DNA from: Pedobacter sp. SL55
Lineage (GTDB): Bacteria; Bacteroidota; Bacteroidia; Sphingobacteriales; Sphingobacteriaceae
Direction: 5' to 3'
DNA length: 64,000 nucleotides
Assembly (NCBI RefSeq): GCF_026625705.1
Contig: NZ_CP113059.1
Coordinates: 1,550,001-1,614,000 of the forward strand
How positions within the stretch are numbered: position 1 is the first letter of the stretch; every line of letters starts with the position of its first letter. A program made the position numbers and the translations under genes. Below the pieces are notes generated by a model, which did not search any database, was not told the DNA's origin, and saw only the letters and a list, made by a program, of their open reading frames with translations. Positions 1 to 64,000 of the stretch are shown piece after piece.

Positions 1-1395
1 GTGGCTACGCTGGTTATTGTTGGGTGGACTACCTTTTTCAATATCAAACATCAATACCTTGAACAACAAACCGAACAGGTAAGAGAGAAATTGCGAAAAG
101 TGCAATTGGCCTACGAAAAGCAGATTGCCCTAGCAGGTACCATTAGCAACAATAGCGAGGCGCAATTTGAGTTTAACCAATTTGCGGATGTGAATGGTGT
201 TTACCTCAATTTGTACGATATTAGTGGCAACCTTTACCTTACTACTTTGCCTAGGTTGTACGATTTGGGTATTATTGGGCGTAAAATGGGTCCAATGGCC
301 TATATGCAGTTGGCTACAGCACAAAAATCGGAATACATAAACCCGGTAGAAAAAATTGGCGAATTTAGCTACGCTGCAGCTTATGCTCCGGTACGAAATG
401 CCGATAACCAAACCATTGCCTATATCAGTATTCCATACTATTCAAACGAAGAAGATTACCAGGCCAGAATTGGGCTTTTTATCAATACGCTAATTAATAT
501 TTACGCACTAGTTTTTGTATTGATTGGTGTTTTGGCTGTTTTCTTGGCCAACCAAATTACCAGTCCGCTAACTTTTATACAAGAAAACATACGCAGAACC
601 AAGTTGGGGCAGGCCAACCAGCCATTGGTGTGGCACCGCCAAGACGAGATTGGGGTACTCGTAAAAGAATACAATAAAATGATTGCCGAACTAGAGGTAA
701 GTGCAAATAAATTAGCTCGTAGCGAACGCGAAAGTGCATGGCGTGAAATGGCAAAACAGGTAGCTCACGAAATTAAAAACCCATTGACACCGTTAAAGCT
801 TGGTGTACAGTTGTTAGAAAAATCGTGGAAAGAAAAAGATCCTAATTTTGAGCAAAAGTTTGAGCGTTTTAATAAATCGTTTGTAGAACAGATTGATAGC
901 TTAGCCACCATTGCATCAGAGTTTTCTAATTTTGCAAAAATGCCCGATACTAAATTGGAACACATTACACTGGTGCCAATTATAGAGCAAGCCAAAGAAG
1001 TATTTAGCTCTATGGAGCATGTAGAAATCCATATATTAAACAGAAGCAATAGAGAAATATGGGTGCTTGGCGACAAAGACCAGCTGCTGCGTTCGTTTAA
1101 TAACCTGTTAAAAAATGCCATAGAAGCTGCAGATGGGAAAGAGAAATGTGTAATTAAAATACATATTGCTAACGATGAAAAACAGGTTTTTGTAGAGCTA
1201 GAAGACAACGGAAAAGGTATTGAACCAAGTTTACAGAGCAGTATTTTTAGGGCTAATTTTACCACAAAATCATCGGGCACTGGTTTGGGCTTGGCATTCG
1301 TAAAACAGGCCATAGAAAATGCTGGCGGAAAAGTAGAGTTTACCTCAGTATTAAATAATGGAACTATTTTCTACCTCACTTTCCCATTAGTGTAA
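1..1395 (+). CDS. NtrY-like sensor histidine kinase (5' partial)
   Basis: Membrane histidine kinase that senses an unknown signal and phosphorylates a response regulator not present in this window. The reading frame is already open at base 1, so the GTG there is probably internal and the first membrane segment is cut off. A hydrophobic segment at about residues 158-183 is followed by a HAMP-like region. The phosphoacceptor is His256 in VAHEIKNPLTPLK, the H-box form typical of NtrY-type kinases. The ATP-binding part shows the N box (NNLLKNAIEA, about 367-376), DNGKGI (about 402) and GTGLGL (about 426). The stop overlaps the ATG of the next gene (TAATG), which suggests translational coupling. 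Confidence 0.9.
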   Translation: MATLVIVGWTTFFNIKHQYLEQQTEQVREKLRKVQLAYEKQIALAGTISNNSEAQFEFNQFADVNGVYLNLYDISGNLYLTTLPRLYDLGIIGRKMGPMAYMQLATAQKSEYINPVEKIGEFSYAAAYAPVRNADNQTIAYISIPYYSNEEDYQARIGLFINTLINIYALVFVLIGVLAVFLANQITSPLTFIQENIRRTKLGQANQPLVWHRQDEIGVLVKEYNKMIAELEVSANKLARSERESAWREMAKQVAHEIKNPLTPLKLGVQLLEKSWKEKDPNFEQKFERFNKSFVEQIDSLATIASEFSNFAKMPDTKLEHITLVPIIEQAKEVFSSMEHVEIHILNRSNREIWVLGDKDQLLRSFNNLLKNAIEAADGKEKCVIKIHIANDEKQVFVELEDNGKGIEPSLQSSIFRANFTTKSSGTGLGLAFVKQAIENAGGKVEFTSVLNNGTIFYLTFPLV

Positions 1396-1397
1396 TG

Positions 1398-4300
1398 ATG
1401 TTTAGGGTTGGCCTCATATCGCTTTTAGTGATTTTGGTAAGATACTGGATTAAAAGCACAGCTAAATACCAACCAACGGTTTAAAAAGCTTAACACCACC
1501 ACCAAAGTGGTTGCGCTAGATAGTTTAAGTATCGTGCCGCAATCTTTTAGCGTTCGGTACAGCACAAATTTGCCTGTAGATAGTTCGCTCTATCAAGTAG
1601 ACTATGCCAAAGCCACCTTTTTATGGAAAGGAGCAGAAGGGGTAGCACTGATGCTGAACTACAAAGTGTTCCCCATTTTATTCTCTAAAAGCTATTTTCA
1701 TAAAGATGTAAAACTGATTGAAGAGCTGGCCATAGATAACAGTAGTTTTTATAATTACAAGCCTCAAACGGTAGAAAATACCCTTTTTTCTATGAAAGGC
1801 TTAAATAAAAGTGGCAGTATTTCCAGAGGTGTCATGTTTGGTAACAACCAAAACCTTTCGGTAAACTCTAATATGGTGTTACAAATGTCTGGTAAAATAG
1901 GAAACGACATTGAAATTTTAGCCGCCATTTCTGATGATAATTTGCCCATACAGCCCGAGGGAAATACGCAGCAACTTAACGAGTTCGATAGGGTGTTTGT
2001 ACAGATTAAGAAAGACAGCACGATGCTTACCGCTGGAGATTATGAGCTGAAACGGCCAAATAGCTATTTCATGAACTTTTATAAGCGAACGCAAGGCGCC
2101 ATGATTAGCCATGATTTTAAAACGGAAAAAGGAATTAGATACAGCACAACGGTTGCCGCTGCGGTGGCAAAAGGTCGCTCGGGCCGCAATCAAATTATTG
2201 GTCAGGAAGGGAACCAAGGTCCTTATCGTTTAACAGGTAACAACGGCGAAACTTACATTGTGGTTATTGCTGGTACTGAGCGTGTTTTTATTGATGGGGT
2301 GCCTTTAGTTCGTGGGCAGGATAACGATTATATCATCGACTATAATACCGCAGAAATTACTTTCACTGCTAAGCAAATTATTAACCTTAACAGTAGGATA
2401 TCGGTAGAGTTTGAGTATTCTGATAAGAACTATTCTCGGTCGCTCACTTATTTAAACCAACGGATAGAAACAGATAAATTGGCTTTCCGTTTAAATTATT
2501 ACAACGAGAAAGATAATCGAAATCAGCCTTTTTTACAAATCTTAAATGACGAGCAAAAGCAGTTCATGTCTACCTTGGGGAGGGATATTTCGCAGGCTTA
2601 TTATCCTAACGTTACCGAAGTTCCCTATAGCGAAAATGAGATTTTGTACGAAAGGTTAACATCGGTAGGCGGTGTAGATTACTATCGCTACAGTACCGAT
2701 CCTGCTTTGGCGAAATTTCGTGTTGGTTTTTCTTATTTAGGCGAGGGTAGAGGCAACTACCGTATCAATAGCCAGTCGGCGGCAAATGGAAAAGTTTACG
2801 AATATGTAGCACCTGTTGCAGGTGTAATGCAGGGAAATTACGAACCAATCACTTTGCTTATCACGCCAAAACAGCAGCAGTTAATTACCCTAGCAGCAGA
2901 TTTTAAACCTCAAAAGCAAACACTTTTTAGTAGCGAGTTTGCCATCAGTAACAACAACCTTAACCTGTTTGCAGATAAAAGCGTAGCAAATATATCTGGC
3001 TATGGTTTAAAGTTAGATGCGCTTCATCCGTTTGTATTGAATGATAAAGGCTTAAAGCTTAACACCTCTGCCAATTACGAGTATGTAAGCAAAACATTTA
3101 AACCCATAGAACGATACCGCACAGTAGAGTTTAACCGAGATTTTAATTTAGATGCGATTACAACCGAAGCTACCGAACATTTGTTTACTGCCGGGGCGCA
3201 GTTGTTTAAAAGCGAGCAACAAAATATTGGATACACCTTAAATACATTTACTAGAGAGGGGCAATATCAAGGTTATTTACACAGAGTGAAAAGCGTATTT
3301 AAGGCTGGTAAATATGGCTTAAAGTACGATGGTAGTTTGCTAAATTCTGATGCTACGGCGAATAAAGGAACTTTCTTTAAACATTATTTAGATGCCAATA
3401 GAGAGGTTTTCAATTTCTTGGCAGGCTTTGTTTTTGAGCAGCAGCATAACCTTACTACAGATAAGCAAACAGATTTGTTGACTGGAAATAGCCTTTCGTA
3501 CCATATTTATAAATTTTACCTACAAAGCAAAGCGACAGAAAGTAACCGTTATAAAATAGATTATAGCTTTAGGCAAGATCAATTACCTCGAGGAACGCAA
3601 TTGTTGAACAGTTCGCATTCGCAAAGTGTAAATGTGGGTTTAGATTTAAGCAAAAATGTAAACTCTAGATTGAGTTTAACAGCTGGTTATCGCAAAACGG
3701 GATATGAAAACGGATTTGCTTCGGTAGATAGTGACGAAAGCTTGGTGGGTAGATTAGATTATAACCTTAATGCGATGAAAGGTTTTATCAATACTTCTGT
3801 TTATTATGAGGTGGGCAATGGGCAAGAGCCTCGTCGCGAAATCACTTATTTGGAAGTATTGCCCGGTCAGGGTATTTATGCTTGGAACGATTATAATGAT
3901 AATGGCATTAAAGAACTGGATGAGTTTGAAATATCACGGTTTCCAGACCAAGCAAAGTACATCCGTATTTTTACAGCAGGTACCGAATATGTGCGTACCA
4001 ATTTCACGGGTGTTAATCAAACTTTTAGGATTACACCAAGTGCCATTTTAAAGGGAAGCAAGGGTTTGCAGAAGTTGGTAAGTAGGTTTACCAACCAGCT
4101 TTCTTATAAGATAGATAGAAAAATTTTAGCAAGTAATGGGCTAGAGGTTTACAATCCTTTTCATACAGGCATAGATGCCGCAAATTTGATTTCTTTGGCT
4201 TCTTTTCTGCGTAATACGCTTTTCTTTAATCGTAATAACCCAAAGTTTGGTGTAGATTTTAACTATTTGGCCGATGGTGGCAAAAGCTTTTTGAGCAACG

Positions 4301-4842
4301 GTTTCGATAGTAGAAAACGTAACGAACGGGGGCTGCGCATTAGAACAGCTCCAATAAAAAGTACCAACCTTAATCTTACTTTAAACCAAGGGCGTAAGAA
4401 TTACAATTCCGAACTTTTTGTACAACGTAATTATCAGATCAGTTATTTCGATGTGTTACCAGAGTTAAATTATCAATTCAGTACAGATTTGAGAGTAACT
4501 TTTGCAGGAATTTATGGCAGTCAGCGAAATGCCAGTGCTTATGGTGGCGAAAAAAATCAGAATGTAACCTTTACTACCGAAACACGTTACAATGTTTTAA
4601 AAAAGGGCGTGCTAACGGGTAAGGTTAGCTACATCAACAATAAATTCACTGGCGAAAGTAACAGTACCATTGGTTACGAAATGCTATCTGGTTTGCAGAT
4701 TGGCAACAATTACACTTGGGGCTTAGGGCTGCAAAGAACCATTGGTAATGGTATACAGCTTAACATTAATTACGAAGGGCGTAAATCGCCAGCAGTAAAC
4801 GCTGTACACACGGGCAACATGCAAGTTAGGGCATATTTTTAA
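1398..4842 (+). CDS. Large outer-membrane beta-barrel-like protein, frameshifted near the N terminus
   Basis: Exported outer-membrane protein of unknown function, about 1,147 residues when repaired. The long open frame begins only at GTG 1507, but readable protein continues upstream to 1441. ATG 1398 in another frame encodes a signal-peptide-like start (MFRVGLISLLVILV). Removing one A from the AAAA at 1452-1455 joins the two frames. The body is rich in alternating aromatic and polar residues and in Asn/Tyr/Arg. It contains a conserved-looking segment FIDGVPLVRGQDNDYIIDY near 2290-2345 and many strand-like repeats to the end, as expected for a beta-barrel. It is coupled to the upstream kinase gene. 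I do not recognise a substrate. The frame break is more likely a sequence error than decay. Confidence 0.7.
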
Positions 4843-4892
4843 GCATTGCGAGATTATCGCATAACCTCGCAGATTTTAACACTACAAAAAAA

Positions 4893-4917
4893 TAGCAGCA
4901 CAAAAATTGCGCTGCTA
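4893..4917 (-). terminator. Rho-independent terminator of prfC
   Basis: Arms TAGCAGC (4893-4899) and GCTGCTA (4911-4917) form a hairpin. On the minus strand it is followed by a run of seven T. It lies 24 bp past the prfC stop. Confidence 0.75.
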
Positions 4918-4940
4918 AAAAAACTTATGGTTTAAAAGGG

Positions 4941-6522
4941 CTATTTAAACTCGCTCGTGGTATGAAACTCAATGTCCGGATAATCGCGTTTGGTCATTTC
5001 AATCATAAAATCGTTGTCTGATAAATACACCGGATTACCTTCTTTATCGGTACCAATATGCTGTTGCTTGCGTTTTACAAACTCATCTAAAGTCTTTCTA
5101 TCATCAGATGTTACCCAACGCGAACGACTATAAGTTAGCGTACGAAAACGACATTTAGCACCATACTCATGCTCTAAACGGAAATTAATTACCTCAAACT
5201 GTAACTCGCCCACGGCACCAATTACCTTACGGTTACCGGGCTGCATCACAAAAAGTTGCGCTACACCTTCGTCGGTTAATTGCTCAATACCTTTTTCCAA
5301 TTGTTTGGTACGCATAGGATCCATGTTTTCTACCTCTTTAAAAATAGCTGGAGAAAAACTCGGGATGCCCTTGAACTGCAGTTTTTCGCCTTCGGTTAAG
5401 GTGTCACCAATCTTAAAGTTTCCACTATCATATAAACCAACCACATCTCCTGGCCAAGCTTCTTCTACTAAACTTTTCTCGTTGGCCATAAAATCCATTG
5501 GGTTGGCGAACTTCATTTTCTTATCCTGACGGGTGTGGTAATAGAATTTATTGCGCTCAAACTTGCCCGAGCAGATACGCAAAAAGGCAATTCTATCGCG
5601 GTGTTTTGGGTCTAAGTTCGCATGTATTTTAAATACAAAGCCGCTAAAGTTTTTCTCTTCTACCAGTACATCACGTTCTTCTGCTTCGCGGTGTCGCGGA
5701 CTAGGGGCAATTTCAATGAAAGTATCCAGTAGTTCTTTAATCCCAAAGTTGTTAATAGCTGAACCGAAAAATACGGGCGCCAGTAAGCCTTCTTTGTATA
5801 AAGAAATGTCTAAATCGCCATATACACCGTTTACTAATTCAGTTTCATCTTTTAGGTTGCCAACCTCTTTTTCCTGTAGGTAATCAAGTAGTGCAGCATC
5901 ATTTAAATCGTTAACTTTCACCACAGAATCCGTAACTTTTGTTTTATCTGAGTGGAAAAGGTTTAACTGATTATGATAAATACTGTAAACACCTTTAAAG
6001 GTGTGGCCCTGTCCGATAGGCCAAGATTGTGGGCATAAGCTGATGTTTAGTTTTTCCTCAATTTCATCTAGTAAATCAAACGCTTCTTTACCTTCGCGGT
6101 CCATTTTGTTGATGAAAATAATCACAGGAGTGTTACGCATCCTACAAACCGACATTAATTTTTTCCGTTTGTTCCTCCACACCTTTTACACAATCTACCA
6201 CTAAAACTACACTGTCTACCGCCGAAAGCGTACGGTAAGTATCTTCAGCAAAATCTTTGTGGCCAGGCGTATCCAAAATGTTGATGCGTTTGCCGCTGTA
6301 CTCGAAACCCATTACCGAAGTTGCTACAGAGATTCCACGTTGACGCTCAATTTCCATGAAATCGGAAGTATTGCTTTGGTTGGCTTTGTTACGTTTTACG
6401 GCACCTGCAGTATTAATTGCACCACCAAAAAGCAAAAATTTCTCGGTAAGCGTGGTTTTTCCCGCATCGGGGTGGCTAATAATGGCAAAGGTTTTTCTTT
6501 TCTCTATTTCTGGATGTAGCAT
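4941..6522 (-). CDS. prfC: Peptide chain release factor 3, frameshifted
   Basis: RF3 is a translational GTPase that recycles RF1/RF2 from the ribosome after peptide release. The N-terminal part (ATG at 6522) has the G1 loop [12 protein letters not shown], the switch region [12 protein letters not shown] and DTPGHKDF. The rest has NKMD and the RF3-specific C-terminal domains ending TSEFK. The two parts lie in different frames. The six T at 6159-6164 (six A in the gene) need to be five to read [15 protein letters not shown]. The repaired protein is 526 residues, normal for RF3. A -7 promoter box is at 6614-6621. The break is probably a homopolymer miscall; otherwise this copy is inactive. Confidence 0.93.
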
Positions 6523-7241
6523 ACAATATCGGATTTTTTGAAACGGAAGTATTTTCAGCTCAGGTTATAAAAACCTTAAAACGAATAAAATAGCTGATTG
6601 ATGTTTCATGCCGCAAAGATACAATACATTTACGATTTTAGATTTACGATTTTAGAATTTAAGTGTGGGAACCTGAATAATTCTAATTTTTGTGACGCCG
6701 AATGACTTTGAAAAGCAATAGCTGTAGTTCTTCGGTTTCGAAAGTCCCGCTTTCAGTCCAATCTTTTTGTATCGCTTCTGCTGTCATTCCGAGGAACAAG
6801 GCATCTGTATCTGAATTGCTTAACCTTAGATCCTTCACTAGCGTTCAGGATAACAGCTTTAAACAAAAAGTATTTTCCTTCAATCGGGTTTAATTAACAA
6901 TCTGCTGTGCTGTAAACTCAGGCAATTTTACCCCTTACGTCGCACATTAAGATTAACAGTTAAGAGAAGTCTTTGCTTTCTTAGCGTAGCTCTTTATTTC
7001 TTTGCGGCTAATTAACTGCAGGGTTTCATAAGTCTTCGCAAAGTTCCGTAAAGGACTTTAATAGTTCACAATTTAGTAAGTCTGTTGCCACTCGTTGGCG
7101 GGAACGCCAACAAGAAAGCTAGGAGTGCTTAAAACCTAACTTTGTGTTTTTAGCGACTTTGTGGTTATATCAAATTACTGACGCTAACGTTCAAAAAATA
7201 TCAACCAATCTCGTATATTAGAGTTTAAAAACCAACTCACT
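6523..7241. other. 719-bp gene-free stretch with dispersed repeat remnants
   Basis: I see no credible gene. It holds short direct repeats of TTTACGATTTTAGA near 6626-6655, a stretch resembling the CATTCCGAGGAAC-type intergenic repeats common in Bacteroidota (about 6785-6855), CTTTGC/TTTGCG repeats near 6970-7010, and a clean hairpin GTTGGCG-GGAA-CGCCAAC at 7094-7111. The prfC promoter is at its left end and the LemA gene leader at its right end. Small open frames here have no protein-like composition. Confidence 0.6.
6614..6621 (-). promoter_or_regulatory. Bacteroidota -7 promoter box for prfC
   Basis: Minus-strand TATCTTTG matches TAnnTTTG. It would give a leader of about 85 nt before the prfC ATG. 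No convincing -33 TTG at the usual spacing was found. Confidence 0.45.
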
Positions 7242-7799
7242 ATGATTATTTTAGGAATTATCGCCATTGTTGTATTGCTAATAGGTATCGGTATTTACAA
7301 CTCTCTTATCGGAAAAAAGAACCAAGTAACCAACGCCTTCTCTGCTATCGATGTGATGCTAAAAAAGCGTTACGATCTTATCCCCAATTTGGTGGAAACC
7401 ATTAAGCAGTATATGACCTACGAAAGTGAAACGCTAACAAAAATTACACAAATGCGTACACAGAGAAACACTGGTAGCTTAACCGATGCAGAAAAAATAC
7501 AGCTAGACCAACAACTTAATACTGCTGTAAGAGGGGTAATGGTTAACGTAGAAAACTACCCAGATTTAAAAGCAAACACCAACTTCCTAAACCTGCAAAG
7601 CACTTGGACTGAAAGCGAAGAGCAAATTGCGGCAGCTCGTAGAACTTACAACTCTGCAGTAACTACGTACAACAATGCTGTGATGATGTTTCCAAGTAGT
7701 ATTTTCGCTGGTATGTTGCGCTACCAAACTATGCCAGTGCTAGAAACCCCAGCCGAAGAACGTAAAAACATTAGCGCAAAAGAATTATTCAATAGCTAA
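7242..7799 (+). CDS. LemA family protein
   Basis: Small membrane-anchored helical protein of 185 residues. The N-terminal hydrophobic segment (residues 1-22, MIILGIIAIVVLLIGIGIYN) anchors it. The LemA signature follows: RYDLIPNLVETIKQYMTYE at about 46-64, and a C-terminal half with AARRTYNSAVTTYNNAV. The family's biochemical role is not settled; members often sit beside membrane proteins of the DUF3137 or TPM type, as here. The stop overlaps the ATG of the next gene (TAATG at 7797-7801), so the two are likely translated together. Confidence 0.93.
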   Translation: MIILGIIAIVVLLIGIGIYNSLIGKKNQVTNAFSAIDVMLKKRYDLIPNLVETIKQYMTYESETLTKITQMRTQRNTGSLTDAEKIQLDQQLNTAVRGVMVNVENYPDLKANTNFLNLQSTWTESEEQIAAARRTYNSAVTTYNNAVMMFPSSIFAGMLRYQTMPVLETPAEERKNISAKELFNS

Positions 7800-8741
7800 T
7801 GCAGTTACATCGTCAGCCAGAAATGGTTCCAGTTTTTAATGAACTGGAGGCTTTACGACTGGAGATTGCCAAGAAACATTCGCGAGCTTATTGGAGCATG
7901 GGCATTGGTGCAGCGTGTTTGCTTGCAGGCTTTTTGTTTGGTCTCGTTGAAGTAGGCGTAGTGTTGGTTTTTATTGGCCTCATTACTGGTTTTATCATGC
8001 TTGCTTTAGTAGGAAGTAAAACCAGTGCCTACAAACTTGATTTTAAGTACAGGGTAATTGGTGCTGCGCTTAAAAATTTGGGAGACTTGCAGATCAATCC
8101 TCAATCTGGGATAAGTGAGCGAGATTTTATGGACAGTCGCTTATTCTCGCAAACGCCCGACCGCTATAAAACGGAAGACTTAGTGCATGGAAAAATTGAT
8201 AAAACGCAAATCCATTTTGCTGAAGTGCATGCCGAATACAAAACAGAAACCCAGACCAAGAATGGGAAAACAAACGCATTGGCATGACATCTTTAAAGGC
8301 ATTATTTTTTGTGCCGATTTCAATAAGCATTTCAATAGCATTACGGTAGTAAAGCCTAAAGGTTTCGGAGGCGCATTCGGTAAATGGTTTTCTCAAAATG
8401 TATTTGGCAACAAGAACATTGTAGAACTGGAAAATGTAGATTTCGATAAGATGTTTATTACCGAAAGTGGCGACCAAGTTGAGGCTCGTTACATTTTAAC
8501 ACCGTCGTTAATGGAGAAGCTATTGGATCTAAACCAATATGCCAACTCTACTATTTCAATTTCGTTTATTTGGTCTAACGTTTACATTGCTTTTCCTTTA
8601 AACCATAATTATTTTGAAGCGCCGATTTTTAAATCGTTGCTAAATGCAGATGTTTTAGAAAGGGATTTGAATATGCTGCGTTTAATGCGCCATGTGGTAG
8701 AAGAATTAGATTTGAACACTAGGATTTGGACGAAGCAGTAG
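7799..8741 (+). CDS. DUF3137 membrane protein, frameshifted
   Basis: Partner of the upstream LemA protein; function unknown. The first part has two hydrophobic segments (about residues 35-75: GIGAACLLAGFLFGLVEVGVV and a following stretch). The second part carries the DUF3137 body with FKGIIFCADFNKHFN and ending in LNTRIWTKQ. The frame changes at GGGAAAA (8264-8270). One base fewer there reads through as TKNGKQTHWHDIFKG, giving 313 residues. Start ATG 7799 overlaps the LemA stop. A perfect hairpin follows at 8758. The break is probably a base-calling error because both halves are fully conserved in character. Confidence 0.85.
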
Positions 8742-8757
8742 TTGCCTTCAGTTCGTA

Positions 8758-8803
8758 ACTTTGTCAATCTTAATAGGCGATATGCAGGTAAGATTGACAA
8801 AGT
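8758..8803 (+). terminator. 15-bp perfect hairpin after the LemA/DUF3137 pair
   Basis: ACTTTGTCAATCTTA (8758-8772) is exactly complementary to 8789-8803, with a 16-nt loop. It is followed by TTT but no long T run, so it may be a terminator or mRNA 3'-end stabiliser. It starts 16 bp past the DUF3137 stop. Confidence 0.5.
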
Positions 8804-8928
8804 TTTAGCATAGTTTTTCGTTAAATAGACCTGATTGGAGCGAACATGCAGCCATATAATGGCAAGTAAAGCGTAAAGCAGGACTACCAATAAATAGTGC
8901 TACTGCATTTGCTCTTCAAAAAAATAAA

Positions 8929-8957
8929 AAGTCCCTTAACATTACGCTAAGGGACTT
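8929..8957 (-). terminator. Rho-independent terminator of carB
   Basis: AAGTCCCTTA (8929-8938) pairs with TAAGGGACTT (8948-8957). On the minus strand the hairpin is followed by TTTTTATTTTTTTT. It lies about 30 bp past the carB stop. Confidence 0.85.
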
Positions 8958-8988
8958 GAACTTTATTCTTTGCTCTTTTATCCTTGTT

Positions 8989-11886
8989 CTATTTCGACAA
9001 ATACATTGATTTATCTTTCACTAATTTCAAGAAGTAAGGATCTTCCAAATCTTTGATGAAACGGATGGCTTCGCCTGTAGATTTCATTTCTGGGCCTAAT
9101 TCTTTAGTGATCTCTGGGAACTTATTATGAGAGAAAACAGGTTCTTTAATTGCAAATCCTTTAAGCTTACGCTCGATGTTAAAATCTTTCAATTTATTTA
9201 CGCCCAGCATTACCCTTGCCGCAATGTTAATGTAAGGCACATCGTAAGCTTTAGCGATAAATGGCACTGTACGCGAAGCACGTGGGTTAGCTTCAATTAC
9301 ATATACCTTCTCATCTTTAACTGCAAATTGAATGTTTAACAAACCAATTACATTTAAAGCTTTCGCAATTTTTTTCGAGTAGTTTTCCATGTCGGCAATT
9401 ACCTTGTCAGATAAGCTGAACGGAGGTAAAACCGCACTTGAATCTCCAGAGTGAATACCTGCAGGCTCAATGTGCTCCATTAAACCAACAATGTGTACAT
9501 CGGTTCCATCGCAAATAGAGTCAGATTCGGTTTCTTCTGCTCTGTCTAAGAAGTGGTCAATTAGTACACGATTACCTGGTAGGTCACCTAATAATTTAAC
9601 TACAGCAGTTTCTAGGTCTTCGTCGTTAATTACAATGCTCATACCTTGGCCACCTAGTACATAACTAGGGCGAACCAATACCGGATAACCTACTTCGTTA
9701 GCTACTTTAATGGCTTCTTCCGCATTTTCTGCTACGCCATATTTCGGATAAGGAATATCTAGTTCTTTCAATAAATCCGAGAAGCTACCACGATCTTCGG
9801 CAATATCCATGTCCTCATAAGAAGTACCTATGATGCGGATATTGTTTTCGTGAAGTTTTTCGGCCATCTTTAAAGCAGTTTGACCACCCAATTGTACAAT
9901 TACGCCATAAGGGTTTTCTAAGTCAATTATTTCGCGAACGTGCTCCCAAAATACAGGCTCGAAGTATAACTTGTTGGCCATGTTAAAGTCTGTACTTACC
10001 GTTTCTGGATTACAGTTAATCATGATGGCTTCGAAACCATTTTCTTTGGCTGCTAACAAACCGTGTACGCAAGAGTAATCGAATTCGATACCTTGACCAA
10101 TACGGTTAGGACCTGAACCTAATACAATCACTTTTTTCTTGTCAGAAACAATCGATTCGTTAGTGCCTAATTCATCTCCATCAGATAAAACTTCTCCTGT
10201 TACCAAAGAAATCTGTTGCGGTGCTTCTTCAAAAGTAGAGTAGAAGTAAGGCGTTTGTGCGGCAAATTCGGCAGCACAAGTATCTACCATTTTATAAACT
10301 CTTCTAATGTTTAGCTCTTTACGGCGATTATAAACTTCGTCTTCGGTTACATTACCTAAAACGTAGGCAATTTGTATATCTGAGAAACCTTTTTGTTTTA
10401 AGTTGAAGAAGAAATCTCTAGGAATATTATTTAGTGAATAGCGTTTCAACTCTGTTTCTAGCGCTACTAAATCTTGTATTTGGTTTAAGAACCACTTATC
10501 AATTCTAGTTACCTTACGGATAGATTCTAGTGGTACACCCATGCTCATGGCATCTTTGATTAAGAACAAACGGTTCCAGCTTGGGTGCTGTAAGCCATGC
10601 ATAATTTCTTCGATGTCACGTTTTTGGCGACCATCGGCACCAATGCCGGCACGTCCAATCTCTAAACTCTGACAAGCCTTTTGCAATGCCTCGATAAAAT
10701 TACGACCAATGGCCATTACCTCGCCTACAGCTTTCATCTGTAAACCAAGCTCCATGTTAGCGCCTTTAAATTTATCGAAGTTAAAACGAGGAATTTTTAC
10801 AATTACGTAATCTAAAGTAGGCTCAAAGTAGGCCGAAGTAGTTTTTGTAATTTGATTTTCAATTTCATCTAAGTTGTAGCCGATAGCCAATTTAGCTGCA
10901 ATTTTAGCAATTGGGTAGCCAGTTGCCTTACTTGCCAAGGCCGATGAACGAGATACACGTGGGTTAATCTCGATAGCGATAATTTCATCATTATCAGGAT
11001 TTACCGAAAACTGTACGTTACAACCACCTGCGAAATTACCAATAGCACGCATCATTTTGATGGCTTGGTTACGCATTTCTTGGTAGCAACGGTCTGATAA
11101 AGTCATTGCAGGGGCAACTGTAATCGAGTCTCCGGTATGGATACCCATTGGATCAAAGTTCTCGATAGAACAGATGATGATTACGTTGTCGTTGCTATCT
11201 CTCAATAGCTCTAATTCATATTCTTTCCAGCCTAAAACTGCTTGCTCTACCAAAACCTCGTGGGTTGGCGAAGCTTCTAAACCGCGTTTAAGTGCTGCGT
11301 CAAAATCTTCTTTTTTGTGTACAAAGCCACCACCGTAACCACCTAAGGTGTAAGATGGGCGAATTACCAACGGGAAGCCAATTTCTTGCGCTGCTTCTTT
11401 ACCTTCTAGGAAAGAGTTGGCAATTTTAGATGTAGCTACACCAACGCCTATATCAACCATTAACTGGCGGAAAGATTCTCTGTTTTCAGTTTTGTCAATC
11501 GCAGCAACATCAACACCGATAATTCTAACGTTGTGTTTTTTCCACAAACCTCTTTCATCAGCATCAACACAAAGGTTAAGTGCTGTTTGGCCACCCATGG
11601 TAGGTAAAACCGCATCAATAGTAGGTAAGTTGGGGTTGTTTTTGTGTTCAACTAAAATTTCTTCAATCGATTCGAGTGTTAGAGGTTTTAAATAAACATG
11701 GTCACCAATAACCTTGTCGGTCATAATGGTAGCCGGATTGGAGTTGATGATCGAAACCTTAACTCCTTCTTCTTTTAAAGAAAGTGCGGCTTGAGAACCA
11801 GAGTAGTCAAATTCGCAGGCTTGTCCAATAATAATAGGTCCAGATCCGATGATCAATACTGAATTGATGGAAGTGTCTTTAGGCAT
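8989..11886 (-). CDS. carB: Carbamoyl-phosphate synthase large subunit, short form
   Basis: Makes carbamoyl phosphate from ammonia (supplied by CarA), bicarbonate and two ATP for pyrimidine and arginine synthesis. The two homologous halves are evident: SVLIIGSGPIIIGQACEFDYSG at the start and VIVLGSGPNRIGQGIEFDYS near the middle, each followed by an ATP-grasp domain (RPSYTLGGYGGG; RPSYVLGGQGMS). The protein is 965 residues and ends at YFLKLVKDKSMYLSK, just after the second ATP-grasp half. The C-terminal MGS-like regulatory domain of the about 1,070-residue enterobacterial enzyme is absent. Shorter forms occur in Bacteroidota. No carA is adjacent. A -7 box lies at 11988. Confidence 0.96.
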   Translation of the reverse strand: MPKDTSINSVLIIGSGPIIIGQACEFDYSGSQAALSLKEEGVKVSIINSNPATIMTDKVIGDHVYLKPLTLESIEEILVEHKNNPNLPTIDAVLPTMGGQTALNLCVDADERGLWKKHNVRIIGVDVAAIDKTENRESFRQLMVDIGVGVATSKIANSFLEGKEAAQEIGFPLVIRPSYTLGGYGGGFVHKKEDFDAALKRGLEASPTHEVLVEQAVLGWKEYELELLRDSNDNVIIICSIENFDPMGIHTGDSITVAPAMTLSDRCYQEMRNQAIKMMRAIGNFAGGCNVQFSVNPDNDEIIAIEINPRVSRSSALASKATGYPIAKIAAKLAIGYNLDEIENQITKTTSAYFEPTLDYVIVKIPRFNFDKFKGANMELGLQMKAVGEVMAIGRNFIEALQKACQSLEIGRAGIGADGRQKRDIEEIMHGLQHPSWNRLFLIKDAMSMGVPLESIRKVTRIDKWFLNQIQDLVALETELKRYSLNNIPRDFFFNLKQKGFSDIQIAYVLGNVTEDEVYNRRKELNIRRVYKMVDTCAAEFAAQTPYFYSTFEEAPQQISLVTGEVLSDGDELGTNESIVSDKKKVIVLGSGPNRIGQGIEFDYSCVHGLLAAKENGFEAIMINCNPETVSTDFNMANKLYFEPVFWEHVREIIDLENPYGVIVQLGGQTALKMAEKLHENNIRIIGTSYEDMDIAEDRGSFSDLLKELDIPYPKYGVAENAEEAIKVANEVGYPVLVRPSYVLGGQGMSIVINDEDLETAVVKLLGDLPGNRVLIDHFLDRAEETESDSICDGTDVHIVGLMEHIEPAGIHSGDSSAVLPPFSLSDKVIADMENYSKKIAKALNVIGLLNIQFAVKDEKVYVIEANPRASRTVPFIAKAYDVPYINIAARVMLGVNKLKDFNIERKLKGFAIKEPVFSHNKFPEITKELGPEMKSTGEAIRFIKDLEDPYFLKLVKDKSMYLSK

Positions 11887-11987
11887 TGTGGGTTTTTAAA
11901 AAAGTCTAAAGTGATAGTCTAACTGACCGATAGCTGGGAGAGTTCCTCTTGCTATAAAATGAAATTCCCAACTGCTCTGTCGGGATG

Positions 11988-11995
11988 CAAAGATA
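11988..11995 (-). promoter_or_regulatory. Bacteroidota -7 promoter box for carB
   Basis: Minus-strand TATCTTTG fits TAnnTTTG and would give a leader of about 95 nt. I found no strong riboswitch or attenuator fold in that leader. Confidence 0.45.
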
Positions 11996-12158
11996 CAATT
12001 TGCTACTCAATTTTCGGGCTATTATTTTAAAAAATATTGAGGGTTTTTGAGTAACGATTATTTTGGCAAATACGGAAAGAATTTAGATGCAATATTAGGC
12101 TCGAAACAACTTGTCGTTGTAACTGTTTAAATAAGCAGTATTTACTAAATAAAGAATA

Positions 12159-13480
12159 ATGATGAAAACAAAATACTTAGGATTGCTGGGCGTGGCTGCT
12201 TCGCTTTTCGCAGCGTGTAATAGTGCTAACAAATCGGATAAAACCGCTGATACCGTTCATGCCACAACAGATGTAGACACTTTAAATCTACCATCGCCAG
12301 ATACCACCGCATCTAAAAATAACTTCAGTAAGGTGATCGATTGGCCGGCGAATAAAATGCCAGTAGCACCAGAAGGTTTCGTGGTCAGCAAATTTGCTGA
12401 TGGAATGAAAAGCCCACGAAATATCGTCATTGCGCCAAATGGAGATATATTGGTAGCGCTTTCTAATTCGGAGCGTAGCACGAAGGAAAAGATTGCCAAC
12501 GCTATTTCTGGTAAAGCAAAATCTGAAGTTGGAGGAAAGAGTGTGAACACCATTATGTTATTTAGAGATAGCAATAAAGATGGTAAGCCAGAGCTTACTA
12601 CTTTTTTATCTGATTTAAACCAGCCTTACGGAATGGCTTTTATTGGTAATTCATTTTATGTAGCTAATACCGATGGTTTGTGGATGTTCCCTTACAAAAC
12701 AGGAGATACAAAAATTACTGGAGAAGGCAAGAAGATTGTAAGCTTGCTACAGGTGGCTACAATAATCACTGGACTAGAAACTTACTAGTAAGCAAAGCGA
12801 AAGATAAAATTTACATTTCTGTAGGTTCGGGCAGTAATGTTGGCGAAAATGGTATGGAGCACGAAGTGAGAAGAGCAGCAATTTTGGAGGTAAATCCAGA
12901 TGGCACTGGAGAAAAAATATTTGCCAGTGGTTTGCGTAACCCGGTTGGCATGGATTGGGCGCCAACAACCAATATGTTATGGACTGCCGTAAACGAACGT
13001 GATGGTTTAGGCGATGATTTAGTGCCAGACTATATCACTAGCGTTAAAGATGGCGGTTTTTATGGTTGGCCTTATGCCTATTTTGGTCAACACAAAGATC
13101 CGAGATTAAAGGGTGTAAATCCAGAATTGGTAAAGAAGACTTTAGTGCCAGACGTAGCGCTCGGCGCTCACACGGCTTCACTTGGCTTGGCATTCTACAC
13201 CGACAATAAATTCCCAGCTAAATACCAGGGCGGAGCTTTTATTGGTCAACACGGCTCATGGAATAGATCGCAATTGGCTGGATATAAAGTTGCATTTGTT
13301 TCTTTTAAAGATGGTAGGCCAACAGGCACAATGCAAGATTTTTTAACAGGCTTTGTTGCCGATGCTTCAAAAAGTGAAGTTTATGGCCGACCTGTAGGAG
13401 TAGCTGTAGCCAATGATGGTGCTTTGCTAGTGGCAGATGATGTAAGTGGCGTGATTTGGCGTGTTTTTACAAGTAAATAA
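12159..13480 (+). CDS. PQQ-type sorbosone/glucose dehydrogenase-like lipoprotein, frameshifted
   Basis: Probable periplasmic or surface lipoprotein of the six-bladed soluble glucose/sorbosone dehydrogenase family, which oxidises sugars with PQQ. The start has a lipoprotein signal with lipobox LFAAC (Cys20). Family motifs: PRNIVIAPNGDILVALS, GGYNNHWTRNL (with the family's catalytic-type His), GLRNPVGMDW, NERDGLGDDLVPDY, HTASLGLAFY and QHGSWNR. The first frame ends at 12788 and the second carries the rest. One missing base near 12741-12748 (AGCTTGCT) joins them into about 440 residues. No cofactor-synthesis genes are nearby and the substrate is unknown. Confidence 0.85.
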
Positions 13481-14070
13481 AATATAACTGTTTGATTTTA
13501 AGTTGCTTTAGTGTTGTCTGCTTTTTTGTACACTGTCTGTTTTATAGGGCTTTTACAAAGGCTCGCTAAGTGTCATTTTTACACACTTAAAATGACACAC
13601 TTGAATAATGGCGAAAAAAAGCAATACGCTTTGTAACATTAAGCTTGATATTATAGCGACAAAGGTCATGTTTTCGTCATGAAAAAGGTGTTTCGAAATT
13701 ATTGGCAGCAATGTTGTAATAAAGCAAAACAATTGAAGTTAATTAGATGTTGTTGTTACAGATTGGATGATTGATACAACGATTAAATTGATCTAAAGCA
13801 TCCTCGCAAGAGGGTATTCTTCATAAATAGTTTGTTTGGTTTATTTTCCGGTAGGGGTTGTTCCCTACCGGAATTCTTTTTTATAGGCCTTTTGGTTAGC
13901 TACACGTGCCAGAGGTTTGTGCTAGATATATATCTTAATTTTAACAACATCAAAGCGTAAAGGATAAGAACATGATATAATCAGTGATATTTTATAACTT
14001 TTGATAATTTTGAAAAATTAAATCTGTGCATCTGTGGCTAAAAAATAATCAGACGGTTTATATTTGATTA
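13481..14070. other. 590-bp gene-free stretch, possible small RNA upstream of a strong terminator
   Basis: No convincing coding sequence. Contents: a hairpin with arms GTGTCATTTT (13570-13579) and AAAATGACAC (13589-13598), then about 250 nt of unassigned sequence leading to a strong terminator at 13846. The terminator is about 365 bp past the dehydrogenase stop, so it may end a long 3' UTR or an independent small RNA. No TPP or other riboswitch core was recognised before pnuC. Confidence 0.4.
13846..13880 (+). terminator. Strong Rho-independent terminator
   Basis: TTCCGGTAGGG (13846-13856) pairs perfectly with CCCTACCGGAA (13863-13873) over a 6-nt loop. TTCTTTTTT follows. Confidence 0.85.
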
Positions 14071-14691
14071 ATGTTTATACTCGAAGCCGACATTTGGCAG
14101 CAATTTATCCAACAACTTCAGCAAACTTCTTGGTTAGAATGGTTGGGCTTTGTGAGTACCATCGCATGTATTTATTTAGCTGCAAAAGAAAATATCCTAA
14201 ACTGGCCAATATCTATCATAAGTATTGTAATTAGTGCGGTCTTATATTTTCAAAGCCATTTGTTTGGAGATTTCGCATTGCAGTTTTACTTTCTTTTTAC
14301 TGCATTTTATGGTTGGTGGTTTTGGATAAAAAAGAAAAAGGAAGTGGCAAAGCCTATTGTAAGTATAAAAGCAATACATTGGCTAACAATTATGGCAGCT
14401 GTTTTAGTGTTTACCGGAGTTTTGGGTTATTTGCTAGATCAGTATACGCCAACCAATGTACCCTACGAAGATGGTTTTTGTACCGCCGTAAGTTTGGTGG
14501 CGCAAATTATGCTAACTAGAAAAATATTAGAAAATTGGATTTTATGGATTATCGTAGACATCTGCTATGTGCCATTGTTAATATACAAGAACTTAAATGT
14601 TTATGCGATGCTATATACAATTTTAGTTATCATTGCTCTAAAAGGACATTTGGATTGGAAAAAAACTTATCGTGAACAAGCGCATTATTAA
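14071..14691 (+). CDS. pnuC: PnuC-family nicotinamide riboside transporter
   Basis: Inner-membrane uniporter of 206 residues with about seven hydrophobic segments. The PnuC-like region GFVSTIACIYLAAKENILNWP and the aromatic patch FYGWWFW (about 80-87) are present. PnuC relatives carry nicotinamide riboside, riboflavin or thiamine. The directly overlapping NadR-type kinase (20-bp overlap), and no TPP riboswitch visible upstream, favour nicotinamide riboside here. The start ATG at 14071 follows an AT-rich leader with no clear -7 box. Confidence 0.88.
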   Translation: MFILEADIWQQFIQQLQQTSWLEWLGFVSTIACIYLAAKENILNWPISIISIVISAVLYFQSHLFGDFALQFYFLFTAFYGWWFWIKKKKEVAKPIVSIKAIHWLTIMAAVLVFTGVLGYLLDQYTPTNVPYEDGFCTAVSLVAQIMLTRKILENWILWIIVDICYVPLLIYKNLNVYAMLYTILVIIALKGHLDWKKTYREQAHY

Positions 14692-15217
14692 AAAAATAGC
14701 TATCGTTGGTCCAGAGAGCACAGGAAAGTCTACCATGGCTACAGCTTTGGCTAAATATTACCAAGTGCCATGGGTGCCCGAGTATGCCAGGTACTATTGT
14801 GAGAAGTTAACCGAACCCTGTACTTTGCAAGATGAGGTTAATATGTTTCACGGGCAATATGCTTTAGAACAGTCTGTATTGGCAATGGCCGAAACAGATT
14901 TTATTATCTGTGATACTACTTTTCTAACTGTAAAAATTTGGAGTGATGCTTTTTTTGGAGAAACACCGCAAATTGTGTTAGATGCGCTACAAATAAACTC
15001 CTATGATTTTTATGTGTTATTGGATATCGATCTGCCTTGGCAGGATGATCCTTTGAGAGATTTTCCCAACCAACGCGAGCATTTTATGGAAGTGTGGCAC
15101 AAAGAACTTAAAGCGCTTGGTGCAAATTATAAAGTAGTTGCTGGGATAGGGGAAGAGCGGTTTAAAAATGCAGTAGAAGTAATCGATGATTTTTTGTTAA
15201 CTGAGTTCGATAATTAA
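14672..15217 (+). CDS. NadR-like ribosylnicotinamide kinase (AAA/P-loop)
   Basis: Soluble P-loop kinase of 181 residues, resembling the C-terminal ribosylnicotinamide kinase domain of NadR without the adenylyltransferase or HTH parts. Walker A is GPESTGKST (residues 13-21). Further NadR-type motifs are PEYARYYCE, CDTTFLT and DIDLPWQDDPLRDFP. Starts at GTG 14672 inside the end of pnuC, so translation is coupled. Phosphorylating nicotinamide riboside on entry would trap it as NMN for NAD synthesis. Confidence 0.88.
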   Translation: MNKRIIKKIAIVGPESTGKSTMATALAKYYQVPWVPEYARYYCEKLTEPCTLQDEVNMFHGQYALEQSVLAMAETDFIICDTTFLTVKIWSDAFFGETPQIVLDALQINSYDFYVLLDIDLPWQDDPLRDFPNQREHFMEVWHKELKALGANYKVVAGIGEERFKNAVEVIDDFLLTEFDN

Positions 15218-15259
15218 AATGTGATTGGCTGTTATTTAAACGGTGTATTACGATTTTTA

Positions 15260-15333
15260 ACCACCCCTCCTTTTAGGCGCCTCTCCAAAGGAGGGGAATG
15301 TAGGCCGCAATTCCCCTCTTTCAGAGGGGTGGT
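15260..15333. repeat. Palindromic CCCCTCC/GGAGGGG intergenic element
   Basis: Outer arms ACCACCCCTC (15260-15269) and GAGGGGTGGT (15324-15333) enclose inner arms GAGGGGAAT (15291-15299) and ATTCCCCTC (15310-15318). The same style of element occurs at 32651, 37496 and 46805. It lies in a 356-bp gap (15218-15573) that otherwise holds only the terminator at 15523. Confidence 0.7.
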
Positions 15334-15522
15334 CGAAGACCGGGGTGTTGTAGGGCGATAAATATTAATCGAAATTTCAAGTTATTAAGTGCTGGTTAGT
15401 GGTCTTCAGCATTTCGAAGTTGATAGTGTTGATATTTAGTTGCCACTAATTTTTAATGAAGGGGCATTTGATGATAGGGATAAAACTTAAAATAACTCAT
15501 AATTCACGTTATATTGCATACA

Positions 15523-15554
15523 AAAAAGGCAGCCCAAAAATGAACTGCCTTTTT
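15523..15554. terminator. Bidirectional terminator between nadR-like and pit genes
   Basis: AAAAAGGCAG (15523-15532) pairs with CTGCCTTTTT (15545-15554). The A and T tracts let it work on both strands; it lies 19 bp past the pit stop. Confidence 0.85.
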
Positions 15555-15573
15555 CTGTTTTATTAAATCTTCT

Positions 15574-16866
15574 TTAAATAAAGAAAGCTAAAATGTAATA
15601 TAATATCGCTGCCAAAGCTGCCGAAACAGGAATGGTTAAAACCCAAGCCCATATCAATTTAACGGTTACTCCCCATTTTACGGCAGAAGTTCCTTTTGTT
15701 AAGCCCGAGCCAATAATAGATCCTGTGATGGTGTGCGTTGTACTTACCGGAATTTTTAGGTGTTCGGTAAAGTAAAGTGTTAGAGCACCCGCTGTTTCTG
15801 CGGTTACGCCTTCAAATGGGGTTACTTTTGTAATTTTTGAACCCATTGTTTTAACAATTTTCCAACCACCACTTAAAGTTCCAACAGATATTGCGGTATA
15901 ACAAGCCAATGGGATCCAAGGTGGCATGTGGGCCGCTATTTCGTTACCGTTAGCATCTTTTCCGGGCAGTACTACGTGTAGCCATTCTGGCATACTATCC
16001 ATAGTAACCCCACTTTGGTGTACATAAACTAAAACTGCAGCAGCAATAATTCCCATTACTTTTTGCGAGTCGTTACCGCCGTGGCCTAAACTGAATGCAG
16101 CAGAAGATAATAGCTGCATTTTTCTAAGCCATTTGGTAGATTGATGATGGCTTAAGAAACTAAAAATCAAGCAAAAAGAGCTGATAGTTAATACGATAAA
16201 AGCAACTAAGAACCATTTGATGTTGTGCGATTCGAAAACGACGCTCCAAAACTCCGACTCGAAACGAGGCTTTAGAATTTTATCATAAGGAATCATTTGA
16301 TAGTACACAAAAACAATAGTAGCAATCATCAGCGAAAGCGTAAATACCTTTGGCCAAATGCTCTTCTTTGCAGAGTGTAGCAACCAAATAGAAATAAAAT
16401 AGGATACAATTGCTCCAATAAGCGGTGCAAGTACAATAAAGCCAACAATTACCAAAACACCTGTTGGCATTTCGCCAGCTTTCCCTTCTTTGTACCAGTT
16501 TACCACATCTAAGCCTGCATGTGCTATTGCTGCCCCTGCAAAACCACCAATTAAGGTATGCGAAGAACTGGAAGGGATACCGAACCACCAGGTTAATAAG
16601 TTCCATATAATAGCCGCTATTACGCCCGCTAAAATAACTGTAAGGTTAATTTCCATGGTGTTTGCTGTTTTGGCAACAGTATCGGCAACGCCGAAACCAA
16701 ACACCCAATAGGCTAAAAAGTTAAAAAATGCAGCCCATACCACAGCTTGGAAAGGTGTAAGTACCTTTGTGGCCACAATGGTTGCAATTGCGTTAGCTGC
16801 ATCATGAAAACCGTTGATGTAATCAAAGATCAGCGCTAAAACAATGATGATTAAGAGTATGGTCAT
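15574..16866 (-). CDS. pit: PiT-family inorganic phosphate transporter
   Basis: Inner-membrane low-affinity phosphate symporter of 430 residues with two family repeats. The first has FDYINGFHDAANAIATIVATKVLTP (residues about 14-38) and GIPSSSSHTLIGGFAG. The second has SLGHGGNDSQKVMGII and KIPVSTTHTITGSIIGSG. About ten to eleven membrane segments. The DUF47 gene lies 7 bp upstream in the same direction, and both probably come from the promoter at 17536. A PhoR-like kinase gene is just beyond. Confidence 0.95.
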   Translation of the reverse strand: MTILLIIIVLALIFDYINGFHDAANAIATIVATKVLTPFQAVVWAAFFNFLAYWVFGFGVADTVAKTANTMEINLTVILAGVIAAIIWNLLTWWFGIPSSSSHTLIGGFAGAAIAHAGLDVVNWYKEGKAGEMPTGVLVIVGFIVLAPLIGAIVSYFISIWLLHSAKKSIWPKVFTLSLMIATIVFVYYQMIPYDKILKPRFESEFWSVVFESHNIKWFLVAFIVLTISSFCLIFSFLSHHQSTKWLRKMQLLSSAAFSLGHGGNDSQKVMGIIAAAVLVYVHQSGVTMDSMPEWLHVVLPGKDANGNEIAAHMPPWIPLACYTAISVGTLSGGWKIVKTMGSKITKVTPFEGVTAETAGALTLYFTEHLKIPVSTTHTITGSIIGSGLTKGTSAVKWGVTVKLIWAWVLTIPVSAALAAILYYILAFFI

Positions 16867-16873
16867 AATGATC

Positions 16874-17515
16874 TTATGCGTTTTTAACCAAGATAGATTC
16901 TAGCACATTTGCTGCATCTTCACATTTATCAGTTGCAATTTCTAGCGTTTGTAACACCTCTTTTTGCTTAATTAATTCTATTGCGTTAGTTTCAAATTCG
17001 AACAAACGGGCAATAGCCAAGTTACAAGTGTAGTCCGCTTGGTTTTCTGCGCTGTTAATTCTCACGCAAGCATCAGCAATTACTCTAATGTTTTTAAAGC
17101 TTCTTAGTTCTTTAATTGCTTTTTCAAGGTCGGTACACATTTCTACAAGTAGCTCTGCTAATTTTACCATTGGCTCGCCAATATTGGTTACATTGTAAAG
17201 CTCAATGTTTCCTGCCGATGCATGGATATAATCCGCAATATCATCAATAGCGCTAGCTAGCGAGTGGATGTCTTCCCTATCAAATGGAGTGATAAAGTTT
17301 TTGCTTAATTCGATAAAGATGGTGTGAGTAATGTCATCGCCAACGTGTTCAAGGCGTTCTACCTCTTTAATGGCTTCTTTTCTTTTTTCGATATCGTCAG
17401 TAGTTACTACTATTAAAAGTGCCTCTGCAATTTTCCTAACGTTACTTCCTGCTTGCTCAAACAGTGGTTGAAATTTTTTGTCTTTAGGTGTAAAGAAGCT
17501 AAATATATTGCTCAT
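16874..17515 (-). CDS. DUF47 family PhoU-like protein, Pit accessory
   Basis: Soluble all-helical protein of 213 residues, related to PhoU and commonly encoded before Pit-type transporters. It is thought to regulate phosphate entry. Family features include LEHVGDDITHTIFIELSKNF (about 69-88), DREDIHSLASAIDDIADYI and the C-terminal ATDKCEDAANVLESI. ATG 17515 is only about 15 nt downstream of the predicted transcription start. Forms a two-gene operon with pit. Confidence 0.93.
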   Translation of the reverse strand: MSNIFSFFTPKDKKFQPLFEQAGSNVRKIAEALLIVVTTDDIEKRKEAIKEVERLEHVGDDITHTIFIELSKNFITPFDREDIHSLASAIDDIADYIHASAGNIELYNVTNIGEPMVKLAELLVEMCTDLEKAIKELRSFKNIRVIADACVRINSAENQADYTCNLAIARLFEFETNAIELIKQKEVLQTLEIATDKCEDAANVLESILVKNA

Positions 17516-17535
17516 ACTCGTATTTAAATATGATG

Positions 17536-17569
17536 CAAAAGTAAAGTCGCAATGTTAAGTTAATGTTAA
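17536..17569 (-). promoter_or_regulatory. Promoter of the DUF47-pit operon with an 11-bp-spaced repeat resembling a Pho box
   Basis: Minus-strand TACTTTTG (17536-17543) matches the -7 box. Directly upstream, TTAACA occurs twice 11 bp apart (17564-17569 and 17553-17558), occupying the -33 region. An 11-bp repeat period is the geometry used by PhoB/PhoP activators. Confidence 0.45.
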
Positions 17570-17661
17570 CTTTTGCCACAATTTTATTTGATTGTTAACG
17601 GTTTAGCTATGTTAGCGAAATGAAATGCACTCTATTGCGCTAAAAGGGCTAAGTTTAGTCT

Positions 17662-18714
17662 TTATTTTTTACCGTAGTTTAACAAAGGTTCGTGGTTTTT
17701 TTGAAGCGTGAAGGCAAATGTAGTTCCAATATTTGGTGTGCTACGTACAGAAATGGTTTGTTGGTGCGCTTCTAAAATGTGTTTTACAATAGCTAGGCCC
17801 AAGCCTGTTCCGCCTTCTTTTCTAGAGCGATGCGAGTTCATTCTGTAAAATCGCTCAAATAAACGAGGTAAATGTTTTTCTTCAATGCCCATGCCATCAT
17901 CAGTAACTTCGATAAGGTATTGGTCGTGCAGCTCAAATATTTTAACCGAGGTAGAACCGTTTTCTTTACCATATTTGATAGAGTTTTGAATGAGGTTCAT
18001 CAGCACTTGTCTAATTTTTTCCCTATCTGCGTACACTATTGTTGGCGCCGTATATTTTTCCTTAAAAATCAGTTTTGTTTGTGTAGTTAAGGCCTTATCT
18101 TCCAATATATCGAGCACCTCTTTAATTAAGGGTACAATATCAAATCTTATGTAGTTAATGGGTATTTCGCCAGTTTCTAATTTCGAAATCGAATCTAAAT
18201 CAGTAATGAGGTAACTTAAACGTTCGATATTGTTTTCTGCTTTTTTTAAGAATTTAACCGCCATTTCTGGGTCGTCTAGCAAGCAATCTTGTAGGGTTTC
18301 AATATATCCTTGTATGGCGAAAAGAGGTGTTTTAAATTCGTGAGATACGTTCGAAAGAAATTCTCTCCTAAACTGTTCTTGTTTTTTTAACAGTTCAATT
18401 TCTTTTTTCTTAGCGCCGGCCCATTCTTCTACTTCTTGTTGTACGTCGTTAATGGGGTCTGCACTTACATATTCGCCAAGTGCTTCCTTTAAATCTTTGC
18501 CGAGTTTTAGGTTGTGTATTTGCTTATAAATGAGCTTAATTTTGCTATAGATGTATTTTTCTAGTAAATAATAAAATACCAAGAAACTGGTGCCAAATGA
18601 AATTCCGAAAGATATCAATAAATAATACCAACTGCCCTGAAAGTGGTAGTTTACCAAGCCAATAGAAAGCCCAACAGCCAAAGCCGTAAATAAAACCAAT
18701 ACGCTAAATTTCAT
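17662..18714 (-). CDS. PhoR-like sensor histidine kinase
   Basis: Histidine kinase of 350 residues with two N-terminal membrane segments (about 4-21 and 29-50) and almost no periplasmic loop. A coiled linker leads to the phosphoacceptor His125 in SNVSHEFKTPLFAIQGY. The ATPase domain has NLIQNSIKYG, VTDDGMGI and GGTGLGLAIVKHIL. This short-loop layout resembles PhoR, which senses phosphate through the transporter/PhoU complex. Its position next to DUF47-pit fits a phosphate role. No response regulator is adjacent, so the partner lies elsewhere. The phosphate assignment is an inference from layout and context. Confidence 0.85.
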   Translation of the reverse strand: MKFSVLVLFTALAVGLSIGLVNYHFQGSWYYLLISFGISFGTSFLVFYYLLEKYIYSKIKLIYKQIHNLKLGKDLKEALGEYVSADPINDVQQEVEEWAGAKKKEIELLKKQEQFRREFLSNVSHEFKTPLFAIQGYIETLQDCLLDDPEMAVKFLKKAENNIERLSYLITDLDSISKLETGEIPINYIRFDIVPLIKEVLDILEDKALTTQTKLIFKEKYTAPTIVYADREKIRQVLMNLIQNSIKYGKENGSTSVKIFELHDQYLIEVTDDGMGIEEKHLPRLFERFYRMNSHRSRKEGGTGLGLAIVKHILEAHQQTISVRSTPNIGTTFAFTLQKNHEPLLNYGKK

Positions 18715-18760
18715 ATTGCTAAATTACATCTATTAGGTTAAGATAATGTTAATTGCTTGC

Positions 18761-19516
18761 CTATAATTTTTCGGTTAAGTATTTCCAATAGCGTTTAGGT
18801 ACATGTTGGGTATGTAGTTTAGTGTTTTTACGGGCTACAATATTGGTACTTTTAAAATAGTCTTTCCATAAATCGGCGTATAAAGCTTCTTGCTCATCTA
18901 ACAGGTGTTGGTTAGCTTTTTTTAATAAATTTAGGTCTATATCCATTTTAATTTCTTCTACTGTTTGCAGGTCGTAATAGATACCGTAATGCCTTTTAAT
19001 GTCATAGATGATCCATGTTTGGTCGGCATAACGATTTTTAAAATGGTTAACCAGTAGCGGGATAACATTGAAATCTGGATCGATGCCGGAATAAAACATT
19101 CCCTCGGCCGTTTTTTGAAAGCGGATGAATGCTTCCATTCTATGTTTTTCGCGTTCTACCTTTCTGGCTGTTTGCGTAATATTTAATACCTGTGCATTGC
19201 CGTAATTTTTTTCGGCACCCGCCTGATGCTGAAAGATGTAACAGCAGAAACCAAAAATTTCTTGGTGCATTTGGTCTATTTCTGAGAGGTAAGTACAATA
19301 TATCTTCCTCATCCAGTCTCTATCTAGTCGCTTTGCCAAGCCATTCCACACCCTGTCAGCCTTGGTTCTATCTGTTAAAACCTCAAAAGCGGTCGTAAAC
19401 GCATCTGGCTGATACCTGCTTTTCGGCATAACGCTAACTATTCCCGGTTTCCTTTCAAACCATTCGAAAACTGCGGTTAGTAAACCTTCTAAACTTCCAT
19501 CGAAAATGTAAATCAT
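18761..19516 (-). CDS. TIGR03915-type DNA-metabolism protein (DUF4130)
   Basis: Protein of 251 residues starting MIYIFDGSLEGLLTAVFE and containing LNITQTARKVEREKHRMEAF, IRFQKTAEGMFYSGIDPDFNVIPLL and DQTWIIYDIKRHYGIYYD. These mark the family that travels with the radical-SAM protein encoded next to it and that in other genomes is fused or linked to a uracil-DNA-glycosylase domain. That domain is not present here. A DNA-repair role is proposed for the family but its reaction is unknown. The two genes are 54 bp apart with a perfect palindrome between them. Confidence 0.88.
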   Translation of the reverse strand: MIYIFDGSLEGLLTAVFEWFERKPGIVSVMPKSRYQPDAFTTAFEVLTDRTKADRVWNGLAKRLDRDWMRKIYCTYLSEIDQMHQEIFGFCCYIFQHQAGAEKNYGNAQVLNITQTARKVEREKHRMEAFIRFQKTAEGMFYSGIDPDFNVIPLLVNHFKNRYADQTWIIYDIKRHYGIYYDLQTVEEIKMDIDLNLLKKANQHLLDEQEALYADLWKDYFKSTNIVARKNTKLHTQHVPKRYWKYLTEKL

Positions 19517-19530
19517 GATTTATTCGTCTA

Positions 19531-19560
19531 TGTAGAGACGCACAATTGTGCGTCTCTACA
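19531..19560. repeat. 30-bp perfect palindrome
   Basis: TGTAGAGACGCACAA followed immediately by its exact reverse complement, with no loop. It sits between two genes of the same operon. The sequence type (GTAGAGACGC...GCGTCTCTAC) is that of dispersed palindromes seen in many genomes. Confidence 0.85.
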
Positions 19561-19570
19561 GTGGGCAGGT

Positions 19571-20827
19571 CTAAAACAACAACATTTGATTGTTAGGTGT
19601 TTTCAGGTATTTGCTCTGGCTTTCTGCTAAAATAAATCCTTTAATTTGGTGGCTCTGAAAATCCTTTAACTGGTATGGCGTATCTGCGCACGTAATAAAA
19701 TGTTTCGCTCTATTGTAAGCAATCCCAATTTTTTTTAGCTGATGAATGTAGAGTTTGCCGAATTTGCGAGCCTGTACAATTTTTTGTGCGGAACCTACGC
19801 CAATACCCGGTACACGTAAAATCATTTGGTAGTCTGCCGTGTTAATATCGATAGGAAAGAGGTGCATGTTTCTTAACGCCCAGCTCAATTTTGGGTCAAT
19901 ATCGGTATCTAAATGAGGATTGGCATCATTCAGTAATTCGCGAACATCAAAGCCATAAAAGCGCATTAACCAATCGGTTTGGTAAAGCCGGTTTTCTCGC
20001 AACAGTGGCGGTTGTGTGCCCAAAACTGGCATTCTACTATCGTTACTAATAGGAATGTAGCCCGAATAATAAACTCGCTTTAGCGAAAAGCTACGGTAGA
20101 AATTTGCAGCGGTGTACATAATTTCTTTATCGGTTTCGGGCGTGGCGCCAATAACCATTTGCGTGCTCTGGCCAGCAGGAACAAACTTGGGTACACTTTT
20201 AATCAGTTTTTTTTCTTCTTTAAATTGGATGATTTGATTTTTTACAAAACCTAATGGTTTAATCACATCTTCGTGGCTTTTTTCTGGAGCTAAAAGTTTC
20301 AAGCCAGTTTCCGTTGGCATCTCTAAGTTGATGCTCATCCTGTCTGCGTATAGCCCGGCTTCGGTAATCAGCTCGTCGCTTGCACCAGGAATGGTTTTTA
20401 AGTGAATGTATCCATTGTAGTTTTCTTCGAGCCTCAATTTTTTTACCACACGAAGTAATCTTTCCATGGTAAAATCGGCATTTTTGAAGATGCCCGAGCT
20501 TAAAAAAAGCCCTTCTATATAGTTTCTACGGTAGAAATTCATGGTTAGCTCTACCACTTCATCTACAGTAAAAGCGGCACGTTCTATGTCATTGCTTCTG
20601 CGAGAAACACAATAAGCACAATCAAAGATACAATGATTGGTAAGAAGAATTTTAAGTAAAGAAACACACCTTCCGTCTTCTGTATAAGTATGGCAAATAC
20701 CAGATTTGTGCCCATTTCCTACACCTTTGTTAGTGTTTTTTCTGTCGCTACCGCTCGATGAGCACGAAACATCATACTTTGCCGCATCGGCCAATATGTT
20801 TAACTTTTCTCTTAATCTTTCAGACAT
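19571..20827 (-). CDS. TIGR03916-type radical SAM DNA modification/repair protein
   Basis: Radical SAM enzyme of 418 residues. The Fe-S cysteines are Cys66, Cys70 and Cys73 in NHCIFDCAYC. Further motifs are GLFLSSGIF, LKTIPGASDELI and the DRMSINLEMPTETGL strand. A helix-hairpin-helix near the C terminus (ILRVPGIGVGSAQKIVQAR, about 335-353) suggests DNA binding. The N-terminal part also has scattered cysteines (SCSSSGSD, CHTYTEDGRC). Works presumably with the TIGR03915 product downstream. Substrate lesion unknown. Confidence 0.92.
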   Translation of the reverse strand: MSERLREKLNILADAAKYDVSCSSSGSDRKNTNKGVGNGHKSGICHTYTEDGRCVSLLKILLTNHCIFDCAYCVSRRSNDIERAAFTVDEVVELTMNFYRRNYIEGLFLSSGIFKNADFTMERLLRVVKKLRLEENYNGYIHLKTIPGASDELITEAGLYADRMSINLEMPTETGLKLLAPEKSHEDVIKPLGFVKNQIIQFKEEKKLIKSVPKFVPAGQSTQMVIGATPETDKEIMYTAANFYRSFSLKRVYYSGYIPISNDSRMPVLGTQPPLLRENRLYQTDWLMRFYGFDVRELLNDANPHLDTDIDPKLSWALRNMHLFPIDINTADYQMILRVPGIGVGSAQKIVQARKFGKLYIHQLKKIGIAYNRAKHFITCADTPYQLKDFQSHQIKGFILAESQSKYLKTPNNQMLLF

Positions 20828-20876
20828 ATCAAACTATTTTACTAACAAATATAGTAAAATAGCTAATATTTTTAGT

Positions 20877-21524
20877 TTATTTTTTACCTTCCCATTCTGC
20901 GTAAAACTGATCGAGATACGAAAGCATAAAATCATGCCGCTGTTTGGCCATGTTTTTCCCAGTTTCGGTTTTCATCAAATCTTTTAGCAACAATAGCTTT
21001 TCGTAAAAATGGTTAATGGTAGGAGCGGTGGTATTTTTATACTCTTCTTTGGTCATTTTTAAATTAGGTTTGATAGCTGGGTCATACAAAACCCTATTCT
21101 TGAAACCTCCGTAGGTAAATGCTCTGGCAATGCCAATAGCGCCAATGGCATCTAGCCTATCAGCGTCTTGTACTACATCCAATTCTTTTGAAGTGTAATT
21201 GATTTGGCCAAAACTTGCCTTAAACGATAGGTTTTTAATAATCAGTTTTACTTCGTTAATTATTTGTGGTTGCACGCCTATATTCTCTAAAAAATCTCCA
21301 GCTTTTTGTGGTCCAATTTCTTCGTCTCCACCGTTAAATTTACTATCTGCAATATCATGCAGCAATGCAGCTAAGGCTACAACTAACGCATCTGCTTTTT
21401 CAGTTTCGTTAATGTGTTGTGCAGTTTTATACACTCTTTCTATATGGAACCAATCATGTCCTGCTTCTGCATTTTTTAGAACGGTTTTAACAAAGGTTAT
21501 GGTTTGATCAATGATGTTTTGCAT
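20877..21524 (-). CDS. HD-domain phosphohydrolase
   Basis: Predicted metal-dependent phosphohydrolase of 215 residues. HD motifs: GHDWFHIERVYKTA, LLHDIADSKF and DADRLDAIGAIGIARAF. I place the start at ATG 21524 (MQNIIDQ), not at the upstream in-frame ATG 21554. A -7 promoter box TACCTTTG lies at 21529-21536, so the transcript should begin at or near this ATG. The natural substrate, perhaps a nucleotide, is not evident. Confidence 0.87.
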   Translation of the reverse strand: MQNIIDQTITFVKTVLKNAEAGHDWFHIERVYKTAQHINETEKADALVVALAALLHDIADSKFNGGDEEIGPQKAGDFLENIGVQPQIINEVKLIIKNLSFKASFGQINYTSKELDVVQDADRLDAIGAIGIARAFTYGGFKNRVLYDPAIKPNLKMTKEEYKNTTAPTINHFYEKLLLLKDLMKTETGKNMAKQRHDFMLSYLDQFYAEWEGKK

Positions 21525-21528
21525 GGAG

Positions 21529-21536
21529 CAAAGGTA
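21529..21536 (-). promoter_or_regulatory. -7 promoter box placing transcription start at the HD gene ATG
   Basis: Minus-strand TACCTTTG matches TAnnTTTG exactly and ends 4 nt before the ATG. This implies a leaderless or nearly leaderless message and decides the gene's start. Confidence 0.6.
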
Positions 21537-21587
21537 TAACGTAAATTGCGGCAATTAAAGTAATTGTGGCGTTTGCGCAAAATAAAA

Positions 21588-21611
21588 AAGCCCGACGGTC
21601 TGGTCGGGCTT
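21588..21611 (-). terminator. Rho-independent terminator of the XRE regulator gene
   Basis: AAGCCCGAC (21588-21596) pairs with GTCGGGCTT (21603-21611). On the minus strand TTTTTATTTTG follows. Confidence 0.88.
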
Positions 21612-21636
21612 GGTGTGCTATGCTTACTTGTTGTTG

Positions 21637-21870
21637 CTAGTTTCTTTTTGAAGCCAGTAGTTCATAGGTGTCTACATCAAGTAGCTTAGCGATGTGGAAA
21701 AGCCTGTCTAGCGTAATTTTACTATAGCCTAACTCAATTTTGCTGTAAGCATTTTGAGAAATGCCAATTTTGGTAGCTAGATACTCTTGCGAAAAATTTT
21801 TGAATTCGCGTACTTTTCTAATTCTTAAGGCGATGCGTTGCATCTCTTTTCTGTAAGTTTCGTTCATCAT
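21637..21870 (-). CDS. Small XRE-family HTH regulator
   Basis: A 77-residue single-domain Cro/CI-type DNA-binding protein. The HTH is FSQEYLATKIGISQNAYSKIELGYSKITLDRLFHIAKLL (about 26-64). No second domain and no toxin partner is adjacent, so it is probably a stand-alone regulator. It has its own terminator. Confidence 0.9.
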   Translation of the reverse strand: MMNETYRKEMQRIALRIRKVREFKNFSQEYLATKIGISQNAYSKIELGYSKITLDRLFHIAKLLDVDTYELLASKRN

Positions 21871-21973
21871 GTAGGTAGTTAAGTGTATTTGAAGCTATAC
21901 AAATATTTTGCCAACCACAACACGTGTGAGTAAAACTTTTAAGATTACGATATATTTCTTACAACTTTTTTAG

Positions 21974-23164
21974 CTATTGTTTGTTTGGACGTTCATTTTC
22001 TGGTCTTCTACTGCCATCATATAGCTCATATTCTAACATTCTGCAATCGAGTTTCCCGTTGTAAAATTCTATCTTTTTATCGGCTTTAAGCCCTATTTTC
22101 TTTGCTAAATCGGGGTTTCCGGTAAAAATATATCCATAATAGCCCTTACATTTGGTTTTCATAAAATCGCCCATGCGCTTGTAGGTCAATTCTAGTTTGC
22201 TGTGTGTACCCAATCTTTCCCCATATTCGGGATTAAATACCACAACGCCTTTCCCACCTTCGGGCACATGCGTATCTGCAAAGTCGCAAACCTCAAATTG
22301 TATGAGTTGGTCAACCCCTGCGGTTTTAGCATTTTTTCTACTAACCTCAACTGCATCTTCAGAAATATCGGTAGCTATAATCTGTAAGTCTATGTTTTTA
22401 ATTACCTGATCTTTTAAAATCCTGCGTTCGGCAAAAAAAACTTCTTCATCATAGCCTATAATGTGCATAAAGCCGTAATTCATGCGGTATAAGCCTGGCC
22501 TACGGTTGGTTGCAAGTAAAGCTGCTTCTATGGCCAAGGTTCCAGAGCCGCACATTGGGTTTACAAATGGAGATTTTTGGTCCCATTTGGTAGCTAAAAC
22601 TGTGCTTGCAGCTAAGGCTTCTAGCATTGGCGCTTTGCCAGGTATTTTTCTGTACCCGTGTTTGCTCAATGTTTCGCCGCTAGTATCTATGAAAACATCA
22701 GCATCGCTATCTTTCCAATATAAATGTACTACGGCCTTATTGGCGTCGGAGCCAGTATTTGGGCGAATGCCTTTTTTATCTTTAATTCTATCTACAATGG
22801 CATCTTTAACCTTTAAATTAGCAAATAAGGGGGTAGTGATAAATGCATTATCTACATTAGAGGTAACGGAGAAATAACCAGAGAAATCTAGTAATTCTTC
22901 CCACTCCATGGCTACTAAGGCTGTGTAAAGCTCTTCTGGATTTTTAGCAGTAAAGCTTTTTAAGCTATATAAAATTTGACTTGCACAACGCAAGTTTAGG
23001 TTAAGCTTGATACACTCGTTAAGGGTAATGTTTAGCTCAACCCCGGTAGAGAAACTTCTTATTATGGTATAGCCTAGTTCTTCTACTTCTGCTTGTAGGT
23101 AGGTTGATAGCCTTTTATTACAGGTAATGATTACCTTACTCTTGGTGTGGAAAACTTGTGTCAT
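21974..23164 (-). CDS. THUMP-domain RNA methyltransferase (RlmL/N2-guanine type)
   Basis: SAM-dependent class I RNA methyltransferase of 396 residues, like the methyltransferase half of RlmL that modifies a guanine in 23S rRNA. N-terminal THUMP region, then NPMCGSGTLAIEAALLATNRRPG (SAM binding), IATDISEDAVEVSRKNA and the catalytic VVFNPEYGERLG. I choose ATG 23164 (MTQVFHTKSKVII). The 37 in-frame residues upstream look non-coding (MLYCTNFVHLTF...) and would run into the opposite promoter. The exact rRNA site is inferred from the family. Confidence 0.9.
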   Translation of the reverse strand: MTQVFHTKSKVIITCNKRLSTYLQAEVEELGYTIIRSFSTGVELNITLNECIKLNLNLRCASQILYSLKSFTAKNPEELYTALVAMEWEELLDFSGYFSVTSNVDNAFITTPLFANLKVKDAIVDRIKDKKGIRPNTGSDANKAVVHLYWKDSDADVFIDTSGETLSKHGYRKIPGKAPMLEALAASTVLATKWDQKSPFVNPMCGSGTLAIEAALLATNRRPGLYRMNYGFMHIIGYDEEVFFAERRILKDQVIKNIDLQIIATDISEDAVEVSRKNAKTAGVDQLIQFEVCDFADTHVPEGGKGVVVFNPEYGERLGTHSKLELTYKRMGDFMKTKCKGYYGYIFTGNPDLAKKIGLKADKKIEFYNGKLDCRMLEYELYDGSRRPENERPNKQ

Positions 23165-23230
23165 ATCATTTGCGAAGTTATCAATAAAAATATAGAGATT
23201 TGGGTGGAAGAGAAATATTATAGTACAGCT

Positions 23231-23605
23231 ATGGAAATTAAAGGTAAGGTGCACGAAATTGGTGCAGTACAACAAGTGAGTGAAACGTTCAAAAAACGTG
23301 ATTTGATAGTAGAATATGCAGAAAACCCAACCTATCCAGAATACATTAGGTTTGAGGCGTTACAAGATAAAACCGCTTTGTTGGATAGCTTAAAGGCTGG
23401 CGACGAGATTGAGGTTTCGTTTAACTTGCGTGGTCGCCCGTGGACAAATAAGGAAGGGGTAACCTCATATTTTAACAGTTTGGTGGTATGGCGTGTTACT
23501 GCTTTGGCTAATGCAGCAGGAGCAGCACCAGCAGCTGCACCGCAATATGCAGCACCTGCAGATGTAAGCACCGCCGCTGGCGAAGATGACGATTTGCCGT
23601 TTTAA
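23231..23605 (+). CDS. DUF3127 OB-fold-like protein with SSB-type acidic tail
   Basis: A 124-residue protein starting MEIKGKVHEIGAVQQVSETFKKRDL, the DUF3127 domain, with the strands FRLEAL-type and GDEIEVSFNLRGRPW typical of this family. A flexible Ala/Pro linker (about 90-115) leads to the C-terminal tip AGEDDDLPF. Bacterial single-stranded-DNA-binding proteins end in the same kind of tip (DDDIPF), which docks repair and replication enzymes. In-frame residues upstream of ATG 23231 overlap the divergent methyltransferase gene and are not credible. Role unknown; a DNA-related one is my inference. Confidence 0.88.
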   Translation: MEIKGKVHEIGAVQQVSETFKKRDLIVEYAENPTYPEYIRFEALQDKTALLDSLKAGDEIEVSFNLRGRPWTNKEGVTSYFNSLVVWRVTALANAAGAAPAAAPQYAAPADVSTAAGEDDDLPF

Positions 23606-23652
23606 TAAGCTCTCTAACATCGCTTTTTAAGAAAACACTTTATAATTTGATG

Positions 23653-23680
23653 AGCCTCGATTTAAAATCGGGGCTTTTTT
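23653..23680 (+). terminator. Rho-independent terminator of the DUF3127 gene
   Basis: AGCCTCGATTT (23653-23663) pairs with AAATCGGGGCT (23665-23675), with one G-T pair. Six T follow. Confidence 0.85.
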
Positions 23681-23756
23681 GCGTTTAGTTACTGTTAAAA
23701 ATTGTTAAAGCATAGCTGCTTTCGGGTTTATCTTCGCTATTTTTGAAATAGTTGCG

Positions 23757-25592
23757 ATGAAAAAGAAGAGCCTTTGGATAATTACCGCCTTAATGACCTT
23801 TGCGTTGTTGGGGGTTTTTGTGATGCAGATGTATTACATTAGGGAGTCGTACAACCTAAAATCTCAGTTGTTCGAACAGAATGTAAACCAAGCGCTAGTT
23901 GCCGTTGTTAATAAAATACAGAAACAGAATGTTATTCATCGTATTAACCAAAAAGACAATGAGTTCAAGGAATTAGAGGTTAGCAACATACGAAGTAAAA
24001 CAGACAGTATTGTATCATTCAAGGTAAAGTTCAAAGAAAACGAAATTCAACGAAAGCTAAAGCAGCAGCAGCAGATTTTAGCTTATTTAAATTTCCAAGA
24101 TAGTATTATTAATGCCAATTATCTTCAGCCTCAAATTATTAGCGAAGAAGATTATGCCATCTTATCCAACCCCAAACCTAATGAAAGCACACTCACATTT
24201 AACATTAACGAGTTAAGAACGCCAGATGGTAAGGTGGTAAGTCGGAGGCTATCCTCTAATTATTCCCGTAAGCGCCCAGTAATTAGGCTAAACCAATTGC
24301 CAGATACCATTATATATTTGGCATTTAGCCCTACAGATCTTAGGCCTCAATTTATCACATTGCCATCTGTAGACGCAGATTTGAAAGTGAGATTTAAAAT
24401 GGAGGATGCCAAGGCGGAGCATAAGTACAAAATTGAGCTTGAGCGATTGTACGCAGATACCGTTAATTTATTCGCTAACGGCAGAAATGTGATGCTTTTG
24501 CGGGATGTGGCCAAAGAGATGGCTAATAAAAACGTGCCCCTTGAAGATAGGATGCCTAGTCAAGAAATTGTAGATACATTAATTAAGGCAGAACTGCTGA
24601 GTAAGAATATTGATTTAGATTATAATTATTGGGTAACGCCATCAAGAAATACGGGCAAGGTTATTTACCAGAACGCATCTTTGCCAACAGGCGATGTAAT
24701 GCCTAAAAACACCTTTAGCAAAGTTATTTTTGGCAACGATTTGCTTACCAAAGATCCGGGAATGCTGTATGTGAGTTTCCCCAACAAAAATTCGTTGATA
24801 TTTAATAACATGTTTGTAACCTTGGCGTCTTCTGTAGGCTTGTTATTGGTACTCATCTCTATTTTTGCTTATACCATTTATGCCATCATCCGCCAGAAAA
24901 AACTTTCGGAGATGAAAACAGATTTTATCAACAACATGACGCATGAGTTTAAAACTCCTGTAGCTACCATCATGATTGCTAGCGAAGCCCTAAAAGATCC
25001 TGATTTAACACCAGATAAGGCAAGGGTTAACCGTTTGGCCGGCATTATTTACGATGAGAATGTGCGTTTAGGTAATCACATTGAAAGGGTGTTGAACGTG
25101 GCCAAACTAGATAACAAAGAACTTAAGCTAGAGCGCAACCCAGTAGCCATTAATGATTTGATTGCGTTAGTGGTAGATAGCATGAGCCTACAACTACAAA
25201 AGAAAGATACCGCATTGATTTTAGCATTAGATGCTAATCCGGATGTGGTTATTGGCGATGAACTGCATCTTTCGAATATGATTTACAATTTGATTGATAA
25301 CGCAAATAAATACAGTCCAGAAAACCCTAAAATAACCATAAAAACCAAAACCTTGGGCAGAGAGATTTGTATAGAAGTGAGCGATGAAGGAATTGGAATG
25401 AGTAAGGAGCAGAGCAAAAGAATATTTGATCAGTTTTACAGGGTACCTACAGGAAATTTACACGACGTGAAAGGTTTTGGCCTAGGTTTAAGCTATGTAA
25501 ACGACATTATTAAACAGATGAACGGTACCATTAAGGTGCAAAGCGAGAAAGATAAAGGAACCACATTTGTAATACATTTACCATTAAATTAA
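23757..25592 (+). CDS. Sensor histidine kinase
   Basis: Membrane histidine kinase of 611 residues with the response regulator gene 9 bp downstream. Membrane segments at about 7-24 and 345-378 enclose a long periplasmic sensor domain of no recognised type. The phosphoacceptor is His396 in NNMTHEFKTPVATIMIASEAL. The ATPase domain shows MIYNLIDNANKYSPE, VSDEGIGM and GFGLGLSYVNDIIK. The large Bacteroidota-type periplasmic domain suggests an envelope or extracellular signal. Start ATG follows a -7-like TATCTTCG (imperfect) about 30 bp upstream. Confidence 0.94.
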   Translation: MKKKSLWIITALMTFALLGVFVMQMYYIRESYNLKSQLFEQNVNQALVAVVNKIQKQNVIHRINQKDNEFKELEVSNIRSKTDSIVSFKVKFKENEIQRKLKQQQQILAYLNFQDSIINANYLQPQIISEEDYAILSNPKPNESTLTFNINELRTPDGKVVSRRLSSNYSRKRPVIRLNQLPDTIIYLAFSPTDLRPQFITLPSVDADLKVRFKMEDAKAEHKYKIELERLYADTVNLFANGRNVMLLRDVAKEMANKNVPLEDRMPSQEIVDTLIKAELLSKNIDLDYNYWVTPSRNTGKVIYQNASLPTGDVMPKNTFSKVIFGNDLLTKDPGMLYVSFPNKNSLIFNNMFVTLASSVGLLLVLISIFAYTIYAIIRQKKLSEMKTDFINNMTHEFKTPVATIMIASEALKDPDLTPDKARVNRLAGIIYDENVRLGNHIERVLNVAKLDNKELKLERNPVAINDLIALVVDSMSLQLQKKDTALILALDANPDVVIGDELHLSNMIYNLIDNANKYSPENPKITIKTKTLGREICIEVSDEGIGMSKEQSKRIFDQFYRVPTGNLHDVKGFGLGLSYVNDIIKQMNGTIKVQSEKDKGTTFVIHLPLN

Positions 25593-25601
25593 GCAAACGA
25601 T

Positions 25602-26294
25602 ATGAAGAAAATACTGTTGGTTGAGGATGATCCGAATTTAGGATTGCTGCTGCAAGACTACTTACAGATTAAAGGTAATTTTGAAGTGGTGTTATGTGCC
25701 GACGGCGAAGAAGGCTTAAAAGCCTTTGGCAAACAAGCTTTTGATATTTGTATTTTAGATGTGATGATGCCCAAAAAAGATGGTTTTACATTGGGCAAAG
25801 AAATCAGAAAGTCTGACCCGAACGTGCCCATTATTTTTGCCACTGCAAAATCTATGATGGAAGATAAAGCTTCGGCTTACGATTTGGGCGGCGATGATTA
25901 CATTACCAAGCCATTTAGAATTGAGGAGCTTTTGCTTCGTATCAACGCTTTATTAAAAAGGGTTTCTACGGTACAAACGGTGCAAGAAGAAGAACCAAAG
26001 CAATTTGAAATAGGCAATTATACTTTTGATTATACCACGCAATTAATTCATTTTAAAGGGGCGCAACAAAAACTATCTACCAAAGAAGCAGAGTTATTGC
26101 GTTTGCTATGCTTAAAGAAAAATAGTGTGCTTACTAGAGAAGAAGCATTAATACATATTTGGCATGATGATAATTACTTTAATGGCCGTAGCATGGATGT
26201 GTTTTTAAGTAAGTTGCGTAAATATTTGAGAGAAGATCCAAAAGTAGAAATCATCAATGTTCACGGCAAAGGATATAAATTGGTAGTGAATTAA
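25602..26294 (+). CDS. OmpR-family response regulator
   Basis: Transcription regulator of 230 residues. The receiver domain has the acidic pair Glu8-Asp9, phosphoacceptor Asp53 in ILDVMMPKKDGF, and IIFATAKS. The winged-helix domain at about 130-230 contains STKEAELLRLLC, LTREEALIHIWHDDNYFNGRSMDVFLSKLRK and VHGKGYKL. It is the cognate partner of the kinase encoded just upstream. A bidirectional terminator follows. Confidence 0.96.
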   Translation: MKKILLVEDDPNLGLLLQDYLQIKGNFEVVLCADGEEGLKAFGKQAFDICILDVMMPKKDGFTLGKEIRKSDPNVPIIFATAKSMMEDKASAYDLGGDDYITKPFRIEELLLRINALLKRVSTVQTVQEEEPKQFEIGNYTFDYTTQLIHFKGAQQKLSTKEAELLRLLCLKKNSVLTREEALIHIWHDDNYFNGRSMDVFLSKLRKYLREDPKVEIINVHGKGYKLVVN

Positions 26295-26358
26295 GCGTTG
26301 GGTTAATCGGTTAATTGTGTATTTGGTTAATCGTTTAATCTTGGAAACGTAAAAAAAT

Positions 26359-26399
26359 AAAATCGGTTAACTGCTTTGGCTAGCGGTTAACCGATTTTT
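26359..26399. terminator. Bidirectional terminator between convergent genes
   Basis: AAAATCGGTTAAC (26359-26371) pairs perfectly with GTTAACCGATTTT (26386-26398). A and T tracts flank both sides. The 126-bp gap also has imperfect GGTTAATCG repeats. Confidence 0.85.
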
Positions 26400-26420
26400 C
26401 AGTTTAAACAGTTAACCTAA

Positions 26421-27209
26421 CTACATCATCGCCCATTTAAACGTTTGGTGCGCCGATTTTCCCCAGCTTTTTAGGGCTGATTTTAAAATATCGTATAGCT
26501 GTTTGTTGTTTACCGGTTTTCCTTTGGTTGGTATTTTTAGTTTATCCTCGCTAACTGGGGCATCGCTTACCGAAGTTGCAAACCAAGTTACATGCTCGTG
26601 TGGTAGGGCCAATCCCAAAATCATTCCGGGTAAACCACCAAAAGATTCTGGGCCGCCACTAACCGCAATTTCTTCGGTATAAAAGGCAACTACATAAACA
26701 GAATCCATTACCAAAGCATTTGCTCTACGGCAATTGTAGCCCGCAATTTCCCTAAACTCATCGGTAATTTTCCAATTTATTTTTCGGGTACTATCGCTTA
26801 CCATGTAAGTTTCATCGTAAACTTTTTTTTGGGTTTTGCTGGTTCCAGCTTTAACGTTTGTTAAAATACTATTTGCCTGTTTAAACTCTATCATATCCCC
26901 AAACCAACCACCAGTGCTTGCAATGGCTTCCTCTGTAGGTATAAAGGCGGTAGTTTCTTTACCGAAATAAAGTGTGCTTTTCGAAATCTTAAACTGTGGG
27001 TTGTTCTTTTGATAGTTTTCTAATGCTGCTTTATAAAAACTGTCATCGCCTCCGCCCCAGATTTTAATTTGATCTTTAATTAAGGTGTAAGCATTGATGC
27101 GTTTTTCGTATGCTATAGTCCCCTGGGTTACAAAACGGGCATGTTGAGCATTTGAGTGAAACGCTACGAGCAATAGATATGCGCTTATGATATATGTTAA
27201 TTTTTTCAT
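26421..27209 (-). CDS. GLPGLI family secreted protein
   Basis: Exported protein of 262 residues with a signal peptide (MKKLTYIISAYLLLVAFHSNA-Q). The family name motif is seen as GGLPGMILGL at about 200-209, preceded by ITDEFREIAGYNCRRANA. GLPGLI proteins are restricted to Bacteroidota. They are usually next to a TonB-type outer-membrane protein, as here (18 bp downstream of it). Function unknown. Confidence 0.93.
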   Translation of the reverse strand: MKKLTYIISAYLLLVAFHSNAQHARFVTQGTIAYEKRINAYTLIKDQIKIWGGGDDSFYKAALENYQKNNPQFKISKSTLYFGKETTAFIPTEEAIASTGGWFGDMIEFKQANSILTNVKAGTSKTQKKVYDETYMVSDSTRKINWKITDEFREIAGYNCRRANALVMDSVYVVAFYTEEIAVSGGPESFGGLPGMILGLALPHEHVTWFATSVSDAPVSEDKLKIPTKGKPVNNKQLYDILKSALKSWGKSAHQTFKWAMM

Positions 27210-27227
27210 TTTTTTAGAGAATTAGAT

Positions 27228-30035
27228 TCAGTTTGTTTTTGGCGCCCCAACGCCCATTTTGTTGAAATCCCAGATGAGCGAGAACATGAAATATTGCCCG
27301 ATGTTATTGTAGGTAGTTTGGATAATCGAGCTTCCTGATGCATAACGGTTGAAACCTTTATTCTCATCTAACATATCGTTGGCACTAATTGAGAATTTTA
27401 AAGTTTCTTGTTTAAAGAATGCTTTGGTTAAAGTGGCGTTAATGATTAGCCTTTCAAAATTATTATCGAACGATTGTGTACTAGGTTGATACGTGTATTC
27501 GGAGTTTAAAGAGAACCTAATTTTTTTAGGTAGCTTTAATTGTGCATCGAAATAGCCGCTATATCCCCAACCTTGGTTGCTTAGGTTTTTTTGTAAAGAA
27601 GCTACTTGAGATTGGTACCTAGGGCCAAACGAGAGATAGAAATTATTGTTTTCTCCGTATTTGCTTAAGTTAAGTGAAGGGCCAAAGTTAATGCTGTTGG
27701 TTTTATTCAACTGTGTTAGGTTTGTCGTGTTATCGAAAACGTAGTTGTAATTGGTAGACCCGTTAGAACTTAGCTCAACTCCGGCATTGATATCAAATAA
27801 AAATTTCAGCTTTCTAGAAAACCCTATATAAGTGCTGTAGTTGGCAGGTGTTGCATCTTCTAAGTTTACAGACTTGTAAATGGTGCGGCCTTCTAAATCT
27901 GTAACGTTGCTGCTTACAATAGCATTGTTAACGAAACCACCATTAGCGCTGATGTAGAAATTTTGGCTGCTAATTACCTTATAGGTGTTGTAGCGTATAT
28001 TAAAGCGGTTGTTGTAAGCGGGTTTCAATAATGGGTTACCTTCGGGTAGGTTTAGTGGGTCGTCGTTGGTTCTTACTGGCTGCAATTGGTTTACGGTTGG
28101 TTGCGTAGTAGAGCCGTTGTATCTAAAAGTAAACGATTTTTGTGCGGAGAACTTGTATTGATACATTGCCTGTGGCAACCAATTGATAAAATTGCGGTTA
28201 AATGTTTGGTTGCTGTATTGCTCTACTTGATCGAAGTTTACGAAACTCGTTTTTGTACCAAAGTTTATTACGGTTTTCCCTTTTTTATAATTGAAAATGG
28301 CACCAACTTGGTTAATTAGCTGGTCTGATTGGAAATTGTTGCTAAAGGTGGTGTTTAGTTGATCGTAATTGCCAGATAAACCCCTATCATAAGTTTTCCT
28401 ATGCGCATCGTTACTACTTAAACTGATGCCATAACTAGCTACTAAGCTCAAAAATTTGCTAAGCGGCTCGGTATAGGTTAGGTTGGCAGCCAACTTGTTC
28501 AACACCACATCATTGTCGTTTAGCTGATCAATCTCTTCTTTTCTTACAAAAGAACCCGCATCGTCATAAAAGTTGTTATTAGAATATAAATTGCCGTCGG
28601 TATTGTTTTTGCTATAGTTTTGAGACAAGTTGATAGAGAAGTTTCTTCCAACTTTTTTCAGTTTTTTGGTGTAAAGTGCACTCCAGTTGAACAGCTGTTG
28701 TCTTCCTTTGTTAGCGGTGGTTCTTTCGGACGTATTGATTAAACTTTGATCGCCACGTCTACTCTCAGAGCCAAATGTACTTTCTAGTTCGGTGTTTTTA
28801 AGCGTGCCGTCTATCACAACTTTTAAATTAGCGCTGGTATCTAGTTTTACGTTGTAGGTAGCATCCAATTTTTGTCTAAACAGGTCGCTTTCGCGGTTAT
28901 CATCACTAGTGGTTACAATGAGCCCACCAATTAAGTTATTCTGATTAATGGTGTTTTTATCTGTTTTCACATTGAGTGAACCAGCTTTATAGTTCGTATT
29001 TAAAGAATGCTTATCGTTTTTCCACTTGTTTTCGTAGTGTATACCTCCGTTATGAGCAGTTGGAATACCTTCTCCCCAATATCTGCCACCACCATCAAGT
29101 TCGTCGCCGCCGGTGGTAAAGAATATCATTCCGTCATCAGTCATTTCCATGTTACTAGAGGCACCAAATCTGTCAGCATCATTCCAATCTAAACCCGTTT
29201 TTCCTGTATTACTAGAGGTAAAATAAGCCGCAATTTTTTCTTTATTCTTAAACTTATTGATCATGGCCTGGATCTGATAAAAATCATCAGTGCCATAACC
29301 CGCATCTACTTTGCCAAAGTAGCCTTGTTTTTTATCGTCTTTCAGTACGATATTTAAGGTTTGCTTTTTTTCGCCATCATCAACACCGGTAAAAGCCGCT
29401 TGGTCGCTGGCTTTTTCAAATAATTGCACTTTGTCAACCATATCGGCCCTTAGGTTTTTGGTTACCAAGGTTGGGTCGTCGCCAAAAAACTCCTCTCCAT
29501 CTACCAAAACTTTTTCTACCGTTTTACCTTGTGCGGTAATTTTGCCTTGGGCATCAACCGTTACACCCGGAAATTTCTTTAGCAAATCTTCTACACGATC
29601 ATTTGGCTGTATTTTGTACGCAGCAGCATTAAATTCTGTGGTGTCGCCTTTAATTTTAATAGCCGCTGCCTGTCCCTTAATAATTACCTCGTTTAGTAAC
29701 TTGGCTTTGGTTTTCATGTCTATCACTTTAAAATCGATAGATTTATTGGCAGAATCTAAAGTGAATTTGTTTACAAAATCGGCATACTCAGGGTAGGTTA
29801 CCAAGAGGATGAAACTTCCATTTTTCATTTGCCCAAAAGAGAAGTTTCCATCTGGGGTAGCTCTGGTAAACTTGTAAAGTGTAGAGTCTTTTGCGTTTAA
29901 CACACTAATTGTGGCATTGTGCAGTTTAGCGTTGGCAGATAGGTCGGCAATGGTGCCTTTTGCAGAATTTGTTTGCGAAAATGCTGAATAAGAAAACAGC
30001 AAAATCGTTAACACGGCGAGTAACGTTTTCTTCAT
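27228..30035 (-). CDS. TonB-dependent-receptor-like outer-membrane protein
   Basis: Outer-membrane protein of about 935 residues. I start it at ATG 30035, which gives a clean signal peptide MKKTLLAVLTILLFSYSAFSQ. The upstream in-frame ATG 30098 lies in the promoter region. Order: a CarboxypepD_reg-like domain (about 22-105), LNEVIIKGQAAAIKIKGDTTEFNAAAYK, a plug-like region (VEDLLKKFPGVTVDAQGKITAQGK, KVLVDGEEFFGDDPTL), then a long beta-barrel ending FSLIWDFNKMG. This is the outer-membrane family that pairs with GLPGLI proteins. Substrate unknown. A perfect 20-bp palindrome lies upstream. Confidence 0.92.
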   Translation of the reverse strand: MKKTLLAVLTILLFSYSAFSQTNSAKGTIADLSANAKLHNATISVLNAKDSTLYKFTRATPDGNFSFGQMKNGSFILLVTYPEYADFVNKFTLDSANKSIDFKVIDMKTKAKLLNEVIIKGQAAAIKIKGDTTEFNAAAYKIQPNDRVEDLLKKFPGVTVDAQGKITAQGKTVEKVLVDGEEFFGDDPTLVTKNLRADMVDKVQLFEKASDQAAFTGVDDGEKKQTLNIVLKDDKKQGYFGKVDAGYGTDDFYQIQAMINKFKNKEKIAAYFTSSNTGKTGLDWNDADRFGASSNMEMTDDGMIFFTTGGDELDGGGRYWGEGIPTAHNGGIHYENKWKNDKHSLNTNYKAGSLNVKTDKNTINQNNLIGGLIVTTSDDNRESDLFRQKLDATYNVKLDTSANLKVVIDGTLKNTELESTFGSESRRGDQSLINTSERTTANKGRQQLFNWSALYTKKLKKVGRNFSINLSQNYSKNNTDGNLYSNNNFYDDAGSFVRKEEIDQLNDNDVVLNKLAANLTYTEPLSKFLSLVASYGISLSSNDAHRKTYDRGLSGNYDQLNTTFSNNFQSDQLINQVGAIFNYKKGKTVINFGTKTSFVNFDQVEQYSNQTFNRNFINWLPQAMYQYKFSAQKSFTFRYNGSTTQPTVNQLQPVRTNDDPLNLPEGNPLLKPAYNNRFNIRYNTYKVISSQNFYISANGGFVNNAIVSSNVTDLEGRTIYKSVNLEDATPANYSTYIGFSRKLKFLFDINAGVELSSNGSTNYNYVFDNTTNLTQLNKTNSINFGPSLNLSKYGENNNFYLSFGPRYQSQVASLQKNLSNQGWGYSGYFDAQLKLPKKIRFSLNSEYTYQPSTQSFDNNFERLIINATLTKAFFKQETLKFSISANDMLDENKGFNRYASGSSIIQTTYNNIGQYFMFSLIWDFNKMGVGAPKTN

Positions 30036-30063
30036 GTTTATAGTTTGATTAACGGCTAAAATA

Positions 30064-30083
30064 ATAACTAAAATTTTAGTTAT
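30064..30083 (-). promoter_or_regulatory. 20-bp perfect palindrome upstream of the receptor gene
   Basis: ATAACTAAAA followed directly by its reverse complement, 29-48 bp before ATG 30035. Position and symmetry fit an operator, but AT-rich palindromes can arise by chance. Confidence 0.4.
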
Positions 30084-30272
30084 GAAATGTTTTAACAATT
30101 TTAACCTTTGTTAACAATATTGTTATAGATATAAGTTGCTGATTGTTAGTATTTGTTGCACAACTGCTTTAAAAAAATTGGACGTTTAAGCTAAAGGCAG
30201 CTTTAGTAACGAAATAGCCGAAAAATAAAAAATCAGCTATTCATACAAATACAGATTCGTAAATAATAAAGC

Positions 30273-30280
30273 TAAATTTG
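30273..30280 (+). promoter_or_regulatory. -7 promoter box of the helicase gene
   Basis: TAAATTTG matches TAnnTTTG. The predicted transcription start falls on or next to TTG 30285, so the message may be leaderless. Confidence 0.5.
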
Positions 30281-30284
30281 TAAA

Positions 30285-32615
30285 TTGACGATAGGGTTAT
30301 TAAACTCAAGCAAAATTAAAATCGATTTGGAAGAAAACGAACATCTACAACCTGCCGAGCTTGCTGCGAAATTTGTTAACCAAACCTCAAGGCATATTTT
30401 CTTAACCGGAAAAGCGGGAACGGGGAAAACTACGTTCTTGCGCAATATCATTACCAAAACTCACAAAAGAGCCGTAATTGTTGCACCTACGGGTATTGCA
30501 GCCATTAACGCTGCGGGTGTTACCATCCATTCGTTGTTTCAATTGCCTTTTGGTACGTTTGTTCCCCGCATTACACCAGATCAAAAGTTGCCTTCGGGCG
30601 TGCCTTACAATACACCAAAGAGTTTAGTGAGGCACCTAAGCATGAATGCCGTTAAACGCAGGATTTTGCTAGATATGGAACTTCTGGTTATTGACGAGGT
30701 AAGTATGCTCCGGGCAGATTTGCTAGACGCAATTGACTTTGTACTACGCTACGTGAGGCGAAATAACGAAAATTTTGGTGGCGTGCAAGTGCTTTTCATT
30801 GGCGATTTATACCAACTGCCGCCAGTAGTGAGAAACCAAGAGCAAGCGTTGCTCAGCATGTTCTATCAAAGTGCTTTCTTTTTTGATGCACTTTGCCTAA
30901 AAACCAATCCACCGATTTACATTGAACTAGATAAAATTTACCGCCAGTCTGATCAAACTTTTGTTGACTTACTGAACAACCTGCGTAATAATATGGCCAC
31001 CGAGCAAGACATCGCTCTGCTTAAAAGCCACTACCAAGAAAACTACAAACCCAATTTAAACGACAACTACATTACTTTAACTACCCATAACAGCAAAGCT
31101 GATGCACTAAACCGTAGCAGCTTAGCCGAGTTAAAAGGGAAATCTTATTTCTACAATGCGGTTATCGAAAAAGAATTTGCCGAAAGCGCTTATCCGATAG
31201 AGAAAACTTTAGAACTTAAAATTGGTGCGCAGGTAATGTTCATCAAAAATGACCCTAAAGGCGAGCAACGATTTTTTAATGGAAAGTTAGCTGTGGTTAC
31301 CGATTTAAAAAGCGATTTTATTGAGGTGTTGCCAGAGGGGAATAAATATCCGATTAGTTTAGAGCAGTACGTTTGGAAAAATATTAGGTACACCACCAAC
31401 AAACATACCAACGAAATTGAAGAGGAAGAGATAGGTACCTTTACCCAGTACCCCATTAAATTGGCCTGGGCCATTACGGTACATAAAAGTCAGGGTTTAA
31501 CATTTGATAGAGCAATTGTAGATATTGGCGATGCTTTTGCACCGGGCCAAATTTATGTAGCGCTATCGCGATTGCGATCTATAGATGGGTTGATATTGAC
31601 TTCGCACTTAAACAACAGGGGCATGAAAGCCGATCAAAATGTGGCCTATTATTCGCGAACAAAAGATGAGCAAGAAAGTTTGCTAACGCAGATAACGAGA
31701 GAAGCCGATGCCTTCTTAAAACAATCTTTACTACAAGCTTTTAACTTTACTTTATTGGATAATTTTGTTTACGAACATGTGTTTAGCTACAGTAAAGACG
31801 AAAAACGTTCGGTAAAGCAAACCCATTTGCCTTGGGCGGTAAAATTGCAACAAGAGTTAATGGCAGCAAAAGTTCATGCAGACAAGTTCTTAAAGCAAAT
31901 AGATCGGCTTTTAGTTTTAGGACAAGCGGTGGATATGGATTTGTTGATTACTCGTACACAGGCGGCTAGGAATTACTTTATTCCAATTTTAGAGGCACTT
32001 AGCAAAACAATTTTTGAGCAAATTGAAGCGGTAAAAGAACAAAAGCAAACCAAAGAGTACCTTCACGAATTGATTGACCTGGAAGCCATGTTTTACGAAC
32101 AGTTTAAAAAAATTGTTCGTGCTAAGGCAATGTTGAGCGCAAAGGCTAATGGTGTAGAAATAGGCAAAGAAGACCTGAATGAGCTTTACGGGTTATCTAA
32201 ACGTGAGGAGCAAATGAAGAAAGCCTACAGCCTACCTAACAAAGAAGAGCTAGAGCGGGTAGGTGGTGATACTAAACCTCGGTTTAAGAAAAAAGAAGCA
32301 AAAGAAAAGACGCCAAAAATAGACACCAAAGAGGTAACGCTAGCTTTATTTAACGAAGGTAAAACGCCAACTGAAATTGCCGCAGAAAGAAAAATGACCA
32401 AAGGAACCATAGAAGGGCACTTGGCGCATTACATTGCCAAGCAAGAAATTAGTGCCGATAAAGTGATTGCCAAACATAAATTAGATGTTCTTTTGGGCGC
32501 TATTCGGGAGCTTAAAAGTATAAAGCTAAACGAAGTTAGAGATCATGTGGGCAAGGCTTATGATTTTGGAGAAATACGTATCGCCATTGCTGCGTATATC
32601 GCCGAAGGGGAGTAA
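30285..32615 (+). CDS. PIF1/RecD-like superfamily 1 helicase with C-terminal HTH domain
   Basis: ATP-dependent DNA helicase of about 776 residues. Walker A is LTGKAGTGKTTFLRN (about 40-54), followed by APTGIAAINAAGVTIHSLF, Walker B LLVIDEVSMLRADLLDAIDF, and late motifs WAITVHKSQGLTFDRAIVD and YVALSRLRSIDGL. The C-terminal 90 residues (TLALFNEGKTPTEIAAERKMTKGTIEGHL) form an HTH of the kind found after RecQ/PIF1-type helicases. A Lys/Glu-rich linker precedes it. The start is uncertain: TTG 30285 is the first in-frame start and lies on the predicted transcription start. Confidence 0.9.
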   Translation: MTIGLLNSSKIKIDLEENEHLQPAELAAKFVNQTSRHIFLTGKAGTGKTTFLRNIITKTHKRAVIVAPTGIAAINAAGVTIHSLFQLPFGTFVPRITPDQKLPSGVPYNTPKSLVRHLSMNAVKRRILLDMELLVIDEVSMLRADLLDAIDFVLRYVRRNNENFGGVQVLFIGDLYQLPPVVRNQEQALLSMFYQSAFFFDALCLKTNPPIYIELDKIYRQSDQTFVDLLNNLRNNMATEQDIALLKSHYQENYKPNLNDNYITLTTHNSKADALNRSSLAELKGKSYFYNAVIEKEFAESAYPIEKTLELKIGAQVMFIKNDPKGEQRFFNGKLAVVTDLKSDFIEVLPEGNKYPISLEQYVWKNIRYTTNKHTNEIEEEEIGTFTQYPIKLAWAITVHKSQGLTFDRAIVDIGDAFAPGQIYVALSRLRSIDGLILTSHLNNRGMKADQNVAYYSRTKDEQESLLTQITREADAFLKQSLLQAFNFTLLDNFVYEHVFSYSKDEKRSVKQTHLPWAVKLQQELMAAKVHADKFLKQIDRLLVLGQAVDMDLLITRTQAARNYFIPILEALSKTIFEQIEAVKEQKQTKEYLHELIDLEAMFYEQFKKIVRAKAMLSAKANGVEIGKEDLNELYGLSKREEQMKKAYSLPNKEELERVGGDTKPRFKKKEAKEKTPKIDTKEVTLALFNEGKTPTEIAAERKMTKGTIEGHLAHYIAKQEISADKVIAKHKLDVLLGAIRELKSIKLNEVRDHVGKAYDFGEIRIAIAAYIAEGE

Positions 32616-32650
32616 AGCTTTCCGAAATTATTCGGAATAAACCTACCCAA

Positions 32651-32671
32651 CCTCCCGCCAAAGGGGAGGAG
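32651..32671. repeat. CCTCCC/GGGGAGG palindromic intergenic element
   Basis: CCTCCC-GCCAAA-GGGGAGG; same style as the elements at 15260, 37496 and 46805. It lies in a 251-bp gap (32616-32866) that otherwise holds only the efflux-operon terminator. Confidence 0.6.
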
Positions 32672-32817
32672 TTGCAGAGCGCTACAGATAACATACCGTC
32701 AATTTCTGGCGATAGGAGAATTGAAAAACAACGAAGTTAAATCTAGCATGATGATGAATAACTCTTTAGATTTCTCAGTCATACTTCCTTCGAAACGACG
32801 TGGTGCCAATAAAAAAA

Positions 32818-32839
32818 GCTCCAAGCAAACGCTCGGAGC
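32818..32839 (-). terminator. Terminator of the TetR-RND efflux operon
   Basis: GCTCCAAGC (32818-32826) and GCTCGGAGC (32831-32839) form a 9-bp stem with one G-T pair and a 4-nt loop. On the minus strand seven T follow. Confidence 0.85.
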
Positions 32840-32866
32840 CTCAAATTATAAAAGGGTGTATTTGCG

Positions 32867-34276
32867 CTATTCTTTCCAGCCACCGCCTAAAGCACGGTAC
32901 AAATTCACTATAGATTGTAATTTCTGTAACTTATCACTTACGGCACTCAATTGGGCAGTTAGCAAACTTTGTTCAGATGTCAATACATCGGTATAGTTCG
33001 TAGCAGAGCTGAATTTTAACAATTCTTTAGTGTAATCTACTGCTTTTTCTAAAGAAGCAATTTGCTTTTCTCTCGAATTTTCTTTTTCTACTGCTGCTTG
33101 ATAGGCATATAAAGCATTTGATACTTCGGAACCTGCAGTTAACACCGCTTTTTGGAAAGCAAAATACGATTCTTGTTGAGCTGCTTTGGCAGAAGTTAAT
33201 CTGGCTTTATTTTGCCCTTTATTAAAAATAGGCTGTGTTAAGCCAGCAACAAAGCTGTAGAAAATAGAATTGTTAAAGAAGTTCTCTAGCTTTAGCGAAG
33301 ATAAACCGCCGTTAGCTGTTAAGGTTAACTGCGGGTAGAAATAAGTCTTTGCCAAGTTGGTGTTCTCAAAAGCAACCCTAAAGGCTAACTCGGCTTGTTG
33401 TACATCGGGCCTGTTTTTCAGCAGTTGAGAAGACAAGCCTACCTTCAAATCTTTGTAATCTTGCTGTGCTTCTAAGGTGTTCCTCGTTACCGAACCTGCT
33501 CCTTTTCCTAACAAAAGGTTTAGTGCATTTTCTGTTTCTCTAATGCTTCTTTTCAAATCTGGAATGCTTACTTCGGCAGCATACCTGTTCGCTTCGCTTT
33601 GCACTACTGCAGCGCCATTTACAATGCCTGCTTCTTTCAATTCCTTAATTGCTTCTACGTTTTTAATACGGCTAGCTAAGGTTTGCTCGGTAATTTTCAA
33701 TTGTAAATCTAAAGCCAACAATGTATAGTAATTGGTAGCAATAGAACTAATTAGTTGAGTTTGTACCGCACGTTTAGCCGCATCTGTTTGTAGGTACGAA
33801 GCCAACGCCGAACGTTTGGCACTTCCCAATTTACCCCAAACATCAATTTCCCAAGCTGTGCTTAATTGTGCTCTATACAATTGTGTTTCTAGTGGGATGT
33901 TAATGCTAGGAGGCAAGTTTAAAGCTGCTCTAGATTGTTTGTTGTCGGTTGCTGATACATCTAGATTTAAGCTTGGTAAAAAAGCTGTTTTGCTTAGGCG
34001 TAAGTTCGCTTCTGCACTTTTCATTCTTTCTATGGATGCCTTTAAATCTAAATTGTTCTCAATTCCTTCTTTAATTAAAGCTTGTAATTGTGGGTCGCTA
34101 AATAAAGTTGATGTAGGCAAATCTGCAATAGTTGCCGAGTCTGTTTGTGCTACATCTCTGTACAAACCATCCGCTTTTAATTCTTCGGGTGTTTTATATT
34201 TTTGGGTTACACAGGCCCCCAAACTTAAAAGTAGGGAACCTGTAATGAATATGGATATTTTCTGATTTCTTGTCAT
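32867..34276 (-). CDS. RND efflux outer-membrane channel (NodT/TolC-like lipoprotein)
   Basis: Outer-membrane exit duct of a tripartite pump, 469 residues. The signal ends in lipobox SLGAC (Cys22). Two outer-membrane-efflux repeats are seen: IEGIENNLDLKASIERMKSAEANLRLSKTAFLPSLNLD and the second half with LLKNRPDVQQAELAFRVAFENTNLAKTYFYPQLTL. It lies 15 bp after the pump gene, the last gene of the operon. Confidence 0.95.
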   Translation of the reverse strand: MTRNQKISIFITGSLLLSLGACVTQKYKTPEELKADGLYRDVAQTDSATIADLPTSTLFSDPQLQALIKEGIENNLDLKASIERMKSAEANLRLSKTAFLPSLNLDVSATDNKQSRAALNLPPSINIPLETQLYRAQLSTAWEIDVWGKLGSAKRSALASYLQTDAAKRAVQTQLISSIATNYYTLLALDLQLKITEQTLASRIKNVEAIKELKEAGIVNGAAVVQSEANRYAAEVSIPDLKRSIRETENALNLLLGKGAGSVTRNTLEAQQDYKDLKVGLSSQLLKNRPDVQQAELAFRVAFENTNLAKTYFYPQLTLTANGGLSSLKLENFFNNSIFYSFVAGLTQPIFNKGQNKARLTSAKAAQQESYFAFQKAVLTAGSEVSNALYAYQAAVEKENSREKQIASLEKAVDYTKELLKFSSATNYTDVLTSEQSLLTAQLSAVSDKLQKLQSIVNLYRALGGGWKE

Positions 34277-34291
34277 TTTGCTATGCTGAAA

Positions 34292-37200
34292 TTATGCTTC
34301 AGGAGTGTCTATTTTGTCGAAGTTTAAGTGCGTTTGTCTTTCCATTACACTTTCGTCATACGGAGATTTACTACTTACCTTTTCTTGTAAGGTTTGGAAA
34401 ACGATAAACAATACAGGGATAATGAACACCCCAAATATGGTTCCGATTAACATACCGCCAACTGCACCTGTACCGATAGACGTGTTACCCGCAGCACCTA
34501 CACCTGTAGAAAGCATTAGAGGTAAAAGTCCTAAGATAAAGGCGAATGAGGTCATCAAAATTGGTCTTAACCTAGCCGTTGCGCCTTCTAGTGCAGCTTG
34601 CAAAATGGTCATTCCTTTTCTTCTTCGCTCTGCGGCAAACTCTACAATTAAGATGGCATTTTTCGCTAATAAACCAATTAACATGATGAGTGTAATTTGG
34701 GTGTAGATGTTATTATCGATACCAAAAATCTTATCGAAGATAAATACACCTGCTAAACCTACCGGAAGTGAAAGAATTACTGCCAATGGCAACACATAAC
34801 TCTCATACTGTGCACAAAGTAGGAAGTAAACAAACACCAAGCACAGCATGAAGATAAATATAGTTTGGTTGCCACTTGCTTGCTCTTCTCTAGATAAGCC
34901 AGAGTATTCGTAACCATATCCTTGCGGCAATAATTTAGCAGCTTCTTCTTCAACGGCTTTAAGGGCATCTCCAGAACTAAAACCAGGGTTAGGGTTTCCG
35001 GTAATAGCGATGGATGTATAAAGGTTAAACCTTGAAATGGCCTGTGGACCATAAACTCTCTCAGTAGATATGAAACCTGTAATAGGAGCCATTTCGCCAC
35101 TTGGGGTACGAACATACACACCATTTAAACTTTCTAAATTGGCTCTATATTGTGGGTCTGCTTGATAAACCACTCTATATTGCTTACCAAATTTGTTAAA
35201 GTTTGATGCATATACGCCACCATAGTAGCCTTGCATTACGCTCATTACATCATTTACATTTAAACCAGCTTGTTTAATCTTAGCCACGTTGGCCGTAATT
35301 AAATATTGAGGGAAATTAGGGTTAAATGACGTTGCCGCATACTGAATTTCTGGACGTTGGTTTAAAGCCGCCAAAAATTTGGTAGCTACCTCGTTAAACG
35401 CGTTGATGGTTCCGCCAGTTTTGTCCTGCAATTGAAATTCGAAACCACCACCAGTACCAAAACCTTGAATGGTTGGCGGGGCAAAGAAAATGATTTTTGC
35501 TTCTTTGATGTTCGCCGTTTTTGCAAAAAGCTCGCCAATAATAGTTTTTACATCACGTTTACGTTCGTCCCAAGGTTTTAAACGGGCAATTACCATACCG
35601 TAAGAACTTCCAGAACCACTAATCATGGCTCTACCAACCACTCTTAAGGTTAACCTCACTTCTGGTATAGTTCTTACAATTTCGTCTATTTTGGTTACAA
35701 TTTCGTCTGTTCTTTCTTGCGATGTTCCCGGTGGTAAAGAAATATCAGACATGATGGCTCCTAAATCTTCATTGGGTACAAATCCTTTTGGTGTAGTATT
35801 AAACGCCCATACAAAAGCAGCAACAAAAGCCAAAAGACCTAAACCCGCTATCCATTTTTTCTTCGCCAAAAAATAAACAGAGCCTTTATACTTACGGGTC
35901 ATGGTTTCGAAAGAGGTATTGAAAGCAGCATAAAAGCGTTTCATAAATCCTTTTTTCTCTTCATGGTCGTCTTTGTGTGGCTTTAATAAAAGTGCACAAA
36001 GGGCAGGACTTAACGTTAATGCGTTAATTGCCGATAAAATGATGGCGATGGCGAGTGTTAATCCAAATTGCTTATAAAATACACCCGACGAACCGCTGAT
36101 AAAACTTACCGGAACAAATACCGCAGCCATTACCAGAGTGATGGAAATGATCGCTCCGGTAATTTCTTCCATAGCGTCTTGCGTAGCTTTTTTGGCAGAT
36201 TTATAACCTTTGTCGAGCTTGGCATGTACCGCCTCTACAACCACAATGGCGTCATCTACCACAATACCGATGGCAAGTACCAATGCAAATAGCGTTAATA
36301 AATTAATGGTAAAGCCAAATAAACTTAAAAAGAAAAACGTACCTACAATGGCAACGGGTACCGAAATGGCGGGTATTAACGTAGATTTAAAATCTTGAAG
36401 AAACAAGAATACCACTACGAATACCAAGATGAAGGCTTCAACCAAAGTGTGTAATACTTTTTCGATTGATGCATCTAAGAAATCGTTTACGTTGGTCAAC
36501 ACCTCATATTTAATCCCACTAGGGAAATCCGCTTTTGCTGTTTCCAAGGCCTTTAGCGCACCATCAATTACTTCTTTCGCATTCGAACCCGCAGTTTGGT
36601 TTACAGCAAAACCTAAGGCCGCTTTTCCGTTTAGTTGAACAGAAGAGGCATAACTTTGCGCTCCCAATTCAATACGGGCAATGTCTTTCAGCTTCAAAAC
36701 CTGACCGTTTTCCGCAGTTCGGATAATCATGTCGCCAAACTGCGTTTCGTCTTTCAATCTTCCGGTATATTTTAAAGTATATTGGAAAGATTGTTGTCCT
36801 TGTTCGCCCAATTGGCCAGGTGCGGCTTCAATGTTTTGATCAGCCAAAGCAGCACTCACATCGCTTGGTATCAGTCCGTAAGCCGCCATCACATCTGGTT
36901 TTAGCCACAAACGCATGGTGTATATAGATTGGCCAAACGCATTTACATCGCCTACGCCGGTAACCCTTTTAATTTGTGGGATGATATTGATTTCGGCATA
37001 GTTTTGTAAGAATTTTTGATCGTAGGCCGGGTCTTCGCTATTTAGTGCGAAAATAAGCACGTTACTCGACTGTCTTTTAGCGGTAATTACACCCGCACGA
37101 GTAACTTCGGCAGGTAATAAACTGGTAGCACGAGCCACACGGTTTTGTACGTTTACCGCAGCTAAATCGGGGTTTGTACCTAACTTAAAGTTAACGGTAA

Positions 37201-37468
37201 TGGTTGCAGAACCATCGTTTCCGGCAGAGGAAGTCATGTAGGTCATGTCTTCTACGCCGTTAATTTGTTCTTCGAGCGGAACAACAACGCTACTCATTAC
37301 CACATCGGCATTGGCACCTTGGTAAGAGGCAGAAACCTGCACCGTTGGTGGTGCAATTTCTGGATATTGCGAAACAGGCAAGGTAATGATACCTAGGACC
37401 CCTAAAATCAAAATGATGATGGAGATTACCGTAGAAAGTACCGGCCTGTCGATAAATTTTTTAAACAT
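34292..37468 (-). CDS. RND multidrug efflux permease (HAE1/AcrB-like)
   Basis: Inner-membrane proton-driven pump of 1,058 residues, full length. N-terminal MFKKFIDRPVLSTVISIIILILGVLG, and the RND motifs ALVLAIGIVVDDAIVVVEAV with the proton-relay Asp pair in TM4, then GFVPNEDLGAIM. The second half has LIMLIGLLAKNAILIVEFA and ends with FIVPVLFIVF-type TM12. Twelve membrane segments and two large periplasmic loops. Works with the adaptor upstream and the channel downstream. Confidence 0.97.
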   Translation of the reverse strand: MFKKFIDRPVLSTVISIIILILGVLGIITLPVSQYPEIAPPTVQVSASYQGANADVVMSSVVVPLEEQINGVEDMTYMTSSAGNDGSATITVNFKLGTNPDLAAVNVQNRVARATSLLPAEVTRAGVITAKRQSSNVLIFALNSEDPAYDQKFLQNYAEINIIPQIKRVTGVGDVNAFGQSIYTMRLWLKPDVMAAYGLIPSDVSAALADQNIEAAPGQLGEQGQQSFQYTLKYTGRLKDETQFGDMIIRTAENGQVLKLKDIARIELGAQSYASSVQLNGKAALGFAVNQTAGSNAKEVIDGALKALETAKADFPSGIKYEVLTNVNDFLDASIEKVLHTLVEAFILVFVVVFLFLQDFKSTLIPAISVPVAIVGTFFFLSLFGFTINLLTLFALVLAIGIVVDDAIVVVEAVHAKLDKGYKSAKKATQDAMEEITGAIISITLVMAAVFVPVSFISGSSGVFYKQFGLTLAIAIILSAINALTLSPALCALLLKPHKDDHEEKKGFMKRFYAAFNTSFETMTRKYKGSVYFLAKKKWIAGLGLLAFVAAFVWAFNTTPKGFVPNEDLGAIMSDISLPPGTSQERTDEIVTKIDEIVRTIPEVRLTLRVVGRAMISGSGSSYGMVIARLKPWDERKRDVKTIIGELFAKTANIKEAKIIFFAPPTIQGFGTGGGFEFQLQDKTGGTINAFNEVATKFLAALNQRPEIQYAATSFNPNFPQYLITANVAKIKQAGLNVNDVMSVMQGYYGGVYASNFNKFGKQYRVVYQADPQYRANLESLNGVYVRTPSGEMAPITGFISTERVYGPQAISRFNLYTSIAITGNPNPGFSSGDALKAVEEEAAKLLPQGYGYEYSGLSREEQASGNQTIFIFMLCLVFVYFLLCAQYESYVLPLAVILSLPVGLAGVFIFDKIFGIDNNIYTQITLIMLIGLLAKNAILIVEFAAERRRKGMTILQAALEGATARLRPILMTSFAFILGLLPLMLSTGVGAAGNTSIGTGAVGGMLIGTIFGVFIIPVLFIVFQTLQEKVSSKSPYDESVMERQTHLNFDKIDTPEA

Positions 37469-37495
37469 GAGAATCGATTTTCGATTTTAAAATTA

Positions 37496-37566
37496 CGCCC
37501 TAACCCCCTAAAGGGGGAATGAGATTGATTAACGCTTAGTCTTTTTAAGCCCCTTTAGGGGTTTGG
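37496..37566. repeat. CCCCTAAAGGGG palindromes overlapping the adaptor gene's stop
   Basis: CCCCCTAAAGGGGG near 37502-37515, and GCCCCTTTAGGGG ending in TTTGGGGTTTT near 37551-37571. The second palindrome supplies the last codons (KTPNP) and stop of the adaptor gene. It belongs to the same loose family as the elements at 15260, 32651 and 46805. Confidence 0.65.
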
Positions 37567-38739
37567 GGTTTTATTCTTAGCTTCAGCAAATACCGAATCA
37601 GCAGATTTTATTTGGGGCTTAATTTTGTCGCCATCTTTTAATGAGGCAAAACCCTCTAGTACAATTTTATCGCCGTTTTTTAAACCTTTAGTTACTACAT
37701 AGTAGTTTCCTTTAGTTAGTTCCATAATTTCGATATTTGTGCTTTTTACACCGGCGGTGTCATTTACCAAGTAAACAAATTTCTTCCCTTGAATATCGGT
37801 AGTAGATTTTTGAGGAACCAACAAAGCGTTTTCTACATTTTGCGGGATGCGGATAGAAGCACTAGAACCAGAGCGCAATAAACCATTCGGGTTTGGAAAC
37901 GTAGCCCTTAAACTAGAAGCCCCTGTTTGCGCATTAATTTGTCCGCTAATGGTTTCGATTTTGCCTTTTTCAGGATAGATAGATCCATCTGCCAAAACTA
38001 ACGTTACATTAGGAATTTGCTTGATTTTATCTTCTAGCGTGCGGCCTTTAGTGTTTCTCGCAATTTCTAACAACTGTTTTTCATTTAAGGAGAAATAAGC
38101 GTAAACTTTACTAATGCTAGAAACCGTAGTTAAGGGTTGCTGGCTAGTGCTGCTAACCAAAGCACCTACTTTGTAAGGTATGGTGCCAATTACGCCATTA
38201 ACTGGGCTAGTAACTACCGTGTAACCTAAGTTCACTTTTGCATTTGCTAAAGCCGCTTTAGCCTGCGCTAAGTTTGCTTTCTTGCTGGTAAGTGTTAGTG
38301 CTGCATTTTCTAGATCGAATTTGCTGATGATGTCTTTATCTACCAGTGGCTTGGTTTTGTTGTACTGTAATTGTGCCGCACTTACCTCAGCCTCTGCACT
38401 TCTAATTGCAGCTTCTGCCGTTCTAACTTCTTGCTGATATTGAGGTGCATTGATAGCAAATAACGGTTGGCCTTGTTTTACGGTTGCGCCTTCGTCTACG
38501 TAAATTTTCTCGATAAAACCATCAATTTTTGGTCTGATGTCTACATTTTGCTGACCTTCTAGCGTAGCTGGATAATCGCTTTCTAATGTGGTATTAAAAG
38601 CATCTATTTGTACCACAGGATAGTTTTGAGGACCAGCGGGAGGGCCACCAGCTTTTGGATCTTTGCCGCCCGAACTGCATGACGCTATAAATAGGGCCGC
38701 GATACCCGTTAGCGATAAATAAATTGAGGAATGTTTCAT
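37555..38739 (-). CDS. RND efflux periplasmic adaptor (AcrA-like lipoprotein)
   Basis: Membrane-fusion protein of 394 residues, with start chosen at ATG 38739 (MKHSSIYLSLTGIAALFIASC). This gives a lipoprotein signal with Cys21. Adaptor motifs: LEGQQNVDIRPKIDGFIEKIYVDEGATVKQGQPLFAI (lipoyl/barrel-sandwich half), a coiled hairpin at about 80-150, TVVTSPVNGVIGTIPYKVGALV, then beta-barrel and membrane-proximal domains. In-frame upstream residues from TTG 38781 are part of a conserved RNA leader, not credible protein. The C-terminal tail KTPNP and stop come from a palindromic repeat. Confidence 0.93.
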   Translation of the reverse strand: MKHSSIYLSLTGIAALFIASCSSGGKDPKAGGPPAGPQNYPVVQIDAFNTTLESDYPATLEGQQNVDIRPKIDGFIEKIYVDEGATVKQGQPLFAINAPQYQQEVRTAEAAIRSAEAEVSAAQLQYNKTKPLVDKDIISKFDLENAALTLTSKKANLAQAKAALANAKVNLGYTVVTSPVNGVIGTIPYKVGALVSSTSQQPLTTVSSISKVYAYFSLNEKQLLEIARNTKGRTLEDKIKQIPNVTLVLADGSIYPEKGKIETISGQINAQTGASSLRATFPNPNGLLRSGSSASIRIPQNVENALLVPQKSTTDIQGKKFVYLVNDTAGVKSTNIEIMELTKGNYYVVTKGLKNGDKIVLEGFASLKDGDKIKPQIKSADSVFAEAKNKTPNP

Positions 38740-38749
38740 TGAAGTATTC

Positions 38750-38846
38750 ATTTGCATTTTTAATGGTAATGAAGCTATCAAGAGTTTTTAAAATACTTTT
38801 TATGAAGGTAACTCTTGATGGGTTCATTATATGTATGTATTGTGTT
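38750..38846 (-). promoter_or_regulatory. Conserved structured leader of the efflux adaptor gene, shared with degQ
   Basis: Minus-strand blocks: ACACAATACATACA at the far end, a hairpin of arms AACTCTTGAT (38810-38819) and ATCAAGAGTT (38777-38786), then AGCTTCATTACC (38765-38776) and an A-rich stretch ending CAAAT. The same order occurs at 54505-54580 before degQ. The hairpin arms differ in sequence but still pair. Confidence 0.55.
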
Positions 38847-38853
38847 GAAGGTT

Positions 38854-39426
38854 CTAGTTTAATAGTTGGTCTAAAATGATCTGTTTTCTTTCGGCGATGA
38901 GTTGGCTATATTGCTCTTTAGAAATGTCTAATAGCTTCTGGTATAGCGGTGTCATAATAACCGGAAAAGAAATTAACGAGGTTAGGTTAAAAACAAACTG
39001 AATGGGATCGTACTTTTTGATTGTGCCTTTATCCATTTCTAATGCAACTTCTTTTAAGAAATAGTTTAAGGCCTCACTTTTTTTCTTCTCCTTTAGCGCA
39101 AAGTTCTTACTACATATTTCCGTAATTAAAAAAGACTCTCTGTAAGGATATTTAAGCAGTTCTTTCATGTGAACATCGATAAAAAGGCTTAGTTTTTCCT
39201 TAAAAGGCGTCTTCCCATAAATCACTTCGTCCAATTGAGATTTTAAGCTGTCAACTGCTTCGCGATACACAGTTTGAAAAAGTAAATCTCTAGATCGGAA
39301 ATAATAGTTAATGAGCGAACGGTTAACGCCAGCTGCATCCGCAATTTCTTGGGTTGTAGCGTGCAAATAACCTTTGCTAAAGAATAGCTCTTTGGCTGTT
39401 TGTTTAATGAGTTCTTCCTTGTTCAA
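38854..39426 (-). CDS. TetR/AcrR-family repressor of the efflux operon
   Basis: Regulator of 190 residues, with N-terminal TetR HTH (LFFSKGYLHATTQEIADAAGVNRSLINYYFRSRDLLFQTVYREA, about 14-56) and an all-helical ligand-binding domain. It is the first gene of the operon tetR-adaptor-pump-channel. Its promoter contains a perfect 22-bp inverted repeat, so it probably represses its own operon and is released by a pump substrate. Confidence 0.93.
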   Translation of the reverse strand: MNKEELIKQTAKELFFSKGYLHATTQEIADAAGVNRSLINYYFRSRDLLFQTVYREAVDSLKSQLDEVIYGKTPFKEKLSLFIDVHMKELLKYPYRESFLITEICSKNFALKEKKKSEALNYFLKEVALEMDKGTIKKYDPIQFVFNLTSLISFPVIMTPLYQKLLDISKEQYSQLIAERKQIILDQLLN

Positions 39427-39442
39427 GCTTAATTAACTTTAA

Positions 39443-39473
39443 TGTTTAACAATTTTGTTAAACAGCAAAAGTA
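39443..39473 (-). promoter_or_regulatory. TetR operator overlapping the efflux operon promoter
   Basis: TGTTTAACAA (39443-39452), two T, then the exact reverse complement (39455-39464). The -7 box TACTTTTG (minus strand, 39466-39473) abuts it, so the operator covers the transcription start. It lies 17 bp upstream of the tetR ATG. Confidence 0.7.
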
Positions 39474-39579
39474 GTTTCAAGTTTGATTTTCAAAGTCAGA
39501 GAAATCTCATTTAATCGTTTGATTAATTTTTGTCGTGTAAATGTTACACTATCTAGATTAGTTCCCTGCTTGGCGCACG

Positions 39580-41004
39580 CCTAATGTCATTAAGTTAAGG
39601 GTTTCACAGGTTAATTCTTCGATTTTTGAACTGCTTTGGCTTTGTTCTCTGCCTGTATTTATCGGTTTTTCTGTCAAAATTCCTGTTAGGCCTAAGTGGT
39701 ACAACGTTTTTAACGAAGAGCTGTTCCAGTTCGTCCATAGCTTCTTTGCCCGTTTTGCTGCTAAAGAGTTCTATCAGCCTGTTGCGGATGAAACAAAGCG
39801 ACAAAGATGCATTTATCCTGTATTCATAGGTACGGTGTTCGTATTTTTTCCGAGCCTGTTGTTGTGCATCCATGGTCAATATGGCCTGCATATTGCTCAT
39901 GTACAGCGCACAATAAAATTCCTGTAGTATAAACTGACAGCTTGTCCCAGAAAAATGTTCTACGCCTATAATATTCTTAAACCTGTTATAATAGGTTTCT
40001 ATCGCCCATCTTTTGAAGTAGAGCTCCTTAAAATCTGCGTAGGGATAAGCCCTAGCGTCCAATAGCGAGGTAATCAGGATTTCATCCTCTCCAGTGCTCA
40101 AGGGTATCCTAAGCATCCTAACTGTAATAGATGTATTTTTATCGTATGGCAGGCCATTAAACGACCTGTTCTGCTTGGGGGACAAGACCAGAATATCGTC
40201 ATCCTTCCCCGAAAGCGCAAAATCCCTGGTTGCATTGGAATAGGCTATCTTACACCTGCATATAAAATGGATCCCATCTCCACCCATCTGGCGCATCGCA
40301 CCAAAACTGGTGTATGCCCTGTCCATGATGACAATATCGCCGCATTGTGCAAGCTGAAGCTGTTGGCGGGCAAGGGCGACCTCGCCTACACTAAAACGTG
40401 AAAGGCGGCCATCGATAGCAATTTCGTTGAGCACGTCATAGAGGATGGAAACCCTGGCCATAACCACATCATCGGTCTTTTTCTGATTATTGCAGAAGCC
40501 GTATTCCGCTATCGTACTTGGGCTTATTGGAAGGTTGATGGTTGAACCGTCTATAGCTAGCAGCCTGTGTCCCTTGTAAAGCTGTACCGAATCGTCATTG
40601 TCCCGATAAAAATCAGAGGCGATGGCAGCGTTGAGATCAAGGAACATATCGGGCTTTATCTTTTTACGCCCCTGTACAAAAGCACTGGTGGTAAAGCTGT
40701 AAACACAGCTCTTAATATCATCAAGAAACTTTTGCAATTCGACCTGTATGTTTTGTTTCAATGTCCTCAACATGGATAAAGATAACTCTCTAAAGCCAAA
40801 TTTTCGGTTTCTGGTAAAATCTTTTCGACAGGTTCTGTATTTTTCAATATTGATCTGCGAAGAAATAAATTGGTGGCTAAGCTCAACAAAATGAAACGGT
40901 GGTTTTCTTGCCATGTCTTTTTTCGCAAACCGAATAAAACATGTTCTAAATTGCTAAAATAAGTTGTTAACCAGTGTTAATTTCCTTAACTTAATGACAT
41001 TGGG
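39580..41004 (-). mobile_element. IS4-family insertion sequence, copy 1 (1,425 bp)
   Basis: Terminal inverted repeats share AATGTCATTAAGTTAAGG (39583-39600; complement at 40984-41001), extended to CCC/GGG with one mismatch at 39582. One transposase gene fills the element. The second copy at 55617-57041 has exactly the same length, which fixes the ends. No direct target duplication is visible. The flanks GCTTG and CAAGC are complementary, so it sits inside a small palindrome. Confidence 0.9.
39604..40914 (-). CDS. IS4-family transposase, copy 1
   Basis: DDE transposase of 436 residues. Catalytic region: LLAIDGSTINLP (first Asp), IVIMDRAYTSFGAM (second Asp) and the IS4 Y-R-E-K signature YFKRWAIETYYNRFK with the catalytic Glu. 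N-terminal part FVELSHQFISSQINIEKYRTCRKDF is DNA-binding-like. Complete, so potentially active. It differs from copy 2 at about 11 residues, mostly in a short patch. Confidence 0.95.
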   Translation of the reverse strand: MARKPPFHFVELSHQFISSQINIEKYRTCRKDFTRNRKFGFRELSLSMLRTLKQNIQVELQKFLDDIKSCVYSFTTSAFVQGRKKIKPDMFLDLNAAIASDFYRDNDDSVQLYKGHRLLAIDGSTINLPISPSTIAEYGFCNNQKKTDDVVMARVSILYDVLNEIAIDGRLSRFSVGEVALARQQLQLAQCGDIVIMDRAYTSFGAMRQMGGDGIHFICRCKIAYSNATRDFALSGKDDDILVLSPKQNRSFNGLPYDKNTSITVRMLRIPLSTGEDEILITSLLDARAYPYADFKELYFKRWAIETYYNRFKNIIGVEHFSGTSCQFILQEFYCALYMSNMQAILTMDAQQQARKKYEHRTYEYRINASLSLCFIRNRLIELFSSKTGKEAMDELEQLFVKNVVPLRPNRNFDRKTDKYRQRTKPKQFKNRRINL

Positions 41005-41503
41005 CGCAAGCATTAGCGCAGCGGTGCTTGTGCTTTTGTTGGAAATAATCTCAGCAAATGCTGGCGCCAGAAAGGGCACGCCTGTGGCGTGTGTTTTAAT
41101 TAATAAAACGATATCATTGAGTATATTCACAGGCCAAAGTCCTGCGCTAACAAGGTTTGTTTTGTATACTACACTGGTTTTAACTGTATTGCATTGAGCC
41201 GCTGTAAAATAGCCCCGACAGTAATGAAAAGCACGCAGGCCAGCATAGCGCAGCTGCGGACTTGTAATGTATGGCGGGACTATCGGTAAATAAATGCGAC
41301 AACCGTTGTGCTCCTAAAAATCTGAAATTCCTACAGCTACTCGATACCATTACCCTGTCACTCTGACACCAAAAAACAACAGCTTTTTGAGCCAACTGAC
41401 AAAGCTGTGAAAATTTGTCAAGCCAAAACCTATTGGCATAATAACTGATAAAGGATTAACTGTTAAACTAAAAATTTTAAATCAAAATAATATTATTAGA
41501 GTT
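41005..41503. other. 499-bp gap between IS copy 1 and groES
   Basis: No credible gene. The left part is repeat-like: GCGC/GTGC-rich palindromes, a GCACGCC-TGT-GGCGTG hairpin near 41078-41095, and ATAGCCCCGAC followed by a degraded intergenic repeat (about 41208-41310). The right 100 bp should hold the groESL promoter. It contains TTGGCATAATAACTGATAAA near 41433-41452, but I see no CIRCE inverted repeat. Confidence 0.5.
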
Positions 41504-41782
41504 ATGGCTTTAAATTTAAAACCAATTGGAGACAGGATTGTGGTAGAAGCTGCACCTGCTGAAGAAAAAACAGCTTCTGGTATCTATATCCCTGATACTG
41601 CAAAAGAAAAACCTCAACAAGGAACTGTAGTTGCTGTTGGCGCTGGTAAAAAAGATGAACCAATGACTGTAAAAGTTGGTGATGCAGTACTTTATGGCAA
41701 ATTTGCTGGTACAGAAGTATCTCACGAAGGAAAAGAGTATTTAATTATGCGTGAAGCTGATATTTACGCGGTAATTGGATAA
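41504..41782 (+). CDS. groES: Co-chaperonin GroES
   Basis: A 92-residue lid of the GroEL chaperonin. Typical sequence: [42 protein letters not shown] with the mobile loop, then [13 protein letters not shown] and [13 protein letters not shown]. It stands 117 bp before groEL, as an operon. Confidence 0.97.
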
Positions 41783-41899
41783 GAGAAAATGAGTAAATGA
41801 CTGAATTTTAAATGAGTAAATCGTAAAGTTCAGCGAAAAATATGGCAGTGAGAACATTTAATAAATTTCTCATTTAATCATTCAAAATTTTAAATAAAC

Positions 41900-43536
41900 A
41901 TGGCAAAACAAGTAAGATATAACGTTGAAGCTCGCGACGCACTGAAAAAAGGTGTAGACACTTTAGCAAATGCAGTAAAAGTAACTTTAGGTCCAAAAGG
42001 ACGTAACGTAATTATCGATAAAAAATTTGGCTACCAGCAATCACTAAAGATGGTGTTTCTGTAGCTAAAGAAATTGATTTGAAAGACCCAATTGAAAACA
42101 TGGGTGCGCAAATGGTAAAAGAAGTAGCTTCTAAAACTGCTGATATTGCAGGTGACGGAACTACTACTGCTACTGTATTAGCGCAAGCAATTGTTACTGC
42201 GGGTATTAAAAACGTAGCTGCTGGTGCAAATCCGATGGATTTGAAACGTGGTATCGATAAAGCAGTTACTGCTGTAGTTGAGAACTTAAAAACTCAATCT
42301 CAAACTGTAGGCGAAGACAACAACAAAATCAAACAAGTGGCTTCAATTTCTGCAAACAATGACGAGGTAATCGGTTCGTTAATTGCTGAGGCAATGCAAA
42401 AAGTAGGTAAAGATGGTGTAATTACTGTAGAAGAAGCAAAAGGTACTGAAACAGAAGTAAAAACTGTAGAAGGTATGCAATTCGACAGAGGTTACCTTTC
42501 TCCGTACTTCGTAACTAACGCGGATAAAATGGAAGCTGATTTAGACTCGCCTTTCATCTTGATCTACGACAAAAAAATCAGCAATATGAAAGAATTGTTG
42601 CCAGTATTGGAAAAAACGGTACAAACTGGTAAACCGCTTTTAATAATCGCTGAAGATTTAGACGGTGAAGCATTAGCTACTTTGGTGGTTAACAAAATCC
42701 GTGGCTCGCTGAAAGTAGCTGCAGTTAAAGCTCCAGGTTTTGGTGATAGAAGAAAAGCAATGTTAGAAGACATAGCTATCTTAACTGGCGGTACTGTAAT
42801 TTCTGAAGAAAGAGGTTACAAATTAGAAAATGCTGATCTTTCTTACTTAGGTACTGCAGAGAAAGTAGTAGTAGATAAAGACAATACTACAGTAATTAAC
42901 GGTGCTGGTAAAACTGAAGATATCAAAGCTCGTGTTGGTCAAATCAAAGCTCAAATTGAAACTACAACTTCAGATTACGATAAAGAAAAATTACAAGAGC
43001 GTTTAGCTAAACTTTCTGGCGGTGTTGCCGTACTTTACGTAGGTGCTGCTTCGGAAGTTGAAATGAAAGAGAAAAAAGACCGTGTTGATGATGCTTTACA
43101 CGCAACTCGTGCTGCTGTAGAAGAAGGTATTGTTGCTGGTGGTGGTGTGGCTTTCATCCGTGCGGTTGAGGCTTTAGCTAACCTAAAAGGCGATAACGAT
43201 GACGAAACTACTGGTATTGCTATAGTAAAACGTGCTATCGAAGAGCCATTACGTCAAATCTGCGAAAATGCAGGTATCGAAGGTTCTATTGTGGTACAAA
43301 AAGTAAAAGAAGGCACTGCAGATTTCGGTTACAATGCTCGTACTGATGTTTATGAGAACTTAATTGGTGCTGGTGTTATCGACCCAACAAAAGTATCTCG
43401 TGTAGCTTTAGAAAACGCAGCTTCAATTGCGGCAATGTTGTTAACTACAGAAGTTGTTTTGGCAGATGAGCCAGAAGCAGCAGACGCAGGCCACTCGCAC
43501 CCACCAATGGGTGGCGGCATGGGCGGCATGATGTAA
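41900..43536 (+). CDS. groEL: Chaperonin GroEL, frameshifted near codon 44
   Basis: ATP-dependent 60-kDa chaperonin, 545 residues when repaired. Translation from ATG 41900 gives [19 protein letters not shown] and [19 protein letters not shown], then leaves frame at GGCTACCAGC (42031-42037). The correct frame resumes at [19 protein letters not shown] and runs to the GGGMGGMM tail. One missing base at about 42031-42034 (for example TCA for Ser) restores it. ATP-site DGTTTAT and the rest are intact. As groEL is normally essential, this is most likely a sequence error unless another copy exists elsewhere. Confidence 0.93.
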
Positions 43537-43614
43537 TAAAAAGTTAAAAGTGAGAAGTAAAAAGTTAAAAGTAGCTTAATGCTATTTAAACTTTTTACTT
43601 TCAACTTAAAACAT

Positions 43615-43652
43615 AAAAAATCCCTCAAAGCGCACGTTTTGAGGGATTTTTT
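43615..43652. terminator. groESL terminator (bidirectional)
   Basis: AAAAAATCCCTCAAA (43615-43629) pairs with TTTGAGGGATTTTTT (43638-43652). A very strong stem with T and A tracts. Confidence 0.92.
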
Positions 43653-43787
43653 ATGTTTTATTGGCACCACGCTATTTAGACCACAGCGAGTGGAGAAATC
43701 TAACTTCATAATTTGAAGCGCAATTTCTCTGCTGCTATTTTCCGCCAGTCCCACTTTTCGCTGCAATCTTTTTTGCAATCCGTCTGT

Positions 43788-43873
43788 CGTCATTTCGAAC
43801 GTATGTGAGAAATCTGTTCGATAGAATTACTCAACTCACAGATTTCTCAGTCGTTCCTCCTTTCGAAATGACG
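43788..43873. repeat. Long-hairpin intergenic repeat (CGTCATTTCGAA type)
   Basis: CGTCATTTCGAA (43788-43799) and TTCGAAATGACG (43862-43873) are exact complements. Inner arms GAGAAATCTGT (43807-43817) and ACAGATTTCTC (43838-43848) also match. This is a form of palindromic repeat I know from many Bacteroidota gaps. Confidence 0.75.
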
Positions 43874-44086
43874 TACAAAAAAGTATTTCCGCTTCAATCC
43901 GGGCTATTTCACAATGCCAATGCACCTACACTCAATTCTTGGTTCCTTTGCTGCCCGAAGTATCTGGATTTCGTTACGCTCAACCTTCTTGCTGATTCTG
44001 CTTTAATTTTCCGACTTCCCGACTACACCACAAACTGACTTGCAAAAACTTTTCGCTTTTACCTTTTTACTTTCTACATTTAACCC

Positions 44087-44746
44087 ATGTGGGAAATCCT
44101 TGGCGATAGAAATCAATTCCTTACCATTGCAGAAGTAAACAAGTTTTTGCTGGCCATTTTTTTATGCGGTTTAATTGGCGCCGAACGCGAATACCGCAGT
44201 AAATCTGCTGGCTTAAAAACCATGATCATGATTGGTTTAGGCTCTGCCTTGTTTACCGTGCTTTCGGTAAAAATTGGCGATGTTAGTCATGACCGTATTG
44301 CCTCTAACATTGTAACGGGGATAGGTTTTTTAGGTGCTGGCGTTATTTTTAAAGAAGAAAACCGCGTAAAAGGCTTAACCACCGCCTGCGTAATCTGGAT
44401 TGTAGCCGCTATTGGTATGGCTGTGGGTTCTGGCTATTTTATACAGGCCATTGGCGTAACCGCAGTAGTATTGTTATCGTTATTGGTTTTTCCTTATGTA
44501 GAAAACATCGCCGATCGTCGCTTTACTAGACGTACTTATCGAATTGTAAAAAAATACCAGAACAAAGATTTAGACAATTACGAATTGATCTTCAAAAAGT
44601 ACAAGCTTAAAGCTAGCCGTGGTAAACATCAATTGGCTAACGGCATCATTACCGGCACTTGGGACGCCATTGGCAGCCCACAAAAGCACCACGAATTTGT
44701 AGAAGCCATGTTGCAAGATGATGGTATTTTAGAGTTTGATTTTTAA
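44087..44746 (+). CDS. MgtC/SapB family membrane protein
   Basis: Membrane protein of 219 residues with four to five N-terminal helices and a soluble C-terminal domain. Family motifs: LCGLIGAEREYRSKSAGLKTMIMIGLGSALFTVLS and GIGFLGAGVIFKEENRVKGLTTACVIWIVAAIGMAVG. Such proteins are linked to magnesium limitation and membrane energetics; the precise role here is unknown. It converges with the RDD gene, with 5 bp between stops. Confidence 0.93.
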   Translation: MWEILGDRNQFLTIAEVNKFLLAIFLCGLIGAEREYRSKSAGLKTMIMIGLGSALFTVLSVKIGDVSHDRIASNIVTGIGFLGAGVIFKEENRVKGLTTACVIWIVAAIGMAVGSGYFIQAIGVTAVVLLSLLVFPYVENIADRRFTRRTYRIVKKYQNKDLDNYELIFKKYKLKASRGKHQLANGIITGTWDAIGSPQKHHEFVEAMLQDDGILEFDF

Positions 44747-44751
44747 TAGGC

Positions 44752-45261
44752 TCATTGCGAAGCCATGTCTGCTGCTCCATTTTGATTGCTAAGCTCAGAA
44801 AAGAAAACGTCTTTTCGAAGCTGTAGATCTAATTTTTTCTCATCAATTACCATCGTATTAGACCATGCGTCGTGCCACGGATTACAAGGCGTGCCAAACG
44901 CACTAAGCGCATTAAATGGAATGCAACGAATGATATTACGAATAAATGCTTTTTGAAAGCTCATCTCACTACCATCCGAATTGATTGCTTTGGTACCCGT
45001 AATTACTTTCCCTAAAGTTTTGCCACCACATGCAGCTTCAATAACGAACATTAACATCCCGTAACAGATTAAGGAAACAATTCGACTTAAAATACCACTA
45101 TCTTCATCTGGTAATAGCTCTGGCTTAAAAAATCCGACTACAATACCCAATAAAAATGCTACAACGTAAAATACCAAAGCATCTATCAAATAATTAGCAA
45201 ATCTCTTTCCTGTACTTGCCCTACTGTAATCTAACTCTTCGTGAACGTGTGTTTGTTGCAT
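44752..45261 (-). CDS. RDD family membrane protein
   Basis: A 169-residue membrane protein with the family start YSRASTGKRFANYLIDALVFYVVAFLLG and later GGKTLGKVITGTKAINSDGSEMSFQKAFIRNIIRCIPFNAL. Three predicted membrane segments. The transport or stress role of the family is poorly defined. Transcribed divergently from the serine deaminase gene. Confidence 0.9.
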   Translation of the reverse strand: MQQTHVHEELDYSRASTGKRFANYLIDALVFYVVAFLLGIVVGFFKPELLPDEDSGILSRIVSLICYGMLMFVIEAACGGKTLGKVITGTKAINSDGSEMSFQKAFIRNIIRCIPFNALSAFGTPCNPWHDAWSNTMVIDEKKLDLQLRKDVFFSELSNQNGAADMASQ

Positions 45262-45349
45262 AGCGTTAATTAATTAAGCGTTTATTTTATTGAGTATGAA
45301 GATAATAAATTGCTGATATATTCCTAGCTATTAAATCCCAAAACAATCG

Positions 45350-45357
45350 TAGCTTTG
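45350..45357 (+). promoter_or_regulatory. -7 promoter box of the serine deaminase gene
   Basis: TAGCTTTG matches TAnnTTTG and ends 5 nt before ATG 45363. The message is predicted to be leaderless or to have a leader of 1-2 nt. Confidence 0.55.
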
Positions 45358-45362
45358 CGTTT

Positions 45363-46790
45363 ATGCCAAATGAACAAATTTCAGTTTTCGATATATTTAA
45401 GATAGGAATTGGGCCATCCAGTTCGCATACGCTTGGCCCTTGGCGGGCTGCGCAGCAATTTACCAATAGCTTGGCGGCACAAGGTGTGCTTGCAGATGTA
45501 GAGCAAGTGAAAATCTTACTGTATGGTTCTTTAGCCAAAACGGGCAAAGGCCACGGCACTGATGTTGCCATTTTGTTAGGTTTAGCAGGCGGCGACCCAG
45601 TTACTTTCGACGTAAACGCTATCGATAGTACAGTTGCTGAAATCAAGAAAACTCGACGGCTTAATTTGGCAGGCCAACAAAACATCAGCTTTGCTTATGA
45701 TGAGGATTTGATTTTCCTGTTTGCCGAAAGCCTACCATTCCATCCAAATGCGGTTACTTTCCAAGCATTGCTATCTACGGGCAAGGCAATTTCAGAAACT
45801 TATTACAGCATAGGTGGTGGCTTTGTGGTAAAAGAAGGTCAAGATAGTTCAGAAAAAGAACAGGTAGATTTACCGTTTCCGGTTGAAAAAGCCAGTGAAC
45901 TTTTGCATTGGTGTTTAACCACTGGTTTAAAAGTAAGCGAAGTGGTAATGGAAAATGAAGCTGCTTGGCGCACAGAAACCGAAACCAAGAAAGGCATTTT
46001 ACAACATTACCAAGTAATTAAAGAATGTATTTACAGAGGTTGCCATACTTCGGGGTTTTTACCTGGCGGGTTGGATGTTGCCCGTAGAGCGGCCAAGTTG
46101 AACCAACGCTTAATTGGGAACCAAACTTATAGCGATTATGACAGCTGGATTACCGCCATCCGCAATGGTGGGATGGGATTTAACTATATTTTAGATTGGG
46201 TAAGCTGTTTTGCTTTGGCCGTAAACGAAGAAAATGCAGCATTTGGCCGTGTAGTAACTGCACCAACTAACGGTGCAGCTGGGGTAATTCCGGCAGTATT
46301 ACAATACTTCATTACGTTTTGCGATGGTTATACAGAAGATAAAATCATTCAGTTCATCGCTTGTGCAAGCGAGATTGGTAGTATTTTCAAGAAAGGAGCT
46401 ACCATTTCCGCAGCAATGGGCGGTTGTCAGGCAGAAATTGGGGTATCTTCTGCAATGGCCGCAGCGGCGCTAACCGAATGTCTAGGTGGTTCACAACGCC
46501 AAGTGTTAATGGCAGCAGAAATAGCCATGGAACATCATTTGGGCTTAACCTGCGATCCTATAGGTGGCTTGGTCCAAATCCCTTGTATAGAGCGTAACAC
46601 TATGGGTGCTATTAAAGCCATCACGGCTAGTCAATTGGCGCTACAAAGTAATCCTGATAAGGCAAAAGTAAGCTTAGATGCCGTGGTGAATACCATGTGG
46701 GAAACCGCTTTGGATATGAACTCTAAATACAAAGAAACTTCTGATGGTGGTTTGGCTACAAATATCCCTATTAGCTTGCCAGAATGTTAA
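45363..46790 (+). CDS. sdaA: L-serine ammonia-lyase (iron-sulfur, single chain)
   Basis: Converts L-serine to pyruvate and ammonia. The 475-residue protein fuses the beta-type N-terminal domain ([22 protein letters not shown] at about 11-32) with the alpha catalytic domain. The candidate [4Fe-4S] cysteines are in [25 protein letters not shown] and IPCIERN. Complete and intact. A -7 box immediately before the ATG fixes the start. Confidence 0.96.
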
Positions 46791-46804
46791 AAAGCACCTC
46801 CTAA

Positions 46805-46821
46805 CCTCCCCAAAGGGGAGG
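46805..46821. repeat. CCTCCCC-AAA-GGGGAGG palindrome
   Basis: A perfect 7-bp stem with a 3-nt loop directly after sdaA; it may also act as a transcript end. The same style as 15260, 32651 and 37496. Confidence 0.7.
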
Positions 46822-46840
46822 AATGTAAAACGCATAACTA

Positions 46841-47121
46841 AATCAGCGAAGATCTGCGGTAAAAATCTGCGCAATCAGCGGGGAATAAGGACAATCTAGC
46901 AATAAAACAATTTAACTATTCAAATCCTTCATCTGCTTCGCCACCTGCTGCCCCTGCACATCATCGCTCCGCAACAGACAAAATCAGCGAAGATCTGCGG
47001 TAAAAATCTGCGCAATCAGCGGGGAATAAGGACAATCCAACAATAAAACAATTTAACTATTCAAATCCTTCATCTGCTTCGCCACCTGCTGCCCCTGCGC
47101 ATCATCGCTCTGCAACAAATA
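46841..47121. repeat. 141-bp tandem duplication covering the 3' end of the PaiB-like gene
   Basis: 46841-46981 and 46982-47121 are the same sequence with a 141-bp offset and only about five to eight differences. Each has AATCAGCGAAGATCTGCGG, GGGGAATAAGGACAAT and the coding end for QGQQVAKQMKDLNS. The right copy is the true 3' end of the gene at 47053-47667; the left copy is a detached remnant. Confidence 0.92.
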
Positions 47122-47667
47122 ATCAACAATATTTTCTTTATTAGCCTGCGAATGATTTTGGCTCAACTTAAAAACACCTTCTAAGCTAGTAACTGTAATT
47201 TCAATACCTGCAATAGCCTTCAAATGTTTTTCAATATACTCATCAGACATTTGATGGAAAGCAGCTGGACTGTGTTCTTTTTCGTACTGGTTGGTTAAAT
47301 CTTCAATAACTTTTCTCGTTTCATCATTCCCCAACAGCCTAACTTTACCCTTGGCTTGTACCGAACTATAATTCCATGTAGAAGCCGAAGCTGGATTTTC
47401 GTAAACCGATGCACTCACATAAGCATGCGCTCCATGAAACAAAGCCAATACATTTTCATTGGCAACAAAAGCTTCATAATGGTCGGTTTTTCTCATTACA
47501 TGACCAACCAACTTTACTGTTTCGCCCTCTTTTTTTACCTGTAAAGGAATTTGAGTTGCAGAAGGTATATTTTGATTTGCGCCAATTAGTACCGCAAACG
47601 GATGAGCTTCGATGAAAGCAATTAACTTATCAATATCTTTTTCGAGAAAATTAGAGACTTTATACAC
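47053..47667 (-). CDS. PaiB-like FMN-binding protein
   Basis: A 204-residue FMN-binding split-barrel protein of the PaiB/protease-synthase-regulator family. Motifs: FIEAHPFAVLIGANQNIPSATQIPL, LVGHVMRKTDHYEAF, ALFHGAHAYVSASVYENPASASTWNYSSVQAKGKV and AIAGIEITVTSLEGVFKLSQNHSQANKENIV. Bacillus PaiB is described as a regulator, but the fold is that of flavin reductases, so an enzymatic role is possible. The last 17 codons are duplicated downstream. Confidence 0.9.
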   Translation of the reverse strand: MYKVSNFLEKDIDKLIAFIEAHPFAVLIGANQNIPSATQIPLQVKKEGETVKLVGHVMRKTDHYEAFVANENVLALFHGAHAYVSASVYENPASASTWNYSSVQAKGKVRLLGNDETRKVIEDLTNQYEKEHSPAAFHQMSDEYIEKHLKAIAGIEITVTSLEGVFKLSQNHSQANKENIVDYLLQSDDAQGQQVAKQMKDLNS

Positions 47668-47670
47668 TTG

Positions 47671-48959
47671 TTAAAACTTAATACTGATAGATAGTGTATT
47701 ACTTTTCCCTGTCGGAAATTTCCATTTACCACCATTCTTAAGCAACCTATTGGCCTCTTCATCCATTGCTTTACCCTCAGATTTTACAACTTTAACATCA
47801 TTTGGCATGGCATCTGCTGAAAGCTTAAAACTTAAAATAACAGCTTTTGACCCATCTGCCAATAACTTATTATTTTTAGTGAGATATTCATTATAAGCTT
47901 TCCACCCCATCTCTGGAACGCCAACATTTACTTCCTCAGCAGCTTCTTTAGCGGTAGTTGTAGCTTTTTTCTTTGCTTTACCATAACCAACTGCTACAAC
48001 TTCACTTAAACCCGAATTACTTTCATCCAAGCGTACATTCACATCTTGATTTGCCTTAGCTTCAATATTTTTGCTTGCAAAGCCTAATGAAGTTACCTCT
48101 AAAGTTACTTTCTCTTTATCTACAGGCAGCGTAAACTCACCACTTTTATTGGTTATCGCCCTGATATCATCGCCTACCATTTTTACATCGGCACCAGACA
48201 AAGGCCTACCATAAACATCATACACTGTCCCTTTAACCGATTTTGCATAAGGATCAGTCTTTATCTGAATACCTTCTACCCTGCTTTCTAAAGCTTGTAC
48301 GGGTGCAACTGGTGCTGCTATTCGTGCGCCAACCATTTTTGCTTGATTTTCTCTGTTTTCTTTAGTTAGGCGGGCTTTTACTGCCTCTTTATTTTCTAAA
48401 GACGCACTTTCGATAATGGTTTCTCTTGGTATACTATTCTTCGCAATGGCTTGGTTTCCTTTAGCTAAAAAATACTACTTAGCACTTGCTCCACTTTCTG
48501 CGGGTCGGCCAGTGTTGCTGGTTTTGCCGAACTCAAAGTATCTGCAGGTGCTACAGCCGCTACTTCTGGCTTGATATTTACTTCAATTTGCTTAGGCCGA
48601 TTATTGGCAATTTCTAGCTGTTGGCGGCGGTTACTTTCACGCATCCAAAACAACACGCCAGCAGTAATAAAAAGCACGGCAGCGGTTGCGGCAATGCTTA
48701 ACCTATGCGAAGTAATTCGCCACATTTTACGCTCAACTGGCTTTTGCGCCACACGTTCTTGCAATTGCTTTTGTAACAGAGAAAAAGTTTGGGTACGTTT
48801 TTTAGCGGCAGATAAGCCCTCCAAAGCTTGGGCAATAAAAGGGTCTTCGAGCGAAATTCGCTCTACCTTATGCATCATACCAGAATCTAACTTCCCTTCT
48901 AGGTAGTCGTCTAGCACATCAATATCTAACCATTCGTTATTGCCCACTGTTCTTTTCAA
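47671..48959 (-). CDS. Anti-sigma factor with periplasmic CarboxypepD_reg and TonB-C-like domains, frameshifted
   Basis: Membrane anti-sigma factor of about 429 residues when repaired. The cytoplasmic N-terminal part (LDIDVLDDYLEGKLDSGMMHKVERI) is followed by a membrane helix (about 83-104). The periplasmic part has a CarboxypepD_reg-like domain (VKGTVYDVYGRPLSGADVKM), ending in SEVVAVGYGKAKKKAT, which resembles the SusC TonB-box junction. Last comes a TonB-C-like domain (MPNDVKVVKSEGKAMDEEANRLL). The frames split at the A run 48467-48472; one more base reads through as SSIFLAKGNQAIAKN. Its start overlaps the sigma gene by 23 bp. Confidence 0.8.
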
Positions 48960-49515
48960 TACAAATTTTCAAATTGCGTTTTCCATTTTGGATATAGCTT
49001 TTCACTTTAAGCATATCGTACCCCGTAATATCGGCAACTTCTTTATAGCATTTTTCTTGTAGATAGAATAAATCTACGCTTTTTCGTTGTTCTTCCGAAA
49101 GGGTTTCCATGCACTTTTCCATAATGGTTAACTGAGTTTCTTTTGTGTCGTCGATATCAAGATGCACAAAGTCATCATTTTCCACAAAATTTTCTTCGAG
49201 CGTTACCATTGGATTTTTTGAAGATTTACGTAGCGCCATTAAACAATGGTTACGGGTAAGTACATGCAGCCAACTTTTAAAATTCTGTACCTGATGGATA
49301 CGCAATTTCTTAACCAACTCTTCAAAAATTTGCATTACGGCATCTTTACTTTGCTCCTCATCTTTAAAGTAGTTAAAACAAACCCCGTAAACCAAGTGCA
49401 TATATCGGTTATAAAGTTGACCCAACACTTCTAAATCGCCGCTTTCTTGATAAGCCGCAACCAAAGAAAGGTCGTCTGTCTCTCTATTGCCAGATGTATG
49501 CTTTATAAACTTCAA
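48937..49515 (-). CDS. ECF-type RNA polymerase sigma factor
   Basis: Sigma-70 family protein of 192 residues. Region 2: VLGQLYNRYMHLVYGVCFNYFKDEEQSKDAVMQIFEEL. Region 4: METLSEEQRKSVDLFYLQEKCYKEVADITGYDMLKVKSYIQNGKRNLK. The first in-frame start is TTG 49515; a stop precedes it closely and no ATG lies near. The anti-sigma gene overlaps its end. It is divergent from the VWA gene, which carries the same upstream motif. Confidence 0.92.
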   Translation of the reverse strand: MKFIKHTSGNRETDDLSLVAAYQESGDLEVLGQLYNRYMHLVYGVCFNYFKDEEQSKDAVMQIFEELVKKLRIHQVQNFKSWLHVLTRNHCLMALRKSSKNPMVTLEENFVENDDFVHLDIDDTKETQLTIMEKCMETLSEEQRKSVDLFYLQEKCYKEVADITGYDMLKVKSYIQNGKRNLKICIEKNSGQ

Positions 49516-49640
49516 ATCTTTTCGGAATGCCTAAAATTTCTTCAAGTATAAAAATATTTTTCGAGACGAGTGTGGAAAATCTATGATACCTACATCTACC
49601 CTTTAGAAAGTCGGGAAATCTTGAAGCTATTCCGAAAGAT
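49516..49640. promoter_or_regulatory. Inverted pair of ATTCCGAAA(A)GAT motifs between the sigma and VWA genes
   Basis: The motif is at 49516-49528 (minus) and 49629-49640 (plus), each with CTTGAAG just upstream in the reading direction (49540-49546; 49620-49626). Each copy points to its own gene, which would fit co-regulation, for example by the sigma factor itself. Confidence 0.4.
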
Positions 49641-49669
49641 GGACTTTAATACTTCAAAAAAATATTGAT

Positions 49670-51591
49670 ATGAAAATTTTACTCACACCCATTTTGGCAT
49701 TATTCCTATTATTAGGATACAAAACTACGCCCACTAGAGAAATTTCTGGCACCATTACCAGTGCCGCCGATGGCTTAACTTTACCTGGCGTATTCATTAA
49801 AAGTTTGCCTAGTAAAACCACTACCAAAACCGATGCTAATGGAAAATACCTTATCAAAGCGCCCAATACCGATACCCATTTACAAGTGAGCTTCTTAGGT
49901 TTTCAAACCAAAAAAGTAACTATTAGCAAGTCGAACGTTATTAACATCAGCTTAGCCGAAGACGTGAAAGCCCTCAACGAAGTGGCAATTATAGCTTATG
50001 GTGTTCAGCAAAGAAAAGAACTTATAGCTTCTGCAAAGAATATGGCTCCGCCAGCCAATTACGCCCTACAAGGCAGCATTTCTGGAGTACATAGTGGTGG
50101 GAGAATAATGAGTAGCCCTATCCAGAACAGCGAAAGCTATGCCCATATCACAGAGAATGGGTTCAAAAAAGCAACCGACAACCCGCTTTCTACTTTTTCT
50201 ATTGATGTAGATGCGGCCTCTTATAGCAACATGCGTAGGTTTATTAACGGCGGCAACCTACCTCCAAAAGATGCAGTACGTATCGAAGAAATGATCAACT
50301 ACTTCGACTACAATTACGAACAACCAAGAGGTAATGACCCTGTAAATATTGTAACCGAAATAGGCACTGCGCCTTGGAATAACCAACACCGCTTAGTACA
50401 TATCGGCCTAAAAGCAAAAAATATCCCTACAGAAAAATTGCCACCATCTAACCTGGTTTTCTTAATCGACGTTTCTGGTTCAATGAACTCTTACAACAAA
50501 TTACCTTTATTGGTTAGCTCCCTACGTTTACTTACTGATAATTTACGCGACCAAGATAAAGTTGCTATTGTGGTTTACGCCGGTAATTCTGGTTTGGTTT
50601 TACCTGCTACCTCTGGCGATAACAAACAAGCGATTAAAGATGCTTTGAACAAACTGAGTGCTGGTGGTTCTACCGCTGGTGGTGCAGGTATTAAATTGGC
50701 TTACAAAGTGGCTACAGATAATTTCATTAAAGGTGGCAATAACCGTATTATTTTGGCAACCGATGGCGATTTTAATGTTGGTGCTAATAGCGATGCCGAT
50801 ATGCAAACACTGATTGAAGAAAAACGTAAAAGCGGTGTGTTCCTTACTGTTTTAGGCTTTGGCATGGGCAATTACAAAGACAGCAAAATGGAAGATTACT
50901 GGCCAACAAAGGCAATGGCAACTACGCCTATATTGATGACATTAACGAAGCTAGAAAAGTACTAATTAACGAGTTTGGGGGCACTTTGTTTACCGTTGCT
51001 AAAGATGTAAAACTACAGATAGAATTTAATCCGGCTAAAGTGCAGGCCTATCGTTTAATTGGCTACGAAAATAGATTGCTAAACAACGAAGATTTTAACG
51101 ACGACCAAAAAGATGCGGGCGAAATGGGTGCCGGCCATACCGTTACTGCACTGTATGAGATTATTCCGGTTGGCGTAGAAAGCAAGTTTGTAAAAAGTGT
51201 TGATGCGCTCAAATATCAAAAAACTAAAAAGAATACCTCATCATCTTTTAGCAACACTAACGAACTTTTAACCGTAAAAATGCGCTACAAACAACCAGAT
51301 GGCAACCGAAGTAAGTTACTAGAACAACCCGTAGTAGACCACTATCAAGACAAGCTGACCAAAACTAGCGATAATTTTAAGTTCTCTGCTTCGGTGGCTA
51401 TGTTTGGCATGTTGCTACGCCAATCAGAATTTGTACAAGAAAGCACTTTTGAGCAAGCCATTGCATTAGCAGAGGGTGCAAAAGGTGTAGATAAGGAAGG
51501 CTACCGTGCCGAATATGTTAAAATAGCTAAATCGGCACAGCTATTGGCGAAAGATTTACGTAATTTTGCTACTACTGGCAGAGAGAAATAA
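49670..51591 (+). CDS. VWA-domain protein with CarboxypepD_reg N terminus, frameshifted
   Basis: Exported protein of about 640 residues. A short N-terminal hydrophobic segment precedes a CarboxypepD_reg-like domain (ISGTITSAADGLTLPGVFIK to LAEDVKALNEVAIIAYGVQQRKE). Next come the von Willebrand N-terminal region (FSIDVDAASYSNMRRFIN), the VWA domain with metal site DVSGSMNSYNK (MIDAS DxSxS), and a C-terminal DUF3520-type part (LFTVAKDVKLQIEFNP). The frame breaks at about 50895-50905 (GATTACTGGCC), before NKGNGNYAYIDDI. Either +1 or -2 bases restores it. Divergent from the ECF sigma gene. Confidence 0.87.
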
Positions 51592-51618
51592 TACTGCCTT
51601 AGCTTAATTACATACTTT

Positions 51619-52359
51619 ATGAAGAGAACAGGATTATTCTTATTAGCAGCCTCAGCTTTATGTTTTAGCAGTTGCGATGCACAAAGTCAAAGCAAAATTG
51701 GCAATATTTTAGGACAAGTGGCTACTGGAGCTACTGGAACACCATCAAGCTTAGAAATTGGCAATGCTTTAAAACAGGCATTAGAAATAGGTACTTCGGC
51801 TGGTGCAGATAGGCTTTCTGCCAAAGATGGATTTTTTGGTAACATGGCTGTTAAGATTTTGTTCCCAACAGAGGCTCAAAAAGTAGAAAAAACTTTGCGT
51901 AGCGTGGGTTTAAATTCATTGGCCGATAATGTGATATTGAGCTTAAACCGTGCTGCAGAAGATGCTGCGAAAGAAGCCAAACCGATTTTTATAAATGCAA
52001 TTAAGCAAATGACCATTGCCGATGCAACTAACATCCTTTTAGGAAATAAAGATGCGGCAACTACTTACTTTAAACGTGTAACTACATCACAGCTGATGGA
52101 AAAATTTTCGCCAGTAATTAACAATAGCCTAAGCAAAGTTGGCGCTACCAAATATTGGACAGATGCCGCAGCAGCTTACAATAAGATCCCTTTGGTAAAA
52201 CCTGTAAACACCAACTTAACGCAATACGTTGCAGAAAAAGCAATTGATGGTATGTTTGTACAGGTAGCACAAGAGGAGCTAAAAATTAGAGATAACATTG
52301 GCGCACGTTCTACCAGTTTGCTACAAAAAGTTTTCGGCTATGCCGATACCAAAAAATAA
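51619..52359 (+). CDS. DUF4197 lipoprotein
   Basis: A 246-residue protein with signal ending CFSSC (Cys19), so probably lipid-anchored in the periplasm. The DUF4197 domain covers LEIGNALKQALEIGTSAGADRLSAKDGFFGN through VNTNLTQYVAEKAIDGMFVQVAQEELKIR. Function unknown. It follows the VWA gene by 27 bp and may be cotranscribed. Confidence 0.92.
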   Translation: MKRTGLFLLAASALCFSSCDAQSQSKIGNILGQVATGATGTPSSLEIGNALKQALEIGTSAGADRLSAKDGFFGNMAVKILFPTEAQKVEKTLRSVGLNSLADNVILSLNRAAEDAAKEAKPIFINAIKQMTIADATNILLGNKDAATTYFKRVTTSQLMEKFSPVINNSLSKVGATKYWTDAAAAYNKIPLVKPVNTNLTQYVAEKAIDGMFVQVAQEELKIRDNIGARSTSLLQKVFGYADTKK

Positions 52360-52512
52360 TCCACAAAATTGTTGATTTGTTAATAAAAATTTAAAGTAAC
52401 CAAACCAATTTTTTGCTAGCTTGTTATCACAAAACAAGAAGATAAAAAAGTCCTGTGAGTGGGCTATCCGCGGAGGGCAGGCACAGCATAAATAGGTTTA
52501 CTATATCAAAAG

Positions 52513-52540
52513 AAAAGCATCCAAAATTTGGGTGCTTTTT
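52513..52540 (+). terminator. Terminator after the DUF4197 gene
   Basis: AAAAGCATCC (52513-52522) pairs with GGGTGCTTTT (52530-52539) with one T-G pair; T run follows. Confidence 0.75.
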
Positions 52541-52624
52541 TCGTTTAACATTAGAAAAGCCAATACACTGCTACTATTAACGTTAGTCCCGTTCATGCTC
52601 ATTTCGATTGACTTAGTTTTCAGT

Positions 52625-52694
52625 CTTTGCGTTCTTTGCGCACCTCTGCTTTACGGCTAAATTTTAACGCAAAGAATTAGCAAAGAACGCAAAG
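52625..52694. repeat. 15-bp inverted repeat CTTTGCGTTCTTTGC
   Basis: Arms at 52625-52639 and 52680-52694 are exact complements around a 40-nt loop. Similar TTTGCG/TTCTTTGCG sequence occurs near 6970-7010, so this is probably a dispersed element. Confidence 0.65.
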
Positions 52695-52909
52695 CCAAAT
52701 TTTTATTGGAATAACAAACGCGATCATTGTGCCGCTAAACTTTGTCAACCTTCTGTTTTGGGTTGCACAGAATTTGTAATATAGCCCCGATTGCAGGCGG
52801 TAGCCCGCAGGGCAGCGAGAGCGTTAGCGAAGCAACCGAGAACTAAAGCCAAAAGTGGGACTGAAGGTAAATGATAGCATTGCAACTGCGCTTCTTAAAA
52901 AATAAAAAA

Positions 52910-52931
52910 GGGACACTCGAATGAGCATCCC
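52910..52931 (-). terminator. Terminator of degQ
   Basis: GGGACACTC (52910-52918) and GAGCATCCC (52923-52931) form a 9-bp stem with two G-T pairs. On the minus strand TTTTTTATTTTT follows. Confidence 0.75.
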
Positions 52932-52955
52932 ATTATTTTTTGATCGAACTATTTC

Positions 52956-54500
52956 TTAAAACTGAATAACAAATGTTCCTCCGTTTGGATTAAAACCCGA
53001 AATGGTAGTTCTGCCATCTCGCGAGGTAGCCAAGGCTTTCTCTAATTCTGCAGCACTGTTAACCTCTTTTCCATTTATTTTGTAAACGATAGAGCCTTTG
53101 CCAATGCCATAATAATCAAATTCTTCGCCAGGAACTACATTGGTTACCACCAAGCCAGATTTAATACCTAACTTCTCTTTTTGAGTTGCCGAAGCAGGTG
53201 CAAAAGTTGCGCCCAACTTATTCAAACTTACCCCAGTAGCTTTTTCGCTTTCTTTTTTAGCTAACGCTACAGAACTCTCGCCTTTTAACGTTACGCTGAT
53301 GTTTTTAGTAGAACCATCTGCTTTTAACACAGTTAAAGCCACTTTATCGCCAGGGCTCATACGGCCAATGCGCTCCTGCAAATCAGGCGAATCGTAAATG
53401 GCAACGCCTTCTACTTTTTTAATGATATCGCCTTCTTTGATACCAGCTGCGGCTGCCGCTCCGCCTGGCAATACCTCTCTAACGTATAAACCAGAATTAT
53501 CTTTGATTTTTAATTGTTCGGCAACATCGGCATCTAATGCGGTAAAGGTTACGCCAATATAACCGCGTTTAACCGAACCATATTTTTTAAAGTCTTCTAA
53601 AATCTTTTTAGCTAAATTTACCGGAATAGCGAAACCGTAACCTTCGTTTCTACCACTTTGTGAAGCAATAGCCGCATTGATACCCACCAACTCGCCAGCA
53701 GCATTAACCAATGCACCACCACTGTTACCAGGGTTAATTGCTGCATCTGTTTGGATGAAAGATTCGATAGAATTGTTGGCTCTTGAAGGCTGTTTGCCAG
53801 TTCTTCTGAACTCATCATATTCTTCTTCGGTCATCATGCCATTATCGCGGTTTAAAATACCAATGTTACGAGCCTTGGCACTTACAATACCTGCAGTAAC
53901 TGTAGTCTGTAAATCTAGCGGGAAACCTACTGCCAATACCCACTCTCCAACTTGTACATTGTCTGAGTTACCCATTTTCACAAAAGGTAGGCCATCTACA
54001 TCAACCTTAATTAAAGCCAAATCTGTGTTTGGGTCTTTGCCAATTACTGTTGCAGTTGCTTTACGTCTGTTAGCCAAAATCACTTCAATTTTATCTGCTT
54101 TGTCTACTACGTGGTTATTGGTTACAATATAACCATCTGACGTTAAAATTACGCCAGAACCCGAAGCTGCCTGTGGTTGGCGTTGTACACGGCCGCCGCC
54201 ACCAAAACCAAAGAATTGCTCAAACATGTCTTCCATACCGCCGCCGCCTCGGCTAGATTTACCTTGGTAGGTAGTTTTAATGTGAACCACTGCTGGCGAA
54301 ACCGCAGCTGCAGCCTGTACAAAATCAGGTGCTCCGGCAGAAGATACACCACTTACGTTACTTGCAAACATGGTCTTTTGTCTATCTGCTAACGTAAAGT
54401 TGTCGTTGGGGCGCTCTATCAACTTATAGGCGCCAATTGCAGCAGCTCCACCAATAAATGAGGCAGCAAGTACAATTAATCCTATTTTTTTCATTTCCAT
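52956..54500 (-). CDS. degQ: Periplasmic serine protease DegQ/HtrA (Do family)
   Basis: Trypsin-like protease and chaperone that removes misfolded envelope proteins, 514 residues. I start it at ATG 54500 (MEMKKIGLIVLAASFIGGAAAIGA, signal/anchor). The catalytic triad is in IVTNNHVVDKAD (His), NTDLALIKVD (Asp) and NPGNSGGALV (Ser). Two PDZ domains follow (SGLYVREVLPGGAAAAAGIKEGD; SGLVVTNVVPGEEFDYYGI). The in-frame residues upstream (from TTG 54536) fall in a conserved leader shared with the efflux adaptor gene and are probably untranslated. Confidence 0.95.
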   Translation of the reverse strand: MEMKKIGLIVLAASFIGGAAAIGAYKLIERPNDNFTLADRQKTMFASNVSGVSSAGAPDFVQAAAAVSPAVVHIKTTYQGKSSRGGGGMEDMFEQFFGFGGGGRVQRQPQAASGSGVILTSDGYIVTNNHVVDKADKIEVILANRRKATATVIGKDPNTDLALIKVDVDGLPFVKMGNSDNVQVGEWVLAVGFPLDLQTTVTAGIVSAKARNIGILNRDNGMMTEEEYDEFRRTGKQPSRANNSIESFIQTDAAINPGNSGGALVNAAGELVGINAAIASQSGRNEGYGFAIPVNLAKKILEDFKKYGSVKRGYIGVTFTALDADVAEQLKIKDNSGLYVREVLPGGAAAAAGIKEGDIIKKVEGVAIYDSPDLQERIGRMSPGDKVALTVLKADGSTKNISVTLKGESSVALAKKESEKATGVSLNKLGATFAPASATQKEKLGIKSGLVVTNVVPGEEFDYYGIGKGSIVYKINGKEVNSAAELEKALATSRDGRTTISGFNPNGGTFVIQF

Positions 54501-54504
54501 AATT

Positions 54505-54580
54505 ATTTGTTTTTTAAAAGGTAATGAAGCTGCCAAGAATTAAAATTCGTTGACGGTTGCATTTCCATTGTATGTTGTGT
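54505..54580 (-). promoter_or_regulatory. Conserved structured leader of degQ, shared with the efflux adaptor
   Basis: Minus-strand blocks: ACACAACATACA (54569-54580), a hairpin pairing CAACGAATT (54544-54552) with AATTCTTG (54534-54541) with one bulge, then AGCTTCATTACC (54520-54531), and A-rich sequence ending CAAAT (54505-54509). The order and spacing at the 3' side match the leader at 38750-38846. Confidence 0.55.
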
Positions 54581-54747
54581 TTTACGTTTACTTTTTTTAC
54601 TAATGAATTATCCAAATTTAATACCATATCAACGATATTTGTATCAGAATAACGTCTAAATACGTGTTAAAAAATGTTAAAAGCCAACCTTACAGCTTAT
54701 TGATGTTTTTTATTGTATAATTGTTACAAGCTTAGCTACTATAAAAA

Positions 54748-55533
54748 ATGAATATTAAATTCTATAAATACCAAGGTGCCGGAAATGATTTTGTATTGAT
54801 TGATGGTAGAGAAAATCCTATAAAAAATATCGATACAAAGGCCGTAGCGCAACTTTGTGACCGTAGGTTTGGCATTGGTGCCGATGGCTTAATGTTTTTA
54901 ACCAATAGTAAAGACTACGATTTTGAAATGATTTACCACAATGCAGATGGTAAGGTTGGTAGCATGTGTGGTAACGGCGGCAGATGCATTGTGGCCTTTG
55001 CTAAGCATCTAGGAATTTTTGACACAGAGACTAATTTTTTGGCAGTTGATGGCCCTCATTATGCCAAAATTTCAGCAGAAGGCAATTGGGTAGAGTTACA
55101 GATGATAGATGTAGCTGCTATAAATTTGGATAAAGACGCTTTTGTATTGAACACAGGTTCGCCGCACTATGTGAAAGAAGTTACAGGGCTAGAAAATATG
55201 GATGTTTATACCGAAGGTTACAACATTCGCAATAACGAAACCTACAAAACCGACGGCATCAACGTAAATTTTGTAGAGAAAAAACCTGATCATTTATTTG
55301 TTAGAACTTTTGAGCGTGGCGTAGAAGATGAAACTTATGCTTGCGGTACGGGCGTAACTGCGGTTGCGATGGCCATGGCTAAAAGGCAACATCAAATTGG
55401 CCAAGTGGTAACTCCGGTAACTGTACTTGGTGGCAATTTAGAGATCAATTTTAGCTACGATGGCGAGAAATTTACCGATGTGTTTTTATGTGGCCCGGCA
55501 GAAAAGGTTTTTGAGGGCGAGATAAATTTGTAG
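54748..55533 (+). CDS. dapF: Diaminopimelate epimerase
   Basis: Interconverts LL- and meso-diaminopimelate for lysine and peptidoglycan synthesis; 261 residues. The two catalytic cysteines are in GSMCGNGGRC (about 72-81) and YACGTGVTAVA (about 200-210). The N-terminal YQGAGNDFVLIDGR is characteristic. Intact, with ATG 54748. IS copy 2 lies 83 bp past its stop in the opposite orientation. Confidence 0.97.
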   Translation: MNIKFYKYQGAGNDFVLIDGRENPIKNIDTKAVAQLCDRRFGIGADGLMFLTNSKDYDFEMIYHNADGKVGSMCGNGGRCIVAFAKHLGIFDTETNFLAVDGPHYAKISAEGNWVELQMIDVAAINLDKDAFVLNTGSPHYVKEVTGLENMDVYTEGYNIRNNETYKTDGINVNFVEKKPDHLFVRTFERGVEDETYACGTGVTAVAMAMAKRQHQIGQVVTPVTVLGGNLEINFSYDGEKFTDVFLCGPAEKVFEGEINL

Positions 55534-55616
55534 AAACCTAGGTTTATCTTGGCTCATCAAAACATATTTAAATCAAGCGCTAGCCATATACTCCATGATA
55601 TCAGCGCTAGCGCACG

Positions 55617-57041
55617 CCCAATGTCATTAAGTTAAGGGTTTCACAGGTTAATTCTTCGATTTTTGAACTGCTTTGGCTTTGTTCTCTGCCTGTATTTATC
55701 GGTTTTTCTGTCAAAATTCCTGTTAGGCCTAAGTGGTACAACGTTTTTGACAAAGAGCTGTTCCAGTTCGTCCATAGCTTCTTTGCCCGTTTTGCTGCTA
55801 AAGAGTTCTATCAGCCTGTTGCGGATGAAACAAAGCGACAAAGATGCATTTATCCTGTATTCATAGGTACGGTGTTCGTATTTTTTCCGAGCCTGTTGTT
55901 GTGCATCCATGGTCAATATGGCCTGCATATTGCTCATGTACAGCGCACAATAAAATTCCTGTAGTATAAACTGACAGCTTGTCCCAGAAAAATGTTCTAC
56001 GCCTATAATATTCTTAAACCTGTTATAATAGGTTTCTATCGCCCATCTTTTGAAGTAGAGCTCCTTAAAATCTGCGTAGGGATAAGCCCTAGCGTCCAAT
56101 AGCGAGGTAATCAGGATTTCATACTCTCCAGTGCTCAACGGTACCCGAAGCATCCTGACTGTAAGAGATGCGTTTTTATCATATTGCAGACCATTAAACG
56201 ACCTGTTCTGCTTGGGGGACAAGACCAGAATATCGTCATCCTTCCCCGAAAGCGCAAAATCCCTGGTTGCATTGGAATAGGCTATCTTACACCTGCATAT
56301 AAAATGGATCCCATCTCCGTCCATCTGGTGCATCGCACCAAAACTGGTGTATGCCCTGTCCATGATGACAATATCGCCGCTTTGTGCAAGCAGAAGCTGT
56401 TGGCGGGCAAGGGCGACCTCGCCTACACTAAAACGTGAAAGGCGGCCATCGATAGCGATTTCGTTGAGCACGTCATAGAGGATGGAAACCCTGGCCATAA
56501 CCACATCATCGGTCTTTTTCTGATTATTGCAGAAGCCGTATTCCGCTATCGTACTTGGGCTTATTGGAAGGTTGATGGTTGAACCGTCTATAGCTAGCAG
56601 CCTGTGTCCCTTGTAAAGCTGTACCGAATCGTCATTGTCCCGATAAAAATCAGAGGCGATGGCAGCGTTGAGATCAAGGAACATATCGGGCTTTATCTTT
56701 TTACGCCCCTGTACAAAAGCACTGGTGGTAAAGCTGTAAACACAGCTCTTAATATCATCAAGAAACTTTTGCAATTCGACCTGTATGTTTTGTTTCAATG
56801 TCCTCAACATGAATAAAGATAACTCTCTAAAGCCAAATTTTCGGTTTCTGGTAAAATCTTTTCGACAGGTTCTGTATTTTTCAATATTGATCTGCGAAGA
56901 TATAAATTGGTGGCTAAGCTCAACAAAATGAAACGGTGGTTTTCTTGTCATGTCTTTTTTCGCAAACCGAATAAAACATGTTCTAAATTGCTAAAATAAG
57001 TTGTTAACCAGTGTTAATTTCCTTAACTTAATGACATTGGG
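55617..57041 (-). mobile_element. IS4-family insertion sequence, copy 2 (1,425 bp)
   Basis: Same terminal repeats as copy 1, here perfect including CCC/GGG (55617-55637; 57021-57041). The flanks GCTAGCGCAC (left) and GTGCGCTAGC (right) are exact complements, so the element sits at the centre of a palindrome. No direct target duplication is visible. Confidence 0.92.
55641..56951 (-). CDS. IS4-family transposase, copy 2
   Basis: A 436-residue DDE transposase, complete, with the same DGSTINLP, MDRAYTSFGAM and YFKRWAIETYYNRFK motifs as copy 1. About 11 residues differ between the copies. Most DNA differences cluster at 56123-56190. Confidence 0.95.
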   Translation of the reverse strand: MTRKPPFHFVELSHQFISSQINIEKYRTCRKDFTRNRKFGFRELSLFMLRTLKQNIQVELQKFLDDIKSCVYSFTTSAFVQGRKKIKPDMFLDLNAAIASDFYRDNDDSVQLYKGHRLLAIDGSTINLPISPSTIAEYGFCNNQKKTDDVVMARVSILYDVLNEIAIDGRLSRFSVGEVALARQQLLLAQSGDIVIMDRAYTSFGAMHQMDGDGIHFICRCKIAYSNATRDFALSGKDDDILVLSPKQNRSFNGLQYDKNASLTVRMLRVPLSTGEYEILITSLLDARAYPYADFKELYFKRWAIETYYNRFKNIIGVEHFSGTSCQFILQEFYCALYMSNMQAILTMDAQQQARKKYEHRTYEYRINASLSLCFIRNRLIELFSSKTGKEAMDELEQLFVKNVVPLRPNRNFDRKTDKYRQRTKPKQFKNRRINL

Positions 57042-57042
57042 G

Positions 57043-57084
57043 GTGCGCTAGCAGGGTGCCACAGGCGTGTGCTAGCAGGGTGCC
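57043..57084. repeat. Two direct 18-bp repeats with GCTAGC cores
   Basis: GTGCGCTAGCAGGGTGCC (57043-57060) and GTGTGCTAGCAGGGTGCC (57067-57084), 24 bp apart, beside the right end of IS copy 2. Part of the GC-rich palindromic target region. Confidence 0.75.
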
Positions 57085-57142
57085 TGCTGAAATAGCGAGC
57101 ACTTAAACTAGCCACATGCGTAATAATACTATCCAAAAAGAA

Positions 57143-58036
57143 TTATTCAACTTTGGATTTGATTTTATCTTTATCCGATGGTAATATGAGTATTTCTTCG
57201 AGATAGGCTTTCATTGTATCTGCTGAGTTTTTTGAGAGAAAAGCGTCAAATGAGCCAGCCACTATACCGATATTTGGCACAAATAAAAACCTGTCAATAC
57301 CTCGATAATAGTTAATTCCGTGGTTGATGTGCCAATCTGTAAATTGCCAAAATTTATAGGCTTTGAAGCCGAAAATTTCAATCTCTTCAGATCTAAAAAG
57401 TAGTGGCTTTTCTAAAGGTCTCAGTAAGTTTGTAGTTCCTGTAGAACTCCGTTCTGTAATTGCATTAGGAGAATAATGCCCATAAGCGTTATAATACTTG
57501 CTCTCAAAGTCTTTTACAGCTATTGTAGGGGAGCTAATGTTAATTATAGCGTTAGCCATCAAATTAGGAAAAACAAGGCTTTGTGTAACTATACTGAAAT
57601 ACTCTGATAAGCAAAAGCTACTAACAAAAAACTTTCCATTTTTATTGATGACCAGGGAGATATCCTGTCGTTTAATGAAATCGCAGTCATAGAAGTTCGA
57701 TTTCTGATAACTGTTGAATGCTTCAGAAAAAATCTGTTTTAGAACTGGAAAATCTATAATTTGCCCTTTGATTTTAGAAACTTCAATTTCACTCCACATC
57801 ATATCCCCTTTTACAGGGAGTACCGAAAATAGTATCAAATTTGATTGATCATACAATAAGTTATATAATTCTATTTGCTTTCCTTTATTACTTAATTTAA
57901 TGGTATGAAATTGGTAAGAATTTGAATTTTCATCCAATATAAAATATTTTTGCGACAGATTTGAATTGGCACTTAGCTTAAATGAGCTAGTGGATAGCAA
58001 TAAGAATAAAAGGACAATTTTTTTCATGTTTAACAT
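57143..58036 (-). CDS. Secreted protein of unknown function
   Basis: I do not recognise this 297-residue protein. It has a signal peptide (MKKIVLLFLLLSTSSFKLSA), so it is exported. The body is rich in Ser, Asn, Phe and Tyr without repeats. Possible landmarks are YNAYGHYSPNAITERSSTGTTN and FKAYKFWQFTDWHINHGINYYRGIDRF, the latter with several His and Trp. ATG 58036 overlaps the stop of the lipoprotein gene by 7 bp; ATG 58027 (MKKIV) is equally possible. The overlap implies joint expression and perhaps a joint function. Confidence 0.8.
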   Translation of the reverse strand: MLNMKKIVLLFLLLSTSSFKLSANSNLSQKYFILDENSNSYQFHTIKLSNKGKQIELYNLLYDQSNLILFSVLPVKGDMMWSEIEVSKIKGQIIDFPVLKQIFSEAFNSYQKSNFYDCDFIKRQDISLVINKNGKFFVSSFCLSEYFSIVTQSLVFPNLMANAIINISSPTIAVKDFESKYYNAYGHYSPNAITERSSTGTTNLLRPLEKPLLFRSEEIEIFGFKAYKFWQFTDWHINHGINYYRGIDRFLFVPNIGIVAGSFDAFLSKNSADTMKAYLEEILILPSDKDKIKSKVE

Positions 58037-59576
58037 TTTTTACCTTTAAAATTATTCTGCCTAGTGTCTCTTTCTGCGCTATTCAAGAGTCTTTGCGCAT
58101 TACTTTGATTTAATATACCAGCGGAGCAGATTGCTTTTATAACATCTGGATCTGATGTTGAAAGATTTGTGTTATATTGCATTAACGCTTTTTCTAATTT
58201 ATCTAGAAAATTCACTGCCATAACTGAGTGGTTCGAAACAAATATTGCTTTTGTGAGATCAATCTGTCCAGATGGCCCATTTATATATAATGGATTTACA
58301 TCAGGGTAAACATTAGAAAAGTTTGCGCCCAGTCTATTCTTTTCTACATTAAGAAATGCATGGAGAGCCTCATGGTAAATCGTTACCAGAATATAATCCT
58401 TCGTTGCATAGTTTAATACATCTTCATTTATCTCGATTGTTGAAGTTACTGAATATCCCGCACTAAAATTATAACCATTGTTTAATGTTAATTTCGGTGT
58501 GTGCCACCCATCTGTCATCGATCCTGATGCACTTTTAGGTTTTATTATCAATTTATGCGCAGTTCCTCCAAACGTTGATTGAATGATCTTTGCAATTGTA
58601 TCATTAAGTTTTGGAAGTTCGGATAAGATAGATTGAGCACAAGGAAAACCTTGAAGACTATCAATAATTTCTCTTGGTGGGCAAGCCGTCAACCCTGTAG
58701 TACCACCAATGCAGGTGTTACATTCATTATTCCAGATAGCGGTTCCTCCGGCTACTCCGGCACAATCCGTATATTCCGGGGGAAAATATCCTCCGCCGCT
58801 CTCATTTTCATTTCCTAGATAGTCTTTATCCTCTTCCTCATAGCTGCAGTAGGTCACATATTCTTGGCCTATATAGGTAAATCCGCAATTTTCGTAGCCT
58901 GGTACGCCAACGCAAGTCCACTGATACTTGTCTGCAAAACCAGATTGACATATTATGGCTTCTGTGCGAATGTCTCCCTGCGTTTGTGTCTGCAATTGAT
59001 CAAACTGCTTTTCTGTGATAACAGCTATCTTTTCGGCAATCCTGCCGTTTGTATAGTTCCATCCGTTTGCTAATTGTCCCGTAAAATGGTAGTATAAAAC
59101 CGTACCTGTAAAATTGCCAAGGTTTTTGTAGTGCAGTTTATCAAATTCGCCTTTGCTGTGTTTTTCTAATGACATATAGGAGGCGTAAAGTATTTTTTTT
59201 GTCTTTTCGTCTTCAAATAACAATAGTTTTATCGTATGTTTTTTGACTTCTTGTTCCAAGTTACTTCGGTTTGCCTTTTGCCCAAGTACCATTAGGTTTT
59301 CTGGGTTGGCGAGCTCTACTTCGTACACAATTTTATTGTCCTCTTTACCGATATACACCTTTTCCCAATTTGGTACTAGTTTACTAAATGGGTTTTCATC
59401 TGAAATTTTTAGATTGGCTTTATACCACTCGGCTAGTTTGTTGTTTTGTTCGCTGGTTAGTCCAACATCTTCGCTATAGTTTTTTTTACAGGCGGTAATA
59501 ATTAAAAGTATACCAAAAGCAACATAAGCAAGCGCTTTTAATGTGCTAAAAATAGGGGGGTAAAATGTTTATACAT
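58030..59576 (-). CDS. Putative HExxH metalloprotease-like lipoprotein, frameshifted at the signal peptide
   Basis: Unrecognised protein of about 515 residues when repaired. The long frame starts at GTG 59358 but reads sensibly upstream through CKKNYSEDVGLTSEQ. ATG 59576 gives a lipoprotein signal ending ITAC if the G6 run at 59555-59560 has one more G. The middle is cysteine-rich (about ten Cys between QSGFADKYQWTC and TACPP). A HEALHAFL motif (His402, Glu403, His406, repaired numbering) lies in a helix-like TKDYILVTIYHEALHAF. That is a zinc-peptidase (HExxH) pattern, but a third ligand is not certain. Paired with the gene at 57143. Confidence 0.75.
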
Positions 59577-59644
59577 AGGTTTTTAGTTAAATGTAACCTA
59601 AGCTAGCTATTTGCCCTTATAAAAACAAATTGTAAAAAACAAAA

Positions 59645-59671
59645 AACTCCTTGGCGCTTAACCAAGGAGTT
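59645..59671 (-). terminator. Terminator of the secG operon
   Basis: AACTCCTTGG (59645-59654) pairs with CCAAGGAGTT (59662-59671). On the minus strand TTTTTTGTTTTTTAC follows, a strong terminator. Confidence 0.9.
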
Positions 59672-59698
59672 CACATTTATATTTGCTTTAATTAAAGC

Positions 59699-60064
59699 TT
59701 ATTTCTTTGTGGTATCAGCTTTTGCTGGTGTAGCAGCAGGAGCTGTAGATTTTGTAGGCAAGCCACTTCCAATTGGAGAAGGAGCAGCTGTTTTGTTGAT
59801 CAACTCATCGATTTTAGAACCTGTTGCACCTGTAGCAGAACTAGATTTGCTCATTGCCGTAATTGCTAATGAAAACACTACGATTAAGGCCAATAAAACC
59901 CAAGTTCCTTTTTCTAAAACATCGCCAGTGCGTTGTACGCCAAACATGTTGCTGCTAGCGCCGCCAGTAGCTAAACCACCACCCTTAGGGTTTTGGATTA
60001 AAATGAATAGAGCTAAGGCAATACATGCAATTACCAATAAAACAATAAGTAGGGTAGTAGCCAT
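59699..60064 (-). CDS. secG: Preprotein translocase subunit SecG
   Basis: Small inner-membrane subunit of SecYEG, 121 residues. Two membrane helices (about 4-23 and 53-72) flank the SecG motif LIQNPKGGGLATGGASSNMFGVQRTGDVLEKGTW. The C terminus is an Ala/Pro/Lys-rich tail. It is the last gene of the row miaB-sigma54 activator-lptE-TPR-secG. Confidence 0.95.
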   Translation of the reverse strand: MATTLLIVLLVIACIALALFILIQNPKGGGLATGGASSNMFGVQRTGDVLEKGTWVLLALIVVFSLAITAMSKSSSATGATGSKIDELINKTAAPSPIGSGLPTKSTAPAATPAKADTTKK

Positions 60065-60078
60065 TTGATATAATAATT

Positions 60079-61371
60079 TTAAATTTTCTTTTCTAAGGAT
60101 TGTATAAGGTCGGCAAAGTAACCACTTTTTTCTGGAAATTTCAAACTTAATTTTTGATAAGTATCTATCGCCTTGTGATAAAGCATTTGCTCGATGTAAA
60201 TTTGCGCCAATGTTTCGGAAACCAAATCATTAGGATCTTCTGCACTTTTTTTAGCTTTGTTTTCAGTATTGATCTGTTCTGGTTTAAGCGCCTTAATTTG
60301 CGGATCGTTCTTGATAAAGTTATCAATGATCGAGCTTTCTTTGGTGCTTGGCAAATTGGTGGTTTGGTCTTCTTTTAAAGGTTCTAAAGGAGACTGAATG
60401 TGAAAGATATTTTCTACATATTGCTGTTGCAGCGGTTGCGAGCTTGCTTTTGCTGGCGATGCAAAAGGTCTAAAAATCTGTTCGTGATCTTTACGAGTTT
60501 TTGCTAACCACCATAAAAAAGTATAAGGCAATTTATCATCGTCGTATTTACTAACCACGTTTTCTTGTGCGAAATCGGTTCTAACAACAGGCTCCTCTTT
60601 AATTTCTGGAGCTTCATCAGTTGCTGGTTCTTCTTCAACAGCATTTTCAGAACTAAAATTACCATCAAAAGCAAAGAAATCTATAGCAGCAACCGATTCT
60701 GGAATAAGTTCTTCTTCTGCTTTTTCAGTTTGGTTTTCAAAAATGGTTTCCTCAATAAGCTCTTCCTTATTATCGGGCAGGGTTTCTTCATTAACAAAAC
60801 CTTCAGCTGGAATAACAAATTCATTGATTTCTTCGAAAACTTCCTGTTGGTCTGCTTCTGGGGCGATTTCTATTACGTCTTGAGGCTCACAGACTTTGAT
60901 GATTTCAGGCTGTAAAGGTTCCAAATTCTCAATTTCTGGAACTACAAAATCGCTGGTTAGCGTAGCTGGGGCTGTTTCTATAATTTCTGGGATCTCAATT
61001 TCATTACTGTCTAATAGTTCAGGTGCCGCAGGCTCGGTAATGCTTGCTTCATCCTTAACAATTTCAATTTTGTAGCTATTGGTAAAAGGCTGGTAGGTAA
61101 TGATATTGAGATCTTCAACAACGTTAAGTTCTTGCGGTTCGTGAATTACACGATGTAGGATATTTCCGTTAGTATATAGTGCAGCTTTAGTAAAAGCAAT
61201 TTGTTTATTTTCAGTTTCGCTGCTGGCCTTTGCCAGTAGTAAATGCAAAGGTTGGTAGTATGGAAAAGTTTTGATGAGCTGTTGCAAAAAAGGGATATGC
61301 TCTTGCGTAGCCGAATTTGGTTTGGCAAGTAGTTGTTCCAATTGTTGCTTCATCTCTATATTCAACTCCAT
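60079..61371 (-). CDS. TPR-like protein with acidic central region
   Basis: Protein of 430 residues without a signal peptide, not assigned to a known function. An N-terminal helical part (EIPFLQQLIKTFPYYQPLHLLLAKASSET) is followed by a long Glu/Pro-rich, probably disordered segment (about 115-270). A C-terminal TPR-like helix pair follows (LVSETLAQIYIEQMLYHKAIDTYQKLSLKFPEKSGYFADLI, about 385-425). It lies between lptE and secG, so a role in export or envelope assembly is possible. That is inference from position only. Confidence 0.85.
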   Translation of the reverse strand: MELNIEMKQQLEQLLAKPNSATQEHIPFLQQLIKTFPYYQPLHLLLAKASSETENKQIAFTKAALYTNGNILHRVIHEPQELNVVEDLNIITYQPFTNSYKIEIVKDEASITEPAAPELLDSNEIEIPEIIETAPATLTSDFVVPEIENLEPLQPEIIKVCEPQDVIEIAPEADQQEVFEEINEFVIPAEGFVNEETLPDNKEELIEETIFENQTEKAEEELIPESVAAIDFFAFDGNFSSENAVEEEPATDEAPEIKEEPVVRTDFAQENVVSKYDDDKLPYTFLWWLAKTRKDHEQIFRPFASPAKASSQPLQQQYVENIFHIQSPLEPLKEDQTTNLPSTKESSIIDNFIKNDPQIKALKPEQINTENKAKKSAEDPNDLVSETLAQIYIEQMLYHKAIDTYQKLSLKFPEKSGYFADLIQSLEKKI

Positions 61372-61404
61372 CGTGCTAAGTTAATAATTGAAATAGATAA
61401 ATAC

Positions 61405-61914
61405 CTACCATTGTGCAAAAGCACGGTTAAAAATGTTTTCGGTAAGCTTCATATTTACTTCCCTTATTAGGGCTTGTTCTTGGCTTTGTAGGTTGCCTGT
61501 TAACTTAAAATCCTGAAAGGCAGTAAAACTTTCGTCGAAACTGGTTTTAACTTTTCCGGTATCTAGGTTGTTTACGTACTTTACCTGAACGGTAATGCTA
61601 AGCCTGTTACCTCCTGCGGTGGGCTGTGTATTATCCCCAAAAGCAATTGGTGTAATTGAATACGCCGTAATTCGTCCTTCCATGGTAGCGTCTGCCTCGT
61701 TTTGTGTAATGCTTAGGCTACTTTGTGTACGAATACGCTCTTTTAAAGCTTCGGTAAAAGTTTGTGCTAACGTAGGCACTACCAAAGGCGCATTGTTTTC
61801 GAAAAACCTTACGTTAATGGTTTTCATTGTTGGCGGAATAGAAGCCCCTTTAAAGTTATAACTACAGCTAGCAGCAACGAGGACAACTGCTAAAAACAAA
61901 AATATTTTCTTCAT
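61405..61914 (-). CDS. lptE: LPS-assembly lipoprotein LptE family
   Basis: A 169-residue outer-membrane lipoprotein with lipobox AASC (Cys17), then YNFKGASIPPTMKTINVRFFENNAPLV. This is the Bacteroidota LptE form; LptE plugs the LptD barrel in LPS delivery. The central LSITQNEADATMEGRITAYSI and a C-terminal helix are typical. It lies 5 bp after the sigma54-activator gene. Confidence 0.92.
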   Translation of the reverse strand: MKKIFLFLAVVLVAASCSYNFKGASIPPTMKTINVRFFENNAPLVVPTLAQTFTEALKERIRTQSSLSITQNEADATMEGRITAYSITPIAFGDNTQPTAGGNRLSITVQVKYVNNLDTGKVKTSFDESFTAFQDFKLTGNLQSQEQALIREVNMKLTENIFNRAFAQW

Positions 61915-61919
61915 GCTGA

Positions 61920-63155
61920 TTACAGATTTAATTCCTTTATTTTCCTGTAGAGTGTACGTTCAGATATACCTAGCTCTTGCGCTGCAAATTTACGTTTGCC
62001 TTTATGTTTTTTCAATGCTTTTTTAATCAAATCAGATTCTTTATCTATCAATGATAAAGATTCTTCAACTTCTTCGGCATCGTGGGCATAGTTGAAATCG
62101 TTAGGCGTGTTTTGCGAAGGATGTTTGATTGTTAACGTAGGTTCTGAGGAATGATTGTTCAAATCAACATCTTGATAAAGCTGATTGATGAACTGCGGAT
62201 TATCGGCTATTACATGCGCCATATTGCCACCGCCATTTTGAATAATCTCTGCTACTAACTTTTTCAGTTCTACCATGTCCTTTTTCATGTCGAACAATAC
62301 TTTGTAAAGGATATCTCTTTCAGAAAAATCTTCTTTACTAGAAGTATTTACTGCCATTGGCAAGTTGCTGTTCTGTTCGTTGGGGATATAGTTTAACAAA
62401 GCTTGGGCGGTAACATTACGTTCTTTTTCTAGCACGCAAACCTGCTCGGCAATATTTTTTAACTGACGCACATTGCCCGGCCAACTGTAATTGCTCAGCA
62501 TTTGAACGGCATCATTTTCTAACTGTATGCCTGGCGATCGGTACTTGTTGCTGAAATCAGAAACAAACTTTCTAAACAACAAATACACATCATCTTTGCG
62601 CTCCCTTAAAGGCGGAATACGCAATGGAACGGTGTTTAAACGATAGTATAAATCTTCACGGAATTTACCTTTTTTTACGCTGTCGTAAACATCAACATTG
62701 GTTGCAGCAATAATCCTTACATCTGTTTTTTGAACTTTCGAAGAACCTACACGCAGGTACTCGCCACTTTCTAAAATACGTAGCAGACGAGCTTGGGTTC
62801 CCAAAGGAAGTTCGGCAACTTCATCTAAGAAAATAGTACCTCCGTTAGCTACCTCAAAATAGCCTTTACGAGCTTCATGAGCACCAGTAAAAGATCCTTT
62901 CTCGTGACCAAATAACTCAGAATCTATAGTTCCTTCTGGAATAGCACCACAGTTTACGGCAATAAAAGCGCCGTGTTTACGAGCACTTAATTGGTGGATA
63001 ATGTGCGAAAAAACTTCTTTACCACTACCACTTTCTCCAGTAATTAAAACCGACATATCAGTAGGCGCCACCTGACTAGCCGTGTCTATCGCTCGGTTCA
63101 ATAAAGGCGAATTGCCAATAATGCCGAAGCGTTGTTTTATACTTTGTGTATCCAT
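61920..63155 (-). CDS. Sigma54-dependent transcription activator without receiver domain
   Basis: AAA+ enhancer-binding protein of 411 residues. Walker A GESGSGKE (residues 40-47), sigma54-contact loop GSFTGA (87-92, Ser replacing the common Ala), Walker B TIFLDEVAEL, then FREDLYYRLNTVPLRIPPLRER. The C-terminal Fis-type HTH is LIKKALKKHKGKRKFAAQELGISERTLYRKIKEL. No N-terminal sensor or REC domain exists; the AAA+ domain begins at once. Regulation may therefore be by abundance or by the linker. Conserved row with lptE and secG. Confidence 0.93.
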   Translation of the reverse strand: MDTQSIKQRFGIIGNSPLLNRAIDTASQVAPTDMSVLITGESGSGKEVFSHIIHQLSARKHGAFIAVNCGAIPEGTIDSELFGHEKGSFTGAHEARKGYFEVANGGTIFLDEVAELPLGTQARLLRILESGEYLRVGSSKVQKTDVRIIAATNVDVYDSVKKGKFREDLYYRLNTVPLRIPPLRERKDDVYLLFRKFVSDFSNKYRSPGIQLENDAVQMLSNYSWPGNVRQLKNIAEQVCVLEKERNVTAQALLNYIPNEQNSNLPMAVNTSSKEDFSERDILYKVLFDMKKDMVELKKLVAEIIQNGGGNMAHVIADNPQFINQLYQDVDLNNHSSEPTLTIKHPSQNTPNDFNYAHDAEEVEESLSLIDKESDLIKKALKKHKGKRKFAAQELGISERTLYRKIKELNL

Positions 63156-63342
63156 TTTTAGTATCTAGTACTTAGTATCAAGTATTAAGACTTGAAATGT
63201 ATTATTTTATTAAGAAAAGCAGTTTCAGTTTTCCATCGTTTCAGATAGTCCCGCTATCCGTTTTACTTCGCTACGCTCGTGCCCACTGCTATCGGGTTTA
63301 GTTCACAAAACTCAGTGTTCCAAACAACCAAAAACCAACAAA
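63156..63342. repeat. Gap with AGTATC short repeats and a dispersed-repeat fragment
   Basis: AGTATC/AGTACT units are tandem near 63158-63186. A CCCGCTATCCG...CTGCTATCGGG fragment near 63250-63298 resembles the intergenic repeats at 43735 and 52783. No gene seen. Confidence 0.5.
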
Positions 63343-64000
63343 CTAACCAACCACTTTACCTATCAGCGTAGCCGATGTACAACGCTCAATATAAACGTTT
63401 GCGTATTCTCCTGGTTTTACCGAATCGGTAACAGGGAAAACTACCATGGCATTTTCATCATTACGACCTCTGTATTCTTTGTCAGATTTTTTCGAGAAAC
63501 CTTCTATCAAAACTTTAACTGTTTTACCCACAAACTCTTCTAAACAAGCCAAAGAGTCTTCTTGTTGCTTTTTGAAAATTTCTGCCAATCGGCGAGCTTT
63601 TACCTCTTCTGGTACATCGTCTTTGTACTTACGTGCGGCTAGCGTTCCCGGTCTTTCAGAGTAAGAAAAGGTGTAGGCAAAATTGTATTTAGCATAGTCC
63701 ATAATACTCAAGGTATCTTGATGTTCTTCTTCCGTTTCTGTGCAAAAACCAGCAATAATATCAGACGAAATTGCACAACCCGGAATAATACGACGAATTG
63801 CATCAATTCTATTCATGTACCATTCTCTGGTGTAAGTTCTGTTCATTAAGGCCAAAATTCTGCTGTTGCCCGACTGAACAGGTAAGTGTATGTAGTTGCA
63901 AATGTTATCGTATTTTGCAATGGTGTAAAGCACCTCGTCGGTAATGTCTTTAGGGTGTGAAGTAGAGAAACGAACCCTTAAATCTGGATGAATTTCTGCC
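63343..64000 (-). CDS. miaB: tRNA-2-methylthio-adenosine synthase MiaB (5' partial)
   Basis: C-terminal part of the radical-SAM methylthiotransferase that modifies A37 of tRNA. The frame is open to base 64000 ([24 protein letters not shown] continues upstream of 63933), so the gene runs off the window and its Fe-S cysteines are not seen. Motifs present: [57 protein letters not shown] and a TRAM domain with [28 protein letters not shown]. Confidence 0.95.

Follow-up and report, generated by a model that had tools for sequence, protein, structure and literature searches.

Dispersed hairpin units before ATGAA(A) start codons in Pedobacter and its relatives: a probable family of non-autonomous miniature mobile elements

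Why should two genes of Pedobacter sp. SL55, lying some 16 kb apart and encoding an RND efflux adaptor and a degQ-like protease, be preceded by leaders of the same design? Both lie on the minus strand of the window, that is, the whole stretch of 64,000 nucleotides analyzed here, to which coordinates refer unless otherwise indicated. Pfam assigns the adaptor (37555-38739) to HlyD_D23 and the protease (52956-54500) to Trypsin_2 plus PDZ. The resemblance pointed out in the preliminary description holds, since AGCTTCATTACC, a hairpin, and an A-rich tail are found at both loci. The only exact copies of AGCTTCATTACC in the window are these two (38765-38776 and 54520-54531), on the strand of the downstream genes. 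Read on that strand, the adaptor leader is ATGAACCC-ATCAAGAGTT...AACTCTTGAT-AGCTTCATTACC-A-rich tail and the degQ leader is ATGCAACC-GTCAACGAATT..AATTCTTGGC-AGCTTCATTACC-A-rich tail, the common layout being ATG(A/C)A-CC, hairpin, AGCTTCATTACC, A-rich tail, and start codon.

At the adaptor gene the whole putative inserted unit extends from ATGAAC to the base before the ATG (38740-38827, minus strand), and the covariance-model match covers 38754-38831. Its outer 5′ arm, ATGAA (38823-38827), is presumably the native start codon of the adaptor. The inner stem is predicted to form between ATCAAGAGTT (38810-38819), which includes covarying positions, and AACTCTTGAT (38777-38786), and TTCAT within AGCTTCATTACC (38769-38773) is complementary to ATGAA and constitutes the outer 3′ arm. 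The A-rich tail (38740-38764) is apparently supplied by the element and now serves as the initiation region of the adaptor, with its seemingly regenerated ATGAAA start. The degQ copy (54501-54562, minus strand; covariance-model match 54509-54566) begins with the 5′ arm ATGCA, contains the predicted inner hairpin GTCAACGAATT/AATTCTTGGC (54532-54554), and has a tail running to the base before the ATG. Both hairpins can pair, as had been proposed, with unequal support: the adaptor hairpin has an MFE of −15.7 kcal/mol (z −3.1), whereas that of degQ (−9.2, z −1.4) is equaled by 20 of 200 shuffles and its fold alone is unexceptional. A block of ACACAA plus ATACA, also included in the original comparison, is indeed present in both leaders and falls outside the shared feature. 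Both words occur in only 3 of 169 left flanks (adaptor, degQ, and the unrelated L201), and at the adaptor the block belongs to the native leader, left of the inserted unit; it was thus rejected as a component of the motif. An Rfam scan of the window gives no family reaching its gathering score at the element. Elsewhere in the window, at 43743-43909 (minus strand), Flavo-1 RNA scores just above gathering (44 vs 42 bits).

Two copies had been described; the genome contains about 22. AGCTTCATTACC occurs exactly six times, compared with once for the reversed pattern, and the other four exact copies are located before an aspartokinase gene, as a tandem pair before gapA, and before the gene for a small membrane protein. 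Covariance models R1 and R2 return 36 and 42 matches, respectively, at E up to 10 in the 4.44 Mb genome, the weaker of which include obvious chance ones. For R2, 22 matches lie below E 0.01, and all directly precede an ORF in the same orientation except for the upstream members of two tandem pairs. Among 20 downstream proteins scanned, Pfam identifies aspartokinase, GAPDH, DPP IV, two RND/HlyD adaptors, an OMP, RNase Y, degQ, rhodanese, SDR, FKBP, DUF2807, SusD, a dicarboxylate symporter, ribosomal protein L36, and DUF4466, five of the 20 being without a clear family. The second RND/HlyD adaptor (L070; own genome 4007247-4007300) carries the element, though its gene starts with ATGAGA.

The aspartokinase copy, in the thr operon, is found downstream of a threonine-attenuator-like leader and terminator. 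That leader (MIFNSSIITTIIITGG plus terminator) occupies about 1290-1500 of locus L001 (own genome 718923-719133), where Rfam Thr_leader remains below threshold (29.6 vs 55 bits). The consensus for Bacteroidetes promoters is TAnnTTTG; TAAATTTG at 54613-54620 (minus strand), upstream of the degQ element, fits it and may be the degQ promoter box. Within 350 nt, TATTAANTTTG is found in 29 of 30 degQ leaders and TAAATTTG in 26 of 30. With the thr copy 3′ of a terminator and the degQ copy 3′ of a promoter-like box, the sequences indicate that the element probably lies in the transcribed leader. An RNA leader, a promoter class, and a dispersed repeat had been offered as options; the last is borne out, together with this probable place in a transcript.

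The unit may be written as ATGAAA-CC-(stem-loop)-AGC-TTCAT-TACC-(A-rich tail), with a length of about 45-90 bp. ATGAA pairs with TTCAT as the outer stem, ACC and AGC form an internal loop, and the inner stem, whose letters vary, measures 3 to about 11 bp. The suspicion that the hairpin arms differ through compensatory change proves well founded, for the stem covaries. In the least biased test, matches were chosen by their flanks alone (ATGAAACC...AGCTTCATTACC) from one genome per species (84,980 species), which yielded 50 stretches. For the 33 Bacteroidota matches that end in an A-rich tail, pairing is seen at 92 of 99 inner positions, compared with a mean of 55 and a maximum of 74 over 2000 shuffles, and the addition of four tail-less Bacteroidota matches gives 94/107; the 13 matches from other phyla pair at about the chance rate (14/37). 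Alignments A3 and A4, which were fitted to the structure, agree on covariation, with 0 of 500 shuffles reaching the score; in the first alignment the loops were trimmed by hand, and the covariance models were built from sequences leaning to intact copies. The outer stem is nearly fixed across copies. Rare changes that keep its pairing are ATAAA/TTTAT, GTGAA/TTCAT, ATGGA/TTCAT, ATGGA/TCTAT, and CTGAA/TTCAG, and those that break one pair are ATGCA/TTCAT (the degQ copy and L197), ATAAA/TTCAT (L080), and ATGAA/TCCAT (L123).

Tandem arrays reach four units and fit repeated insertion or recombination at ATGAAA. In L217 (182-458) four units of about 65 bp precede one gene, and L221, from another genome and with the same protein start, has a single match. 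A second hairpin module, ACCGAG...CGAGCTCATTAAT plus an A-rich spacer, follows the element in L172, L174, L182, L204, L211, and L344, and related stretches are present in L026, L080, and L123. The Parapedobacter loci L012, L056, and L059 display a larger nested form in which outer ATGAAACCTGC...GCAGGTTCCAT surrounds the element, again directly before ATGA.

A search of relatives, as originally recommended, reveals a dispersed family. The element is found in 33 of the 36 genomes searched of the genus (0-32 copies per genome) and in 122/201 genomes and 16/25 genera of the Sphingobacteriaceae, a count for which 28 candidates per genome were scored; it is found in 0 of the 23 genomes searched from other families. 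In a class-wide sample (E up to 0.001) 6 of 295 genomes are positive, five of them from the own family. True-looking matches with names are mostly from Pedobacter, Mucilaginibacter, Parapedobacter, and Sphingobacterium. Well-formed copies outside the family occur in Flavobacterium anhuiense (L051) and in G503, of another family (L365); these are possibly horizontal transfers or mis-binned contigs. The relatives fetched for closer study were 99 of the best 100 non-own places listed by score (one overlapped another), and counts based on this top of a score-ordered list lean to intact copies. Phage or plasmid carriage was considered and rejected: the L330 element (121 bases) has no match among phages (50,697 records) or plasmids (72,556 records), and viral contigs gave four chance-like matches to one pattern and none to a second.

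The element strongly favors start codons. In 123 of 181 matches an ORF of at least 50 codons has its ATG 9-14 nt past the end of the model, the remainder being mostly upstream tandem members, small genes, and copies with the second module before the gene. Random scatter, including positions inside or after genes, had been named as the pattern that would count against a shared leader, and it is mostly not what is found. In only 6 of the 99 fetched regions does the following ATGAAA open no ORF of at least 30 codons; among these six, the distance from the element to an ORF start is 49-63 nt in L146, L152, and L154 and 147 nt in L169, and in L145 and L163 no ORF follows on the same strand. By comparison, 520 kb of related DNA, with gene starts taken from plain ORF calls, has 149 intergenic and 155 start-like ATGAAA sites when gene interiors are left aside (6/99 vs 149/304, p about 1e-20). 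In L321 (G096) the following ATGAAA runs into an apparent terminator stem rather than a gene.

The downstream genes do not uphold the common envelope-stress control that had been thought plausible. In other genomes, 87 downstream proteins represent 155 Pfam families, the commonest occurring in eight, and no shared pathway was found among them. A hydrophobic N-terminus (cut-off 1.8; gene starts again from plain ORF calls) is exhibited by 90 of 121 element genes, 26 of 40 element-free ATGAAA-start genes, and 51 of 168 other genes. The first two proportions are alike (p = 0.31), which indicates that the envelope link is that of Met-Lys signal peptides: the exported excess resembles that of element-free genes with the same start, and an envelope-stress regulon was rejected.

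Presence and absence of the unit were compared for seven genes in five sister genomes, the genes being chosen by the investigator among the loci. Each has leaders of two kinds, empty ones and ones with a 79-90 bp unit that begins ATGAAACC (in one gene ATGGAACC) and ends directly before the gene's ATGAAA, so that sister species differ precisely at this site. Clear cases are L131 (empty L338, filled L337), L155 (empty L343, filled L340), L162 (empty L349, filled L358), L199 (empty L353/L354, filled L342), and L209 (empty L363, filled L341). In six of the seven genes ATGAA(A) flanks the unit on both sides and is single in the empty sites; the L220 site is not clean. From 29 pairs, four were set aside because the supposedly empty loci carry the element (L344 three times, L352 once), and of the 25 that remain, 24 have an empty leader nearer to the left than to the right flank, the exception being L335 vs L362. 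As to polarity, the sequences of the seven genes would be compatible with either insertion or precise loss between ATGAAA repeats.

The adaptor unit itself has no counterpart in the orthologous leaders of G017 and G033. These agree with its left flank at 19 and 18 of 25 positions and with its right flank, the A-rich tail, at 16 and 13, and the G017 leader ...CATATAATGAA matches what stands to the left of the ATGAA arm. Among 29 other adaptor orthologs listed, two more distant ones (L291, L295) possess element-like hairpins. At degQ the element looks older: the orthologous leaders of the genus hold intact copies alongside decayed ones, tandem pairs, and a 3′ remnant, and in some a decayed copy is all there is; compensatory change is seen in ATTAAAAGC/GCTTTTAAT of L277 vs ATCAAAAGC/GCTTTTGAT of L280. 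Persistence at degQ, together with some compensation in orthologous stems, would also agree with a retained function. Direct repeats of at least 11 nt that include ATGAA occur in 27 of 169 copies, 14 of these in loci with two or more matches. The longer-repeat copies outside such loci do not fit a plain 6-bp duplication, and at 27/169 a longer target duplication was rejected as a general rule.

The best reading of these data, to which we assign a probability of roughly 80%, is a family of non-autonomous miniature mobile elements that would enter ATGAA(A) sites, mainly those of start codons, in a single orientation. Insertion would leave the native leader and the native ATGAA on the left; to the right, the intact gene would start from the second ATGAA(A), preceded by an A-rich initiation region that the element provides. 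In the mRNA the 3′ arm UUCAU may fold over the old AUGAA and keep ribosomes off. The UUCAU/AUGAA complementarity, or recognition of a single-stranded hairpin, could also guide insertion to ATGAA, the reaction being presumably carried out by some host or mobile enzyme.

The two flanks and their predicted folding bear on this scheme. In the element tail, A stands at −12, −6, and −3 before the gene start at frequencies of 84%, 80%, and 25%; in the left flank, before the element's ATG, the values are 66%, 62%, and 42%, a start-codon-like profile as expected if that ATG was the native start. In F. johnsoniae, A at −3, −6, −12, and −13 favors initiation (PMC6847099); the region supplied by the element is without the preference at −3, a positive determinant in that species. 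Among 137 copies folded (44 of 181 matches were skipped), 100 show pairing of the element's AUG with the 3′ arm at a probability above 0.5, and 17 show the gene's AUG paired with that arm, too few to retain a switch acting on the gene's start codon. When the inner part is shuffled, a control that in some copies may have extended into the 3′ arm, overall pairing of the displaced AUG falls from 0.89 to 0.70 and that of the gene's AUG rises from 0.66 to 0.78, which suggests masking of the old start codon. Against this, the gene's own AUG has a predicted pairing of 0.66 with the hairpin and 0.54 without it. By these models the 3′ arm UUCAU probably masks the old AUGAA. It is possible, though doubtful, that we are dealing with a new class of mobile element, in which the UUCAU arm picks the AUGAA target and then silences the displaced start while a fresh one lies downstream. 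The arm reads CTCAT, as a re-targeted guide would, in three of five copies before ATGAG genes (few cases, noted post hoc, with L081 judged by eye) and in 0 of 163 rows with ATGAA next, five of which have an unresolved arm; with 0/150 ATGAA rows the post hoc test gives p about 2e-5.

Strong pair covariation would equally be expected of a trans-regulated RNA leader governing a regulon (a riboswitch, thermosensor, or protein-binding hairpin) and dispersed by gene recruitment. The fixed 9-14 nt spacing, the thr operon copy in a probably transcribed leader, and persistence with some compensation at degQ and gapA agree with such a leader. We nevertheless regard it as unlikely, given that the genes have no common pathway, the ATGAAA start accounts for their envelope bias, sister species differ in which genes carry the element, and copies without a downstream gene exist. 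Moreover, no Rfam family reaches gathering score on the window element or at five own-genome loci, the sole overlap with the element at the latter being a sub-threshold, opposite-strand Atu_C9 on L001. The structured, covarying 5′ leader is reminiscent of Rfam cis-regulatory leaders, including Bacteroidetes motifs described in PMC2864571; unlike these, the element has no shared gene function, varies in presence between sister species, and matches no family at gathering score on the copies scanned. A short conserved leader peptide (MKPS...) or attenuator ORF is suggested by the ATG AAA CCN that opens most copies. This is very improbable and was rejected, because the reading frame of AGCTTCATTACC is not conserved, several copies stop after 4-5 codons (by eye), and some have GTG, ATA, or CTG in place of ATG, several still with the stem. 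Least credible is a class of promoters or transcription-factor operators; short conserved blocks upstream of genes would suit it, but stem letters that vary yet stay paired are not needed for double-stranded recognition, and the thr operon block is downstream of a terminator.

If mobility is accepted, the nearest known systems can be considered. MITEs, the bacterial miniature transposable elements, are likewise under 100 bp, non-coding, polymorphic in presence, and bounded by a 5-6 bp direct repeat, here a target-site duplication, ATGAA(A), that brackets the unit in six of the seven genes. They differ in that the element is without terminal inverted repeats (filled sites end CC... / ...A-rich tail by inspection), contains an internal covarying hairpin, and repeats a hexamer that is a start codon. 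Integron attC sites keep their structure while the stem sequence varies, form tandem units, and have a core site; the element shares the first two properties and has no cassette gene, and no such core site was seen in it. Movement in trans by a Y1 (HUH) transposase, as for a REP/REPIN or IS200/IS605-type single-strand element, would explain the small imperfect hairpin and the conserved foot complementary to the flanking target, and single-strand recognition would account for the covarying stems. We consider it improbable: of the 19 genomes of the genus that have at least 10 copies, 9 gave no Y1_Tnp match, copy number is uncorrelated with this family (rho −0.04, n = 36 genomes), and the target is duplicated. 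REP/REPIN sequences associated with RAYT are also short, dispersed, non-autonomous palindromes outside genes with variable stems; the element departs from them in its position at start codons, its single orientation, its lack of a link with Y1 transposases, and its conserved foot ATGAA-ACC instead of a GTAG-type tetranucleotide at the 5′ hairpin foot. In IS200/IS605 ends, with their guide-target pairing (PMC6006769), a short stretch by the hairpin foot is likewise complementary to the flanking target, whereas the guide-like stretch of the element is 3′ of the hairpin and target letters stand at both ends. IS110 transposase was not found in the own genome and eight more of the 19 copy-rich genomes and shows no correlation with copy number. 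RAYT/REP and IS110 were both rejected as mobilizers, and no mobilizing enzyme was found among those examined (Y1, IS110).

No such element was found in the titles and abstracts of the literature searched, and to that extent the family of miniature mobile elements proposed here is new. Insertion at a start codon should destroy the gene; this family appears to avert the damage through the repeated start and the new initiation region, which is how it can precede housekeeping genes such as those for GAPDH, aspartokinase, RNase Y, and ribosomal protein L36. It will mislead searches for riboswitches and regulons. The element represents a testable case of structure-guided target choice, and within a bacterial family it alters the translation leaders of as many as about thirty genes in a genome.
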